A stretch of DNA of 64,000 bases, from assembly GCF_001753165.1 (NCBI RefSeq), contig NZ_CP017448.1:1-64000 (forward strand), written 5' to 3'. A model generated the notes under the pieces. The model was given only the letters and a program-made list of their open reading frames with translations, did no database searches and was not told where the DNA came from. The stretch comes from Acidihalobacter aeolianus. GTDB taxonomy: Bacteria > Pseudomonadota > Gammaproteobacteria > DSM-5130 > Acidihalobacteraceae. A program made the position numbers and the translations under genes. Of this stretch, positions 1-64,000 are shown piece after piece. Every line of letters starts with the position of its first letter. Positions within the stretch are counted from its first letter, which is position 1.

Positions 1-1338
1 GTGTTGACCGGCAGTCCACTCTGGCAATCCTGTATTGCCCAGCTCCAGAACGAGCTGTCAGAACAACAGATCAATACCTGGCTAAGGCCGCTACATGCGG
101 ATGAGTCGGAACATTCCCTTCGTCTGCTGGCGCCTAACCGCTTCGTGCTGGACTGGGTACATGAGCATTTCCTGGGTCGGATCACAGAGATCGTTTCGGA
201 GCTAAGCCGGCGACATGATCTCCCCGTACTTATCGAAGTCGGCAGCGCCACGCCAAAACCACGTGTTACCGCAACGCACAAAACTAGGGAGTCCGAAGTA
301 GGACGCCGTGAGACCCCAAGACATAGCATCAACGCCAGCTTTACCTTCGACAACTTTGTCGAAGGTAAATCCAATCAGTTGGCACGTGCTGCGTCCTTCC
401 AGGTCGCGGAAAACGTTGGACGCGCCTACAACCCGTTGTTCATCTATGGCGGTGTTGGTCTCGGCAAGACACATCTGATGTATGCCATCGGTAACGCCAT
501 ACTCAAGCATCGCGCGAATGCACGTGTCGTTTACCTGCATTCCGAGCGCTTTGTTGGGGACATGATCAAAGCGCTGCAGCATAATGCAATCGCCGATTTC
601 AAACGCTACTACAGATCGGTCGACGCATTGCTTATCGATGACATCCAGTTCTTCGCAAACAAGGAAAGGTCTCAGGAAGAATTCTTCCATACCTTCAACG
701 CCCTGCTCGAAGGCCAGCAGCAGATCATCCTGAGCTGCGACCGCTACCCTAAGGAAGTTGAGGGACTGGAGGAACGACTAAAGTCACGCTTCGGCTGGGG
801 ACTAACCGTCGCTATCGATCCACCGGAACTTGAAACGAGAGTAGCTATTCTACAACGCAAGGCGGCTGCAGCTGGCATTAACTTAAGTAACGAAGTGGCA
901 TTCTTCGTCGCCAAACGCATCCGTTCCAACGTACGAGAACTCGAAGGTGCCTTGCGCCGTATTATCGCGAGTGCCCAATTCAGTGGTCGTGAAGTCACGC
1001 TTGATTTCACCAAGGAAGCACTGCGCGATCTGCTAGCCTTACAGGACAAACTGGTAACACTGGACAACATCCAGAAGATCGTCGCCCAATATTACAACAT
1101 CCGCGTTGCTGACCTGCTGTCGACACGTCGCAGCCGATCAATTACTAGGCCTCGCCAGCTTGCAATGGCCTTGTCAAAGGAATTCACAAGCCACAGTCTT
1201 CCTGAGATCGGCGACGCATTCGGCGGCAGGGATCACACAACAGTTTTGCACGCCTGTAGAAAAATCAAGGAACTACGCAGTAGTGACGCTCGCATGGAAG
1301 AAGACTACATGAATCTGGTTCGACTACTCACTAGCTAG
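1..1338 (+). CDS. dnaA: Chromosomal replication initiator DnaA
   Basis: DnaA binds DnaA boxes at the origin, melts the adjacent AT-rich DNA and loads the DnaB helicase. The 445-residue product has the family's usual length. It shows an N-terminal interaction domain, a low-conservation linker near residues 80-110, a Walker A motif GGVGLGKTH near residue 150, a Walker [10 protein letters not shown] near 210, and the C-terminal DNA-binding signature [13 protein letters not shown] near 410. The start is GTG at base 1, so its ribosome binding site and promoter lie outside the window. It is the first gene of the dnaA-dnaN-recF-gyrB group and is followed by two perfect DnaA boxes, which is compatible with autoregulation or origin function nearby. 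Confidence 0.98.
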
Positions 1339-1585
1339 GGCTGAAGTGCATGTGGATAAACTGTATAAATGCATTGCACCGGTATCCAACGCATTATCAG
1401 CAAACAGCTTATCCACAGGCTTGGAGGATACCCACACACGGGTTATTAGGTGTCTTAACATCTGACTAATATCATGTATATCAATAACTTGATGATTATA
1501 TCCCCAATTGACTACCGTCCCTATTACTATAAGTTTTAAATCTTAAAACCTATTTATTGGCAACTCAGACCTGGAAGTACGAGCC
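1339..1585. promoter_or_regulatory. dnaA-dnaN intergenic region with two DnaA boxes and an AT-rich stretch
   Basis: Two perfect matches to the DnaA box TTATNCACA are visible: TGTGGATAA at 1351-1359 (box on the minus strand) and TTATCCACA at 1409-1417 (plus strand). They are followed by an AT-rich stretch at about 1485-1560. This layout is what an origin, or part of a split origin, looks like in Gammaproteobacteria where oriC flanks dnaA. The DNA upstream of dnaA is not in the window, so the full origin cannot be judged. The region also probably carries the dnaN promoter. Confidence 0.6.
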
Positions 1586-2683
1586 ATGCGTTTTTCGATC
1601 ACTCGAGCGGAATTAATCAAACCCCTTCAACGCGTCATCGGTGCGGTAGAGCGCCGCCAAACCATGGCAATACTGGGAAATTTACTGCTTCAAGTTGAGA
1701 ACAACCGCATGCAGATGACGGCTACCGACCTTGAGATTGAGTTGGTCAGCCATTGCTATCTGATATCCGGTGAGAATGGTTCTGCGACTATACCTGCTCG
1801 AAAGTTCTTCGATATCTGTCGGGCGCTACCTGATGACGCGGAAATTACTGTCGAGATCGTTGAGGGTCGAGCCACTCTCCGTTCTGGCGGGAGCCGTTTC
1901 TCGTTGGTTACCTTACCTGCCGAGGAATACCCTAATTTAGAGGAGTTTGTCCCACAGGCGCAGTTTTCCCTTAGCCAGGCTCAACTAAAAGGTCTTTTGG
2001 TTCATACATCGTTTGCCATGGCTCAGCAGGATGTCCGGTACTACCTCAATGGTTTATTGCTTGAAGCCAATGCCTCACAGGTAACTGCCGTTGCAACAGA
2101 CGGACACCGCCTGGCACAGGCCAAGCTTGAAGCTGGTGTCGGTACTGGCGAGTATTCTGTGATCGTTCCCCGCAAGGCCATCATGGAATTGGTTCGTACG
2201 CTCGACGAACTGGATAGTACCGTTGAAATTTATCTTGGTACGCAAGCGATCAGATTTGAGTTCGACGATCTTCGCTTTACATCGAAGCTGATTGATGGAC
2301 GTTTTCCGGATTACAAGCGCGTTATTCCACTTGATGGTGAAAAGGTGCTGACTATCACTCGTGACAGCCTGCGACAGGCCCTTCAGCGAGTCTCAATACT
2401 CTCTAATGAAAAATACCGTGGCGTTCGTGTCGGCTTAGAATCTGGATTGCTGCATATCGAGGCTCACAACCCTGAACAGGAAGAAGCGCAAGTTGAACTC
2501 CCAGTCGAATACACTGGCGAGACGCTGGACATAGGTTTTAATCTCACGTACTTGATGGATGTGATCAATACAACATCGGGTGATTCGATGCAGCTACGCT
2601 TCAAGGATTCGAGCAGTAGTGTCCTCTTGACTGACCCTAGCGAACCTAGTGCTCTCTACGTGGTTATGCCGATGCGGCTCTGA
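1586..2683 (+). CDS. dnaN: DNA polymerase III beta sliding clamp
   Basis: DnaN forms the ring-shaped dimer that tethers DNA polymerase III to DNA. The 365-residue length and three tandem clamp domains match the family. It begins MRFSITRAELIKPLQRV and ends with the typical VVMPMRL, whose methionine-rich tail contributes to the partner-binding cleft. ATG at 1586 follows a weak GGAAG-like site (1573-1577). It lies 247 bases after dnaA and 16 bases before recF, so dnaN and recF are probably co-transcribed. Confidence 0.98.
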   Translation: MRFSITRAELIKPLQRVIGAVERRQTMAILGNLLLQVENNRMQMTATDLEIELVSHCYLISGENGSATIPARKFFDICRALPDDAEITVEIVEGRATLRSGGSRFSLVTLPAEEYPNLEEFVPQAQFSLSQAQLKGLLVHTSFAMAQQDVRYYLNGLLLEANASQVTAVATDGHRLAQAKLEAGVGTGEYSVIVPRKAIMELVRTLDELDSTVEIYLGTQAIRFEFDDLRFTSKLIDGRFPDYKRVIPLDGEKVLTITRDSLRQALQRVSILSNEKYRGVRVGLESGLLHIEAHNPEQEEAQVELPVEYTGETLDIGFNLTYLMDVINTTSGDSMQLRFKDSSSSVLLTDPSEPSALYVVMPMRL

Positions 2684-2699
2684 CAGAACATAGCCGGGT

Positions 2700-6210
<3,511 letters not shown>

Positions 6211-6230
6211 ATAATTCAATAGGTTATAAA

Positions 6231-8276
6231 TTGACGACTAACGCGTTGCTTGAGAGTTCGGATCTTCCTCCGTTTGCCCGGATCGAGGTGAAACATATCC
6301 TGCCGGCAATCAAGGCGGTGCTTCTGGACAACCGTGAGCGTCTAGCGAGGCGTCTTGCCGATCCAGCACCGGCAGACTGGGAAAATGTCGCCGAATTGTC
6401 TGCAGATATGGACGACAAGTTGGAAAGGATCTGGTCCCCTGTCAGGCATCTGAATGCGGTTGCCAACAATCCTGAGTTGCGGAAGGCCTACAATGCCTGC
6501 CTGCCGCTTGTATCCGAATACCATACCGAGCTTGGTCATAATCGAGCACTGTATGATCTATGGGTTCAACTCAGTGAAAATGCCACGCACCTGCAGCTAG
6601 ATTCGGCGCAAATAAAACTGATCAAAGACACCATTCGTGATTTCAAACTGTCAGGCGTCGATCTAGCGCCTGCGGATAAGGAACAATTTTCCAGCTTGCA
6701 GCGGCGTCTTGCCGAGTTGCAGGCAAAATTCGAAGAAAACGTTCTCGATGCAACCGATGGCTGGAGCATCATCCTTGAAAGCACGGAGCGTCTCGGAGGT
6801 GTGCCGGATTCTGCAATCGCGATGTTCAGGGAATCGGCGTCGAATCATGGCAAGGATGGCTACCGTATTTCACTGGATTTCCCTTCTTATGACGCGATCA
6901 TAAGCTATTGCGACGATCGTGATCTTCGTCGGCAGATCTACACTGCCTATGTAACGCGTGCCTCTGATCACGGACCGAATTCGGGGCGTTGGGACAACAC
7001 GCCAATCATGTGCGAAATCCTCGATTTAAGAACCAAGCTTGCGAAATTACTGGGATTCGAGAATTTCGCTCAGGAATCGCTTGCAACAAAAATGGCCGAG
7101 TCGCCCAAAACCGTGCTCGATTTTCTACAGAGCCTGGCTGATAAGTCACGTATCACGGCAGAAAAGGAGTTCTTCGAACTTCAGGCATTCGCCCAAGAAG
7201 AATTTGGCATGGAGTGTCTCGAATCCTGGGATATTGCGTACGCCACACAAAAGCTGAGGGAGAAAAAATATAGCTTTAACGAAGAGCAAATAAAGGCGTA
7301 TTTCCCCGTCGAGCAAGTAATTGGTGGGCTGTTTGAACTGGTTGGGAACCTGTTTGACGTAGAGATAAAACCGGCGGCAGTCGAGATAGAAAGATGGCAC
7401 TCGGATGTGAAAGTCTACGACGTCAAAAGCCTTGACGGTAAATTGCTTGCCCAGTTCTACGTCGATCTATATGCCCGCGAGCATAAGCGTGGCGGTGCTT
7501 GGATGGACGAATGCAGAAGTCATCGAAAAAGTGGAGCACGTTATCAGCATGCTGTCGCCTATCTCACTTGCAATTCTGCACCGCCAGTGGATGGGCAACC
7601 CGGTTTATTGACGCACGATGAGGTCGTTACGCTGTTCCATGAATTTGGCCATGGTTTGCATCATATGCTGACTCAGGTGCCATATTCACAGATTTCCGGA
7701 ATTCGTGGCGTAGAGTGGGATGCCGTAGAACTGCCAAGTCAGTTTATGGAGAACTGGTGTTGGCAAAGCGAGGTTCTGGAAAAAATATCCGGACATTACG
7801 CTACAGGTGAAAAGTTACCTGATCACCTGCGTAACGGTTTGCTGGCGACACGGGATTTTCAAGCTGGAATGCAGATGTTGCGTCAAGTCGAATTTGCCAT
7901 GTTCGATATGCGATTACACATGACTGTCCCACCACCGAATGCCGCTGCTATACAAACGATCATTGATGAAGTCAGACGGGAAATTGCCGTTGTTTTCCCG
8001 CCCACATTCAATCGCTTCCAGAATGGTTTTGCACATATATTCGGCGGTGGATATGCTGCAGGCTACTACAGTTACAAATGGGCCGAGGTATTATCTGCAG
8101 ATGCATTTTCCCGCTTTGAAGAGGAAGGCTTGTTCAACAAGTTTATCGGCATTGCATTTCTGCGGAGTATTCTAGAAATGGGTGGGTCTCGCCCCGCAAT
8201 GGAATCCTTTGTTGAGTTTAGGGGACGCGAGCCGAAAATAGATGCCTTGCTGAAGCATACCGGGATAGCTGCCTGA
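6231..8276 (+). CDS. prlC: Oligopeptidase A (M3 family zinc metallopeptidase)
   Basis: This cytoplasmic thimet-type peptidase degrades short peptides, including cleaved signal peptides. The zinc motif is H470-E-F-G-H474 followed by GLHHML, with the downstream glutamate region near WDAVELPSQFMENW; 681 residues is the family length. The start used is TTG at 6231, preceded by AGGT; it gives the usual short N-terminus. The stop overlaps the start of the next gene by one base (TGATG), so the two are probably translationally coupled. Confidence 0.95.
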   Translation: MTTNALLESSDLPPFARIEVKHILPAIKAVLLDNRERLARRLADPAPADWENVAELSADMDDKLERIWSPVRHLNAVANNPELRKAYNACLPLVSEYHTELGHNRALYDLWVQLSENATHLQLDSAQIKLIKDTIRDFKLSGVDLAPADKEQFSSLQRRLAELQAKFEENVLDATDGWSIILESTERLGGVPDSAIAMFRESASNHGKDGYRISLDFPSYDAIISYCDDRDLRRQIYTAYVTRASDHGPNSGRWDNTPIMCEILDLRTKLAKLLGFENFAQESLATKMAESPKTVLDFLQSLADKSRITAEKEFFELQAFAQEEFGMECLESWDIAYATQKLREKKYSFNEEQIKAYFPVEQVIGGLFELVGNLFDVEIKPAAVEIERWHSDVKVYDVKSLDGKLLAQFYVDLYAREHKRGGAWMDECRSHRKSGARYQHAVAYLTCNSAPPVDGQPGLLTHDEVVTLFHEFGHGLHHMLTQVPYSQISGIRGVEWDAVELPSQFMENWCWQSEVLEKISGHYATGEKLPDHLRNGLLATRDFQAGMQMLRQVEFAMFDMRLHMTVPPPNAAAIQTIIDEVRREIAVVFPPTFNRFQNGFAHIFGGGYAAGYYSYKWAEVLSADAFSRFEEEGLFNKFIGIAFLRSILEMGGSRPAMESFVEFRGREPKIDALLKHTGIAA

Positions 8277-9076
8277 TGGTGCTCAAAGTAGCGAGCTGGA
8301 ACGTCAATTCGCTCAATGTGAGATTACCCCATGTCCTGCAATGGCTGGATTCCGAGAAACCGGATATTGTAGGTCTGCAGGAAACCAAACTGCAGGACGA
8401 AAAATTTCCATACCGGGCGTTCGTTGACCAAGGGTACGAAGCGGTCTATTCAGGACAAAAGACGTATAACGGAGTTGCCCTGCTGGCCAAGCAGGGCCAC
8501 GAACTGCGGAAGGTCCTGACCGATATACCTAATATGGAAGATCCTCAGCGTAGAATAATTGCCGCTGAAATAGCTGGTATTCGGATACTCAATCTATATG
8601 TGGTAAACGGTCAGGCTGTTGGTACAGATAAATACGACTACAAGCTGGACTGGCTCGAGCGTGTGACGGCATTCATAGAAGCCGACATGAAGAAGTATCC
8701 GAAGTATATGATCATGGGTGACTTTAACATTGCGCCTGATGATGCCGATGTCCACGATCCTGAAGCCTGGAAAGATCAAATACTTTGTTCAAGTCCTGAG
8801 CGTGCCGCACTTGATGGGATCAAGGAACTTGGCTTTAAGGATACTTTCCGCTTGTTTGAACAGAAACCGCAATCGTTTTCATGGTGGGATTACCGCGCGG
8901 CTGCGTTCAGAAGAAACATAGGACTACGGATTGATCTGCTTCTTGCAAGCGATCAGTTGGCTACGAGTTGTACCGGCTCATGGGTGGACCGCGAACCTAG
9001 AACTTGGGAAAGGCCATCTGATCATGCCCCAGTAATTTGCGAATTCGATCTCGCCGATTTCACGCAGAGTTCCTAG
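8276..9076 (+). CDS. xthA: Exonuclease III-type AP endonuclease
   Basis: This is an endonuclease/exonuclease/phosphatase-fold protein that acts on abasic sites and 3' ends in base-excision repair. It starts MVLKVASWNVNSLN, shows GLQETKLQ (metal-binding glutamate, near residue 36), the MGDFNIAPDD motif near residue 148, and ends with the DHAPVICEF catalytic histidine region. The 266-residue length fits XthA. It overlaps prlC by one base and precedes ubiD by nine bases. Confidence 0.93.
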   Translation: MVLKVASWNVNSLNVRLPHVLQWLDSEKPDIVGLQETKLQDEKFPYRAFVDQGYEAVYSGQKTYNGVALLAKQGHELRKVLTDIPNMEDPQRRIIAAEIAGIRILNLYVVNGQAVGTDKYDYKLDWLERVTAFIEADMKKYPKYMIMGDFNIAPDDADVHDPEAWKDQILCSSPERAALDGIKELGFKDTFRLFEQKPQSFSWWDYRAAAFRRNIGLRIDLLLASDQLATSCTGSWVDREPRTWERPSDHAPVICEFDLADFTQSS

Positions 9077-9085
9077 GGCAAGATT

Positions 9086-10549
9086 ATGAAATATAAGGAT
9101 TTGCGAGATTTCATTGCGATACTCGAAGCAAGCGGAGAACTTCGCAGAATACAAACCGAGATAGATCCAAAGCTTGAGATGACGGAGATTTGCGACCGTA
9201 CCTTGCGCATGGAAGGGCCGGCGCTCCTGTTCGAAAAACCAAAAGGTTCGACGATTCCGGTACTGGGAAATCTTTTCGGTACGCCGCGCAGAGTCGCAAT
9301 GGGCATGGGCGAGACTTCCGTTGAGGCATTGCGTGAAATAGGGAAATTGCTGGCATTTCTCAAGGAGCCTGATCCACCGAAAGGCTTGAAGGAAGCCTGG
9401 AGAAGTCTGCCAATATTCAAGAAAATTTTGGATATGGCGCCAAAACAGGTTTCCTCTGGCCCATGCCAGGAATTGGTGCAGGAAGGCGAAGATGTAGATC
9501 TTGGCACACTGCCCGTCCAGACATGCTGGCCAGGCGACGCCGGTCCTTTGATAACCTGGGGTTTGGTAACGACCAAGGGACCTGACAAGGAAAGGCAGAA
9601 TCTGGGTATTTACCGCCAACAGGTCATTGGGCGGAATCGAGTGATCATGCGCTGGTTGTCGCACCGAGGCGGCGCTCTCGACTACCGAGACTGGTTGCGC
9701 AACTGGCCTGGGGAGAATTTCCCCGTTGCTGTCACACTAGGTGCCGATCCAGCCACAATTCTAGCTGCTGTGACACCCGTTCCGGATACGCTGTCAGAGT
9801 ATGCTTTTGCGGGACTGTTGCGCGGGAGCCGTACGGAACTCGTGCGCTGCCTTGGTTCCGACCTCAGCGTGCCGGCATCTGCCGAAATCGTGCTTGAAGG
9901 TCATATCGTGCCAGGTGACGAGGCGGACGAGGGTCCGTTTGGCGATCACACAGGCTATTACAATGAGGTCGATCGATTCCCGGTTTTCACCGTTGACCGC
10001 ATCACTCAGCGGCGAAATCCGATTTACCACAGTACCTATACAGGTAGGCCACCGGATGAGCCAGCAGTACTCGGTTTGGCACTGAATGAGGTTTTCGTTC
10101 CCTTATTGCAGAAGCAGTTTCCGGAAATTGTCGATTTTTATCTTCCACCAGAAGGCTGCTCCTATCGTATGGCTGTAGTTAGTATGCGTAAGCAGTATCC
10201 AGGACATGCAAAGCGCGTGATGATGGGAGTGTGGAGCTATTTACGCCAATTTATGTATACAAAGTTCGTAATTGTTGTCGATGATGACGTCAATACGCGT
10301 GACTGGCGAGATGTTATTTGGGCGATAACAACACGTATGGATCCTATTAGGGACACGGTGATAGTCGACAATACACCCATCGATTATCTCGATTTTGCAT
10401 CACCGGTATCTGGTTTAGGATCGAAAATGGGTTTGGACGCGACGAATAAATGGAGAGGTGAAACGGATCGCGAGTGGGGTCGTCCGATAAGTATGGATCT
10501 GAATGTAAAACGGCGCATAGACGAGCTGTGGGATAACCTGAACATTTAG
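9086..10549 (+). CDS. ubiD: 4-hydroxy-3-polyprenylbenzoate decarboxylase UbiD
   Basis: UbiD removes the carboxyl group from 3-polyprenyl-4-hydroxybenzoate in ubiquinone synthesis, using prenylated FMN made by UbiX. The 487-residue length and motifs ([19 protein letters not shown] at the start, the [11 protein letters not shown] region near residue 280) match the family. In other Gammaproteobacteria ubiD sits beside a flavin or ferredoxin reductase; here the reductase at 13.3 kb is separated from it by about 2.7 kb of accessory-looking genes. Other ubi genes (ubiE, ubiJ, ubiB) lie at 32-35 kb. Confidence 0.96.
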
Positions 10550-10601
10550 GTACCTACTTTCATTAAAGTTAGGCTAGTCGAGCAATTAAGATAAGAAGGA
10601 A

Positions 10602-10754
10602 ATGGATATGCGCCGTCTTGGATTGAGTCTAACTGGCATTTGGCTTGTATTGGTCGGGTTAAGTGCTCTTATACACATTCGTTTTGAGTACCGAGAGGTC
10701 TTAATGAGTGCATTGGCATTGGTGGCTGGCGTGCTTCTTATCGTACAATGTTAG
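10602..10754 (+). CDS. Small two-helix membrane protein, 50 residues
   Basis: This short gene encodes two hydrophobic segments. The first runs LGLSLTGIWLVLVGLSAL (about residues 6-23), then there is a charged loop with FEYRE, and the second runs LMSALALVAGVLLIV (about 34-48). It ends VQC. A good ribosome binding site (AAGAAGGA, ending at 10600) precedes ATG 10602, with a second ATG at 10608. The pattern resembles very small uncharacterised membrane proteins that are common in Gammaproteobacteria, but I cannot assign a function. It sits between ubiD and the riboswitch. Confidence 0.65.
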   Translation: MDMRRLGLSLTGIWLVLVGLSALIHIRFEYREVLMSALALVAGVLLIVQC

Positions 10755-10835
10755 GATTACCTTCTGTCTGCTGTTCTATGCCATTTGTCTAAAGTCTTGC
10801 CTAAACCTGCAAGATTCGCATAACATCCATACTTG

Positions 10836-10920
10836 AGATAAGGGCAAAATCGTCGAAAGACGATGGCGCAAAGCCAAGGGTCTAAAGCCGTAAGGCCATG
10901 ACAGCCGGTTGCCGCAACCG
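10836..10920 (+). promoter_or_regulatory. c-di-GMP-I (GEMM) riboswitch
   Basis: The aptamer core is recognisable. AGGGCAAA at 10841-10848 leads into a perfect 6-bp helix ATCGTC/GACGAT (10849-10864) closed by a GAAA tetraloop, then GGCGCAAAGCC (tetraloop receptor side), a second arm containing TCTAAAGCC, and GCCGGTTGCCG closing the core. AGGGCAAA matches the well-studied Vibrio Vc2 aptamer, which favours c-di-GMP over cGAMP. A perfect 8-bp hairpin ACCGAGAC/GTCTCGGT follows at 10917-10935 without a U-run. A second hairpin at 10996-11019 touches the ribosome binding site of the next gene, so control of translation is plausible. A possible promoter is TTGCCT (10797-10802) with TAACAT (10821-10826). 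Apart from this, 10755-11031 holds no gene. Confidence 0.88.
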
Positions 10921-11031
10921 AGACAAGGTCTCGGTGCGATTCATGCGATGACTACTATTACGGGTGGTGTCCATGCTGCATGGCAGTGCCGAAGACTCGA
11001 ACCTATAAGCTAGGTCGAGAGGGATTCAACT

Positions 11032-11376
11032 ATGAAACTGCACAATGCCATAGGTTCGCTAGCGGTGGGGGTAGTGGTATCATTTCCGGCATTGGCAATA
11101 GCTAATACACAGTTGGATCAGCCTGAAAATAATTGTCTAACGTGGACCTTGGTTGGAAAAACCCAGCCTAATCTCGAAACGGTTCAACAATATTGGAATG
11201 CTGCCGAAGTGCAGGTCCGTAAAGCAGCCGCGTCGATTATGGCCAGCGCTCCGGCCCGTCTGGGTTTCTACCTTGGCGCAGCCAACGAACCCCCAATGTC
11301 TATTGTCGGACAAGACTTCAGGCAGGATCTTGCCGGGCGTATCAAGTATGGCTTCTACCTAGTCAGCACTTTCTGA
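11032..11376 (+). CDS. Small secreted protein of unknown function under a c-di-GMP riboswitch
   Basis: The 114-residue product starts with a clear Sec signal peptide (MKLHNAIGSLAVGVVVSFPALAIA, cleavage after ALAIA). The mature part of about 90 residues holds a single cysteine and a mixed hydrophilic sequence ending in GFYLVSTF. I recognise no domain. ATG 11032 is preceded by GAGAGGG at 11017-11023, whose first bases lie in the hairpin at 10996-11019. Because it follows a GEMM riboswitch, its expression should respond to c-di-GMP, so a role in attachment, biofilm or envelope change is a guess from context. Its 3' end overlaps the convergent transporter gene by 18 bases. Confidence 0.8.
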   Translation: MKLHNAIGSLAVGVVVSFPALAIANTQLDQPENNCLTWTLVGKTQPNLETVQQYWNAAEVQVRKAAASIMASAPARLGFYLGAANEPPMSIVGQDFRQDLAGRIKYGFYLVSTF

Positions 11377-12291
11377 AAAGTCTGTTCCTGTATTGATGCG
11401 GGCGCGCAGTATGCGAATCGGGAAATTAAGGCCTAGATTCGTCAAGTAAACCCCTAAAACGACCATGCTTCCACCAAGCAGAAGTGAGCCGTCGATACGC
11501 TCACCGAGAGCGATATGCGCTGTAATGAGTGCACTGACGGGGACAATGTTAATAAAGATGCTGGCGCGCATCGCGCCGACGCGCTTAATCCCCTGGTAGT
11601 ACCAAACCAACCCAAGTGCTGTAGCGGCGGCGCCCAAATAAGTCAGATTGGCCCAATCTACTGCGGTATAGGCGTGGATATGTTCTAGGAGCCCGTTGTA
11701 CAAAGCGGGTACAGACAGCATAAGACAACCGACAATTGAGGAATAAGTGACTGAGGCCATGGGTGAAAGCCCAGACATCAGTTGCCGACCGATTAGTGAG
11801 TAAGCGACCCAGCTGAACAGACAAGCGAGGATGTCCAAGAATCCAGCTGGAAAACCGCTCGCCAAAGCGGCTGGATCGCCGTGTGCAATGACGATCAATG
11901 CGCCGAACAGCGAAAGCAGTATGCCTAGAATCCGGATACGCCCAAGCGCTTCATGCAGCAATAACCAGGAGAAGACTGCGATCAAGGTCGGATTCATCGC
12001 GATCACTGCGGCCGCACGCGCCGCGGGCAGCGATTCCAGTGCGCGAAAGAAAAAGATGTTGTAGAGAAATACCCCGGTGGTGCCCAGCAAGATCACGCCG
12101 GCGAACTGGCGTGCGGTGAGACGAGGAAGGCCACCTTCGAAAAAATAGGCAAGTACCAGGAGACATACGGAGGCGATCGAGAATCGCAGAAATGCAGCCG
12201 CTAACGGTTCAACGTGACCGGCCAGCAATCTACCGGAAACGAAAGTGCCGCCCCACAAGATGGCCATGGCGGTGAGCTTGAGGTAGGTCAC
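11359..12291 (-). CDS. EamA/DMT-family inner-membrane transporter
   Basis: The 310-residue protein has about ten hydrophobic segments arranged as two EamA repeats, typical of the drug/metabolite transporter superfamily. The substrate cannot be read from the sequence. I chose GTG at 12291 because it gives VTYLKLTAMAILWGGTF, the usual N-terminus just before helix 1, and because it overlaps the stop of the upstream epimerase gene as GTGA. This implies translational coupling with that gene. Reading further upstream only adds a non-conserved, Cys/Arg-containing extension. Confidence 0.88.
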   Translation of the reverse strand: MTYLKLTAMAILWGGTFVSGRLLAGHVEPLAAAFLRFSIASVCLLVLAYFFEGGLPRLTARQFAGVILLGTTGVFLYNIFFFRALESLPAARAAAVIAMNPTLIAVFSWLLLHEALGRIRILGILLSLFGALIVIAHGDPAALASGFPAGFLDILACLFSWVAYSLIGRQLMSGLSPMASVTYSSIVGCLMLSVPALYNGLLEHIHAYTAVDWANLTYLGAAATALGLVWYYQGIKRVGAMRASIFINIVPVSALITAHIALGERIDGSLLLGGSMVVLGVYLTNLGLNFPIRILRARINTGTDFSESAD

Positions 12292-13190
12292 GGTGGCGTA
12301 TGAAGAAATGGCGGCATGATTTGAGGATCGCGTGCCAATGCATCGGCAAGCGTGGGGTACTGCAAATGTAAGTGCAACGAGGACAGCAGTAGGCGGTTGC
12401 ACAGACGACGCGATTCGCTTAGGTAAATTCGACCCTCCGGTGAAGCCCTCTGGATGGCTTCACGCAGGCTTACGAAGAGGGGTGAAGAAAGTTGATATGC
12501 TTGTGCCAATTCCAGCAGGAATCGACTGGTGCTGCTGGGGTTGCCGTCCGCGACGTTGAACACGTGGTCTTCTCCTGGACGACGCAGAGCTTCGATGCAA
12601 ACGGAAACCAGATCATCGACGTGAATCCGGTTGCTCCAAGGCGCTTCAGCCAAGTCAACGATCGGCCTACCATGACGTAGACGCTGCAATGGCAAGCGAT
12701 CAGGCCCGTAAATCCCCCCGATGCGAAGTAGTATGAGACTGCAGTCGTGGCTTTTGCACCAGATCGACAGTTGCGCCTCGGCATCGACCCGACGCAGTGC
12801 GCGGTCACTGTCAGGACGTAGCGGCGCAGTTTCATCGATCCAGCGGCCGCCGCAATCCCCATACACCCCGCTCGTTCCTGCATAAACGATGTGGCGAGGC
12901 GGCTGGTGCTCCAGCATCGCAAGCGCGCGCGACAAGCGCGCATCGGTATTGCCATCCCGGGGCGGTGGAACGAGATAGAGCAAGCCATAATCTCGCCAAG
13001 GCGGCACTAGCTGCGGCGGATCCAGGGCATCGAGGTCAAGCGCAAAGGCCGGCAAACTTTCTGCGAGTAAAGCAGGCAATGTACCGTTCGGCCTAGCTGT
13101 CAGCGCGATGGAATCGGTATCCGTAAGCGAGAGCCGCCTTGCGACGCGCTTGCCCAGGTACCCGCCGCCGAGAATCAACGTATTGAGCAC
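12288..13190 (-). CDS. NAD-dependent epimerase/dehydratase (extended SDR)
   Basis: A Rossmann-fold protein beginning LNTLILGGGYLGKRVARRL, with the glycine-rich NAD(P) motif GGGYLG near the N-terminus. A YAGTSGVYGD segment holds the SDR-type Ser/Tyr region, although the usual YxxxK is not obvious. It resembles the YeeZ-like group of SDR proteins whose substrate is unknown. The start is uncertain: GTG at 13190 places the nucleotide-binding strand at the N-terminus, whereas ATG at 13220 would add ten non-conserved residues. It overlaps the downstream EamA gene by four bases and is divergent from the reductase gene at 13256. Confidence 0.8.
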   Translation of the reverse strand: MLNTLILGGGYLGKRVARRLSLTDTDSIALTARPNGTLPALLAESLPAFALDLDALDPPQLVPPWRDYGLLYLVPPPRDGNTDARLSRALAMLEHQPPRHIVYAGTSGVYGDCGGRWIDETAPLRPDSDRALRRVDAEAQLSIWCKSHDCSLILLRIGGIYGPDRLPLQRLRHGRPIVDLAEAPWSNRIHVDDLVSVCIEALRRPGEDHVFNVADGNPSSTSRFLLELAQAYQLSSPLFVSLREAIQRASPEGRIYLSESRRLCNRLLLSSLHLHLQYPTLADALARDPQIMPPFLHTPP

Positions 13191-13255
13191 GTGGTGATAT
13201 CCGCGGGAACAATGCCACATAATACAGCGCTTGATTAAAAGCGGATGGGCTAGAT

Positions 13256-14305
13256 ATGAGTTTCACCGTGACCCTGCGCCCAAGCGGGCACAGTTTCGAA
13301 GTAGACGATGACGAACGCATCCTGGAAGCGGCATTGCGCGAAGGTTTCGCCTTTCCGTATGGCTGTCGAAATGGCGCCTGCCGCAGTTGTATGGGGCGTC
13401 TGCTCACCGGCGAAGTGGATTACGGTCCGAAGAAACCGCCCGGCTTGAGCCAACACGATATCGACGCCGGCAAGGTGCTGTGCTGTCAAGCGGTGCCGCT
13501 GAGCGATTTGGAGTTGGAAGTGCGCGAGATCGGCGCGGCTCGCGACCTCGTGGTGAAAACCCTACCCGTTCGTGTCGTCGGATTGGACAGGCTCAATCAT
13601 GACGTGATGGAGATGCGCCTCAAGCTGCCGACCACCGAACAATTGCTGTTTCTGCCTGGTCAGTACATCGACATCCTGCTCAAGGACGGTCGTAGGCGCA
13701 GCTTTTCACTCGCCAACCCCCCGCACCGCAACGATTTTCTCGAATTACACATCCGCCATGTCCCTGGCGGTGCATTCACGACACAAGTGTTTGAGAATTT
13801 GGCGCCGAAGGCATTGTTACGTATAGAAGGCCCGTTGGGTGCGTTCTTTTTGCGGGAAGACAATGACCGTCCGATCATCCTGGTTGCCGGCGGAAGCGGC
13901 TTTGCACCCATCCAGGCTATCGTCGAGCATATGTTCGCAAATGCCGATAAGAGATCCGCTCATCTATTCTGGGGAGTGCGCACAGCGGCGGATTTATATC
14001 GGGACGATCAGGTGAAGGCTTGGTTGGAGTCGAATCCTTCGATGCGGTACACGCCTGTACTCTCGGCCTCAGGCCCGGAGGATACCCATTGGCAGGGTGA
14101 AACCGGGTGGGTGCACGATGCGGTACTGCGTGAGTATCCTGATCTCAGTGCATACGATGTGTATCTATGTGGACCACCGGCGATGATCCAAGCAGCCGAA
14201 GCAGCATTTGTCGCACACGGGCTACCAGTGCAAAACTTGTATTTCGACAGTTTTGAGTATGGCGCGGACACGCAGGAGGCGCTGGCCGGTAACGGTGGGG
14301 AGTAG
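13256..14305 (+). CDS. 2Fe-2S ferredoxin / FAD oxidoreductase (CDP-6-deoxy-delta-3,4-glucoseen reductase family)
   Basis: A fused electron-transfer protein of 349 residues. The N-terminal ferredoxin domain carries a plant-type cluster CRNGACRSC near residues 37-45 and a further Cys pair near 76. It is followed by an FAD-binding ferredoxin-reductase domain (RRRSFSLANPP near 145) and an NAD-binding domain (ILVAGGSGFAPIQAI near 210; YLCGPPAMI near 303). Databases usually name the family after the ascarylose enzyme, but homologues beside ubiD are widespread and more likely supply electrons to another reaction. Redox role: high confidence; substrate: unknown. Confidence 0.88.
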   Translation: MSFTVTLRPSGHSFEVDDDERILEAALREGFAFPYGCRNGACRSCMGRLLTGEVDYGPKKPPGLSQHDIDAGKVLCCQAVPLSDLELEVREIGAARDLVVKTLPVRVVGLDRLNHDVMEMRLKLPTTEQLLFLPGQYIDILLKDGRRRSFSLANPPHRNDFLELHIRHVPGGAFTTQVFENLAPKALLRIEGPLGAFFLREDNDRPIILVAGGSGFAPIQAIVEHMFANADKRSAHLFWGVRTAADLYRDDQVKAWLESNPSMRYTPVLSASGPEDTHWQGETGWVHDAVLREYPDLSAYDVYLCGPPAMIQAAEAAFVAHGLPVQNLYFDSFEYGADTQEALAGNGGE

Positions 14306-14327
14306 CCGACTCAGCCCGCAGCTTGGT

Positions 14328-15617
14328 CTAAACGGTGTAGATATCGTCGACATCACTGACTAGGCGCTCACTGATCTGCGGTCTGATGTAGCGATCACGT
14401 TCAAGCCGCTGTCCGATTCGTTCAACCTTGTGGTTGCCATGCACCATAAGGCTCAGACCCCGATGGTAACAGTCGCTGGCTGCTTCATGCTCACCCATGT
14501 GTACAAGCAATTCGCCAAGTTCGAGATAGCCCTCTCCGCTAGGGTGCTCGCCGAGGCTGGCTTCGTAATAGCTGCGGGATTTCCCCCAAAGCTGCGCCGA
14601 GCGGCTGATGCGGGCCAGACTCAACAGCAAGGCTGCATTGTGCGGGTTGGCACGTAGCCAGTTTTCTGCCTGGCGCAGCTGTGGGGCGGTATCGGGTAGA
14701 TCAAGCGCCCCATAACGTGCAGCAAGTTCATCGCTCCAGCTGCGATTGAGACTGCGAGATAGCAGCTTTTCGGCAAGCGCCGGTTCACCTCGGGCAATCA
14801 ACTGGTCGACGTAGATTCCAATCAATTCAGGGCGCTGACGGCTTTTGCGCGGCAGTGCTTCCCAAAAACCGGTCAGGTGAGCGAGGTCAGCGTTTTCGGT
14901 CTGGCGTGTAAAGAGCCCGCTAAGAACCTTGATCTCAAGGTCCTCGACGCGCTCAGGGCTCAACGCCGTGGTGCGGCGCAGTTTTGGCAGCAGCTTGGCC
15001 AGGGCCTCCCAATCGTTAAGCTGCAGGTAAAGGCGTCCAAGGAGCTTGGAGACATAGGCATGATCCGGAGCTACTTCGCGCAAATGGTTCAGTGTGGCCA
15101 GGGCTTGCTCCGTCTGACCATGCGCGAGTTGAAGCTCTGCCTGGGTGAGCTCCACGGCAATGTGAGCATTGGGATTGCTTTCAAGGGCCCGGCGCAGATA
15201 TTCGTCACGTCTGTCGTAGGCCTGCTGCATTTGTGCGCTTCTGGCAGCAGCAAGGAAGTTCAGTAGTGGTGTCTGGCTACCGCTTGCGCTGCGTAGCAGC
15301 AGCCGCTCTGAGGCATGCCAACGGCCCTCGGCAAGCTCGATCAATCCGCGAGTTAGCCCGCGGCGTGCGCGTTCGGCGCGGCGCAGGTGCAGGCGCGTGG
15401 AAAGGTCTCGGGGGGCGCGCCAGATGCGATTTAGCAGGCGAAGCACGGCATACAGTGCGGCAAACAACACTACCAGCACGACCACAAGATCGACCAGGGA
15501 AAGCTCGACGGACCAGTGACCCCAGGCAAGTACGGCATAGCCCGGGTCTTGCATCGCCCAATAGACGACGGCGCCGGTGGCCAGCATCGCGAGGAGCCCG
15601 AGGAAGAGAAATTTCAT
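14328..15617 (-). CDS. hemY: HemY-type TPR inner-membrane protein
   Basis: The 429-residue protein has two N-terminal transmembrane helices (residues about 2-25 and 40-63), then an Arg-rich stretch and a long helical tetratricopeptide-repeat domain. This is the proteobacterial HemY of the hemCDXY operon, not the protoporphyrinogen oxidase of the same name in Bacillus. Its exact role is unsettled; it is thought to organise late heme synthesis at the membrane. Its ATG overlaps the stop of hemX (TAATG), so the two are translationally coupled, and it is the last gene of the operon. Confidence 0.92.
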   Translation of the reverse strand: MKFLFLGLLAMLATGAVVYWAMQDPGYAVLAWGHWSVELSLVDLVVVLVVLFAALYAVLRLLNRIWRAPRDLSTRLHLRRAERARRGLTRGLIELAEGRWHASERLLLRSASGSQTPLLNFLAAARSAQMQQAYDRRDEYLRRALESNPNAHIAVELTQAELQLAHGQTEQALATLNHLREVAPDHAYVSKLLGRLYLQLNDWEALAKLLPKLRRTTALSPERVEDLEIKVLSGLFTRQTENADLAHLTGFWEALPRKSRQRPELIGIYVDQLIARGEPALAEKLLSRSLNRSWSDELAARYGALDLPDTAPQLRQAENWLRANPHNAALLLSLARISRSAQLWGKSRSYYEASLGEHPSGEGYLELGELLVHMGEHEAASDCYHRGLSLMVHGNHKVERIGQRLERDRYIRPQISERLVSDVDDIYTV

Positions 15618-16753
15618 TAGCCGTGCGCCTCGGTGTTTTTCGGTGCGGCAAGCTTCTGCAGCCGAGCCAGTGCGGCCCCGATCTTCGGCAGCGAAGGCGC
15701 GATGTCTATCGCTTCGAGCTTATTCAGGGTCTGCGCGATGCCGGCACGCAAAGCCGGATCGCCCGAGGTTTGTTTGAGCGTGTTCAAAACGTCGCCGATG
15801 GCCTGATGGTAGGTCGTGTTGTCCCCGGCCAGGACAGCTGCACGGGCGTTTTCCAGATAAAGGTATAGCGATTGGGCTGCTTGTCCCTGGCTGGTGACCA
15901 CCGCAAGGTCGTTGATCCGCTGTGGGTAATGTCGGATGCTGACATGATCTGAGATGCTATCCCAGACGGTCGCAAGGAAACCACGCAAACCGCCTGTTCC
16001 GCCAGACTTCTGCGTAGCCGTTTCAGGTGCAGACTGTCCGCTATGATCGAGCAACGCCGCACCCAGCGGTGTCGGCAGCAGGATCTGACTCATGACCTGA
16101 TCGAGACGCAGCAAGATGCCAACCTTGTCCGGCCCCTGGTAGTCACGAAGCGCTTGTATTTCGGCTGCGAGATCCCGGCGTACCGGCAACATCTCTGGGT
16201 CACCCAGACGCGCAAGTCGTTCATCCGCCTGCGAGAGGGCGTCTGCTGCACCCTGAGGGTCGCGCAGCAGATCAAGCCGATATCGGGCGATGCGCATCAG
16301 GTATTCGGCCTCTGCCAGCGTCCAGCCGCGTTGGTCACGCTGATTGAGAATCTGGCTCTGACGCAGCGCCTTGCCAAATGCGTTCAATGCCTGCGCCTGC
16401 GCCTGTTGCTGCGCCTCAAGCTGGTCGGTCTTGTCGGCGTAGGCAGCAAGATGGTCGCGCGAGGCCTTGTCGGAGAGTGCCTGTTTCAGGGTCTGGATTT
16501 GAGCGGCCTGCATCGCCAGGGTGTTGTGCATCTGCTGCCAGGCCCAGTAACCGACGCCAAACCCAGCGCATCCTAAGAGGATGGCAATAACCGCCAGCAG
16601 CAGGCCGATGGTCGCGGCCCAAGCCGCACGCCCTGATTTCTGCGGCTGTGGTGACGCTGGCGCATTCTCCTGTGAAACGGCTTCTGTTACCTCCGTCTCG
16701 GGGGGGGCGGTGGCTTCTTCCGGTTTTTCGGCTGTGGGTTCGGTCGTGCTCAT
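15617..16753 (-). CDS. hemX: HemX (uroporphyrinogen-III C-methyltransferase-like) membrane protein
   Basis: The 378-residue protein has a Glu/Pro/Thr-rich N-terminus, one transmembrane helix (about residues 46-73), and then a long Gln/Ala-rich coiled coil (LEAQQQAQAQALN) and a helical periplasmic domain. This matches HemX of hemCDXY operons. It carries the methyltransferase name in databases but lacks a SAM-binding fold, so an enzymatic role is unlikely. It overlaps hemD by four bases (ATGA) and hemY by one, showing tight coupling. Confidence 0.92.
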   Translation of the reverse strand: MSTTEPTAEKPEEATAPPETEVTEAVSQENAPASPQPQKSGRAAWAATIGLLLAVIAILLGCAGFGVGYWAWQQMHNTLAMQAAQIQTLKQALSDKASRDHLAAYADKTDQLEAQQQAQAQALNAFGKALRQSQILNQRDQRGWTLAEAEYLMRIARYRLDLLRDPQGAADALSQADERLARLGDPEMLPVRRDLAAEIQALRDYQGPDKVGILLRLDQVMSQILLPTPLGAALLDHSGQSAPETATQKSGGTGGLRGFLATVWDSISDHVSIRHYPQRINDLAVVTSQGQAAQSLYLYLENARAAVLAGDNTTYHQAIGDVLNTLKQTSGDPALRAGIAQTLNKLEAIDIAPSLPKIGAALARLQKLAAPKNTEAHG

Positions 16754-17556
16754 GTGGCATCCCGTTGTCCGGCCCAGGCGGCCAAAGTGTCATACATGGC
16801 TTCGTCGCTGGGATCGTCCGCAACGATAATAGGCAACTGGTGGCCCAACTCACGTGCAGTCGCGGCAATGCGTTCGCTACCCACGATCAATGGTGTCTTG
16901 CGAAGCCACATCTGACCCAATTTGCCGACCATATCAAGCAGGTTATGCAGCCCTTCGGTGCTGGTGATCATGATTACGCCGACTTCTCCGCGGGACCAGT
17001 GGTATAGCAGCGCGCCGCTGTCGGAAGAGGGTTTGCCGCGGCGGTAGGCATTGGCGTAGACGACCTTTGCCCCCCGTTCGCGTAGAGTGTCGCCAAGCAC
17101 TTCGCGACCACCGTCTCCGCGGAAGATGACCACCTTGCGACCACGCATGTCCCGCATAGATTCGACCTCGAGCAGGGCTTCGCTGTCGAAACGGCGTCCG
17201 GGGCGGATCGCCACGGAGAGGCCATACTGCTCGATTGCACGCGCCGACTTCGCGCCGATGGCGGCAATTTCAACGGAATCGGGCCAGGACCGTCGCGCCT
17301 TGACCAGATTCAGCACCTTGTGAACCGCGTTTGGGCTGATGAAGATGGCGAGGTCGAATTCGTCAAGCCGGTCGATCAGTTCGAGCAGTGGTGAACGGTC
17401 CACCGGATCGAGGATCTCTAGGACGGGATAGCGGATCGCCCGCCCGCCCGCTGCCTCAATACGTGCGCACAACTCGTCGGCCTGATGTGATGGGCGCGTG
17501 ATGACGACGCCGAGCCCGGAGAGTGGTACGGGCGATATGCGGTCAGGCATGCTCAT
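16750..17556 (-). CDS. hemD: Uroporphyrinogen-III synthase
   Basis: HemD cyclises hydroxymethylbilane to uroporphyrinogen III with inversion of ring D. The 268-residue product shows GVVITRPSHQADELC near the N-terminus and a later ITSTEGLHNLLDMVG region, both typical of this weakly conserved family. ATG 17556 (MSMPDRIS) was chosen, with ATG 17550 two codons later as an alternative; longer readings run back into hemC in another frame without family similarity. The gap to the hemC stop is 16 bases. Confidence 0.92.
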   Translation of the reverse strand: MSMPDRISPVPLSGLGVVITRPSHQADELCARIEAAGGRAIRYPVLEILDPVDRSPLLELIDRLDEFDLAIFISPNAVHKVLNLVKARRSWPDSVEIAAIGAKSARAIEQYGLSVAIRPGRRFDSEALLEVESMRDMRGRKVVIFRGDGGREVLGDTLRERGAKVVYANAYRRGKPSSDSGALLYHWSRGEVGVIMITSTEGLHNLLDMVGKLGQMWLRKTPLIVGSERIAATARELGHQLPIIVADDPSDEAMYDTLAAWAGQRDAT

Positions 17557-17572
17557 GGATGGCCGCCCGGAC

Positions 17573-18517
17573 CTAGCGCGCCGGCGCCTGCTGCTCGATG
17601 CCGAGGGCGGCGAGAATCTCGCCGGCGCCTTGCGCGAGCAGGTTTTCGGCGATGGCAGTGCCCAGTGCCTCAGGCATGTCGAGCGGTCCGTCTGCCTCGG
17701 CGCGGTGGATGCGGGTGCCGTCGGGCGTGCCGACCAGTCCGCGCATCCGCAGGCGCCCACCCTCTAGCGTGGCGTATCCAGCAATCGGCACCTGACAGCC
17801 GCCGTTGAGGCGCGCGTTCAGTGCACGCTCGGCCCGCACGCAGCAGTGCGTATCCGCATCGTCGAGCGGCGCGACGAGATTCATCACCCGGCTGTCGTCA
17901 AGCCGGGTTTCGATGCCGAGAGCGCCCTGTCCGATGGCGGGCAGCGAATCGCCCGCATCGAGCACGCTTCGAATCCGCTCGGACAGCCCGAGCCTGCGCA
18001 AGCCCGAGGCGGCGAGGATGATCGCATCGAATTCGCCGGCGTCCAGTTTGGCCAGGCGGGTGTTGACGTTGCCGCGCAACGGACTGACCTTGAAGCGAGG
18101 GAATCGTGACATGATCTGTGCCTGCCGTCGCAGGCTTGCGCTGCCCACATGGGCGTCGACAGGCATATCCGCAGGTGTGTCGTAGCGGTTTGAGACGAAC
18201 GCATCGAAAGGACTGTCGCGTTCCAGCACGACCGGCAGACCCAGGCCGGGTGGAAACTCGACCGGTACATCCTTCATCGAATGCACGGCGATATCGGCCT
18301 CGCCGCTCAGCAAGGCTTGTTCCAGCTCCTTGACGAACAGACCCTTGCCGCCGATTTTCGCAAGCGGGCTGTCGAGAATCTGGTCGCCGCGAGTGCTCAT
18401 CCGCACGAGTTCAATTTCAAGCTGCGGGTGCAGCGCCTTCAGGCGCCCTGCGACTTCTTCGGCCTGCCACACGGCGAGCGGGCTCTTGCGGGTGGCTATC
18501 CTGAGGCGTTGGGTCAT
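17573..18517 (-). CDS. hemC: Porphobilinogen deaminase (hydroxymethylbilane synthase)
   Basis: HemC joins four porphobilinogens into hydroxymethylbilane on a dipyrromethane cofactor. The start at 18517 gives [18 protein letters not shown], the canonical N-terminus; the product is 314 residues. Motifs include [29 protein letters not shown], and the cofactor-attachment cysteine in [13 protein letters not shown] near residue 240. It is the first gene of the hemCDXY operon. A possible extended -10 (TATACT on the minus strand, 18554-18549) lies just upstream of the gene. Confidence 0.97.
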
Positions 18518-18599
18518 ATCCACTCGAGTTGCTTTAAACCAGCATAAGAGTATATAGGATTCAATAAGTGCATTGGGCCGCACGGCGGCGGGGGGAGGC

Positions 18600-19124
18600 G
18601 TGAGCTTACGTGGGTACCGGTATTGGCTGGCCGTAGTCGCTGCGCTCTCGCTGCTGGCCGGTTCGGCACATGCAGGCGGTTTGCCCGAGGCGCACGACCT
18701 CGCCGCGGTCGCGGCCAGCGCGGGCTCGCGCCCCATACTCATCGAAATCGCCCAGGACGGCTGTCCCTATTGCGAGGCCGTGCGCGAGGATTTTCTCGAA
18801 CCTATGATCATCAGCGGCGACTATCGCGAGCGCGTCGTCATGCTGCAATTGCACAAGGACTCGCCGCTGAAGATACGCGATTTCGACGGGCGCTGGATCG
18901 AACCGGCCCGGTTCGCTGCGCGTTACCATGTCGCGCTGACGCCCACGATCGTACTGCTGGCTCCGGACGGTACCCTGCTGACACCGCCGCTGGTCGGTCT
19001 GACGTCGCCGGATTTCTATGGCGCCTTTCTTGACGAAGCGATAGACCGGGCCGGAGAACGCCTGCGCACCCGGCTTACAGATGCTGCACCGCGTCACGCA
19101 CTTCGGCCGCGTGTCGGCGGCTGA
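18600..19124 (+). CDS. Exported thioredoxin-fold protein (SoxW/DsbE-like)
   Basis: The sequence has a signal peptide ([23 protein letters not shown]) and a thioredoxin-type active site [12 protein letters not shown] around residue 55, followed by the fold's cis-proline segment [13 protein letters not shown]. It should act as a periplasmic thiol-disulfide protein; SoxW-like proteins in sulfur oxidisers are similar. The start is uncertain. GTG 18600 fits the signal peptide, though the purine run GGGGGGAGG at 18590-18598 is very close to it; TTG 18573 would add nine residues. Its 3' end overlaps the convergent algR gene by 50 bases. Confidence 0.8.
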
Positions 19125-19815
19125 CTTCGAGGCGGTCGCCGATACCCTTGAAGTAAACGATCAAACGTCCCCGCGCGTCGCGTTCGAGCCCGGCAACATG
19201 CGCGCGCGCCACCAGTGCGTTGCGGTGGATGCGCAGAAAGCGTGCGGCGAACTCCTCCTCCAGAGTCTTCAGCGATTCCTCGATCAAAATCTCGCCGCGC
19301 GGATGGCGAACCGTGACGTACTTGTGATCGGCCTGCAGGTAGTACACATCCTCGATAGGTACCAGTTCGATGCGGCCACGCGAGCGGGCACACAAATGGC
19401 TGCGGCCCTCGGGTTCAACCTGCTCCGCGGCCTGTTGTGCGCTGGCCAGCTGTGGACGGGTCAATCGGCCAACGCGTGCCAGTGCTTCCTGCAGCCGTTC
19501 CCGGCGTATCGGTTTGAGCAGATAGTCCGCCGCCTGAGCTTCAAACGCGGACAGTGCGTGCTGGTCGTAAGCGGTGGTGAAAATGACCGCCGGAGCGTCA
19601 TGTAGTTCTGCCAACCGGCGTGCGGCCGTCATGCCATCGATGCCTGGCATGCGGATATCCATCAAAACGATATCGGGGTGGCTGCTAGCAGCGACTCTTA
19701 ACGCCTCTTCGCCGTTGGACGCCTCGCCGCAGACGACGTAGTCGCCGCAATCAAGCAGCAATGCCTTGAGCCGCTCGCGCGCCAGGGGTTCGTCATCCAC
19801 GATCATGACGCGCAT
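19075..19815 (-). CDS. algR: LytTR-family response regulator (AlgR-type)
   Basis: A 246-residue two-component regulator. The N-terminal receiver domain starts MRVMIVDDEPLARERL, with acidic pocket DDE and the phosphoacceptor aspartate in DIVLMDIRMPG near residue 54. The C-terminal LytTR DNA-binding domain includes SHLCARSRGRIELVPIEDV and IHRNALVAR. ATG 19815 is preceded by GGGAGA. It lies directly after, and overlaps by 23 bases, the membrane sensor gene algZ; AlgZ/AlgR in Pseudomonas controls alginate and twitching genes, but targets here are unknown. Confidence 0.9.
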   Translation of the reverse strand: MRVMIVDDEPLARERLKALLLDCGDYVVCGEASNGEEALRVAASSHPDIVLMDIRMPGIDGMTAARRLAELHDAPAVIFTTAYDQHALSAFEAQAADYLLKPIRRERLQEALARVGRLTRPQLASAQQAAEQVEPEGRSHLCARSRGRIELVPIEDVYYLQADHKYVTVRHPRGEILIEESLKTLEEEFAARFLRIHRNALVARAHVAGLERDARGRLIVYFKGIGDRLEVSRRHAAEVRDAVQHL

Positions 19816-20860
19816 AGTTGTCTCCCATCGGCAAGGTGAGTTGTACAAGGTAGCGGCCGTCGTCTACGCGGGTTTCCAATCGGGCTTCGCCCCTATAGGC
19901 CAGCGCAAGCCTTTCCTTGAGATTGCTGACGGCGATGCCGTTGCCGCGATGCTGTGCGGTGCTATCGCTCGGTAACGGGTTGTCGATGCTGATATGCAGC
20001 GAGGTGTTGGAGCGATGCGCACCGATGCGAATCGCTCCACCCTCCGGACGCGGCTGAATGCCATGGTAGACGGCATTTTCCACCAGCGGTTGTAGACTCA
20101 GTGCGGGTAGCCGTACATCGCCCAAATCGGATTCGACATCCCACTCGACCTGCAGCCGATCGCCCAGCCGCAGACTCTCGAGCGCCAGATAGTGTCGGCT
20201 GAGTTCGAATTCCTCGCTCAGCGTGGACCAATCCTTTTCCTCCAGCGCGGAACGGAAGACCTCTGCAAGATCGAGCACTGCTGTCTCTGCGACGGTGGGA
20301 CGGCTGCGGATCAGGGCCGCGATGCTGTTCATGCTGTTGAACAGGAAGTGCGGGCGAATTCTTGCCTGCAATGCGGCGAGCCGAGCACCCGTACGGGCCT
20401 CGATGTTCCGCTTCCACTCATGTTGCATGTACATGTAGCGTAGACCCACGGCGGCGACGATGGCGCAGATCAAGGCGTTTCTCAGCACAAATTGTGCATC
20501 GAGCGAGGTGTCGCCGGTTGTCGAGGGCATCACGCGATTTGCAAGCCATACGGTCAGCGCGGACACCGTCAGAGTGATCAGCAGCACGATGGCATAGGCG
20601 ATAGCGGCTGCTGCTGCCGGTGCGAGGCGGTTCAGCCATGCCCCCAGACGGCAAAGCAAGGCGACCCAGCCCAAGGCGATCCATTGTACGAACAGCGAAA
20701 TCAGCGCCAGGCTGCGCCAGAAATGCTCCGATGTGCCGCTGTGCGCCAGGGTCAGTACAACAGCAAGTAGTTCGGCAATGAGGATGACGAGCAACAGCGT
20801 GCTGTCCCTGCAGAAATCCGGGAGAAAAAAATGGTTCGAAAAGCTCCCCTCGTCTCGCAT
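19793..20860 (-). CDS. algZ: LytS/AlgZ-type membrane sensor histidine kinase
   Basis: The 355-residue protein starts with the characteristic FFLPDFC segment, then has several transmembrane helices (about residues 20-40, 47-70, 80-105 and 120-150). A His-kinase dimerisation motif ARIRPHFLFNSMNSI follows near residue 190 and a divergent GHKL ATPase region with LVENAVYHGIQ near 255. It pairs with algR, which it overlaps. The gene is divergent from argH, with about 94 bases between the start codons for both promoters. Confidence 0.88.
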   Translation of the reverse strand: MRDEGSFSNHFFLPDFCRDSTLLLVILIAELLAVVLTLAHSGTSEHFWRSLALISLFVQWIALGWVALLCRLGAWLNRLAPAAAAAIAYAIVLLITLTVSALTVWLANRVMPSTTGDTSLDAQFVLRNALICAIVAAVGLRYMYMQHEWKRNIEARTGARLAALQARIRPHFLFNSMNSIAALIRSRPTVAETAVLDLAEVFRSALEEKDWSTLSEEFELSRHYLALESLRLGDRLQVEWDVESDLGDVRLPALSLQPLVENAVYHGIQPRPEGGAIRIGAHRSNTSLHISIDNPLPSDSTAQHRGNGIAVSNLKERLALAYRGEARLETRVDDGRYLVQLTLPMGDNYARHDRG

Positions 20861-20954
20861 GCGCCTGTCGTTTATCGAATTTTTCGTCTGATACTCGGCG
20901 AGTTCGACGGCAAACGCAAGTTGCGTATACTCGCTGACCTACAGGAGGTGAAAG

Positions 20955-22349
20955 ATGAGCGATCAGCGTGTCGACAAACTTTGGGGCGGGCGTTTCAGCG
21001 AATCCACGGACGCCTTCGTTGAGGCCTTCACCGCCTCGGTGGACTTCGACCGCCGGCTCTACCGGCACGACATCGAGGGCTCCAAGGCGCATGCGCGCAT
21101 GCTTGCCCACGTCGGCGTGCTCGGCGACCGCGAATGCGACGACATCGTCGCCGGGCTGGACGAGATCCTCGGCGAGATCGAGCGCGGCGAATTCGAGTGG
21201 TCCGTGGGGCTCGAGGACGTGCACATGAACATCGAGGCGCGGCTGACCGCGCGCATCGGCGCCGCGGGCAAGAAGCTGCACACCGGGCGCTCGCGCAACG
21301 ACCAGGTCGCCACCGACATCCGTCTGTGGCTGCGCGAGGAAATCGACCACATCCTCGCGGAACTCAAGCGCGCGCGCCGCGGCCTGCTCGATCTCGCCGA
21401 GCGCGAGGCCGACACCATCATGCCCGGTTTCACCCACCTGCAGGTCGCCATGCCCGTCACCTTCGGCCACCACCTGCTCGCCTGGTACGAAATGCTCGCC
21501 CGCGACAGCGCGCGTCTGCGCGATGCGCGTCGCCGGGTCAACGTCATGCCGCTCGGCGCCGCCGCGCTTGCCGGCACCACCTACCCCATCGACCGCGCCT
21601 ACGCGGCCAGCCTGCTCGGCTTCGAGGGCGTCGCGGCGAACTCGCTCGACGCCGTGTCCGATCGCGACTTCGCGATCGAGACCTGCGCCGCCGCCGCGCT
21701 CATCATGACCCACCTCTCGCGCATGTCCGAGGAAATGATCCTGTGGGCTTCGGCGCAGTTCGGCTTCGTCGACCTGCCCGACCGCTTCTGCACCGGCTCG
21801 TCGATCATGCCGCAGAAAAAGAATCCGGACGTACCCGAGCTACTGCGTGGCAAGGCCGGCCGCGTCAACGGCGATCTGATCAGCCTGCTGACCCTGATGA
21901 AAGGCCAGCCGCTCGCCTACAACAAGGACAATCAGGAAGACAAGGAACCCCTGTTCGATGCGGTCGATACTGTGCGCGGCAGCCTGCGCATGTTCGCCGA
22001 CATGGTCCCGGCCATCGAGCCGCGCCGCGAGCGCATGCGCGCCGCCGCCATGCAGGGCTATGCCACCGCCACGGACCTGGCCGACTATCTGGTGCGCAAG
22101 GGCGTGCCCTTCCGCGATGCCCACGAAGTCGTCGGCAAGGCCGTGCGCCACGGCATCGAGCGCGACCTCGATCTCAGCGAACTGCCGCTCGACGAGCTGC
22201 AGGCCTTCAGCGACCAGATCGGCCCGGACGTCTTCGACGTGTTGACTCTGGAAGGCTCCGTCGCGGCCCGCGGCCACTACGGCGGCACCGCGCCCAACGC
22301 AGTGTGGGCGAGGATCAAGGAAGCGCGTACGACGCTGGATAATGAGTGA
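20955..22349 (+). CDS. argH: Argininosuccinate lyase
   Basis: ArgH cleaves argininosuccinate to arginine and fumarate, the last step of arginine synthesis. The 464-residue product starts [16 protein letters not shown] and contains the fumarase/aspartase superfamily signature [12 protein letters not shown] near residue 285, with [13 protein letters not shown] near 110. A strong ribosome binding site AGGAGGTGAAAG precedes ATG 20955. Gene order beside an AlgZ/AlgR pair is also seen in pseudomonads. Confidence 0.98.
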
Positions 22350-22465
22350 CCAGGGACTGGCGAGCGAACTCACGAAGCCCAACCGGGGTCATAACTTGTT
22401 CAGGAAGCCTGCTCATACGGAGAGTCCTGAACCCTAAACTCGAGGAAATCCAAGGGAGTGAGACC

Positions 22466-22729
22466 ATGCAGAGAAACCCGAAAGCAAAGAAAACCGCGAT
22501 CGCCCTGGCGGGCAGCACCTTGATCGGCCTTGCGGCCGGTACGGCGATGCCCGCGTACGCGGCCACGCCATGCAAACCCTGTGCGCCCAAGATGTCGAAG
22601 ATGTCGAGTCCGTGCGCGTCGAAAAATCCGTGTGCAGCCAAGAAGATGGGCAGCAAGAAGGGTTGTTCCAGCAAGACCCCCTGTGCCTCGAAGGGTATGA
22701 GCGGACAAGGCTCGTCGTCGGGGATGTAG
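22466..22729 (+). CDS. Secreted Cys/Lys-rich low-complexity peptide
   Basis: An 87-residue precursor with a signal peptide (about residues 1-32, ending AMPAYA) and a mature part of about 55 residues made of repeats such as TPCKPC, SPCASK, NPCAAK, GCSSK and TPCASK. It has seven cysteines, abundant Lys, Ser and Met, and a GQGSSSGM tail. No fold is expected without metal or modification. The PCAxK repeat recalls uncharacterised NPCAAK-repeat proteins of other Proteobacteria, and, loosely, the Cys-rich precursors of modified copper-binding peptides; no DUF692-type modifying enzyme is visible nearby. GGGAG at 22454-22458 precedes ATG 22466. The next gene starts 23 bases later, so the two are likely co-transcribed. 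Confidence 0.75.
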   Translation: MQRNPKAKKTAIALAGSTLIGLAAGTAMPAYAATPCKPCAPKMSKMSSPCASKNPCAAKKMGSKKGCSSKTPCASKGMSGQGSSSGM

Positions 22730-22752
22730 CACGTGAGCCTTGGGGGGTACTG

Positions 22753-23499
22753 ATGAAGCCGGACGTTGCGAATGTGAACTGCGCGCCGGAGTTGTCGCCT
22801 CCACCCTTACCGGAAGCCTCGACACTGGACGCCGACGAGCGGGCAGCCCTGCTCGCCGCCGGCGACGAGATCCGTGAGTGTTATCGGGTGCTCGAGCGCG
22901 GTGGACTCAACGTGGTCGGCGAAATCCTGCGCGGTCAGGGTGAGTTCGTCGAGTACGAGCACTACCCGCGCGACGAGGTCGGAGACGCCGACAGCCGTGG
23001 GCAGTACTACTACCACGCGCACCGTGACGACACGACAGAGCATGGTCACTTTCACACCTTTATCCGTACCGGTCTGCTCGACGAGCCGCCTGCGCCCTAT
23101 GCGGCGATGCGCGTCGATGAGGCCTGGCCGGAAGGCCGGGAGGCGATCGCACACCTGGTGGCGATCGCCATGGACGACTGGGGCTATCCGGTCGCCCTGT
23201 TCACCACCAATCGCTGGGTGACCGGCGAGACCTGGTATCCCGCTCCAGTGGTCGCAGACCTGGCGTCGCGTTTTTGCATCGACCATGCGAATCCGTCGTG
23301 GCCGGTCAATCGCTGGATCACGGCCATGCTGCGCCTGTTCCGTCCGCATATCGATGCGCTGCTGACGCACCGCGACGCCGCGATCGAGGCCTGGCAACAG
23401 GCATTGCCCGGACGCGATGTATTCGAGGACCGGCAGCTTGAGGTCATCGGTTACTTGCCGGTCGACGTGGAGGCCTGGCTGGCCGAGCTGAGGGCTTAG
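22753..23499 (+). CDS. Conserved hypothetical protein with His-rich YHAHRDD...EHGHFHTF motif
   Basis: A soluble 248-residue protein without signal peptide. A striking segment near residues 85-110 reads YYYHAHRDD, then EHGHFHTF, giving four closely spaced histidines plus acidic residues that could bind metal. I believe it belongs to an uncharacterised DUF family (possibly DUF6969), but that recollection is uncertain and no function is known to me. It follows the Cys-rich secreted peptide by 23 bases, suggesting a functional pair. ATG 22753 lies downstream of a GGGGGG run, and no other in-frame ATG is close. Confidence 0.75.
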   Translation: MKPDVANVNCAPELSPPPLPEASTLDADERAALLAAGDEIRECYRVLERGGLNVVGEILRGQGEFVEYEHYPRDEVGDADSRGQYYYHAHRDDTTEHGHFHTFIRTGLLDEPPAPYAAMRVDEAWPEGREAIAHLVAIAMDDWGYPVALFTTNRWVTGETWYPAPVVADLASRFCIDHANPSWPVNRWITAMLRLFRPHIDALLTHRDAAIEAWQQALPGRDVFEDRQLEVIGYLPVDVEAWLAELRA

Positions 23500-23515
23500 G
23501 CAGACGTGCGCGATT

Positions 23516-23716
23516 CTATTTCCTGAACAGCCAGATCAGCAGCGCGATCACCGCACTGACCACGATCGAGGTGGTCAGCGGAAAATAGAAGACGAAACCC
23601 TCGCGGCGGAACACGAAATCGCCGGGCAGGCGGCCCAGGCCCAGTCGTGCGAGCCAGGGCCAGGTGAGCCCCGCGACGATCAGGGCGGCACCAAGCGCGA
23701 TCAGCGCCTTCGCCAT
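23516..23716 (-). CDS. DUF2905-type small membrane protein
   Basis: A 66-residue protein with two transmembrane segments (ALIALGAALIVAGLTWPWL and TTSIVVSAVIALLIWLF) linked by RLGLGRLPGDFVFRREGFVFYFPL. The LGRLPGD pattern is diagnostic of the DUF2905 family, whose function is unknown. Its start overlaps the end of the upstream gene by 16 bases on the same strand, so the two are co-transcribed. Confidence 0.88.
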   Translation of the reverse strand: MAKALIALGAALIVAGLTWPWLARLGLGRLPGDFVFRREGFVFYFPLTTSIVVSAVIALLIWLFRK

Positions 23717-24078
23717 GTCCTTTGCGGCCGGGGCTGGCCGATCAGCACTGCCTCGGGGACACATAGCTTCACCGCCGCGGGCAGTTCCAGGCAGATCCCG
23801 GGGACCGGGCGCACGCTGACCCAAAGGGTGTTGATCTTGAGGTTGAGATCCGCGAACAGCACCACGCTGCGGTAGCGCGTGAGCACGCCGTCGATCTCGC
23901 GCAGGGTGCGCTGGAGGATATGCGGCGGCTGCTGGCGCAGGCGCGGGATGAGCATCATGAAATCGCTGACGGGACGGCCGTCCGGCATGCGCGTGGGAAC
24001 GCGCTGCCACAGCGGTTCGGCGGGTTCGAATCCCGTGCTGGCGGCGAGCGGTCCCGCCCTCTGCTCATCCAGATCCAT
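23701..24078 (-). CDS. Conserved hypothetical protein, 125 residues
   Basis: A small soluble protein with no signal peptide; I do not recognise its family. The central part (MMLIPRLRQQPPHILQRTL, VLTRYRSVVLFADLNLKINTLWVS) predicts alternating helix and strand, and the C-terminus is Arg-rich (RPRPQRTWRRR). ATG 24078 (MDLDEQRAG) is the first reasonable start, because the frame further upstream overlaps the esterase gene in a shadow frame. It lies between the esterase and DUF2905 genes and overlaps the latter. Confidence 0.7.
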   Translation of the reverse strand: MDLDEQRAGPLAASTGFEPAEPLWQRVPTRMPDGRPVSDFMMLIPRLRQQPPHILQRTLREIDGVLTRYRSVVLFADLNLKINTLWVSVRPVPGICLELPAAVKLCVPEAVLIGQPRPQRTWRRR

Positions 24079-24109
24079 GTCGACAGCATAGACCTGTGAC
24101 AAGGCCGTG

Positions 24110-24784
24110 TCAGCCGCCGGTTGAGGGCTCGGGTGGGGCGACGAGACGCGCCCGCAGCCAGCGGGCCAGATCGACCATCTCGGTATCGCAGATTTGATGC
24201 TGCATCGGATATTCGGACCAGTCCACGTCGATGCCGGCCTGGCGCAGACGCCCGACGGAGCTGCGTGCCAGCGCGAGGGGGATGACGGGATCGTCGGTGC
24301 CGTGGGCCATGAACACGGGCAACGCATGGTGCTTATCGGGTACTTCGCCCCATAGGTAGGTCGAGAGCGCCACGATGCCGTCGATGCGAATGTCTCCGGC
24401 CAGACCCGCGGCGAGCGCGATTACGCCGCCCTGCGAGAAGCCGCCGAGGATGAGACGGCCGTCGGGCGGCAGCATACGTCGTTCGCGTTCCAGCACCTCG
24501 CGAATCAGGGCGACGGACTCGTCGATGTCGGCGGCATGTTCGCTGGTGCCGAATTCGAGGCTGTCGAAACCGTACCAGGCGCGGGTCTCACCGCCCCACA
24601 GCGCGATGTGACGATAGGGCGCGTGGGGGAAGACCTGGCGCAGAACGCCGGACATTTCGGGCAGGAGCAGGCCTGCGAACGTGCTCAGGTCGTGGCCGTC
24701 GGCGCCCAGGCCATGCAGCCAGACGAGGGTATGTCGGGGTGTGCGGGCGCCGTTTTCCAGGCAGTCGAGGGTGTCGGGTGGCAT
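24110..24784 (-). CDS. Alpha/beta-hydrolase carboxylesterase (phospholipase/carboxylesterase family)
   Basis: A 224-residue cytosolic serine hydrolase. Features are the oxyanion segment LVWLHGLGADGHD near residue 25, the nucleophile elbow GGFSQGG near 120, an acid in HGTDDPVIPL, and a histidine in MQHQICDTE near the C-terminus. This is the family of E. coli YpfH and Pseudomonas carboxylesterase II; the natural substrate is unknown. It is divergent from lptM, with 119 bases between them. Confidence 0.9.
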   Translation of the reverse strand: MPPDTLDCLENGARTPRHTLVWLHGLGADGHDLSTFAGLLLPEMSGVLRQVFPHAPYRHIALWGGETRAWYGFDSLEFGTSEHAADIDESVALIREVLERERRMLPPDGRLILGGFSQGGVIALAAGLAGDIRIDGIVALSTYLWGEVPDKHHALPVFMAHGTDDPVIPLALARSSVGRLRQAGIDVDWSEYPMQHQICDTEMVDLARWLRARLVAPPEPSTGG

Positions 24785-24903
24785 TGCGTATCCTTGAGAT
24801 TGTCCGGGCGGCGCTTGCCTGCGAGGCCGGCACGGCAGTCAACTCGGTGCCCCTAAGATATACTCGTGCGCGTTTTTGTGCCCATCAGCCGAAGGACGTT
24901 TGC

Positions 24904-25047
24904 ATGCCTCGAATCTGGTTGCGGCGGCTCGTGCCGCTCGTCGGCGCGATACTGCTCGCGCTCGCCGTGTCCGGCTGTGGACACAAGGGCCCGCTTTACC
25001 TGCCCGCCGACAAGCCGGCGGCAGGCACGCCCGCTGGGGGAGGCTGA
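24904..25047 (+). CDS. lptM: LPS translocon maturation chaperone LptM (YifL) lipoprotein
   Basis: A 47-residue lipoprotein with a lipobox LAVSGC (lipidated cysteine at residue 25) followed by the conserved GHKGPLYLP motif. LptM/YifL assists assembly of the LptD/E outer-membrane complex. Its place directly before lysA and ahead of dapF is the standard gammaproteobacterial order. The stop is two bases before the lysA start. Confidence 0.93.
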   Translation: MPRIWLRRLVPLVGAILLALAVSGCGHKGPLYLPADKPAAGTPAGGG

Positions 25048-25049
25048 GT

Positions 25050-26303
25050 ATGGATCATTTCGTCTATCAGGGTGACGCGCTGTACGCCGAGGCCGTGTCG
25101 CTGGAGGACATCGCTGAGCGCTACGGCACACCGTGCTACGTCTATTCGCGTGCGACGCTGGAGCGTCACTGGCACGCCTTCGACCGCGCGCTGGGCGATC
25201 ACCCCCACCTTGTCTGCTACGCGGTCAAGGCCAACGGCAATCTCGCCCTGCTCAACCTGCTGGCACGACTGGGTTCGGGCTTCGATATCGTGTCCGTAGG
25301 CGAACTCGAGCGCGTGCTGCAGGCTGGCGGCGATCCGTCGCGTGTGGTGTTTTCCGGGATCGGCAAGCAGGCGAGCGATATGCGCCGTGCACTGGAGGTC
25401 GGGATACGCTGTTTCAACGTCGAGTCCGTGCCCGAGCTGGAGCGCCTGAACGCGGTCGCGGGCGAGCTCGGTGTGCGTGCGCCGGTGTCGCTGCGCGTCA
25501 ACCCGGACGTCGATCCGGGTACGCATCCGTACATTGCCACGGGGCTCAAGGAGAGCAAGTTCGGCATCGATATCGACGTCGCCCGCGATGTGTACCGCCG
25601 GGCGGCCGGTCTGGCGCACATCGACGTGGCCGGCGTGGACTGCCACATCGGTTCGCAGTTGACGCGCCTGTCCCCGTTCCTGGACGCGCTGGACCGCATC
25701 CTGGCGCTGATCGAGAGTCTGCGGGCCGAGGGCATCGCGATCCGGCATCTCGATCTGGGTGGCGGTCTGGGTATCCGCTACCGCGACGAATCCCCCCCGT
25801 CCCCAGCCGAATATGCCGCCGCAATCAAGAAAAGACTGGGCGACCGCTTGCTGGAGATCCTGCTCGAACCGGGCCGGGCGATCGTGGGCAATGCCGGCAT
25901 CCTGCTGACGCGCGTCGAATACCTGAAGGAAACCGCGCACAAGCAGTTCGCTGTGGTCGATGCGGCGATGAACGATCTGCTCCGTCCCGCGCTGTACCAG
26001 GGCTGGCACGAAATCCTGCCGGTTGGCAGGCGGACCGGCGAGACCCGGCGCTACGACGTGGTCGGGCCGGTCTGCGAGACCGGCGACTTCCTCGGCAAGG
26101 ACCGCGATCTGTGCATTGCCACGGGCGATCTGCTCGCGATACGCACGGTCGGTGCCTACGGTTTCGCGATGAGCTCGAACTACAATGCGCGTCCGCGTCC
26201 GCCCGAAGTGATGGTCGACGGCGACCGCCTGCATCTCGTCCGCGAACGCGAATCGATGGCGCAGTTGATGGCCGGAGAACGCCTGCTCCCGATGGAATCC
26301 TGA
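25050..26303 (+). CDS. lysA: Diaminopimelate decarboxylase
   Basis: LysA is a PLP enzyme that decarboxylates meso-diaminopimelate to lysine. The 417-residue product begins MDHFVYQGDALYAEAVS and shows the PLP lysine in CYAVKANGNLALL near residue 60, the glycine-rich HLDLGGGLGI near 235, and the GPVCETGDFLG active-site cysteine near 345. It overlaps no gene but sits two bases after lptM and three bases before the methyltransferase gene. Confidence 0.97.
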   Translation: MDHFVYQGDALYAEAVSLEDIAERYGTPCYVYSRATLERHWHAFDRALGDHPHLVCYAVKANGNLALLNLLARLGSGFDIVSVGELERVLQAGGDPSRVVFSGIGKQASDMRRALEVGIRCFNVESVPELERLNAVAGELGVRAPVSLRVNPDVDPGTHPYIATGLKESKFGIDIDVARDVYRRAAGLAHIDVAGVDCHIGSQLTRLSPFLDALDRILALIESLRAEGIAIRHLDLGGGLGIRYRDESPPSPAEYAAAIKKRLGDRLLEILLEPGRAIVGNAGILLTRVEYLKETAHKQFAVVDAAMNDLLRPALYQGWHEILPVGRRTGETRRYDVVGPVCETGDFLGKDRDLCIATGDLLAIRTVGAYGFAMSSNYNARPRPPEVMVDGDRLHLVRERESMAQLMAGERLLPMES

Positions 26304-26306
26304 ACG

Positions 26307-26972
26307 ATGGAACGTATCCCTGAACCCGAACTCATGCTCGATCCGGCGCAGGCGCGCGCCTATGCGGAGGCCGACTTCGAAGCGCCGCATGCGCGGGTGA
26401 TCGATCTGTTCCGCGAAGTCTTTCCGGACTGGCAGGGCCGGGGCATTGCGCTCGATCTTGGTTGCGGCCCGGGTGACATCAGCCTGCGTTTTGCCCGTGC
26501 ATACCCTGACGTGCTGGTGGATGGCGTCGACGGCTCGGAGGCGATGATGGCGGCGGGGCGCGAGCGGATCGAGGCCGAAGGATTGGCGGGCCGGATCAAG
26601 CTGATCCGCGCCCTGCTGCCGGCCGAAGCGGCCCCGCGGGACCGCTATGACGCGGTCATTTCCAACAGCCTGCTGCATCACCTGCATGATCCGCAGGTGC
26701 TGTGGGCGGCGGTGGCCCGCTATGCGACGCCCGGCGCGCCGGTTTTCGTGGTCGATCTGCTGCGGCCGGACAGCCGCGAGACGGCGGCTCAGATGCGCGA
26801 CCGCTATTGCGCGGGCGAGCCCGAGGTGTTGCAGGAGGATTTCTACAATTCCCTATGCGCGGCCTTCACGCTCGACGAGCTCGAAGGACAGTTGCGCGAG
26901 GCAGGGTTGGAGGGATTCGCGGTGCGCGCGGTCAGCGACCGGCATTGCATGATTCACGGCCGAGGCCGTTAA
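26307..26972 (+). CDS. Class I SAM-dependent methyltransferase
   Basis: A 221-residue methyltransferase. The SAM-binding motif I ALDLGCGPGDISLRFA lies near residue 48, followed by VDGVDGSEAMM (motif II) and VISNSLLHHLHDPQVLW (motif IV/post). Its substrate is unknown. It is three bases after lysA and is followed by a strong hairpin, so it ends this operon. It interrupts the usual lysA-dapF adjacency. Confidence 0.87.
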   Translation: MERIPEPELMLDPAQARAYAEADFEAPHARVIDLFREVFPDWQGRGIALDLGCGPGDISLRFARAYPDVLVDGVDGSEAMMAAGRERIEAEGLAGRIKLIRALLPAEAAPRDRYDAVISNSLLHHLHDPQVLWAAVARYATPGAPVFVVDLLRPDSRETAAQMRDRYCAGEPEVLQEDFYNSLCAAFTLDELEGQLREAGLEGFAVRAVSDRHCMIHGRGR

Positions 26973-26988
26973 GCTGCTGGAGGAAACG

Positions 26989-27022
26989 CCGGGGCGGCGG
27001 GCGAACTCGCCGCGCGCCCCGG
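26989..27022 (+). terminator. GC-rich hairpin between convergent genes
   Basis: CCGGGGC (26989-26995) pairs perfectly with GCCCCGG (27016-27022), with a further internal GCG/CGC pairing, and is followed by only TTT. It lies between the methyltransferase and the convergent tusA gene, so it could act as a bidirectional terminator; the weak T-run keeps confidence moderate. Confidence 0.5.
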
Positions 27023-27044
27023 TTTCCCGCGCATCAGTCCAGGA

Positions 27045-27275
27045 TCAGGACTTGCGTAGAAGGAAGGTGAACTCGCCGCCGGCTTCGCTGTGCTCGACCA
27101 GTTCGTTGCCGGTCTGCTTGCAGAAGGCCTCGAAATCCTTGACTGCGCCCGGGTCGGTGGCGATCACTTTCAGGGTTTCGCCGGAACCCAGCTCGTTGAT
27201 GGCCTTCTTGGTGCGCAGGATCGGCAGCGGGCAGTTCAGGCCGCGGGCATCCAGTTCCTTGTTAGCAGTCGTCAT
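27045..27275 (-). CDS. tusA: TusA-family sulfurtransferase (copy 1)
   Basis: A 76-residue sulfur carrier with the active-site cysteine in the GLNCPLPILRTKKAI motif near residue 15 and the C-terminal two-layer sandwich sequence TDPGAVKDFEAFCKQTGN. TusA proteins carry persulfide sulfur for tRNA thiolation and, in sulfur oxidisers, for dissimilatory sulfur oxidation. ATG 27275 has AAGGAG at the right distance; the GTG three codons upstream overlaps that site and was rejected. It is about 72% identical to the second copy at 41261. Confidence 0.92.
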   Translation of the reverse strand: MTTANKELDARGLNCPLPILRTKKAINELGSGETLKVIATDPGAVKDFEAFCKQTGNELVEHSEAGGEFTFLLRKS

Positions 27276-27531
27276 GTAATTCACTCCTTACTTCGAGGTT
27301 GTGGCGTCGTGCGCCGGCGGCGCCCCGACTGTCATCGATCTTAGTCCGAAAAGACTGTATTAATTACGGCGAATGGAGCGGGTGATACTATGGCTTCATC
27401 GCGCCGCAGACCCGTTCCCACGCCCAAGTGGGCCAACGCTCCGAGCGCGTAAACAACCGCAGGGGAACCGCAGCAGTATGGCTGAGGTTTATTAGCGTTT
27501 CAAGAAGTACGGCCTGTCGCGGAGTGGCGAG

Positions 27532-28368
27532 ATGGAGCAAAAAGGGCTAAAATTCACCAAGATGCACGGTCTCGGCAACGATTTCGCCGTGATCGACGGC
27601 ATCGGCCAACACTTCGAGCCGACGCCCGAGCGCGTGCGCAAACTGGCGGATCGGCATCGCGGCATCGGTTTCGACCAACTGCTGCTGGTCGAGCAGGATA
27701 TGGATGAGTTGGCCGACTTTCGCTACCGCATCTTCAATGCAGATGGCGGCGAGGTCGAGCAGTGCGGCAACGGCGCGCGATGTTTCGCACGTTTTGTCGT
27801 CGACCATGGCCTGGCCCCTGGCCCCGAGATCCGCGTCATGACCTTGGGAGGGTTGATGCGCCTGCGTCTGGAACCGGACGGCCAGGTCTGCGTGGACATG
27901 GGCGTGCCGCGTTTCGCGCCGGAACAGATCCCCTTCGATGCCCCTGCACGCGCGCACACATACATCCTCGAGGTCGACGGCGAGCGCTACGAGGTCGGCG
28001 CGGTTTCGATGGGCAACCCCCATGTCGTGCTGCTAGTCGACGACATCGAGACGGCGCCGGTGAACATTCTGGGTCCGCAGATCGAGGCGCATCCCCGCTT
28101 CCCGCGGCGCGTCAACGTCGGCTTCATGCAGATCGTTTCGCCCCGACACGTCCGCGTGCGCGTGTTCGAGCGCGGTGCGGGCGAAACCCAGGCCTGTGGC
28201 AGCGGTGCCTGCGCCGCGGTCGCGGTCGGGCGCGACAACGGCTGGCTCGAGGAGAGCGTGGCGGTTGACCTGACGGGCGGCGGGCTTATGATTAGATGGG
28301 AGGGAGAGGGCAAATCACTCAAAATGACCGGGCCCGTCTCCACCGTATATGAAGGGCGGGTAGCCTGA
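27532..28368 (+). CDS. dapF: Diaminopimelate epimerase
   Basis: DapF interconverts LL- and meso-diaminopimelate for lysine and peptidoglycan. The 278-residue product has [16 protein letters not shown] at the N-terminus and both catalytic cysteines, in [13 protein letters not shown] near residue 76 and in [12 protein letters not shown] near 220. ATG 27532 follows GGAG. The preceding 256 bases (27276-27531) hold no convincing gene. It is two bases upstream of the DUF484 gene, and the cluster continues to xerC. Confidence 0.97.
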
Positions 28369-28370
28369 TA

Positions 28371-29069
28371 ATGAATCGACAAACGAAGAGCGAACCCTTT
28401 CAGGAGTCCCTGAGCGAGGCGGATGTCGAAGCCTTTCTGCGGGCCACCCCCGATTTTTTCGAGCGCCATCTGTCACTGCTGGAAGTACTTCGCCTTCCGC
28501 ACCCGACCCATGGTGCGGTATCGCTGGTGGAGCGCCAGATGGGCGTGCTGCGCGAGCGCAACCGCCATCTTGAGCGTAAGCTTGGCGATCTGATCCAACT
28601 GGCGCGCGAGAACGAGCAGCTCAGCGCCAATCTGCACCACCTGGGCCTGGGCCTGCTGCGTGCCGACAGCCTGGACAGCGTGCTGGCGACCGCCCGCGAG
28701 CAGCTGCGCGACGAATTCAAGGCCGATGAGGTGGTCGTGCGGCTGATCGGACAATCGGGCGAAGGCGCGCCCTACTCGCGTCCGGCCGACGATCCGGGGT
28801 TGACACACTTCACCGGCTTTTTCGAACGTCGTCGCCCGGTTTGCGGCCGGGTGGACCGGGGGCAGCTCGATTGGCTGTTCGGCAGCGAAACGGCCGAACA
28901 GCTGGGTTCGGCGGTGATGATCCCCTTCTACGACGCCGAGCCGCTGGGCGTGTTGGCCCTCGGCAGTCGCGACGCGGCCCGCTTCCAGCCCGGCATGGGC
29001 ACGCTTTTCCTGGGCCATCTGGGCGAACTGGTCGGCACGGCGGTCAGCAGCCGACTCGGGCGGATATGA
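28371..29069 (+). CDS. DUF484 family protein
   Basis: A 232-residue protein of the conserved DUF484 family, always near dapF and xerC in Gammaproteobacteria. It has the SEADVEAFLRATPDFFERH start, the VSLVERQMGVLRERNRHLE coiled coil near residue 45, and a C-terminal GAF-like domain. Its biochemical role is unknown. Its stop overlaps the xerC start by three bases (ATGA), so the two are coupled. Confidence 0.92.
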   Translation: MNRQTKSEPFQESLSEADVEAFLRATPDFFERHLSLLEVLRLPHPTHGAVSLVERQMGVLRERNRHLERKLGDLIQLARENEQLSANLHHLGLGLLRADSLDSVLATAREQLRDEFKADEVVVRLIGQSGEGAPYSRPADDPGLTHFTGFFERRRPVCGRVDRGQLDWLFGSETAEQLGSAVMIPFYDAEPLGVLALGSRDAARFQPGMGTLFLGHLGELVGTAVSSRLGRI

Positions 29070-29971
29070 GCGATCCGGCGATCGAGGACTATCTCGATTC
29101 GCTGGCCGGACAGCGCCATTATTCTCCCCACAGCGTTGCGGCCTACCGCCGCGATCTCGCCTTTTTCGAGACCTTCCTGCAGGAACGCGGCGTTGCGGTG
29201 CTGCAGGCGACCAGTCACGACGTGCGCGATTACATCGCCGCCGAGCATCGTCGCGGGAGGAGTGCCCCGACGCTGCGCCGCCGGCTATCGGCGGTGCGTG
29301 GCCTGTATCGTTTCCTGCTTGCCGAGGGGCGGGTCGAGCGTCATCCCGCGCTGGACCTGCGCACGCCCAAGGGCGCGCGCCGTCTGCCCGAGGTGCTCAG
29401 CCCGGAACAAATGGACCGCCTGCTTGCCGGGCGCGGCGACGAGGCGCTGGAGATGCGCGACCGGGCGCTGTTCGAGCTCATGTATTCCTCCGGGCTGCGC
29501 CTGGCGGAGACCGTCGCCCTGGATCTGGTCGACCTCGATCTTGCCGCTGGCATGGTGCGGGTGACGGGCAAGGGGCGCAAGACGCGTGACGTGCCGGTTG
29601 GCCGGCAGGCGGTTGCTGCGCTGCGCGCCTGGCTGAGGGCGCGCGGCTCGCTGGTGGCGCCCGACGTCGCGGCGCTGTTCGTGGGGCGTGGTGGGAGACG
29701 TCTTGGCGCCCGGTCGGTACAGAAGCGCCTGACGCGCGCAGCGCGCGTCCACGGCCTGGACGCGGCAGTACACCCACATCTGCTGCGCCATGCCTTCGCC
29801 AGCCACATGCTCGAATCCTCCGGGGATCTGCGTGCGGTACAGGAGCTGCTGGGCCACGCGAATATCTCCACCACGCAGGTCTATACGCACCTCGACTTCC
29901 AGCGCCTGGCCGCGGTCTACGATCAGGCCCACCCGCGCGCCCGGCGCCGCGGCGGCAGCGACGCCGGCTAG
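29066..29971 (+). CDS. xerC: Tyrosine recombinase XerC
   Basis: XerC, with XerD, resolves chromosome dimers at dif. The 301-residue product starts MSDPAIEDYLDSLAG and has the catalytic residues in place: Arg in YSSGLRLAE, Lys in GKGRKTRDVPV, His/Arg in HLLRHAFASHML, His in LGHANISTTQ, and the nucleophile Tyr in QVYTHLDF. Its start overlaps the stop of the DUF484 gene. XerC is confirmed by that neighbourhood and distinguishes it from phage integrases. Confidence 0.96.
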   Translation: MSDPAIEDYLDSLAGQRHYSPHSVAAYRRDLAFFETFLQERGVAVLQATSHDVRDYIAAEHRRGRSAPTLRRRLSAVRGLYRFLLAEGRVERHPALDLRTPKGARRLPEVLSPEQMDRLLAGRGDEALEMRDRALFELMYSSGLRLAETVALDLVDLDLAAGMVRVTGKGRKTRDVPVGRQAVAALRAWLRARGSLVAPDVAALFVGRGGRRLGARSVQKRLTRAARVHGLDAAVHPHLLRHAFASHMLESSGDLRAVQELLGHANISTTQVYTHLDFQRLAAVYDQAHPRARRRGGSDAG

Positions 29972-30036
29972 CCTCTCCCGCCCGTTCCGGGCAAGAGTGC
30001 TAGAATGCCCGGCCTGTGCAGGCGGAGGTCGGCGGA

Positions 30037-30576
30037 ATGGAACAGTATCGAGGCACGACAATCCTCTCGGTTCGGCGCAACGGCAGCGTCACCATGGGTG
30101 GCGACGGCCAGGTGACCCTGGGCAACACGATCATGAAGGGCAATGCGCGCAAGGTTCGCCGCCTGTACCAGAATCAAATACTCGCCGGCTTCGCCGGCGG
30201 CACCGCCGACGCCTTCACCCTGTTCGAGCGCTTCGAGGGGCAGCTGGAGCGCCATGGCGGCAACATGACCCGCGCTGCGGTGGAGCTGGCCAAGGACTGG
30301 CGCAGCGACCGTGCCCTGCGCCGCCTCGAGGCGTTGCTCGCCGTGGCCGATGCCGAGGTTTCGCTGATCATTTCCGGCAACGGCGACGTGATCGAGCCCG
30401 AGGGTGGGCTGATCGCCATCGGCTCGGGCGGTTCCTTCGCCCAGGCGGCGGCGCGTGCCCTGCTCGAGGGCAGCGAACTCGACGCGCGCGAGATCACCGA
30501 GCGCGCCTTGAATATCGCCGCCGACATCTGCATTTATACCAATCGCAATCTGACCATCGAGACGCTGGAGGCATGA
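30037..30576 (+). CDS. hslV: ATP-dependent protease subunit HslV (ClpQ)
   Basis: HslV is the proteasome-like threonine protease core of HslVU. The start at 30037 gives [16 protein letters not shown]; processing would expose the catalytic threonine at residue 7. The product is 179 residues and includes the conserved [12 protein letters not shown] and the [14 protein letters not shown] segment. GGAGG lies upstream. A GTG at 30016 would add seven residues and is less likely. It precedes hslU by 31 bases. Confidence 0.96.
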
Positions 30577-30607
30577 TCGTCCGGCCGGCGTCCCTCAGGA
30601 CCGTTCC

Positions 30608-31945
30608 ATGATTCCGATGACCCCGCGTGAAATCGTCGAGGAGCTCGACAAACACATCGTCGGCCAGGCAGCCGCCAAGCGTGCCGTGGCGATAGCGCTG
30701 CGCAATCGCTGGCGACGTCAGCAGCTGCCCGAGACGCTGCGCCAGGAGGTCACGCCGAAAAATATCCTGATGATCGGCCCGACCGGCGTGGGCAAGACCG
30801 AGATCGCGCGCCGTCTGGCGCGGCTCGCCAATGCCCCCTTCATCAAGATCGAGGCGACCAAGTTCACCGAAGTGGGCTATGTCGGCCGCGATGTGGAATC
30901 GATCATCCGTGATCTGGCCGACATCGCCATCAAGCAGGCCCGCGAGAGCGAAAAGGACAAGGTGCGCTATCGCGCCGAGGAGGCGGCCGAGGAACGCATT
31001 CTCGACGCCCTGTTGCCCAGGGCGCGCAGCGACTTTCTCTCCGAGCCCGCGGTGCCCTCGCCCGGCGAGGGTTCGACCCGGCAGAAATTCCGTCAGCGGC
31101 TGCGCGACGGTGAACTGGACGACCGCGAGATCGAGATCGACCTCTCCGCGCTGGGTTCCGGGGTGGAGATCATGACGCCGCCCGGCATGGAGGAGATGGC
31201 CGGGCAGCTGCAGGGTCTGTTCCAGAATCTATCGGGTGGCCGCACCCAGCGCCGCAAGCTGAAGATCGCCGAGGCCCGCCGCCTGCTGGTCGAGGAAGAG
31301 GCGCAACGTCTGATCAACGACGAGGAGCTCAAGCTGCAGGCGGTGCGCGAGGTCGAACAGAACGGCATCGTGTTCCTCGACGAGCTGGACAAGGTTGCCC
31401 GCCGCGGCGAACACGGCGGCGCGGACGTGTCGCGCGAAGGCGTGCAGCGCGATCTGCTGCCGCTGGTCGAGGGCAGCACGGTGAGCACCAAGTACGGTAC
31501 GGTACGCACCGATCACATCCTGTTCATCGCCTCGGGGGCGTTCCACCTGTCCAAGCCCTCGGACCTGATTCCCGAGCTGCAGGGGCGCCTGCCCATCCGC
31601 GTCGAGCTCGATGCGCTTACTGCCGAGGATTTCGTGCGCATACTGACCGAGCCCGACGCCTCGCTGGTGGAGCAGTACACCGCGTTGCTGGCGACCGAGG
31701 GTCTGACCGTCGAATTCACTCCCGAGGCGATACAGCGCATTGGTGCGATCGCCTTCGAGGTGAACGAAAGGACCGAGAACATCGGCGCCCGTCGGCTGCA
31801 TACCGTGATGGAGCGCCTGCTCGAGGACCTGTCCTACGAGGCGCCCGACCGCAACGGTGAAACTCTGGTCATCGACGCCGCGCAGGTCGACGCGGCCCTC
31901 GGTGGGCTGGCGCAGGACGAGGATCTGAGCCGCTACATCTTGTAG
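30608..31945 (+). CDS. hslU: HslU (ClpY) unfoldase ATPase
   Basis: HslU unfolds substrates and feeds them into HslV. The 445-residue AAA+ protein has Walker [16 protein letters not shown] near residue 56, the characteristic I-domain insert (residues about 110-235), Walker [12 protein letters not shown] near 255, the sensor-2 region [12 protein letters not shown], and the conserved C-terminus DEDLSRYIL that docks on HslV. ATG 30608 may be replaced by ATG 30617. Confidence 0.97.
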
Positions 31946-31967
31946 CGCGGCACAGGCAACGAACATT

Positions 31968-31986
31968 CGGGCCGCGGCGCGGCCCG
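31968..31986 (+). repeat. Perfect 8-bp inverted repeat between hslU and the DUF971 gene
   Basis: CGGGCCGC (31968-31975) and GCGGCCCG (31979-31986) form a perfect stem with a three-base loop in the 64-base gap after hslU. There is no T-run, so it is not a classical terminator. It could be an mRNA-stability or attenuation hairpin. Confidence 0.55.
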
Positions 31987-32009
31987 CGAGCCGGAGGTAT
32001 GGCGAGACG

Positions 32010-32387
32010 ATGAGCAACGAGCGTCCCACGGAAATCCGCCTGCATCAGCAGTCGCGCGTGCTGGAGCTGGCCTACGAGGGCGGCGAACGCTACCGCCTGC
32101 CGTGCGAGTACCTGCGCGTATTTTCCCCGTCCGCCGAAGTGCGCGGTCACGGACCGGGCCAGGAGGTGCTGCAGACCGGCAAGGAGGACGTGAATATCGT
32201 CGGCATCGAGCCGGTGGGCAACTACGCCATCAAGCTGGTGTTTTCCGACGGCCACGATACGGGTATCTACGACTGGCGCTATCTGCGTGCACTGGGCGAG
32301 AATCAGGCGGCCAACTGGCAGGCCTATCTCGACCGCCTGGCCGAGGTCGGTCATGTGCGGCAGGCGCCCGCGGAGGAGCGGTCATGA
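32010..32387 (+). CDS. DUF971 family protein
   Basis: A 125-residue member of the DUF971 (gamma-butyrobetaine hydroxylase N-terminal-like) family, with [18 protein letters not shown] near the start, the [15 protein letters not shown] motif near residue 30, and the [15 protein letters not shown] segment. Such proteins often sit after hslU and before ubiE. Function is unknown. Its stop overlaps the ubiE start by four bases. Confidence 0.92.
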
Positions 32388-33148
32388 GCGAACGGGAAGG
32401 CAAGGCCGAGGGCACCACGCACTTCGGTTACCAACAGGTGCCGGTCGACGAGAAGGCGCAACGGGTGGCACAGGTATTCCACTCGGTGGCCGACCGCTAC
32501 GACGTGATGAACGATCTGATGTCCTTCGGCGTGCATCGTCTGTGGAAGCGCTACGCGATCAATCTCGCGGCGGTACGCAAGGGCGAGCGCGTGCTCGATC
32601 TCGCCGGCGGCACCGGCGATCTGGCCGAGCGTTTCTCGCGATTGGTAGGGCCGGAGGGCGAAGTGGTGCTCGCTGACATCAATGCCTCCATGCTCGAACA
32701 CGGCCGCGAACGGCTGATCGATGCAGGGGTGGTCGGCAATCTGCACTTCGCGCAGGTCAACGCCGAGGCGCTGCCCTTCTCCGACAACCATTTCGACCTG
32801 ATCACCATCGCCTTCGGTCTGCGCAACGTCACCGACAAGGATGCCGCGCTGCGCTCGATGTACCGCGTGCTCAGGCCCGGCGGCCGCCTGCTGGTGCTGG
32901 AATTCTCCAAGCCCGTGTTGCCGGGGCTGGGCAAGGTCTACGACGCCTATTCCTTCACCGCCCTGCCGTTGATGGGGCGCATGGTGACCGGCGACGCCGA
33001 CAGCTACCGTTATCTCGCTGAATCCATCCGCATGCATCCCGACCAGCAGACCCTGCAGGAGATGATGGCGGCGGCCGGCTTCGAGCGCGTCAACTACTAC
33101 AACCTCACCGGCGGCATCGTCGCCGTGCACCGGGGCTACAAGTTTTGA
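32384..33148 (+). CDS. ubiE: Ubiquinone/menaquinone C-methyltransferase UbiE
   Basis: UbiE adds the ring C-methyl group in ubiquinone synthesis using SAM. The 254-residue protein has [18 protein letters not shown] near residue 35, SAM motif [16 protein letters not shown] near 72, and [18 protein letters not shown] at the end, all family hallmarks. It overlaps DUF971 by four bases and precedes ubiJ and ubiB, the usual operon. Confidence 0.97.
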
Positions 33149-33209
33149 GTTCGTGCCGCGCCGCAAGGATGTCCGGTCCTCACGCAATGCCGATCCGGCG
33201 GGAGCGGAC

Positions 33210-33827
33210 ATGCTGAATAGCGGATTCGAAGCGGCCCTCGAAAACGCCCTCAACCTGTATCTTTCCGCCGATCCCGAATCGGCGGCCGGCCTCGAGCGTA
33301 TCGTGGGTCGCCGGGTCGCCTTCGAGCTTGCCGGCGCCGGCCTGCGCTGGATTCTCGTGGTCGAATCCGGCGGTCGCATCGGCGTGTACGACGAGCTGGG
33401 CGACCCGCCGGACGCGACCGTGCGCGCGGCACCCCTCGCGTTGCTGCGTACCGCGCTCGCGGAACGGGCGAGCATCGCCGGCGGCGATCTTGCGGTCGAG
33501 GGCGACGCGGAAGTGGCGGAACGGCTCTGGTCCGTGCTGCGTGCGGTCGAGCTGGACTGGGAGGAATGGCTGAGCAAGGCCCTGGGCGATGCGATGGCGC
33601 ATTTCCTCGCCGAACGGCTGCGCGGCCTGGGTGCCTGGGAACGGCGCAGCCGTGCGCACCTGGCCGACGATCTCGGTGAATACCTGACCGAGGAGGCCGG
33701 GGTGATGCCGCCGCGTGCCGAACTGGAAGACTTCATGGACGCGGTGGACCAGGTGAGGGAAGGAATCGACCGGCTGGAAGCCCGCCTCGCCCGACTGGAG
33801 TCGCGCGCCAACGACGGGCAGGCATGA
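33210..33827 (+). CDS. ubiJ: Ubiquinone biosynthesis accessory factor UbiJ
   Basis: A 205-residue protein with an N-terminal SCP2 lipid-binding domain (LNSGFEAALENALNLYL onwards) and a C-terminal helical, coiled-coil part (DFMDAVDQVREGIDRLEARLARLES). UbiJ with UbiK is thought to present lipid intermediates to the Ubi enzyme complex. The start at 33210 has GGAG six to nine bases upstream and matches the family N-terminus; a GTG at 33153 would add 19 polar residues. It overlaps ubiB by four bases. Confidence 0.88.
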   Translation: MLNSGFEAALENALNLYLSADPESAAGLERIVGRRVAFELAGAGLRWILVVESGGRIGVYDELGDPPDATVRAAPLALLRTALAERASIAGGDLAVEGDAEVAERLWSVLRAVELDWEEWLSKALGDAMAHFLAERLRGLGAWERRSRAHLADDLGEYLTEEAGVMPPRAELEDFMDAVDQVREGIDRLEARLARLESRANDGQA

Positions 33828-35518
33828 GCCGGCGCTCCAGCGTGCGCGTGCTGGGGCTGCCGCAGCAGATGCTGCGGCTCGCGTACATCAATTTCGTGCT
33901 GGTGCGCCACGGCCTCGAAGAGGTCGTTTTCGCCATCCACCTGTTCCGCCCGCTGCGCTTTCTGCTCTACCTGATGCCGTGGCACTGGTTGCGCCGCCGC
34001 GACGTCAGCCGCGGCGTGCGCATCCGCCGTGCGCTGGAGGACTTGGGCCCGATCTTCATCAAGTTCGGCCAGATGCTGTCCACGCGCCGCGATCTGCTGC
34101 CGGACGATATTGCCCTCGAACTGGCACGCCTGCAGGACCGCGTACCGCCGTTTCCCGGGGCGCAGGCGCGCGCGCTGATCGAGCAGGCCTACGGGCGCCC
34201 GATCGGCAAGATGTTCGGCACCTTCGAGGACGTACCCATCGCCTCCGCATCGATCGCACAGGTGCATGGCGCGGTGCTGCACGACGGCCGCGAGGTGGTG
34301 GTCAAGGTCGTGCGCCCCGAGATCGACCGCGTGATCCGTCGGGACCTGGCCTTGTTGCACGCGGTCGCAGACCTTGCCCATCGCTACTGGCCGGAGGCGC
34401 GTCGGCTGCGTCCGCGCGAGGTGGTGGAGGAATACGAGAAGACCGTGCTCGACGAACTCGACCTGTTCCGCGAGGCGGCCAACGGCAATCAGCTGCGGCG
34501 CAACTTCGAGGGTTCCGAACAGCTTTACATCCCCGAGATCTACTGGGATTACGTGCGCCGGCGGGTGATCGTGATCGAGCGCATCCGCGGTATTCCGATT
34601 TCCGATGTCGATGCGCTGCGCGCCGCCGGTGTGGACTTCAAGGTGCTCGCCGAGCGCGGGGTGGAAATCTTCTTCACCCAGGTGTTCCGGCACAATTTCT
34701 TCCATGCCGACATGCACCCCGGCAATATCTTCGTGAACGCCGACAATCCCCGCTCGGCGCAGTATCTGGCCGTGGACTTCGGCATCGTCGGCAGTCTCGA
34801 CACCGAGGACCAGCGCTACCTCGCGGAAAACTTCTACGCCTTCTTCAACCGCGACTATCGCCGCGTGGCCGAGCTGCACGTGGAATCCGGCTGGGTGCCC
34901 GCGAGCACCCGCATCAACGAGTTCGAGTCGTCCATCCGCACGGTCTGCGAGCCGATCTTCGAGCGCCCGCTCAAGGAAATCTCCTTCGGCCATGTGCTGC
35001 TGCGCCTGTTCCAGACCGCGCGCCGTTACGACATGCAGGTACAGCCGCAGCTGGTGCTGCTGCAGAAGACCCTGCTCAACATCGAGGGCTTGGGACGCCA
35101 GCTGTATCCCGACCTCGATCTGTGGAAAACGGCCAAGCCCTTCATCGAGCGCTGGATGAGCGAGCAGATCGGGGTGCGCGCCTTCGTCTCGCAGATGCGT
35201 GTGCGGCTACCGCGCCTGCTTGAGCAGCTCCCGGAGATGCCGCAGCTGATCCATCAGGTGCTCGAACGTCAGGCCAGCGGCGAGGCGCGGGTCCAGGCGC
35301 ACGTCGAGGAACTGACGGCGCTGCGCGAGTCGTTGCGTGCGGGGAGCCGGCAGGCGGTGCTCAGGACCGCAGGGGGCGCATTGCTCGTTGGCGCCGCGGT
35401 CACTTACGCCATGGCGCCGCAGGATGTGCCAGTCTGGCTCCATATCCCTCTGGTGAGCTGGGTGCTGGCGCTGTTCGGCCTGGGCGCGCTTGCCGCGGCC
35501 TGGATTCGCTGCCGCTGA
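33824..35518 (+). CDS. ubiB: Ubiquinone biosynthesis regulatory kinase-like protein UbiB
   Basis: A 564-residue atypical kinase/ATPase of the ABC1/ADCK family required for ubiquinone synthesis. Visible are the KxGQ motif LGPIFIKFGQMLSTR near residue 75, the A-rich loop ASASIAQVH near 143, VVKVVRP (the lysine of the kinase core), HADMHPGNIFV near 288 and AVDFGIVG near 320. Two C-terminal transmembrane helices anchor it (from about residue 510). It ends the ubiE-ubiJ-ubiB group and is convergent with lpdA. Confidence 0.96.
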   Translation: MSRRSSVRVLGLPQQMLRLAYINFVLVRHGLEEVVFAIHLFRPLRFLLYLMPWHWLRRRDVSRGVRIRRALEDLGPIFIKFGQMLSTRRDLLPDDIALELARLQDRVPPFPGAQARALIEQAYGRPIGKMFGTFEDVPIASASIAQVHGAVLHDGREVVVKVVRPEIDRVIRRDLALLHAVADLAHRYWPEARRLRPREVVEEYEKTVLDELDLFREAANGNQLRRNFEGSEQLYIPEIYWDYVRRRVIVIERIRGIPISDVDALRAAGVDFKVLAERGVEIFFTQVFRHNFFHADMHPGNIFVNADNPRSAQYLAVDFGIVGSLDTEDQRYLAENFYAFFNRDYRRVAELHVESGWVPASTRINEFESSIRTVCEPIFERPLKEISFGHVLLRLFQTARRYDMQVQPQLVLLQKTLLNIEGLGRQLYPDLDLWKTAKPFIERWMSEQIGVRAFVSQMRVRLPRLLEQLPEMPQLIHQVLERQASGEARVQAHVEELTALRESLRAGSRQAVLRTAGGALLVGAAVTYAMAPQDVPVWLHIPLVSWVLALFGLGALAAAWIRCR

Positions 35519-35524
35519 GCGCGC

Positions 35525-36979
35525 TCAGGTCTCGCTCTTGCGCCGCGGCTTGGCCAGGTGCAGCGCGCATCCGGAAATGTCCAGCGCCGCCTCGTGCACG
35601 GCCTCGGACAGTGAGGGATGCGCATACAGCGTTCGCGCCAGATCCTCGGCCGAGCCCTGCAGTGATAGCGCGATCATGGCCTGTGCGACCAGTTCGGAGG
35701 CCTGCGGGGCGAAGATGTGCGCCGCCAGCAGCCGGTCGGTCTCGGCGTGGGCCAGCAGCTTGATCTCACCGTCGGTTTCGCCCTGCGCGACCGCACGACC
35801 GTTGGCGGCCAGGGGAAAGCGGCCGCTGCGATAGGGAATGCCTGCCTGGCGTAGCTGTTCCTCGGTCGGGCCCACCCAGGCGAACTCCGGCTCGGTGTAG
35901 ATCACCGCCGGGATATGTTCGTAGTTGATCTCCCCCTGTCCGCCGGCGATGCGCTCGGCCACCATGATGCCCTCCTCTGCGCCCTTGTGGGCGAGCATGG
36001 GGCCGCGCACCGCATCGCCGATGGCCCAGACGCCGGGCAGGTTGGTGCGGCAGTGGGTGTCGACGCCGATGAAGCGGCGTTCGTCGAGCTGCAGGCCGCT
36101 GTCGTCGCTGTACAGTCCGCCGGTACTGGGGCGGCGCCCTACGGCCACGATCACGCGGTCGAAGCGTTCCTGCCGCTCCTCGCCGTCGGCATCCGAGTAA
36201 TGCACACGCGCACCGTGCCCGCTTACCCGCGCATCGAGAACCCGCGCGCCGAGGCGGATTTCCAGCCCCTGCGACGCATAGCTCTTGAGTGCCAGGCGCG
36301 CGAAACCGGCATCGGCGATGGGCAGGAACGTGTCCTGCGCCTCCAGCAGCAGCACCTCGGCGCCGAAGCGCCGCCACACGGTGCCGAGCTCCAGGCCGAT
36401 CACGCCCGCGCCGACGATGGCGAGGCGTTTCGGCACCTCGGCGAATTCGAGCGCACCGTCGGAATCGACGATATAGGTGCCGTCCACCGGCGCCGTGTCG
36501 AGGGTGCCGGGATGCGAACCGGGTGCCAGCACGATGTGTTCCGCGGCGAGCGTCCTGGGTTTTTTCCGTCCGTGGGGGACGAACGCGACGCGGCGCGGGC
36601 CGAGCAGCCGTCCTTCGCCCTTGAGCCAGTCCACGCCCTGGGCGGAGAACAGGCCGGCGATGCCCTGGGTCAGGCGTTGCACCGCGGCTTGCTTGCGCGC
36701 GTGCGTCTGCGCCAGATCCAGGGTGATCCCGCCGACCAGGACGCCGTGCTCGGCGAACTCGTCGCGCAGACGCGCGTAGCGCAGCGAGGATTCGAGCAGC
36801 GCCTTGGATGGGATGCAGCCGGCGTTGAGACAGGTGCCGCCCAGCCGGGGCGTGCCCTCGCGGTCGCGCCAGCGGTCGATGCAGGCCGTACGCAGGCCGA
36901 GCTGGGCTGCACGCAGGGCGGCGACGTAGCCGGCGGGACCGGCGCCGATGACGATGAGGTCGTAGTCGTATTCGCTCAT
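35525..36979 (-). CDS. lpdA: Dihydrolipoyl dehydrogenase (E3)
   Basis: The E3 flavoprotein reoxidises dihydrolipoamide on the 2-oxoglutarate dehydrogenase complex. The 484-residue product starts MSEYDYDLIVIGAGPAGYV (FAD motif), has the redox-active disulfide in GGTCLNAGCIPSK near residue 50, an NAD motif IVGAGVIGLELGTVW near 190, and a C-terminal HAHPSLSEAVHEAAL-type dimerisation region (reading YAHPSLSEAV) with the active-site histidine. ATG 36979 has GAGGAAG upstream. It is the last gene of sucA-sucB-lpdA, 10 bases after sucB. Confidence 0.96.
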   Translation of the reverse strand: MSEYDYDLIVIGAGPAGYVAALRAAQLGLRTACIDRWRDREGTPRLGGTCLNAGCIPSKALLESSLRYARLRDEFAEHGVLVGGITLDLAQTHARKQAAVQRLTQGIAGLFSAQGVDWLKGEGRLLGPRRVAFVPHGRKKPRTLAAEHIVLAPGSHPGTLDTAPVDGTYIVDSDGALEFAEVPKRLAIVGAGVIGLELGTVWRRFGAEVLLLEAQDTFLPIADAGFARLALKSYASQGLEIRLGARVLDARVSGHGARVHYSDADGEERQERFDRVIVAVGRRPSTGGLYSDDSGLQLDERRFIGVDTHCRTNLPGVWAIGDAVRGPMLAHKGAEEGIMVAERIAGGQGEINYEHIPAVIYTEPEFAWVGPTEEQLRQAGIPYRSGRFPLAANGRAVAQGETDGEIKLLAHAETDRLLAAHIFAPQASELVAQAMIALSLQGSAEDLARTLYAHPSLSEAVHEAALDISGCALHLAKPRRKSET

Positions 36980-36989
36980 CCTTGCTTCC

Positions 36990-38207
36990 TCAGACATCCA
37001 GCAACAGGCGTGCCGGATCCTCCAGCACAGCCTTGATCGTGGCGAGGCACTGCACCGCCTCGCGGCCGTCGATGATGCGGTGGTCGTACGACAGCGCCAG
37101 ATACATCATCGGGCGAACGACGATCTGCCCGTCGACCACCACCGGCCGGTCCTGGACCTTGTGCATGCCGAGAATCGCGCTCTGCGGTGGATTGAGGATC
37201 GGGGTGGACAGCAGCGAGCCGAACACGCCGCCGTTGGTGATGGTAAAGGTCCCGCCGGTGATCTCCTCCAGACCGAGGGTGTTGTCCTTGGCCCGGGCGG
37301 CGAAATCGGCGATGCCGCGTTCGATGCCGGCGGCGCCGAGACGGTCGGCATCGCGCAGGATCGGCACCACCAGCCCGCGCGGCGATGACACGGCGATGCC
37401 GACGTCGTAATAGCTGTGATAGACGATGTCGTCGCCGTCGATGGAGGCATTGACCGCCGGGAAGCGCTTGAGCGCGGCGACCGCGGCGGTGACGAAGAAC
37501 GACATCAGGCCGAGACGCACGCCGTGGGCCTTCTCGAAGGCGTCGCGATAGCGCTGGCGGAGTTCGTTGACGGGCTGCATGTCCACCTCGTTGAAGGTGG
37601 TCAGCATGGCGGTTTCGCGCTGGGCGGCCAGCAGACGCTCGGCGATGCGTGCGCGCAGCCGCGTCATCGGTACCCGCCGTTCCGCGCGCTCGCCGGTGAG
37701 CGGAGCGGGGGATGCCGGCTGCTCCGCCGCGGCCTCCTCGGGCACGGTAGCGCTCTCGGCTACGGCGGCGGGCTTCTGCGCGGCAGCGAGGTAGGCGAGC
37801 ACGTCTTCCTTGAGGATGCGCCCGTTGCGCCCGCTGCCCGCGATCTGTCCGGCCTGGATGTCGTTTGCCATCATCAGCTGGCGAGCGGCCGGGCCGGCGG
37901 GGGCGGCTTCGCCGGCGTTGTCGGTCGCAGCGGAGGCTGTCGGGGCCGGTGCTTGTGTGGTATCCGCACCGGAGGTCTCGATGCGCGCGATCACCTGCCC
38001 GGCAGTGACCGTGCTGCCGGCCGGGATCAGGATCTCGCCCAGGACGCCACTGCCCGGTGCGGGCAGTTCGAGCACCACCTTGTCGGTCTCCAGATCGGCC
38101 AGGTTGTCGTCGGCGGATATCGGCTCGCCCGGCTGCTTGTGCCAGGCCGCGAGGGTGGCGTCGGCGACCGATTCGGGGAGAGGGGGAATCTTGACCTCGA
38201 TGCGCAT
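36990..38207 (-). CDS. sucB: Dihydrolipoamide succinyltransferase (E2 of 2-oxoglutarate dehydrogenase)
   Basis: SucB moves the succinyl group to CoA. The 405-residue protein has an N-terminal lipoyl domain (lysine in [10 protein letters not shown] near residue 43), an Ala/Pro/Thr-rich linker, an E3-binding domain ([29 protein letters not shown] region around 110-145), and the catalytic domain ending with [12 protein letters not shown], which contains the active-site histidine. ATG 38207 is the canonical [14 protein letters not shown] start. Confidence 0.97.
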
Positions 38208-38257
38208 CCTGCTCGACTCCTTGGAGATGTTGCGGCCGGCGCATGCCGGCACTCGTG

Positions 38258-41086
38258 CTAACGGTTGAAAACGGCGTCCAGCAGCGCATGCTGCTGCTGT
38301 GTGTGCAGGTCGAAGCGGCCGACCGCGGGCGCCGCCGAGGGCGGCCGGGCCACGCATTCCATCAGCGGACGACTCATGCCGATGGTCTGATTTAGGGTCC
38401 AGGAGAGCTCGGGCCAGGCACCCTGGTTGCGCGGTTCCTCCTGGCACCAGACGAAACGCGCAGCGCTGGGGTAGTGGCGCAACTGGCGCTTGATCTCGGT
38501 CTCGGGGAAGGGATAGAGCTGTTCCACGCGGATCAGGGCGATGTCGCGGCGATCCTCGTCGCGGCGGCGCTGAAGCAGATCGTAGTAGATCTTGCCACTG
38601 CAGAAGACCACCGTCTCGACGCCGCGGCCGGGGAGTTCGTCGCATTCCCCGATCACCTCCTGGAAGTGCCCTTCGGCCAGATCGTCCAGGCTGCTGATCG
38701 CGAGCTTGTGGCGCAGCAGGCTCTTCGGCGACATCACCACCAGCGGCTTGCGCAGCGGGCGCAGCACCTGCCGGCGCAGCAGATGGAACATCTGTGCCGG
38801 GGTGGTCGGCACGCAGATCTGCAGGTTGTCGTTCGCGCACAGCTGCAGAAACCGCTCCAGCCGGGCCGAGGAGTGTTCGGCGCCCTGGCCTTCGTAGCCG
38901 TGCGGCAGCAGCAGCACCAGCCCGCTCAGGCGTGACCACTTTTCCTCCCCAGAACTGATGAACTGGTCGATCACCACCTGCGCGCCGTTGGCGAAGTCGC
39001 CGAACTGCGCTTCCCAGATCACCAGCGCGTTCGGCGAGGCGGTGGCATAGCCGTATTCGAAGGCGAGCACCGCCTCCTCGGACAGCAGCGAGTCGATGAC
39101 CAGGAAGTCGGCCTGCTGCGGGTGGAGGTTGCGCAACGGCACGTAAACCCCCGGCTTGAGCTGGTTGTGCAGCACGGCATGACGGTGGAAGAAGGTGCCG
39201 CGCGCGGTGTCCTGGCCGCACAGCCGTACACGTCGTCCCTCGTCGACGAGGCTCGCGTAGGCCAGCGTCTCGGCATAGCCCCAGTCGATGGCCATCGCCC
39301 CGGCGGCCATCTTGCGGCGGTCGTCCATGATCTTGGCCACGCGTGGATGCAGGGCGAAGCCTTCCGGCAGCCGCTGCAGCGCGGCGGACAGCTCGCGCAG
39401 CTGTTCGAGAGGGACGGCGGTCGACACCTCCTCGGGCACTTCGGAATCGATGTACTGGCGCCAGTTGACCGTGTAGGGATGTTCGATCGCTGCGGCCTCG
39501 ATGAGGTTGGGCACTACCACGCCACCTGCCTCGAGCTGCGCCCGATAGTCGGTGACGAGCGCGCGCGCGCCAGCCTCGTCGATCAGGCCGAGCCCCGCCA
39601 GCCGCTCGGCATAGTGCGCGCGGCTCGTCGGCAGCGTCTTGATGCGCTGGTACATCATCGGCTGGGTCACTTCCGGCGCGTCGGCCTCGTTGTGGCCGTG
39701 ACGGCGGTAGCAGACGAGGTCGATGACCACGTCCTTGCGGAAGCGCAGGCGATAGTCGAGGGCCAGCGCAGTGACGAACGCGATGGCCTCGGGGTCGTCG
39801 CCGTTGACGTGCAGGATGGGGGCATTGACCATCTTGGCCACGTCGGTGCAATAGTGGCTGGAGCGTGCGTCCATACAGGTACTGGTGGTGAAGCCGATCT
39901 GGTTGTTCACCACCACATGCACCGTGCCCTTGGTCGAAAAGCCGCGCGTCTTGGACATGTTCAGGGTTTCCATGACCACGCCCTGGCCGGCGAAGGCGGC
40001 GTCGCCGTGGATGATCACCGGCATCACCTTGCGCCCGACAGCATCGCCGCGGCGGTCCTGGCGGGCACGCACCGAACCCTCGACCACGGGCCCGACGATC
40101 TCCAGATGCGAGGGATTGAAGGCCAGCGCCAGGTGCACCGGTCCGCCAGAGGTCATGCGGTCGCTGGAAAAGCCCAGGTGGTATTTGACGTCGCCGGCCA
40201 GTGCGGTGCCGTGCGTACGTCCCTCGAACTCGCCGAACAGTTCGTCGGGCGACTTGCCCATGATGTTGATCAGCACGTTGAGCCGGCCGCGGTGCGCCAT
40301 GCCGAGGACGATCTCCTCCACGCCGTTGGCGCCGGCGCGCTCGATCAGGATGTCGAGCAAGGGGATCAGGCCTTCGCCGCCTTCCAGAGAAAAACGCTTC
40401 TGACCGACGTAACGGCTGTGCAGGTGCTGCTCCAAGGCCTCGGCCGCAGTCAGCCGCTGCAACAGGTAGAAGCGGCGTTCCCCGTCCGGTTCGGGGCGTC
40501 CGTAGGCGCCTTCAAGGCGCTGCTGCAGCCAGCGTTTCTCGTCGGTGGTGCCGATGTGCATGTACTCGGCACCGATCGGGCCGCAATAGGTCGCCTCGAG
40601 CCGCGCGACGATCTCGCGCAGCGGCGCCTGGTTCACGCCGACCAGCGAGCCGGCATGGAAGCGGGTGTCGAGGTCGGCCTCGCCGAGATGGTAGTAGTCG
40701 AGACGCAGTTCCTCCGGGCGCGGCTGTCCGGGTAGCGCGAGCGGGTCGGTGGCGGCCGTGCGGTGGCCGAGGAAGCGGTAGGCATTGATCAGCTGCAGCA
40801 CGCGCAGCTGTTTGTCTATCGTGCGTCCGGCCGCCGGTGCGGGGTGGCGCGCATCGTAGGTGAATTCGGCGCGGATCGGCGCATGCGGCACCTCCGTGCG
40901 TCCGCTCGCGAGGCCGGGCAGCGCTTCGAAGTAGCGCCGCCATTCGACGGGAACGGCCTCTGGCGTCTGCAGGAAGGTTTCGTAAAGCGCTTCGAGATAG
41001 GTCGCGTTGCTGCCGTAGAGTGCCGAGCCGGTCCACGCGTCCTGCATGGAGGCGGGTGCGGGAAATGGGTCTTGCGCGTCGTCCAT
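38258..41086 (-). CDS. sucA: 2-Oxoglutarate dehydrogenase E1
   Basis: SucA is the thiamine-diphosphate E1 enzyme that decarboxylates 2-oxoglutarate in the TCA cycle. The 942-residue product has [19 protein letters not shown] at the N-terminus, the ThDP-binding [12 protein letters not shown] region near residue 365 and the C-terminal transketolase-like pyrimidine-binding domain (near 590-790). ATG 41086 gives [13 protein letters not shown]; longer readings start in non-conserved sequence. Possession of a complete E1-E2-E3 set indicates an oxidative TCA cycle. Confidence 0.97.
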
Positions 41087-41165
41087 CGGGCGGTCGTCCT
41101 GCCGGTCTTGCCTGAATACTACCTTAGACGCGCACGACGGGTTTGTGGGTGCGTAGAGCAAACGC

Positions 41166-41212
41166 TTGACGCCAAGCATCGTGCGCATATAGGTTAGTGA
41201 ACGAACACTAAC
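41166..41212 (+). promoter_or_regulatory. Candidate promoter with TetR-type operator before tusA copy 2
   Basis: A perfect inverted repeat GTTAGTG (41193-41199), six-base spacer, CACTAAC (41206-41212) resembles operators of TetR-family repressors. A sigma-70-like -35 TTGACG (41166-41171) is followed, after 16-17 bases, by a TATAGG/CATATA-like -10 (41186-41193), so the repeat would sit at or just after the transcription start. A tetR gene lies in the same direction behind tusA, which suggests autoregulation of a tusA-tetR operon. Confidence 0.6.
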
Positions 41213-41260
41213 ATAAATGTTCGGGTTCCGTCATCACGACTAGCAGAGAGGTAAGCGACC

Positions 41261-41491
41261 ATGAATTTCGACAAGGAACTGGATGCCAGCGGACTGAACT
41301 GCCCGCTGCCGATCCTGCGCACCAAGAAGGCGATCGGCGAACTGGACTCGGGCCAGGTGATGAAGGTGCTTGCCACCGACCCGGGTGCGGTGAAGGACTT
41401 CGAGGCCTTCTGCAAGCAGACCGGCAACGCCTTGCTTGAGCAGGGCCAGGAGGCCGACCGCTTCGTGTTCTACATCCGCAAGCAGGCCTGA
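41261..41491 (+). CDS. TusA-family sulfurtransferase (copy 2)
   Basis: A 76-residue TusA-like sulfur carrier with the GLNCPLPILRTKKAI cysteine motif and TDPGAVKDFEAFCKQTGN. It differs from copy 1 mainly in the C-terminal third (about 72% identity over 71 aligned residues), which suggests different partners. It is preceded by AGAGAGG and, further up, by the inverted repeat at 41193-41212, and followed after 45 bases by a tetR gene. In sulfur oxidisers, extra TusA copies serve sulfur transfer to dissimilatory enzymes; here no such enzyme is adjacent. Confidence 0.9.
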   Translation: MNFDKELDASGLNCPLPILRTKKAIGELDSGQVMKVLATDPGAVKDFEAFCKQTGNALLEQGQEADRFVFYIRKQA

Positions 41492-41536
41492 TCCGGGCAG
41501 GCTTGTATACTGGGTCGCTCATTCAGGGGGCGATCC

Positions 41537-42148
41537 ATGCAAAAGCGTCTACGCGGACCGGAGCGCCGCGAACTGATCCTGCGCAAGGCGGCCGGTCTGT
41601 TTGCGGACCGCGGTTTTCACGGTGTCTCCATCGACGACATCGCCGACGCGGTCGGAGTCAGTCCGGCCGCGCTGTATCGTTACTTCGCGTCCAAGGAGGC
41701 GCTGTACGAGGCGGTGCTCGACGACCTTTCGTGCACCCGCGAGGACTATATCGAAACGGTGCTGTCGCCGGCCTCGGACTTTCCGACGGTGTTGCGCGGG
41801 CTGGTGCAGGTGTTCGTGCGCGGCATGGCGCGGCAGCCGGACCTGTTGAAGATGGAGCTGCACAGCCTGCTCGAGGGTCACGCCGCGGCCGAGGCCTTCT
41901 TCGAACATCGCTGGAAGACCTTCACCGACTACATCGAGTATTCCCTGCAGGAGCTGCGCCGCGAAGGCCGCCTGGGTCGCGGGCCGGACCCGCGGCTGTG
42001 CGCGCTGATGTTCCAGGGCATGGTGCGCGAGGTGCTGATCGCCAAGTGTCTGCCGGCCGGCGAGCGCTTCGACGACCGCGGTCTGGACGAACTGGTCGAC
42101 GGGCTGGTCGACCTGTTCCTGCGCGCGGTGGGCTATCCCGCCGCCTGA
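41537..42148 (+). CDS. TetR/AcrR-family transcriptional regulator
   Basis: A 203-residue repressor with a classic N-terminal helix-turn-helix: GFHGVSIDDIADAVGVSPAALYRYFASKEALY reads as two short segments around residues 28-60. The C-terminal ligand domain is helical and unassigned. It lies 45 bases behind tusA copy 2, so it may control that operon through the palindrome at 41193-41212. Its 3' end overlaps the convergent exonuclease gene by 16 bases. Confidence 0.9.
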   Translation: MQKRLRGPERRELILRKAAGLFADRGFHGVSIDDIADAVGVSPAALYRYFASKEALYEAVLDDLSCTREDYIETVLSPASDFPTVLRGLVQVFVRGMARQPDLLKMELHSLLEGHAAAEAFFEHRWKTFTDYIEYSLQELRREGRLGRGPDPRLCALMFQGMVREVLIAKCLPAGERFDDRGLDELVDGLVDLFLRAVGYPAA

Positions 42149-43042
42149 GCCGTCGTGGGCGGCCACTCCTCCAGCAGGCGGTACCAGCGTTCGCGTTGCG
42201 TCGCGGTGAAGTCGAGGTCCGCGAAACAGTCGTCGAGCGCGCTCGATGGGCACGCGGCAGTCGATGCCGGTCAGCCGGCGCGCCAGGCGCACGGTGTCCT
42301 GGTGTTCCTGCACCAGCCGCATCAGGCGTACGGCACCGCGCAGACGCAGGGTGCCGATGCGCGGAATGTCGTCGAGCAGGGCCTCCAGGCCACCGAACGG
42401 GCACAGCAGGCGCGCCGCGGTGGTCATGCCGACGCCGGGGATGCCGGGGATGTTGTCCGACTTGTCGCCGGCGAGGGCCAACTGGTCGGCGATCAGGCGC
42501 GGCGGCACGCCGAAGGTCCGCTCCACCCCGCGCGGGCCGAGCCGCCGGCCGCGCGCGTAGTCCCACCAGATGTCGCCGTCATGGACCAGCTGGGTGAGAT
42601 CCTTGTCGCCGGTGAGCAGCGCCACGCGCCGACCGGAGACGCGTTCGCCCGCCGCCAGGGTGCCGATCAGGTCGTCCGCTTCGCAGCCCGGGCGCGACAG
42701 CGCCCCCAGGCCGAGGGCGTCGACGAGGCGGCGACATCCCTCGAACTGATGGATCAGCTCCTGCGGCGCGGGTGGGCGGTTGGCCTTGTAGGCGGGGAAC
42801 AGTGCGCGCCGCGGAGAGCCCTCAAGCGTTTCGTCGAAGGCGAAGGCAATGCGCACGGGGCGCTGCACGCTGAGCAGTTCGTGGACGAAGGCGGCAAAGC
42901 CGTGGACTGCGTTCGCCGGTCTGCCGGCTGCGTCGCAGACGTCCTGCGGCCAGGTGAACCAGGCACGGAAAATGTAGATGCTGCTGTCGACGAGCAGGGT
43001 GTAGCCGGTCTCGCCGTCGTCGGCCTCGCGCTCCTCCGGCAT
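42133..43042 (-). pseudogene. 5'-3' exonuclease (PIN/H3TH family), frameshifted near the 3' end
   Basis: From ATG 43042 the frame encodes a FEN/Xni-like nuclease: LLVDSSIYIFRAW near the start, FAFDETLEGSPRRALFPAYKANR, the acidic GCEADDLIGTLA and LTGDKDLTQLV motifs, and the helix-hairpin-helix GDKSDNIPGIPGVG. After GIDCRVPIE the frame runs on as an Arg-rich shadow through tetR for about 590 bases. One frame over, from base 42243 down, the sequence continues sensibly (LDDCFADLDFTATQRERW, YRLLEEWPP) and stops at 42133-42135. A one-base insertion or two-base deletion in the CG-rich run around 42238-42245 explains this. It is either a real mutation or a sequencing error; the catalytic part is complete. 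It follows maeB by 13 bases. Confidence 0.8.
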
Positions 43043-43055
43043 CACCTCCCGCAGC

Positions 43056-44288
43056 CTAGGCGCCCGGCGCGGTGCGTGCGGCGCCGGAGTCCGCGGCGGC
43101 ACGCGCGATGGCGGCCGGGACCACGTCGATCAGGCGCGGGTCAAAGGGCTTGGGGATGAAGTAGTCGCGGCCGAAACTCAGCGCATCGAGCCCATAGGCC
43201 TTGAGCACGCTGTCCGGAACGGGCTGGTGCGCGAGGTCCGCGAGCGCGTGCACCGCGGCGGTCAGCATTGCATCGTTGATGCTGCGCGCATGCACGTCGA
43301 GCGCGCCGCGGAAGATATACGGAAAGCCGAGCACGTTGTTGATCTGGTTGGGATAGTCGGTACGTCCGGTGGCCATGATGACGTCGCTGCGGGTCGCCAG
43401 CGCCAGTGACGGGTCGATCTCGGGGTCGGGATTGGCCAGCGCGAACACGATGGGATTCTCGGCCATCGAGGAGAGCATCTCGGCGGTGAGCAGGTTGGGA
43501 CCGGATACGCCGACGAACACGTCGGCGCCGACGCAGGCCTCGGCCAGGGTATGGCGGTCCGTGTGGGCGGCGAAGATGCGCTGATACTCGTTGGCGTGCT
43601 GGTCGTCGGCACGGATGACGCCCTGGCGGTCGACCATCAGGATGTGCTCGCGCCGGGCGCCCAGGGTCGTGAGCAGGTGCATCGAGGCGAGGCCCGCGGC
43701 GCCGGCGCCGAGGCACACGATGCGCGCGTCCTCGATGCGCTTGCCGGCGATGCGCAGGGCGTTGATCAGACCCGCGGAGATGATCACCGCGGTGCCGTGC
43801 TGGTCGTCGTGGAACACGGGGATGTCCAGACGCTCGCGCAGCTCCCGTTCGATGCGGAAGCAGTGTGGCGCGGCGATGTCCTCCAGGTTGATGCCGCCGA
43901 AGCCGCTGGCGATGCGCGCGACGGTGTCGATGAAGATGTCGGGGTCGTGCGTGTCGACCTCGATGTCGAAGGCGTCGATGCCGGCGAAGGCCTTGAACAG
44001 CACCACCTTGCCCTCCATCACCGGCTTGCCGGCCAGTGCGCCGGTGTCGCCGAGACCGAGCACCGCGGTTCCGTTGGTGATCACCGCCACCAGGTTGCCC
44101 TTGGCGGTGTAGCGGTAGGCCAACTCGCGATCGAGCTGGATCGCGCGCACCGGCTCGGCCACGCCCGGGGTATAGGCCAGCGAAAGGTCGCGCTGGGTCG
44201 CGGTGGGCTTGGTGATCTCGATCGCGATCTTGCCGGGCTTGGGATTGGCGTGGTAATCGAGGGCGGCTTGCTTGAGGTCGGTCGGCAT
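43056..44288 (-). CDS. Malic enzyme (oxaloacetate-decarboxylating), single-domain form
   Basis: Converts malate to pyruvate and CO2 with reduction of NAD(P). The 410-residue product has [12 protein letters not shown] near residue 40, the [17 protein letters not shown] motif near 80, the metal-site EDIAAPHCF and FHDDQHGTA motifs near 135-165, and a Rossmann motif [10 protein letters not shown] near 192. It lacks the phosphotransacetylase-like C-terminal half of MaeB, so it is the short malic enzyme type. Cofactor preference cannot be read with certainty. Confidence 0.93.
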
Positions 44289-44378
44289 GAATCGGCTCTG
44301 GCGGGTGGTGACGGGGCGGCGAACGCCGCGCAGACACGGAATGATAGGGGATGCCCCGGGCGGGTGCCAGCGTGGCGG

Positions 44379-45173
44379 TCAGTCCGCCGCTGCGCCGGCC
44401 TTCAGGTCGAGCGCAAGGGGGTAGCGTACGGAGACGCGTGTGCCGCCATGGTCACCATGCACCCAGCCGCGCACGGTGATGACGCGGCCGCGCAGCCCGC
44501 GCAGGTCGATGCCGCGAAAATAGCCGAGATCGCGGCGGTCGATGCGCACCGCGACATGTCCCTCGAGATCGAGCCAGACGGCCCGGCGCGAGAAGCCGAC
44601 GTGCGCCACGCGGCCACGGACGATGTGGAACCCGCGTGCGTTTTTGGGCAGTGCGGTGCTGGCGACGGGACGGTAGCGGGGCAACGACCAGAGGCCTTCG
44701 TCGTGCTGCCGTGCCATGTTTTCGGCACGCTGGTAACAGGCCGCCTCGGATACATTTGGCGGTACCGCCAGGGCCGTGGCCAGGCCGCGGCGCAGCAGCG
44801 CGGCGCTCAGGTTGGTGCCGTCGGGCAGATAGGCATGCGCCAGGGTGCGGCCGTAGCGGTCATGGTGCTCGCGGCCGTAGCGCAGCCGCAGGCGCCAGCC
44901 CTGGCCGGCGAGCAGGTGTTGCAGGGCCGACTTCGCCGCCTCGGCGTAGGGTTGGGCTGCTTGCTCACGGTGCGCCACTTCCGGCGCATCGAGCCCGATC
45001 AGGCGCAGATGCACGCCGGAATCGAGCAGCACCGTATCCCCGTCGAAGACCTTCTGTACGTGCCAGATCCGGCCGACACCCGGCGTTCCGCAATCGGCGA
45101 GGGCGTTGCCGGCCAGACAAACAAAAAGGGCGCCCACCAGGAGCGCCCTCTTCGTCGGCAGTACGCCAGGCAT
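44379..45173 (-). CDS. Exported thermonuclease-family (SNase-like) protein
   Basis: A 264-residue protein with a signal peptide (KRALLVGALFVCLAGNALA) and a staphylococcal-nuclease domain: VFDGDTVLLDSGVHLRLIGLDAPE near residue 42-65 (Asp and Arg catalytic positions), YGREHHDRYGRTLAHAY near 100, and a C-terminal extension of OB-like sequence. It starts three bases after the rpmE stop, so the two probably share a transcript. Substrate (DNA/RNA) and location (periplasm or outside) are inferred. Confidence 0.87.
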   Translation of the reverse strand: MPGVLPTKRALLVGALFVCLAGNALADCGTPGVGRIWHVQKVFDGDTVLLDSGVHLRLIGLDAPEVAHREQAAQPYAEAAKSALQHLLAGQGWRLRLRYGREHHDRYGRTLAHAYLPDGTNLSAALLRRGLATALAVPPNVSEAACYQRAENMARQHDEGLWSLPRYRPVASTALPKNARGFHIVRGRVAHVGFSRRAVWLDLEGHVAVRIDRRDLGYFRGIDLRGLRGRVITVRGWVHGDHGGTRVSVRYPLALDLKAGAAAD

Positions 45174-45176
45174 GGA

Positions 45177-45380
45177 TTACATGCCGTAACGGCGCCGGAA
45201 TTTGTCCACCTGACCGGCCGTGTCAAGAATCTTCTGCTTGCCGGTGTAGAACGGGTGGCATTGCGAGCAGACTTCGACCTGAAGCTCGGACTTGCCGTAG
45301 GTGGAACGGGTCGTGAAGCTGCTGCCGCAGCTGCAGTTGACCTTCACGTCATGGTAATCGGGGTGAATGTTCGCTTTCAT
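45177..45380 (-). CDS. rpmE: 50S ribosomal protein L31 (zinc-binding type)
   Basis: A 67-residue L31 beginning [16 protein letters not shown]. Four cysteines in the zinc pattern (C16, C18, C38, C41) mark the zinc-containing form that serves as a zinc reserve when replaced by a Zn-free paralogue. It ends KFRRRYGM. The exported nuclease gene follows immediately. The upstream region carries a cluster of DnaA boxes. Confidence 0.96.
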
Positions 45381-45793
45381 CGCGGCGTCCTCGGTCAAAC
45401 TCTCAATGCGCCTTAAAGGGACGCGAATTCTACAGACTTGCCGGCGCGGGGGCAATGCCTTAAAAACCTGACTCATACACTCAGTCATAGGCGTGAGATT
45501 TCGCATATATTTCGCCAACCCCCCGTTCCGTCGAGAATTATCGGGTTGTCCACAGAAGCTGTGGATAACTCTGTGGATCAAGCGGTGAAAAAGCTGCCAA
45601 ATGGGCACCGCCATTACAGTTTCGTTAACTTGTAGAAGATTTGAGCATATGGTCTATCTAGCTGTTTTAAAAAAAAATATAAGGTTTTTGCGCACGTCAT
45701 TGCCAGTTTGTGAGGGGGATGTAATAGAGCGTTGCTTACACGCCTCGCTGTGTGTATAAGGTGACAGCCGAACGCGAATCAGGCCTCGAGCGC
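45381..45793. promoter_or_regulatory. 413-base gene-free region with a DnaA-box cluster and AT-rich DNA
   Basis: Between divergent rpmE and rimO. It holds TTGTCCACA (45546-45554, one mismatch), TGTGGATAA (45560-45568, perfect on the minus strand) and TGTGGATCA (45572-45580, one mismatch, minus strand). The two minus-strand boxes are tandem with a 12-base period and face the first box. An AT-rich stretch with a run of nine A follows at about 45630-45690. The region must also carry the rpmE and rimO promoters. No gene or RNA is evident in it. Confidence 0.65.
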
Positions 45794-47119
<1,326 letters not shown>

Positions 47120-47144
47120 GCGTCCCATCGAGCGAGGGAGCCCT

Positions 47145-47435
47145 ATGAAAACCGGAAAAACCGCTTTCGATCCGTCCCGTCGGCGTCTGCTGCGCGGCAC
47201 GGCGACCGTGTTCGTCGCCGGTATCGGCGCCGGGTTGCTGCCGGACACGGCGCAGGCCGCCAAGGTGTCCAAGGCCGCGATGCTGTATCAGACGCACCCC
47301 CACGGCAGCGCGTCCTGCGCCAACTGCGTGCATTTCGAACCCGGCCCCTCGCCTTCCGCGATGGGCGCCTGCACCGTCGTCCCGGGCAGCATCAGCCCGC
47401 GCGGCTACTGCATCGCCTACTCGCCGCGGGCCTAG
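47145..47435 (+). CDS. hip: High-potential iron-sulfur protein (HiPIP), Tat-exported
   Basis: A 96-residue precursor with a twin-arginine signal (SRRRLLRG, cleavage after AQA) and a small mature protein with the HiPIP cysteine pattern: CANCVHFEPG, GACTVVPGSI and GYCIAYSP give the four [4Fe-4S] ligands. HiPIP carries electrons in the periplasm of purple bacteria and of iron/sulfur oxidisers, which supports the lineage suggested in the summary. It follows rimO by 25 bases and its stop overlaps that of the convergent ridA frame. Confidence 0.93.
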   Translation: MKTGKTAFDPSRRRLLRGTATVFVAGIGAGLLPDTAQAAKVSKAAMLYQTHPHGSASCANCVHFEPGPSPSAMGACTVVPGSISPRGYCIAYSPRA

Positions 47436-47822
47436 CCGGCGGCGCTCCTGCGCGCGGCGATCTCGATCTCGATCAGCATCTCGGGATCGACGAAGGGCAG
47501 CACGTGCAGCAGCGTGAGGGCGGGACGGATGTCGCCGAACACCTCGCCGTGCGCCCTCCCCGCCTCGCGCCATTGCGCAATGTCGGTAACGTAGAGCCGG
47601 CTCTGCACCACGTCCGCCAGCGCGAAACCCGCCTCCGTCAGCACCGCTTCGAGCTTCTGCAGGATGTAGCGCGTCTGCACATACAGGTCGCTGCCGACGA
47701 TGCGCCCGTCCGGGCCGCCCGCCGCGGTCGCGGAAACATACAGCGTGTCGTCCGACCTGTACGGCACGCGAATAGCCGAGCGTCTGTTCGTAGCTTGAGC
47801 CTGACGAGTACAACTGGCGCAT
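47432..47822 (-). pseudogene. RidA/YjgF-family protein, split by a frameshift
   Basis: The N-terminal part MRQLYSSGSSYEQTLGYSRA from ATG 47822 (AGAGG upstream) is in one frame, and the remainder, DTLYVSATAAGGPDGRIVG to the stop at 47432, is in another. Removing one base at about 47750-47753 restores RAVQVGDTLYVSATAAG, which reads exactly like a RidA family protein, so a single-base insertion (or sequencing error) is the simplest cause. RidA-type enzymes hydrolyse reactive enamines/imines. The rest (VFVDPEML-like: VDPEMLIEIEIAARRS) is intact. It is convergent with the HiPIP gene. Confidence 0.82.
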
Positions 47823-47953
47823 GACCATCCCTCTGGGGTGCGATTGAGTAGCCGTAGTGTACTCATTAACTGCCCGGTGGACCGCGTGTCTCCGGTGGCG
47901 GGAGGCTTACGCGATGCGGTGATAGCCTAATCGGTGCGGGCGCTGCTGGAATA

Positions 47954-47985
47954 GCCGCGCCGTCGGCGGTATGCGGCGGCGCGGC
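47954..47985 (-). terminator. Strong hairpin downstream of the DsrE-like gene
   Basis: GCCGCGCCG (47954-47962) and CGGCGCGGC (47977-47985) form a perfect 9-bp stem with a 14-base loop, 9 bases after the DsrE-like stop on the minus strand. A weak TATT follows. A terminator or a 3' stabilising hairpin is plausible. Confidence 0.5.
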
Positions 47986-47993
47986 AAGCGACT

Positions 47994-48521
47994 TCAGTAC
48001 ACTGGCACCAGCGAGTAACCCTTGGCCTCGTAGCCGATCGCGGAGATGAAGCCGTTGCCCACCGGCTTGACCGCGGGGATCAGATCCCTGGGCGACACGT
48101 CCATGCCCTTCATTGCCACGCCGCAGGCCTGAAATTCGACGCCCGTGTGCGCCAGCCCCTCGATTTCGCGCTGGATCGTGGCTACGGGGCGTTCGTCCAT
48201 GTAGCCGATGCCGCGGCGGTCCTTAGTCAGGAAGGCGACGTCAGGGCCGACGAAGACCACTAGCAGATGCGGCTTCACACCCTGTGCCTCAAGCTGCTTG
48301 CGGGTAATCCCGATGACCTTGACGACGTGCATGACCTTGTCGGGGTTGTTGACGTCGATCAGGAACAGGGCCTTGGCCTCGTGCATGCCGGCAAGTGCGG
48401 CATGGTCGTTGAGTTTCGGGCCCTTGTCCTTGTGCTCAGCGGCCTGGGCCGCGCCGAGCCAGGCACAGGCGAGCAGGCTCAGGACGAGGGCGACGATACG
48501 ATGCGGCTGGTTCAGCTTCAT
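47994..48521 (-). CDS. Exported DsrE/DsrF-like protein
   Basis: A 175-residue protein with a signal peptide (VALVLSLLACAWLGAAQA) and a DsrE-fold domain: ALFLIDVNNPDKVMHVVKVI, LLVVFVGPDVAFLTKD, and a late single cysteine in VEFQACGVAMKGM. The Cys in this position is typical of DsrE-like sulfur-carrier proteins. AAGGAG precedes ATG 48521. Periplasmic DsrE-like proteins are common in sulfur oxidisers; a role in sulfur handling is inferred. Confidence 0.87.
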   Translation of the reverse strand: MKLNQPHRIVALVLSLLACAWLGAAQAAEHKDKGPKLNDHAALAGMHEAKALFLIDVNNPDKVMHVVKVIGITRKQLEAQGVKPHLLVVFVGPDVAFLTKDRRGIGYMDERPVATIQREIEGLAHTGVEFQACGVAMKGMDVSPRDLIPAVKPVGNGFISAIGYEAKGYSLVPVY

Positions 48522-48594
48522 GGCGATCAACTCCTTGGGGTGGTGGTGGCCTCGCGGCCGGGTTCGCGCCACTGCGGGCGCTCGATGCTTCTCG

Positions 48595-48834
48595 TCAAAG
48601 CGGCTGGGCGTCGGCGATGCGGTCCAGGCGCAGCACGCGCGGGGTGCCGGCGTCGTTGCGTGCGATCAGGTATTCGGCATGGCTGCGCGTGCGCAGGTTC
48701 ACCGGGGTGAGGGTTTCGATGCGGTGCAGGCCGCCGCGGCCGCGCAGGCTTAGGCGCAGGGGTTGGCGGCGCAGGATCGCGAGTTCGAGTTCGCTGTAGC
48801 GCGCGCAGGCGATCGGTGTGTAGTCGCTGTCCAT
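48595..48834 (-). CDS. rof: Rho-binding antiterminator (Rof/YaeO family)
   Basis: A 79-residue protein starting MDSDYTPIACARYSELELAI, the family's hallmark, and ending with RVLRLDRIADAQPL; the central NLRTRSHAEYLIARND matches the Sm-like fold. Rof binds Rho and blocks its RNA loading. It is monocistronic-looking, upstream of the DsrE-like gene and downstream of hemW on the same strand. Confidence 0.85.
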   Translation of the reverse strand: MDSDYTPIACARYSELELAILRRQPLRLSLRGRGGLHRIETLTPVNLRTRSHAEYLIARNDAGTPRVLRLDRIADAQPL

Positions 48835-48874
48835 GGCATACCTCTCCGCGGTGTGTACCGGCGATTCAGGGCGT

Positions 48875-50032
48875 TCAGGGCAGGAACAGGGCCGTCAGGT
48901 CGTTGAGGAAGTTCCAGCCCAGCACGCTGGGGCGAACCCGCTCGCCCTCCCGTTCGACGAGTGTACGCCCGAGCGCCTCGTTCAGGGTGTCCTCGATGCA
49001 GGCGCGCGGCAGGCCGGTGCGTGCCTCGAACAGGGTGAGGTCGAAGCCCTCGCGCAGGCGCAGGGCGTTGAGCATGAACTCGAAGGGCAGCTCGGCGGCC
49101 GCCACCGTCTCGCGGCCGCCGGCGGCATCGCCCGCGCGTGCCGCGGCCATGTACTGCGCCGGCTGGCGCAGCTTCCAGTGGCGTTCGACCGATCCGCTCG
49201 CCGGGTCGGTGAGCTTGCCGTGGGCGCCGGCGCCGATGCCGAGGTAGTCGCCGAAGCGCCAGTAGTTGAGATTGTGCCGGCAACGCCTGCCGGGGTGCGC
49301 GTAGGCCGAGACCTCGTACTGCGCGAAGCCGGCCTCGGCGAGTCGCGTTTGCGTGGCCTGCTGCATCGCGGCGATCAGATCCTCGTCGGGCAGCGCGGGC
49401 GGGTCGTGGTGGAACAGCGTGTTGGGTTCCAGCGTGAGCTGGTAGTACGAGAGGTGGGTGGGCGCGAGCGCCAGCGCGGCGTCAATGTCGCGCTGGGCAG
49501 CGGCGAGGTCCTGTCCCGGCAGGCCGAACATGAGGTCGAGGTTGAAGTCCTCGAAGCCCGCCGCGTGTGCGATCTCGGCGGCGCGCCTGGCCTCGTCGGC
49601 GCCATGGATGCGGCCGAGGCGGCGCAGCGCGTCGTCGTCGAAGCTCTGCACGCCGATCGACAGCCGGTTGATGCCGAGCCCGCGGTAGTCGGCGAAACGC
49701 GCCTGCTCGAAGGTGCCGGGATTGGCCTCCAGCGTGATCTCGACGTCGGGGCGCAGCGGCAGGCGCGCGCGCAGGCCGTCGAGCAGGTCGCCGAGCGCGG
49801 CGGCGGAGAACAGGCTGGGCGTGCCGCCGCCGATGAACACGCTCTCGATGCGCCGGCCCCAGACGCGCGGCAGCTCGGCCTCGAGATCGGCGAGCAGCGC
49901 GGCGACGTACTCCGTTTCTGGCAGATCGCCCTTGGCCGCATGCGAGTTGAAGTCGCAGTACGGGCACTTGCGCACGCACCAGGGCAGGTGCACGTAGAGC
50001 GACAGGGGGATGGGTTCGGCGAACCCGCTCAC
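48875..50032 (-). CDS. hemW: Heme chaperone HemW (radical-SAM family)
   Basis: HemW resembles coproporphyrinogen dehydrogenase but acts as a heme chaperone. The 385-residue product has the radical-SAM motif CVRKCPYCDF near residue 20, ESVFIGGGTPSLF near 65, and lacks the additional cysteine arrangement of HemN. GTG 50032 gives VSGFAEPIPLSLYVHLPW, the normal start. It is the third gene of rph-rdgB-hemW, five bases after rdgB. Confidence 0.94.
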   Translation of the reverse strand: MSGFAEPIPLSLYVHLPWCVRKCPYCDFNSHAAKGDLPETEYVAALLADLEAELPRVWGRRIESVFIGGGTPSLFSAAALGDLLDGLRARLPLRPDVEITLEANPGTFEQARFADYRGLGINRLSIGVQSFDDDALRRLGRIHGADEARRAAEIAHAAGFEDFNLDLMFGLPGQDLAAAQRDIDAALALAPTHLSYYQLTLEPNTLFHHDPPALPDEDLIAAMQQATQTRLAEAGFAQYEVSAYAHPGRRCRHNLNYWRFGDYLGIGAGAHGKLTDPASGSVERHWKLRQPAQYMAAARAGDAAGGRETVAAAELPFEFMLNALRLREGFDLTLFEARTGLPRACIEDTLNEALGRTLVEREGERVRPSVLGWNFLNDLTALFLP

Positions 50033-50037
50033 GTCGG

Positions 50038-50655
50038 TCAGCCGCCGGTGAGCGCGGCGAGCAGGGCGCGCACCGCCTGGCCGCGGTGGCTCAGGCGGTT
50101 CTTCTCGGCCGGGTCCAGCTCGGCGGCGGTGCAATCCAGCCCGGCCACGGCGAACAGCGGGTCATAGCCGAAACCGCCGGCGCCCGCAGGGGCGGCGAGG
50201 ATGCGGCCCTCCCAGGCGGCCAGGGCGATTACCGGCGAGGCGTCGCCGGCATGGCGCAGGAACACCATCGCGCAGCGGAAGCGTGCGGTGCGCGCCGCCT
50301 CCGGCACGCCGGCGAGTGCGCCGAGCAGCTTGGCGTTGTTGGCGGCATCGTCGGCCTCGGGGCCGGCGTAGCGTGCCGAATAGATCCCCGGTGCGCCGTC
50401 CAGGGCATCGACCTCGAGGCCGGAGTCATCGGCGACAGCGGGCAGGCCGGTGTGCAGGGCGGCGTTGCGCGCCTTGAGGATCGCGTTCTCGACGAAGCTC
50501 AGCCCCGTCTCCTCGGCCTCGGGCACGCCGAAGTCGGCCTGCGCCACCACCTGCACCCCGCTGCCGGCGAGCAGGGCGCCCAGCTCGCGCACCTTGCCGG
50601 GATTGCCGGAGGCCAGCACGAGGCGCTCTACGCCGTGCAGCGGCGAGGCGCTCAT
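50038..50655 (-). CDS. rdgB: dITP/XTP pyrophosphatase RdgB
   Basis: RdgB removes non-canonical purine nucleotides. The 205-residue product shows RLVLASGNPGKVRELGALL at the N-terminus, ADDSGLEVDAL near residue 75, the GGFGYDPLFAV motif near 155, and SHRGQAVRALL at the end, all conserved. It starts one base after the rph stop, so the two genes are coupled. Confidence 0.96.
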   Translation of the reverse strand: MSASPLHGVERLVLASGNPGKVRELGALLAGSGVQVVAQADFGVPEAEETGLSFVENAILKARNAALHTGLPAVADDSGLEVDALDGAPGIYSARYAGPEADDAANNAKLLGALAGVPEAARTARFRCAMVFLRHAGDASPVIALAAWEGRILAAPAGAGGFGYDPLFAVAGLDCTAAELDPAEKNRLSHRGQAVRALLAALTGG

Positions 50656-50656
50656 T

Positions 50657-51373
50657 TCAGTCTTCCAGCGCCTTGCGCTGCATGGCGATGATCTGTTCGA
50701 TGCCGCCGGCGGCCAGGTCGAGCATCGCGTCGAGCTCGTCGCGACGGAAGGCGTGGCCCTCGGCGGTGCCCTGCACCTCGATGAAGTGGCCGGCGTCGTT
50801 CATCACCACGTTCATGTCGGTCTCCGCGCTGGAATCCTCGGCGTAGTCGAGGTCGAGCACCGGCTGGCCGTTGTGAATGCCGACCGACACGGACGCGACC
50901 ATGCCGTGCAGCGGATCGCGCTTGAGCTGGCCGCGCTTGCGCAGGCCGGCGATGGCGTCGCACAGGGCGATGAAGCCGCCGCTGATCGAGGCCGTGCGCG
51001 TGCCGCCGTCGGCCTGGATCACGTCGCAGTCGAGGGTGATCTGGCGTTCGCCCAGGGCCTCGAGGTCGACCGCGGCGCGCAGCGAGCGGCCGATCAGACG
51101 CTGGATTTCCAGGGTGCGTCCGCCCTGCTTGCCGCGGCTAGCCTCGCGCGGCATGCGCGAGCCGGTCGAACGCGGCAGCATACCGTATTCGGCGGTGACC
51201 CAGCCCTGCTTGGTGCCCTTGAGCCAGGGCGGCTGGCGGTCGTCCACCGTGGCCGTGCACAACACCCGCGTATTGCCGAAGCAGACCAGGACCGACCCCT
51301 CCGCATGCATGGTGTAGTGGCGGGTGAAGCTGATCGGTCTGAGTTCGTGCGGGGCACGGCCGCTGGGTCGCAT
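50657..51373 (-). CDS. rph: Ribonuclease PH
   Basis: RNase PH is a phosphorolytic 3'-5' exonuclease that trims tRNA 3' ends. The 238-residue protein shows [33 protein letters not shown] near residue 78 and the [19 protein letters not shown] motif near 120. It heads the rph-rdgB-hemW group, divergent from yicC, and shares about 105 bases of promoter DNA with it. Confidence 0.97.
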
Positions 51374-51478
51374 GCGTGATTCCTCGGGTGGACGGGGTGG
51401 GCATTATAGGGGCTGACCGCGCAGCGGGCCATGCGCACAGGTAGAATGCCTGCGGGATCGTCTGGAGGGAGGTGAATC

Positions 51479-52348
51479 GTGGTACAGAGCATGACGGCGT
51501 TCGCCCGCCGCGAAGCCCAGGGCGAATGGGGCACGCTGACCTGCGAGCTACGCAGCGTGAACCATCGCTATCTCGACCTGAGTCTGCGTCTGCCTGAGGA
51601 TCTGCGCGCCATGGAGGGTGCCCTGCGCGAGCGCCTGCAGGCTAGGCTCGGCCGCGGCAAGATCGACTGCGGCCTGCGCTACGCCCCGCCGGCGAGCGGT
51701 GCGGCTTCGCTGACGGTCGACCACAGCCTGGTGCAGGGATTGCTGGAGGCCTGCGAGCAGATCGAGGGCTTGATGGGCGCCTCGGCGCAGTTCAATGCGC
51801 TGGAAGTCCTGCGTTGGCCGGGCGTGGTGCGCGAACCGGCGCGCGATCTTGCGCCGCTGCACGCCGCGGCCCTGCGCCTGGCGGAGGAGACGATCGGCGA
51901 ATTCGTCCGCAACCGCCAGGGCGAAGGCGAGCGCCTCGCCGCGCTGCTGCGCCAGCGGGCGGAGGCGGTCGGGGTACTGGTGGTGCGGGTGCGCGGACGA
52001 CGCCAGGACCTGATCGCTGCCCTGCGCGACAAGTTCCGCGCACGCCTCGCCGAACTCGGCGTGGAGGCGCCCGATCCGGGTCGCCTGGAGCAGGAACTGG
52101 CGCTGGTGGCGCAGCGCCTCGACGTGGACGAGGAACTCGACCGTCTCGACAGCCATCTGACCGAACTCGAATCCGTGCTCGGGCGCCAGGAACCGATCGG
52201 CCGGAGGCTCGACTTCCTGATGCAGGAATTCAACCGCGAGGCGAACACGCTGGGTTCGAAGTCGGCCGACATCGAGACCACGCAGGCAGCGGTCGAGCTC
52301 AAGGTGCTGATCGAGCAGATGCGCGAGCAGGACCAGAACATCGAGTAG
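51479..52348 (+). CDS. yicC: YicC-family endoribonuclease
   Basis: A 289-residue protein starting MVQSMTAFARREAQGEWGT, with the RSVNHRYLDLSLRLP motif near residue 25 and the C-terminal GRRLDFLMQEFNREANTLGSKS (read as LDFLMQEFNREANTLGS) motif of the YicC family. YicC proteins are endoribonucleases linked to sRNA decay. GTG 51479 has GGAGGTGAATC upstream. It is divergent from rph, as usual. Confidence 0.95.
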   Translation: MVQSMTAFARREAQGEWGTLTCELRSVNHRYLDLSLRLPEDLRAMEGALRERLQARLGRGKIDCGLRYAPPASGAASLTVDHSLVQGLLEACEQIEGLMGASAQFNALEVLRWPGVVREPARDLAPLHAAALRLAEETIGEFVRNRQGEGERLAALLRQRAEAVGVLVVRVRGRRQDLIAALRDKFRARLAELGVEAPDPGRLEQELALVAQRLDVDEELDRLDSHLTELESVLGRQEPIGRRLDFLMQEFNREANTLGSKSADIETTQAAVELKVLIEQMREQDQNIE

Positions 52349-52365
52349 CCCGCCGGGAGCCGCGA

Positions 52366-52695
52366 TTGAAGAAGGTCTATGCCTCGCCGGACCTGCTGAG
52401 CGCCGGGCACGTGCGCAACCTGCTCGAGCAGAACGGCATCGCCAGTCAGCTGCGCAACTACTACCTCGGCGGCGGGATCGGCGACCTGCCGGTGAACGAG
52501 TGCTGGCCCGAGATCTGGGTCGACGACAGCGATGTTGCGCGCGCCGAACAGGTGGTGCGCGAGCTGCAGGAGGCCCTCGCCGAACCGCCGGGACCGCCGT
52601 GGATCTGCCCGGCCTGCGGCGAACGCAACGAGGGCCAGTTCGGCGAATGCTGGCACTGCGGCGCGACCCGCCCCGCGTCCGTCGGGACCCCTTGA
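52366..52695 (+). CDS. DUF2007 domain protein with C-terminal zinc ribbon
   Basis: A 109-residue protein starting at TTG 52366 (GGGAG upstream, 8-base spacing), KKVYASPDLLSAGHVRNLL, with a DUF2007 (GlnB-like) fold through residue 75, followed by PWICPACGERN and ECWHCGATRP, which form a four-cysteine zinc ribbon. The function of DUF2007 proteins is unknown. It is 17 bases downstream of yicC, and its stop codon overlaps a heat-shock-like promoter for hsp20. Confidence 0.82.
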   Translation: MKKVYASPDLLSAGHVRNLLEQNGIASQLRNYYLGGGIGDLPVNECWPEIWVDDSDVARAEQVVRELQEALAEPPGPPWICPACGERNEGQFGECWHCGATRPASVGTP

Positions 52696-52719
52696 TAATT
52701 GGGGTATCCGCCTGCATCT
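52691..52719 (+). promoter_or_regulatory. Candidate sigma-32-type heat-shock promoter before hsp20
   Basis: CTTGATA (52691-52697) and CCTGCATCT (52711-52719) are separated by 13 bases, close to the CTTGAAA...CCCCATNT consensus of sigma-32 promoters. It lies about 60 bases upstream of the Hsp20 start and overlaps the end of the DUF2007 gene. Spacing and -35 fit well; the -10 is imperfect. Confidence 0.5.
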
Positions 52720-52778
52720 GTATGTCAACCGGATCGCAAACGGATCCGCAGGAACCACAGATTGCAGGAGACAAGATC

Positions 52779-53222
52779 ATGTCGATGGTACGTTATCAGC
52801 CGTATGGCTTGCTCAATCAGCTTTACCGCGAAATGGACCGCGCCTTCGGCCTGCCCGGAGAGCACGAGGCCAACGGCAGCGAATCCGCCACCAGCGATTG
52901 GCTGCCCTCGGTCGACATCAAGGAAGAGGAAAACGCCTTCGTGATCCATGCCGACGTGCCGGGCGTCGAGCCCAAGGACGTCGATATCCACATGGAGGAC
53001 GGCGTGCTCACCATCAAGGGCGAGCGCAGCACGGTGAACGAGGAATCGCGCGAGCAGTATCGCCGCGTCGAGCGTGTGCGCGGCCAGTTCTACCGCCGCT
53101 TCACGCTGCCCGACACGGCCGACGCGGACCAGATCACCGCGCGCATGGACAAGGGCGTGCTCGAGGTGCGCATTCCCAAGCAGGCCCGCGTGCTGCCGCG
53201 CAAGATCCAGATCGAAGGCTGA
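52779..53222 (+). CDS. Hsp20/alpha-crystallin-family small heat-shock protein
   Basis: A 147-residue holdase chaperone with an N-terminal arm (MSMVRYQPYGLLNQLYREMD) and the alpha-crystallin domain from about residue 42 to 135, including VPGVEPKDVDIHMEDGVLTI, GQFYRRFTLPD and the C-terminal KGVLEVRIPK. AGGAG precedes ATG 52779. It lies directly upstream of a CbpA-type co-chaperone and behind a heat-shock-like promoter. Confidence 0.95.
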   Translation: MSMVRYQPYGLLNQLYREMDRAFGLPGEHEANGSESATSDWLPSVDIKEEENAFVIHADVPGVEPKDVDIHMEDGVLTIKGERSTVNEESREQYRRVERVRGQFYRRFTLPDTADADQITARMDKGVLEVRIPKQARVLPRKIQIEG

Positions 53223-53302
53223 GTGTTCGACACGGCGGCCTGCGCATGCCCCCCGGCGTGCGCAGGCCGTGCCGTCACCTGAGGTAAGTTCAGAAGACCG
53301 GT

Positions 53303-54229
53303 ATGGAATACAAGGACTACTACAAGATTCTCGGGGTCGCCAAGGATGCCGATCAGGCCGAGATCAAGAAGGCCTACCGCCGTCTCGCGCGCAAGTACCA
53401 CCCCGACGTCAGCAAGGAATCGGGCGCCGAAGCCCGCTTCAAGGAGGTCAACGAGGCCAATGAGGTCCTGAGCGATCCGGAGAAGCGGCGTGCCTACGAC
53501 CAGCTCGGCCCCAACTGGAAGGCCGGCCAGGACTTCCGGCCGCCGCCGGGCTGGGAGCACATGGGCGGCTTCGGCCAGGGCGGATTTTCCGGCGGCGCCG
53601 GCTTCGGCGGCGGCGGTGCGGCGGGCTTCAGCGACTTCTTCGAGACCCTGTTCGGCGCCGGCATGCGCCAGGGTGCGGGCGGCCATGGACGCGGCGGATT
53701 CCGCGCGCGCGGCCAGGACCAGGAAGCGCGCATCGACATCGACCTGGAGGACGCCTACCACGGCGGCCGCCACACCGTGCGCCTCGGCGGCAAGACGCTC
53801 AACGTCAACATCCCCGCCGGCGTGACCGAGGGCCAGCGCATCCGCCTGGGCGGCCAGGGTCAGCCGGGCATGGGCGGCGGTCCCGCCGGGGACCTGTTCC
53901 TGGTGCTGCACATCCGCCCGCACGCGCTTTACCGGCTGGACGGGCGAGACGTGAATCTGGTGCTGCCGCTGGCGCCCTGGGAGGCCGCGCTCGGCGCCCA
54001 GATCACCGTGCCGACGCTGGCCGGCAAGGTGGACCTGCGCATCCCTGCGGGCTCCGGCTCGGGTCGCCGGATGCGCCTCAAGGGGCGCGGACTGCCCGGC
54101 AATCCCCCGGGCGACCAGTACGTCGAGCTGCGCATCGAGACCCCGCCGGCGGAGACGGACGCGCATCGTGACTTCTACGAACGCATGCGCCAGGAACTGC
54201 CTTTCGACCCGCGCGCCCACCTCGCCTGA
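53303..54229 (+). CDS. cbpA: CbpA-type DnaJ-family co-chaperone
   Basis: A 308-residue J-domain protein: the J domain spans residues 4-70 with the HPD motif in [10 protein letters not shown] near 33, then a Gly/Phe-rich linker ([18 protein letters not shown]), and two C-terminal substrate-binding domains (from about residue 135). The absence of CxxCxGxG zinc repeats separates it from DnaJ and places it with CbpA. It follows hsp20 by 80 bases. Confidence 0.92.
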
Positions 54230-54319
54230 CCCGCCCTCGCGGGCGGGATGGTTTCGGGCGCGCGCGTCATGCCCTACGATAGGCTTTCCCACGCCGCCTT
54301 CCCGCCCGGAGACCGACCC

Positions 54320-55702
54320 ATGAAGCGCATGCCACGCATGTTGTCCTCGCTGCTGTGCGCCGCCCTGGCCGGCGCCGTCTGCCTGCCGGCGCCCGCACGC
54401 GCCGAGCTGCCGCCAGTGGTCGACGGCCAACGCATGCCCTCGCTGGCGCCCATGCTGAGCCGGATCATGCCGGCGGTGGTGAACATCTCCGTGGCCGGTG
54501 AGGTCGCGGTGCACAACCCGCTGCTCGACAATCCCGCGATTCGCCGCTATTTCGGCCTGCCAAACGTCCAGCAGGAGCAAAAGGTCGTGGAGCTGAGCTC
54601 CGGGGTCATCGTCAACGCCGCGAAGGGCTACATACTGACCAACAGCCACGACGTTGCGAACGCGGAGAAGATCACGGTTACCCTGCGCGACGGTCGGCAG
54701 TACACGGCGCATCTGGTCGGCCGCGACAAGCCCACCGACATCGCCGTGCTGCAGATCCAGGCCCACCACCTGAGGCAGATGCCGCTGGGCGATTCGTCCC
54801 GACTGCGCGTCGGCGACTACGTGGTCGCCATCGGCAACCCCTTCGGCCTCGGCCAGACTGTGACCTCCGGCATCGTGTCGGCGCTGGGACGCAGCGGCCT
54901 TGGCCTGGAATCCTACGAGGACTTCATCCAGACCGACGCCCCCATCAACCCGGGCAACTCAGGCGGTGCGCTGGTCAATCTCCGCGGCCAGCTGGTCGGC
55001 ATCGACACCGCGATCCTGGGACCCAACGGCGGCAGCGTCGGCATCGGCTTCGCGATCCCGGTGGACATGGCCGTCGGCGTGATGGACCAGCTGATCAAGT
55101 ACGGCCGCGTGGAACGTGGACGCATCGGCATCGCGGCGCAGGATCTCACCCCGGCGCTGGCCAGCGCCTTCGGCTTGAAGCGCGTGCGCGGGGCCGTCAT
55201 CGCCCAGGTCGAGCCCGGCCTGCCTGCGGCCAGGGCCGGGATCCGGCCCGGCGACATCGTGGTCGGGATCGACGGCCGCGCGGTCCGCGATGCGATGCAG
55301 ATGCGCAACATCCTCGGCCTGGAGCGGGTGGGCACGACGATCCGGCTGAGCGTGCTGCGGCACGACCGGCCGATGGCGTTCTCGCTGGTCGTCGCCCGGC
55401 CCGCGGAAAGCGTGCGCATCGGCGGGAGGATCAGCCCGCTGCTCGCCGGCGCGACCCTGGGCGACGTGCCCGCGGTACTGGCGCACAAGGCGAGGCTGCA
55501 CGGCGTGATCGTGCTGGCCGTCAGGCCGGATTCGCCGGCGGCGCGCAGCGGGCTGCAGAAGGGCGACGTGATCGAGTCGGTCAATCTGGCGCCGATCCGC
55601 GGCCTAAGCGCCTTTGCGCGCGAGGTGCACCGGCACGCCGGCCTGCTGCTGTTCAACGTGCGCCGCGGGCACGGCGCGCTGTTCCTGACGCTGGGCAGCT
55701 GA
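54320..55702 (+). CDS. HtrA/Deg-family periplasmic serine protease
   Basis: A 460-residue Deg protease with a signal peptide (MLSSLLCAALAGAVCLPAPARA), a trypsin-like domain with catalytic triad H110 (TNSHDV), D140 (PTDIAVL) and S214 (NPGNSGG), and two PDZ domains (about 280-360 and 375-455). ATG 54320 was chosen because it starts the signal peptide. The segment reading SSGVIV replaces the more usual GSGVI. It should degrade or refold misfolded envelope proteins, like DegP/DegQ. It is convergent with moaE. Confidence 0.93.
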   Translation: MKRMPRMLSSLLCAALAGAVCLPAPARAELPPVVDGQRMPSLAPMLSRIMPAVVNISVAGEVAVHNPLLDNPAIRRYFGLPNVQQEQKVVELSSGVIVNAAKGYILTNSHDVANAEKITVTLRDGRQYTAHLVGRDKPTDIAVLQIQAHHLRQMPLGDSSRLRVGDYVVAIGNPFGLGQTVTSGIVSALGRSGLGLESYEDFIQTDAPINPGNSGGALVNLRGQLVGIDTAILGPNGGSVGIGFAIPVDMAVGVMDQLIKYGRVERGRIGIAAQDLTPALASAFGLKRVRGAVIAQVEPGLPAARAGIRPGDIVVGIDGRAVRDAMQMRNILGLERVGTTIRLSVLRHDRPMAFSLVVARPAESVRIGGRISPLLAGATLGDVPAVLAHKARLHGVIVLAVRPDSPAARSGLQKGDVIESVNLAPIRGLSAFAREVHRHAGLLLFNVRRGHGALFLTLGS

Positions 55703-55709
55703 GGCGCGT

Positions 55710-56153
55710 TCAGCCGGGGGTGTTCTGCTCCACCCAGCGCGAGCTGCCGTCGGCCAGGGTCTCGCGCTTCCAGAACGGCGCGCGGTGCTTGAGCGCCTCC
55801 ATCAGATGGCGGCAGGCCTCGAAGGCGGCGGCGCGGTGCGCCGACCAGGCCGCGGTCAGCACGATGGGCTCGCCGGGCAACAGCCGGCCGACGCGATGCA
55901 CCACCAGGCAGTCGAGCAGCGGCCAGCGCGCTTCCGCCTCGGCCACGATGAGCCCGAGTTCGCGCTCGGTCATGCCCGGATAGTGTTCGAGAAACATCTC
56001 GCTGACGTCGTCGCCGACGTTGAAATCGCGCATGCTGCCGACGAAGACCGCCGTGGCGCCCGCACGGCCGTCGTCGAGCGCATGCTCGGCGGTGTAGGCC
56101 GCCAGCGCGGCCCAGGGCTCGAAGCCGGATTCCTCCAGGCGGACCAGCGACAC
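55710..56153 (-). CDS. moaE: Molybdopterin synthase catalytic subunit MoaE
   Basis: The large subunit of molybdopterin synthase, which with MoaD converts precursor Z to molybdopterin. The 147-residue product has RDFNVGDDVSEMFLEHYPGM near residue 40, VVHRVGRLLPGEPIVLTA near 80, and KHRAPFWKRETL near 120 with the conserved lysines. GTG 56153 is just downstream of the moaD stop, one base away. The rest of the frame upstream is a shadow of moaD. Confidence 0.95.
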   Translation of the reverse strand: MSLVRLEESGFEPWAALAAYTAEHALDDGRAGATAVFVGSMRDFNVGDDVSEMFLEHYPGMTERELGLIVAEAEARWPLLDCLVVHRVGRLLPGEPIVLTAAWSAHRAAAFEACRHLMEALKHRAPFWKRETLADGSSRWVEQNTPG

Positions 56154-56154
56154 G

Positions 56155-56382
56155 TCAGCCGCCCGTGACCGGCGGGAAGAAGGCGACCTCGTCGCCGTCG
56201 ACCACCGGGTGGTCGTCGCCGACATACTCCTGATTGAGCGCAGCCAGAATGCGCGTGCCGGCCGCCGGCTCGATGCGCGCGCGCACGTCGCCGACGGTGG
56301 CGATTCCGGCGGCGTCGAGCTGCTCCTCGGCGCGTCCCACGCGGTCGCGCAGGCTGGCAAAATAGCGGACTGTGATACTCAT
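56155..56382 (-). CDS. moaD: Molybdopterin synthase sulfur carrier MoaD
   Basis: A 75-residue ubiquitin-like protein, MSITVRYFASLRDRVGRAEEQ, ending in VAFFPPVTGG; the terminal Gly-Gly is thiocarboxylated to deliver sulfur to MoaE. It starts 47 bases from the divergent moaC, and its stop lies one base before moaE. No moaA or moeB gene is in the window. Confidence 0.95.
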   Translation of the reverse strand: MSITVRYFASLRDRVGRAEEQLDAAGIATVGDVRARIEPAAGTRILAALNQEYVGDDHPVVDGDEVAFFPPVTGG

Positions 56383-56429
56383 GGTTCTGCTAGGCTGTGA
56401 CCAAAGCCGAATTCTAACCCAGGTGGACG

Positions 56430-56927
56430 ATGAGCAAGCTGACTCACTTCGATCGCAATGGCCAGGCGCATATGGTCGACGTCGGCGGCAAGGCCGAGAC
56501 GCACCGCGTCGCCGTCGCCGAGGGGCGCATCCGCATGCGCCCGCAGACGCTGGACCTGGTCCGCCAGGGCAGCCACGCCAAGGGCGACGTGCTCGGCGTG
56601 GCGCGCGTCGCCGGCATCATGGGCGCCAAGCGCACCGCCGAGCTGGTGCCGCTGTGCCATCCGCTGCCGCTCACCCACGTCGAGCTGGATTTCCGCATCG
56701 ACGCCGACGACGCCAGCGTGCGCTGCCGCTGCCGCGCGGAAACCCACGGGCGTACCGGCGTGGAGATGGAGGCGCTGACCGCCGTACAGGTGGCGCTGCT
56801 GACCGTCTACGACATGTGCAAGGCGGTCGACCGTGGCATGACCATCGACGGGGTGCGTCTGGTACGCAAGTCCGGCGGCAAGAGCGGCGACTGGTCGGTC
56901 GGGGAGTCCTCCCCCGCCGAGTCCTAG
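56430..56927 (+). CDS. moaC: Cyclic pyranopterin monophosphate synthase MoaC
   Basis: MoaC, with MoaA, turns GTP into precursor Z in molybdenum-cofactor synthesis. The 165-residue product starts [19 protein letters not shown] and has [20 protein letters not shown] near residue 70, [19 protein letters not shown] near 108 and [11 protein letters not shown] near 127. It is divergent from moaD-moaE, and its last four bases overlap the convergent phosphatase-like gene. Confidence 0.97.
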
Positions 56928-57409
56928 CTGCCGACGCTGCCCGGTTCGCGCCGGCCGTAGAACAGGCGCATCGAGCGGGCCAGGCCCTCGACCCGTCCGC
57001 GCACCTGATCGCGGGTGGCGCGGTAGGCCTCGATGCCATCGTCCGGCGCATCCTCGGCGACGTCCGGCGCGGCGAGCAGCCAGCGCTTCTCGACCGCGTT
57101 CTGCGGAATCGCCGCGTGCAGGGTCTCGACGGGATCGCTGATCACGATGATCACGTCGGCCCAAAGCAGCAGATCCCGTGACGCGAGCTTTTCCTGCTGC
57201 CGGCGGATGTCCAGCCCGTCCTCCTCCATCACCTGGATCGTGCGTCGATCCAGCGGGCGGCTGCGCAAGCCGGCGGATGCCGCATCGACCAGATCGCTGG
57301 CCAGCTTGCGCAGATAGGCCTCGGCCATTTGCGATCGGTCGACGTTTTCCTCGTCGATGAACAGGATGTGCGGGCGCCTGCGAAATTGCGGGTGACTGTT
57401 ATCGGGCAT
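56924..57409 (-). CDS. LMW-phosphatase/arsenate-reductase-fold protein lacking the catalytic cysteine
   Basis: A 161-residue protein of the low-molecular-weight phosphotyrosine phosphatase/ArsC fold: [20 protein letters not shown] corresponds to the normal C-x5-R-S phosphate loop, but the cysteine position is aspartate or glutamate ([10 protein letters not shown]), although the Arg-Ser-Gln-Met-Ala-Glu part is kept. Later parts ([29 protein letters not shown]) match the family. It is probably catalytically dead and may have a binding or regulatory role. It overlaps moaC by four bases in convergent direction. Confidence 0.82.
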
Positions 57410-57624
57410 CTAAACGGGCCTCGGATCAGATTGCACCCATAACCCGCATGCGCCGTGCGCGGCGGGGGTTCGTGGAGGTTTTTGGGTTCATCTAGGGTAA
57501 TGTCGAAGTGTAATCGTGATCCGATTTTAACCGCTTGGCTGCAACACGCCAGTCATACACCTCGACGAGCGCAACGGCTAAGATGGGTTTATCTTCATCC
57601 GGTGACCTGCTGCGGAGTTTTCAC

Positions 57625-59502
57625 ATGAAGTGGATCAAACGCCTGTTGCTGTTGGTGGTCGTCGTTCTGTTGCTGCTCGTGGTCGGCGTGGCCGCGTTCG
57701 TGATGACCTTCAATCCCAACGACTACAAGCCGCAGATCGAGCATCTGGTGAAGGAAAAGACCGGACGCACGCTGACCATCGCCGGGCAGATGCATCTGAT
57801 GATCTTCCCGCGCCTCGGCCTGCGCCTGAGCAAGGTCAGCCTGAGCAACCCGGCCGGCTTCCCGAACCAGCCGCCCTTCGCCAGCATCGACAGCCTCGAT
57901 CTCGACGTCGAGCTGATGCCGCTGCTGCGCCATCAGCTCGTGGTCGACCGCGTGCTGCTGAGCGGGCTCGACGTCAATCTCGTGCGCCAGGCCGACGGCA
58001 AGAGCAACTGGCAGGGCCTCGCGGGCAACGCCGCGGCCTCCGCCCCTGCGGCCGCAACGCCGCCCGCCAAGCCGAGCGCCGCGGGCATGGTCGCCGGCGC
58101 GCCGTTCGCCCTCGCCGTGGCCGGGGTCGACATTCAGCGCGCACGCATCACCCTGGACGACCGCATGGTCGGGCGCCGTCTGGTGATCGCGCCGCTCGAC
58201 CTCAGCGTCGGACATCTCGCCCCCGGGCGCAGCGCGCCGCTCAAGCTCGATTTCCACATCGAGAACAGCAAGCCCGCACTAGGCCTCGACGGGCGTCTCA
58301 CCGCGCAACTCAGCGCCGACCTCGCGGCCGCCAGGTACCGGCTTGCCAACATGAACCTGAAACTCTCGGCCAAGGGTGACGCGGTGCCGCAGGGCAGTCT
58401 CGACACCCTGATCCAGGGCACCCTCGCGGTCGATCTCGCCAAGGGCGGCAGCATCGCGTTCGACCCGCTCAAGGTGACGCTGAACGACAGCCACCTCAGC
58501 GGCAAGGTCCAGGTCACCGACCTGTCGCAGCCGCGCCTTGCCTTCACCCTGGCCCTCGACCAGCTCAACGCTGACCGCTACCTGCCACCGCCGGCCGCGG
58601 CAAAATCTGGCTCCGGCGGCAGCTCTACCAGCGCCCCGGCCCCGTGGTCCAACAAGCCCCTGGCGATCCCGCTGGGCGAGCTGCGCCGAGTCGACGCCAA
58701 CGGCACCCTGAGCATCGGCCAGCTCACCGTGCGCAAGCTCAAGCTCAGCCAGATCAAGCTCGCGCTGAGCGCACGCAGGGGCCTGATGCAGATCACCAGC
58801 CTGGGCGCCGACCTCTACGGCGGCACCCTCAAGGGCGACGCCACGCTCGACGCGCGCTACGTGAAGCCGACGATGCGCGTCAACGCCGCCCTCGCCGGCG
58901 TGCAGATCGGTGACCTGCTCAAGGACTATGCCGGCGACAGCTATCTCACCGGCACCACCGACCTGCAGGCCAGCCTGCAGACCGGCGGCGATTCTGAACT
59001 CGCGCTGGTGAGCGGGCTCGACGGTAATCTGTCGATGAAGGTGAGCAACGGCTCGGTGCAGCGCTCCAAGCTGGCCGATCAGGTGCAGTCGGTGCTGATC
59101 AAGCTGCGTGAACTCAAGCAGGGCAGCCCGGTCGGCGCGCCCGGCGCGGAGACCCAGTTCGCCTCGCTCACCGCGACCGGCCAGGTCAGCAAGGGCGTGA
59201 TCGTCAACCGCGACCTCAAGCTCAATGCCATCCGTTTCGGCGCCAGCGGCAGCGGTCAGGTCGATCTGGTCAAGCGCGAGATCGACTACACCCTGCGCTT
59301 CACCCAGGCCAACGGCAAGGGCACGCCGATCCCGCTGTTGATCCGTGGTCCGTTGCATCACCCTGGCTATGAGATCGACCTCAAATCGATGGCCAAGGAG
59401 GCGGTGCAGCAGCGCCTGAACCAGGAGAAGCAGAAGGTCACGCAGGACCTGCAGAAGCGTCTCCAAAAGGCCGTGCCCGGCCTCAAGGGGCTGTTCCAGT
59501 AG
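57625..59502 (+). CDS. AsmA-family envelope protein
   Basis: A 625-residue protein with one N-terminal transmembrane helix (LLLLVVVVLLLLVVGVAAFV) and a long periplasmic AsmA domain, including TFNPNDYKPQIEHLVKEKTG near residue 30, GRTLTIAGQMHLMIFPRLGL near 50, SLSNPAGFPNQP near 75 and the C-terminal GSGQVDLVKREIDYTLRF. AsmA-like proteins are implicated in lipid transport and outer-membrane assembly. ATG 57625 has GGAG upstream. It is directly followed by the SRPBCC-like gene. Confidence 0.92.
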   Translation: MKWIKRLLLLVVVVLLLLVVGVAAFVMTFNPNDYKPQIEHLVKEKTGRTLTIAGQMHLMIFPRLGLRLSKVSLSNPAGFPNQPPFASIDSLDLDVELMPLLRHQLVVDRVLLSGLDVNLVRQADGKSNWQGLAGNAAASAPAAATPPAKPSAAGMVAGAPFALAVAGVDIQRARITLDDRMVGRRLVIAPLDLSVGHLAPGRSAPLKLDFHIENSKPALGLDGRLTAQLSADLAAARYRLANMNLKLSAKGDAVPQGSLDTLIQGTLAVDLAKGGSIAFDPLKVTLNDSHLSGKVQVTDLSQPRLAFTLALDQLNADRYLPPPAAAKSGSGGSSTSAPAPWSNKPLAIPLGELRRVDANGTLSIGQLTVRKLKLSQIKLALSARRGLMQITSLGADLYGGTLKGDATLDARYVKPTMRVNAALAGVQIGDLLKDYAGDSYLTGTTDLQASLQTGGDSELALVSGLDGNLSMKVSNGSVQRSKLADQVQSVLIKLRELKQGSPVGAPGAETQFASLTATGQVSKGVIVNRDLKLNAIRFGASGSGQVDLVKREIDYTLRFTQANGKGTPIPLLIRGPLHHPGYEIDLKSMAKEAVQQRLNQEKQKVTQDLQKRLQKAVPGLKGLFQ

Positions 59503-60120
59503 GTGGCCGTACGTCGCTGCGCCGCGCTGTGCCTCGTCGCCTGTGCGGTGCTGACGGCCGGCGCGGCCCGTGCGGCGCAGATCGAGCAGCTTTCGGTGCA
59601 CTATCGCGGTGCCGTCCAGATGCATCTGCAGGCGCTGCTCGATGCGCCGGTGGCGCGGGTGGCCGCGCTGCTGGAAAACCCGCATGACCTCGCCCGCCTG
59701 TTGCCCGGCGCGGCCGCGGTCGACGTGCTGCCCGGCGCGCCGCCCGGTGCGCGCAGACTGCGCGTCGAGCTGAGCGGCTGCCTGCTGTTCTTCTGCCCCA
59801 CGCTGACCGACGTGATGGACACCCGCTACCGCGACGGCGGTTTCGTCGGCGTCACCGTGCCCGCGCTCAGCGACTTCAGCGCCGGGCGCATGAGCTGGCG
59901 CTATACGGCGGCTCCCGGCGGCGGTACCCTCCTCACGCTGAACGCCCGGCTGACGCCCCGGATCTGGGTGCCGCCGCTGATCGGGCCGTATCTGATCGAA
60001 CACAAGGTCGAGAACCAGATGAGAGCCACCGTTGCGCGCATTGAGCGTGCCGCCCGCCTCGGGCACCTGCCGCCGCCGCATCGCCCCACCCCGGTCAACA
60101 TTCCCGGCTTCAACTTCTAG
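59503..60120 (+). CDS. Exported SRPBCC-fold protein
   Basis: A 205-residue protein with a signal peptide (ALCLVACAVLTAGAARA) and a polyketide-cyclase-like (SRPBCC/START) fold, with ALLDAPVARVAALLENPHDL, FFCPTLTDVMDTRYRDGG and TPRIWVPPLIGPYLIEH. The GTG start at 59503 directly follows the asmA stop, so the two are co-transcribed and possibly cooperate at the envelope. The function is unknown. It ends two bases before mutY. Confidence 0.75.
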   Translation: MAVRRCAALCLVACAVLTAGAARAAQIEQLSVHYRGAVQMHLQALLDAPVARVAALLENPHDLARLLPGAAAVDVLPGAPPGARRLRVELSGCLLFFCPTLTDVMDTRYRDGGFVGVTVPALSDFSAGRMSWRYTAAPGGGTLLTLNARLTPRIWVPPLIGPYLIEHKVENQMRATVARIERAARLGHLPPPHRPTPVNIPGFNF

Positions 60121-60122
60121 CG

Positions 60123-61202
60123 ATGCCACAGCGTTTCAGCGAACGCGTGCTCGCGTGGTGGCGCCGGCACGGACGCAAGGACCTGCCCTGGCAGCGCGAG
60201 CCCACGCCCTACCGCGTGTGGGTGTCCGAGATCATGCTGCAGCAGACCCAGGTCGGCACGGTCGTCGGCTATTTCGACCGCTTCATGGCGCGCTTCCCGG
60301 ACCTCGAAGCGCTCGCGACCGCACCCGTCGACGAAGTGCTCGGGCTGTGGTCGGGGCTCGGCTACTACGCAAGGGCGCGCAACCTGCATCGCGCCGCGCA
60401 GGAGGCCCACGTCCTGCATGGCGGACTGCCCGCCGACCTCGAAGCGCTCGCCGCTCTGCCCGGCATCGGCCGCTCCACCGCCGGCGCGATCCTCGCCCTG
60501 GGCCACGGCCGTCCGGCCAGCATCCTCGACGGCAACGTCAAGCGCGTGCTCGCGCGGCATGCCGGCATCGACGGCTGGCCCGGGGAGACCGCCGTGCTGC
60601 ACCGTCTCTGGGCGCTGGCCGAGGAGCGCACGCCGGAGCACGAGGCCGGACCCTACGCGCAGGCGATGATGGATCTCGGCGCGACGCTGTGCACGCGCGC
60701 CAATCCCTGCTGCGGCGACTGCCCGGTGGCCGCCGACTGCGTCGCGCAGCGCGAGGGCCGGCAGCGCGAACTGCCCGCGCCCAAGCCGCGCAAGACGACG
60801 CCCGAACGCGAGACCTGGATGCTGCTGCTGTACGACGCCGCCGGCGCCGTACTGCTCGAACGGCGCCCGCCGAGCGGTATCTGGGGTGGGCTGTGGAGCC
60901 TGCCCGAAGCCGCCTCCGCGGACGAAGCCGACGCCCGCGCGCGCGAACTCGCTGGCCGAACCCCCGCGACCTGGCAGGCGCTGCCGCCGTTCCGCCACGC
61001 GTTCACTCATTTCCGTCTGCGCATCCATCCGCTCGCCGGCCGGCTGCATGGCCCCGCCGCCGTGGGGGTGAAAGACACCGCCCAGGTCTGGTATAAACCG
61101 GGGCAACCGCCGCCCGGTGGCATTCCCGCCCCGGTGGCAAGCCTGTTGGAGCAGCCCGCGCGGGCCGCAGCGACGAACGATCGAGAGGACATCAGCCAAT
61201 GA
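60123..61202 (+). CDS. mutY: Adenine DNA glycosylase MutY
   Basis: MutY removes adenine mispaired with 8-oxoguanine. The 359-residue protein has [19 protein letters not shown] (catalytic Glu) near residue 37, the helix-hairpin-helix [13 protein letters not shown] near 116, [13 protein letters not shown] (catalytic Asp) near 135, a [4Fe-4S] motif with four cysteines in [17 protein letters not shown] near 195-211, and a C-terminal NUDIX-like 8-oxoG-recognition domain. It overlaps yggX by four bases. Confidence 0.97.
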
Positions 61203-61474
61203 CACGCATGGTGCAATGCGCCTATCTGGGCAAGGAAGCCGAAGGGCTGGACCGCCCGACCTACCCCGGCGAACTCGGCAAGCGGATCTACGAACAGATC
61301 TCCAAGGAAGCCTGGCAGCTGTGGCTGCGCCACCAGACCATGCTCATCAACGAATACCGCCTCACCCCGGTCGACCCCAAGTCGCGCAAGTTCCTGGAAG
61401 AGGAAATGGAGAAGTTCCTTTTCGCCGGCGGCGCCACCCAGCCCGAAGGCTACGTCCCGCCCGGGGGGGCTTGA
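61199..61474 (+). CDS. yggX: Fe(2+)-trafficking/oxidative damage protection protein YggX
   Basis: A 91-residue protein with [38 protein letters not shown] and [19 protein letters not shown], all family hallmarks. YggX protects iron-sulfur proteins and is usually next to mutY. ATG 61199 overlaps the mutY stop. It is the last core gene before the tRNA. Confidence 0.97.
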
Positions 61475-61510
61475 CGCGTCAGCCCCGCCCCGGTTTAATG
61501 CGCTTCCTTC

Positions 61511-61586
61511 GGCCAGGTAGCTCAGTTGGTAGAGCAGGGGATTGAAAATCCCCGTGTCGGCAGTTCGATTCTGTCCCTGGCCACCA
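61511..61586 (+). tRNA. tRNA-Phe (GAA)
   Basis: A full cloverleaf is visible. GGCCAGG (61511-61517) pairs with CCTGGCC (61576-61582), the D arm reads GCTCAGTTGGTAGAGC, the anticodon arm GGGATTGAAAATCCC carries GAA, and the T arm GGCAG TTCGATT CTGTC has one G-U pair; the discriminator A and an encoded CCA follow. A perfect terminator lies at 61597-61625. The 3' part is the attachment site of the integrated element. Confidence 0.97.
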
Positions 61587-62128
61587 TAGAATCAAGGGCT
61601 TGCGAGCGATCGCAAGCCTTTTTTTCTTCCGGTTCCGCCAGAACTGTGCCCCCGATCCGCCGCGCGACGCTTCTCAGATGCGCACATCGAAAGATGTGCT
61701 TGGAGCAGAACCGATTCGCAACTTGAGCAACCGCTCAACCCAATCAATCCCCCAATTCCTGCAAACCCCCCCCCGTTCTCCATACGCCAGGTTGTTCAGG
61801 TATGGCGCAGGTCATGCCAGCGAAAGTCCGGCCTTATCCCTGCCTGCATGAGCGCGTGCTTGAACGCATGGGTTGAGCACTGTTCGACCTGTCGCCGCTT
61901 GTACGCGAACACGTACTTGCGATGCCCGCCCCATCGACGCCTGAGCACGTCCATGGCCACCTCGTTCAAGGGAACGCCAATGGCCTTTCCGGCTTTGGCC
62001 TCGTCCGCATGAATCCAGGCCACTTGGCGAGCCATGTCTACCTGGTCCCATTGCAGGTAAGACACGTTGCGCTGTCTCAAATTCGTAGTCTTCTCTAACG
62101 TCGATCCTAAGTGTTTCAGGGAGATAAG
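61522..62128 (-). pseudogene. Decayed tyrosine recombinase (tRNA-Phe integrase relic)
   Basis: Between 62107 and 61796 the minus strand encodes the C-terminal half of a phage-type integrase: LRQRNVSYLQWDQVDMAR, WIHADEAKAGKAIGVPLN, RWHDLRHT, then a TGA. Beyond the TGA, after a run of nine G (on the minus strand) that shifts the frame, the sequence reads LQELGD, stop, LG, stop, AVAQVANRF, FRCAHLRSVARRIGG and GTVLAEPEE. The nucleophile Tyr is replaced by Cys (RCAHL), and the frame finally enters the tRNA as MVARDRIELPTRGFSIPC, ending in it at 61522. Upstream of 62128 a stop codon (TAG) cuts off the N-terminal half, so the gene is a truncated relic. Confidence 0.85.
61597..61625 (+). terminator. 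Rho-independent terminator of tRNA-Phe
   Basis: GGCTTGCGA (61597-61605) and TCGCAAGCC (61610-61618) form a perfect 9-bp stem with a GCGA loop, followed by seven T (61619-61625). It directly follows the tRNA. Confidence 0.93.
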
Positions 62129-62179
62129 CTACTTGATGATTAGGTTTTTCACAGAAGCCTAAATCCTATCCGTTATGTA

Positions 62180-62651
62180 TTAGCAGGTAGTCTTCGCCCT
62201 GCGATGCTTGCATAAAATCTCATCGCTCTGCCGCACCTCAGGATTTGGAGTTATGGTTTGCTCAATGTCCTTATCTTCATTAGGCCACTGGTAGTTTGTT
62301 TGGGGGACCCAGAACTCAGATAAAGGTCCATTGCAACGTTCATTCACACCATAGCGAGAATGAGTGTCGACCTATCACGGCCCAATGCATGAGTTTGCGG
62401 TTTTCGAGGGAAACCCAGATTGCAGGCATGTGGTAGTGGTAATAGTGCTTTGGGTCTGATTCAGAGTCATCGTGCTATTTGTCCAGTAAGAGAGTCGAAC
62501 AGAAAAGATGTGCGGCCTCTATTTCATGCATGAGTAGTCGCATGTTGTCGCGAACTGGTAGAGGTAGACGCAGGCGGAAGATATTAGGGTCGTAGCCAGC
62601 CCAACGGTGGGAGATTTCCCTAATAGTCAGGGCGTCATTGAGAAGTGACAT
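62180..62651 (-). pseudogene. Broken island gene (hypothetical protein, nonsense + frameshift)
   Basis: No open frame crosses this stretch, yet the minus strand spells a coherent protein from ATG 62651: MSLLNDALTIREISHRWAG, NIFRLRLPLPVRDNMRLLMH, STLLLDK, then an amber stop at 62475-62477, and on in the same frame as HDDSESDPKHYYHYH, NRKLMHWAVIGRHSFSLWCE. A shift of one base at about 62341-62345 then continues NERCNGPLSEFWVP, QTNYQWPNEDKDIEQTI and ends at 62180 (TAA). This matches my recollection of a protein family seen next to integrases, with NRKLLxWA and WCExRxxPLxEFWxP motifs and no known function. It is 20 bases downstream of the ATPase gene. Confidence 0.7.
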
Positions 62652-62671
62652 AAAATGTTAGATAGCTCTGG

Positions 62672-64000
62672 TTACGAATCTTCATCCTGCGCCGAGATAT
62701 CGAGATTTCGCCAAAACATAGGATGTATATATACTCTCATATCAGATTTTAAATTAAGTTTTCCTATAATAGAGTGGCTGTTAAAGCTCCATTTCGTACC
62801 ATGTCTTGGTCCTTGTTTGATGCCGACCATCCCAACATGGTAGAGAGCGTTAATCAAATCATATCTGAATGAATTTGAGGTTATGCCATGGTTTAGATAT
62901 GCGCTTGCGGACGCAGATAAAGAATCAATAATATATTTGTCATCGAATGCTAGTGACATTGAAATCTCATTTAATTGATCCTCTGATATTTCTTGTATTC
63001 TAAATCCGTCCCGCCGTTTTTCTAAGATAGACTTACATATGGCCAAGGATGGATGAATGGATGCCCATTCATGCTCTACGCTCCGAATCCGCTCCTCGCT
63101 ATAATCTTCTTCAGCGGACTGTATTAAATCCACTGTAATAGAGGACTTCCCGGCTGCGCGCTCAAGAACAAAATTCAAATAGCTGATTATGTCTCTTGGC
63201 CTCATGAATGTTCGTTCTATGAGGTAATCAAACGTTTTTCGTTTTCGTATGCTTCCTGGGAAAATAGAATCAAATTGTACAGAGTGGTTCGTGTAATTAT
63301 ACTTTAATAGATGGTTTATTCTTGATTTAACGAGATCTAGAAGATTCTCTTCATTCCACTGTATTGGTAGTAGTAAGTCTCTGTATTTTTCTTCCTGGAA
63401 GCCGGCATCTTTGGTTTTCTCGAAAACATCCTCAAGCAAATCTAGCCACATTGTTATGAGTATTTTCAAGCAACCAATTTTTCTAAATGATTTTATTTCT
63501 TCTATCAAAGCCCTGATTAATTTGTACCGGATTTTCTTAGAAGCCCAGTTTTCGTCGAGTCTATCTATAATAAGATAATGTCTCTGTTGCCCATTTGTGA
63601 AAACGTCCTCCGCCAGGAATTTTATGGCTTCTGCTAAATCCCTGATTTGAATTTCAGAAACCGCCTTTTTCCCTCTTTCAACAATTTCCTGCCTTTGTGA
63701 ATCGGTGAGTGTTTTGGCTGCTTCAGCACTGAGCGTGAAAGTTGGGCTGATACTTTTTACATCGGCTTTTAGTTTGTTCTCTATATTGCTGACTACTTCC
63801 TTAACGCGGAATTCGGTATCCTCCCAGAACTTCTCCCCCCACTGTTTAAGGTATTGAATACCTTTTTGCTTTTGTCTGTCTCTCTTGAGTAGGCCAGTAA
63901 TATTGCTTAGAAACGCTGAAGTAGCGCTTTCATTTTTCAAGTCATATTTATGCTTAAGTAATTCGACTATTAATACATGCTTCCAAAGAAACCTAAACAA
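62672..64000 (-). CDS. P-loop ATPase-like protein (N-terminus beyond the window edge)
   Basis: The last 442 residues of a larger protein whose start lies beyond base 64000, so a Walker A motif is not visible. Key parts are a Lys/Glu-rich helical segment, a Walker B-like RHYLIIDRLDENW near residue 140 of the visible part, then a Lys/Arg-rich helical core with MRPRDIISYLNFVLERA near 268 (the sensor-2-like arginine region of ATPases), and an unassigned tail ending DISAQDEDS. It may belong to the Sll1717-type P-loop ATPases that are found in accessory and defence regions; this assignment is from memory. The codon and base use is strongly AT-rich (one line near 63241 counts 35% GC), unlike the core genes. 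Confidence 0.55.
   Translation of the reverse strand: MFRFLWKHVLIVELLKHKYDLKNESATSAFLSNITGLLKRDRQKQKGIQYLKQWGEKFWEDTEFRVKEVVSNIENKLKADVKSISPTFTLSAEAAKTLTDSQRQEIVERGKKAVSEIQIRDLAEAIKFLAEDVFTNGQQRHYLIIDRLDENWASKKIRYKLIRALIEEIKSFRKIGCLKILITMWLDLLEDVFEKTKDAGFQEEKYRDLLLPIQWNEENLLDLVKSRINHLLKYNYTNHSVQFDSIFPGSIRKRKTFDYLIERTFMRPRDIISYLNFVLERAAGKSSITVDLIQSAEEDYSEERIRSVEHEWASIHPSLAICKSILEKRRDGFRIQEISEDQLNEISMSLAFDDKYIIDSLSASASAYLNHGITSNSFRYDLINALYHVGMVGIKQGPRHGTKWSFNSHSIIGKLNLKSDMRVYIHPMFWRNLDISAQDEDS

Follow-up and report, generated by a model that had tools for sequence, protein, structure and literature searches.

The closest described systems are class I riboswitches of the GEMM-I family. Vibrio cholerae has two class I switches, whose responses run in opposite directions (PMC6366702), and a class I switch of Bacillus thuringiensis is an ON switch for an adhesin (PMC6366702). 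A G20A change in GEMM-I leads to binding of cGAMP (PMC6274999), and the cGAMP-sensing RNA of the pilM type in Geobacter works through a terminator (PMC9262584).

We ran the Rfam 15 covariance models (4,227 families) over the whole 64,000-nt stretch of DNA analysed here, hereafter the window. The model RF01051 (c-di-GMP-I, GEMM-I) matched at 10833-10916 on the forward strand, covering all 87 model positions (1-87) with a score of 80.7 bits and an E-value of 2.7e-14; the only other match in the window was one tRNA. A reading of the locus made earlier from the sequence alone (the sequence-only reading) had recognised a GEMM-I core here and proposed RF01051 as the check, and the gathering score of 35 is far exceeded. 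A search of the whole host genome (3.5 Mb) found no second GEMM aptamer. Three other species carry orthologous aptamers, with scores across the four genomes of 68.7 to 83.5 bits, and both conserved GEMM-I hairpins are retained in all four. The base pairs are standard in 83 of 83 testable cells of the four-species comparison, and four pairs have changed on both sides, that is, by compensatory change. The alternative, a degenerate GEMM remnant or a chance resemblance without regulatory function, is very improbable given these compensatory changes, the 80.7-bit score, and a pairing with the downstream gene that is conserved over two genera.

Model position 11 is a G in all four aptamers. By counting along Vc2, we take this position to correspond to G20 of that RNA; the four RNAs would then be of the c-di-GMP form rather than the G20A form that binds cGAMP. 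On this evidence the segment 10833-10916 is a GEMM-I riboswitch aptamer, and its predicted ligand is c-di-GMP.

Another line of evidence is the company the aptamer keeps. Our sample of the family comprised five genomes, and the order-level sample consists of the same five. A profile search found one homologue of the protein encoded downstream in each of four genomes, with E-values from 1e-73 to 1e-11, and the same four genomes each contain one GEMM aptamer, always directly upstream of the homologue's gene; in G001 the profile gave a weak second match as well (E 0.066). The fifth genome has neither aptamer nor protein, yet it does contain ubiD, the upstream gene in the window. From the 3' end of the aptamer to the start codon the distances are about 115 (in the window), 115, 108, and 13 nt; the last belongs to G004, a member of another genus, while the window's own genus is represented by the window species and the species of loci L003 and L004. 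Present side by side in four genomes and jointly absent from the fifth, the RNA and the gene behave as a linked pair. The question set beforehand, whether homologues of the protein are also preceded by GEMM RNAs, is answered positively by all four genomes that have either element, so that the proposed pairing of riboswitch and protein holds throughout.

Outside the family, none of the other sampled Gammaproteobacteria (369 genomes in all) yielded a homologue. A further search covered 398 sampled proteobacterial genomes, a set that overlaps the 369. The one further match, in G703 (E 6.7e-4), involved only profile residues 1-74, near the N-terminus of a 468-residue frame, and was set aside as a match of signal peptide or composition. 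Within this sampling the protein is therefore restricted to its lineage. Searching the GTDB 220 contigs with the protein profile returned no relative, close relatives being apparently absent from that collection, and a plasmid search found nothing. Between ubiD and the riboswitch lies a small gene (10602-10754, forward strand) encoding a 50-residue membrane protein with two membrane segments, as the sequence-only reading had remarked. All three species of the genus have kept it, and no counterpart was seen at that position in G004; the L003 homologue has at best a sub-threshold match to DUF308.

The target gene itself, at 11032-11376 on the forward strand, encodes 114 residues. Its three homologues are 56%, 51%, and 34% identical to the window protein, and all four sequences align over their full length. 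The layout consists of a putative signal peptide at about residues 1-24, a variable linker at 45-75, and a conserved C-terminal core at 76-114. In the alignment we see a basic n-region followed by a hydrophobic stretch in all four homologues, together with invariant P19, A22, and A24 and AxA-like sites in each. These features fit Sec export; the protein is probably Sec-exported, in agreement with the earlier claim.

Codon comparisons between the window and L003 differ sharply along the gene. Over the C-terminal 39 codons the two species differ at 3 first, 0 second, and 27 third positions, so that third positions account for 27 of the 30 differences, while residues 45-75 differ freely (21, 20, and 23 differences at first, second, and third positions). 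By this measure the reading frame is real and under purifying selection that acts unevenly along its length, and the contrast between a constrained C-terminus and a free linker indicates that the C-terminus is the functional core. The invariant residues are G78, F79, Y80, L81, G82, P87, P88, V92, G93, D95, R97, Y106, G107, Y109, L110, and the terminal F, and the 39-residue core can be summarised by the motif GFYLG-x-A-x2-PP-x-S-x-VG-x-D-x-R ... YG-x-YL-x2-F, with F at the very end.

Searches of Pfam, NCBIfam, PHROGs, PADLOC, and the PDB gave no profile match to the window protein at E<=1, and the PDB gave nothing at E<=10, in keeping with the initial description of a 114-residue protein lacking a recognisable domain. 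The L004 protein matched a PHROGs family of unknown function over 20 residues (E 0.094), which we took as chance, and an AlphaFold2 model built from the four-sequence alignment had a pLDDT of 45 and was rejected for fold search. An attachment or envelope role for the protein, as had been suggested, is a guess. More broadly, we put forward tentatively, at well under even odds, that the window protein founds a new family of exported proteins under c-di-GMP control. In that reading the C-terminal core would work at the outer membrane or the cell surface, the hosts would probably be iron-oxidising acidophiles, and the protein would be the only output of a very large c-di-GMP network known to be governed by a riboswitch.

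Small exported proteins recur behind GEMM RNAs elsewhere. GEMM aptamers occur in 67 of the 369 sampled gammaproteobacterial genomes, and we scored the genes after some 85 other aptamers with a crude measure combining open reading frames and signal sequences. Many of these genes encode products that open with a membrane segment or a signal-like one, and small exported orphans make up several of the targets: at L025, L055, and L073, as in the window, a GEMM aptamer is followed by a protein of 109-129 residues with a signal-like start and, where scanned, no Pfam match. Their C-termini led us to suspect kinship with the window protein, and hmmsearch with the window-protein profile did not match them, nor did it detect a relative among the reading frames of the other GEMM loci. 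The L055 and L073 proteins are mutually similar exported orphans of 120-129 residues ending FEFQFKY and FEVQIKY, the latter protein having no Pfam match; L025, at the GEMM aptamer of G135, encodes a 109-residue exported orphan ending PVSIYFRATF, also with no Pfam match. The theme of a GEMM RNA before an exported protein is a common one, to which the window adds a further instance and a new target.

The survey also turned up some unusual arrangements. At L055, L073, L068, L076, and L005, which represent several gammaproteobacterial lineages, the 3' end of the aptamer abuts or nearly abuts the Shine-Dalgarno sequence (SD), for example GGUUGCCAGGAUGAACAUG; this compact layout looks like direct translational control. 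One genome, G170, contains 11 GEMM aptamers, and tandem aptamers about 220 nt apart were seen at G277:C7:719338-719649 and G058:C36:975-1279.

Upstream of the aptamer in the window is a putative promoter, TTGCCT-N18-TAACAT (10797-10826, forward strand), with its -35 hexamer at 10797-10802 and its -10 hexamer at 10821-10826. All three species of the genus have TTGCCW and TAACAT set 18 nt apart; TAACATCCATA is invariant in the three-species leader alignment, as is CCATA after TAACAT. A sigma-70 scan did not include 10797-10826 among its matches. The conserved hexamers are likely a promoter, and the predicted transcription start would then fall at about 10831-10836, at the 5' edge of the aptamer.

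Two hairpins separate the aptamer from the gene, both of which the sequence-only reading had described. Directly after the aptamer, at 10917-10935 on the forward strand, an 8-bp hairpin (ACCGAGAC-AAG-GUCUCGGU) is present with a z-score of -4.2, and none of 200 shuffles was as stable. L003 and L004 each have a hairpin of other sequence in that position (z -3.3 and z -1.9, respectively); the place is kept and the sequence is not. The second hairpin, CUCGAACCUA-UAAGC-UAGGUCGAG at 10996-11019 (forward strand), is likewise present and, folded with its flanks, mildly exceeds chance in shuffles (z -1.7). The SD, GAGAGGG at 11017-11023 on the forward strand, begins within the 3' strand of this hairpin; at the same place L003 has GAGAGAG and L004 has GAGGGAG. 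Comparable hairpins lie beside or over the SD in all three species (CUCGA...UCGAG, CUC...GAG, and CUCCCU...AGGGAG). The AGACUC arm at 10993-10998 (forward strand), which supplies the 5' strand of the SD hairpin, is a candidate switching strand. By duplex energy, no other stretch of the leader pairs better with the aptamer's GGG(G)UCU strand than this arm (AGACUC, AGACUCC, or GACUCC) in any of the three species, at -8.1, -11.6, and -11.6 kcal/mol.

We found no intrinsic terminator between the aptamer and the gene. Since a terminator is lacking and an SD hairpin recurs in three species, control of translation is the most likely mode. The arrangement in G004 also indicates translational control: 13 nt separate the end of the aptamer from the AUG, and pairing is possible between the start codon and the 5' flank of the aptamer (UUAUGA/UCAUGA). 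Instead of working at the SD, control might affect how far the transcript is elongated or how stable it is, through Rho-dependent termination or RNase access within the 115-nt leader, for instance. This would suit a post-aptamer hairpin conserved in place and not in sequence, and it would fit the outcome of static folding, in which constrained partition functions showed the SD about equally exposed, with no clear difference, in the free and the aptamer-formed ensembles. The missing terminator and the scant room that the G004 spacing leaves for anything except translational control make it unlikely. We give a probability of about 0.72 to the reading that this is a c-di-GMP riboswitch controlling the gene at the level of translation. 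By the same folding result, in which its accessibility did not depend on the aptamer, the SD hairpin is no more than a plausible switching element.

The direction of control is harder to call. When the arm was made to pair with the aptamer, at a cost of 1.0-5.2 kcal/mol, exposure of the SD rose from 0.53 to 0.76 in the window and from 0.33 to 0.67 in L004; the SD was not freed in L003. This gain in two of three species weakly indicates an OFF switch, bearing in mind that the G-rich aptamer strand pairs with most anti-SD arms and that the related leaders are not independent. An ON switch, in which the same riboswitch and c-di-GMP would raise production of the same protein, is a serious competitor that we place somewhat below even odds: the opposed V. 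cholerae pair and the B. thuringiensis adhesin switch provide precedent (PMC6366702), and the many other gammaproteobacterial GEMMs before signal-like starts would suit an ON response in the sessile state. The leader, however, has no structural element favouring ON over OFF, and constrained folding is neutral between them. We lean slightly toward OFF.

Under translational OFF control, the region would form a self-contained c-di-GMP output unit. The upstream promoter would start an mRNA in which the GEMM-I aptamer comes first among the structured elements. Without ligand, the aptamer strand GGGUCU would pair with the GACUC arm and the SD would stay free. Binding of c-di-GMP would lock the aptamer's two hairpins and alter ribosome access to the SD, the released GACUC arm closing over it and shutting off synthesis of a small, probably Sec-exported protein limited to this family.

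The host appears well equipped to supply the signal. Its genome has 57 GGDEF matches, some of them pieces of one gene, corresponding to about 50 genes, and six PilZ matches; from these the host very probably makes c-di-GMP. As first proposed, c-di-GMP very probably has this protein as one of its outputs, a strong inference given that the aptamer-gene pairing is kept in four related species. The host genome also encodes two rusticyanin-like proteins (G000:C1:419134-419562 and 1972915-1973295), which score 131 bits, below the curated cut-off of 146.7, and hint at iron oxidation in the host. Two reports on Acidithiobacillus describe effects of c-di-GMP on adherence and biofilm (PMC4331095, PMC5852609). 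If the present lineage consists, as suspected, of acidophilic iron oxidisers, the adherent or biofilm life style has in this protein a concrete candidate that is easy to test.

The regulatory principle is well known, and the target protein is unstudied: an unannotated exported protein is here tied to a defined signal, and the genome concerned has only one GEMM RNA beside its roughly 50 GGDEF proteins. Compared with Vc1 and Vc2 of V. cholerae (RF01051), the window RNA shares the full-length aptamer match, both hairpins, the GAAA tetraloop, a position in the 5' leader, the c-di-GMP-type base at the position mapped to G20, and, as in the V. cholerae switches, a leader with no terminator. The cGAMP-sensing GEMM-I RNAs of Geobacter (pilM type) belong to the same aptamer family and have another cognate ligand, favoured by G20A (PMC6274999), where each of the four RNAs studied here has G; and pilM works through a terminator (PMC9262584), which the window leader lacks. 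Unlike Vc1 and Vc2, the window RNA would control a family-restricted orphan exported protein, is present in a single copy amid those GGDEF proteins, and is joined to its gene by a 115-nt leader with hairpins of its own.
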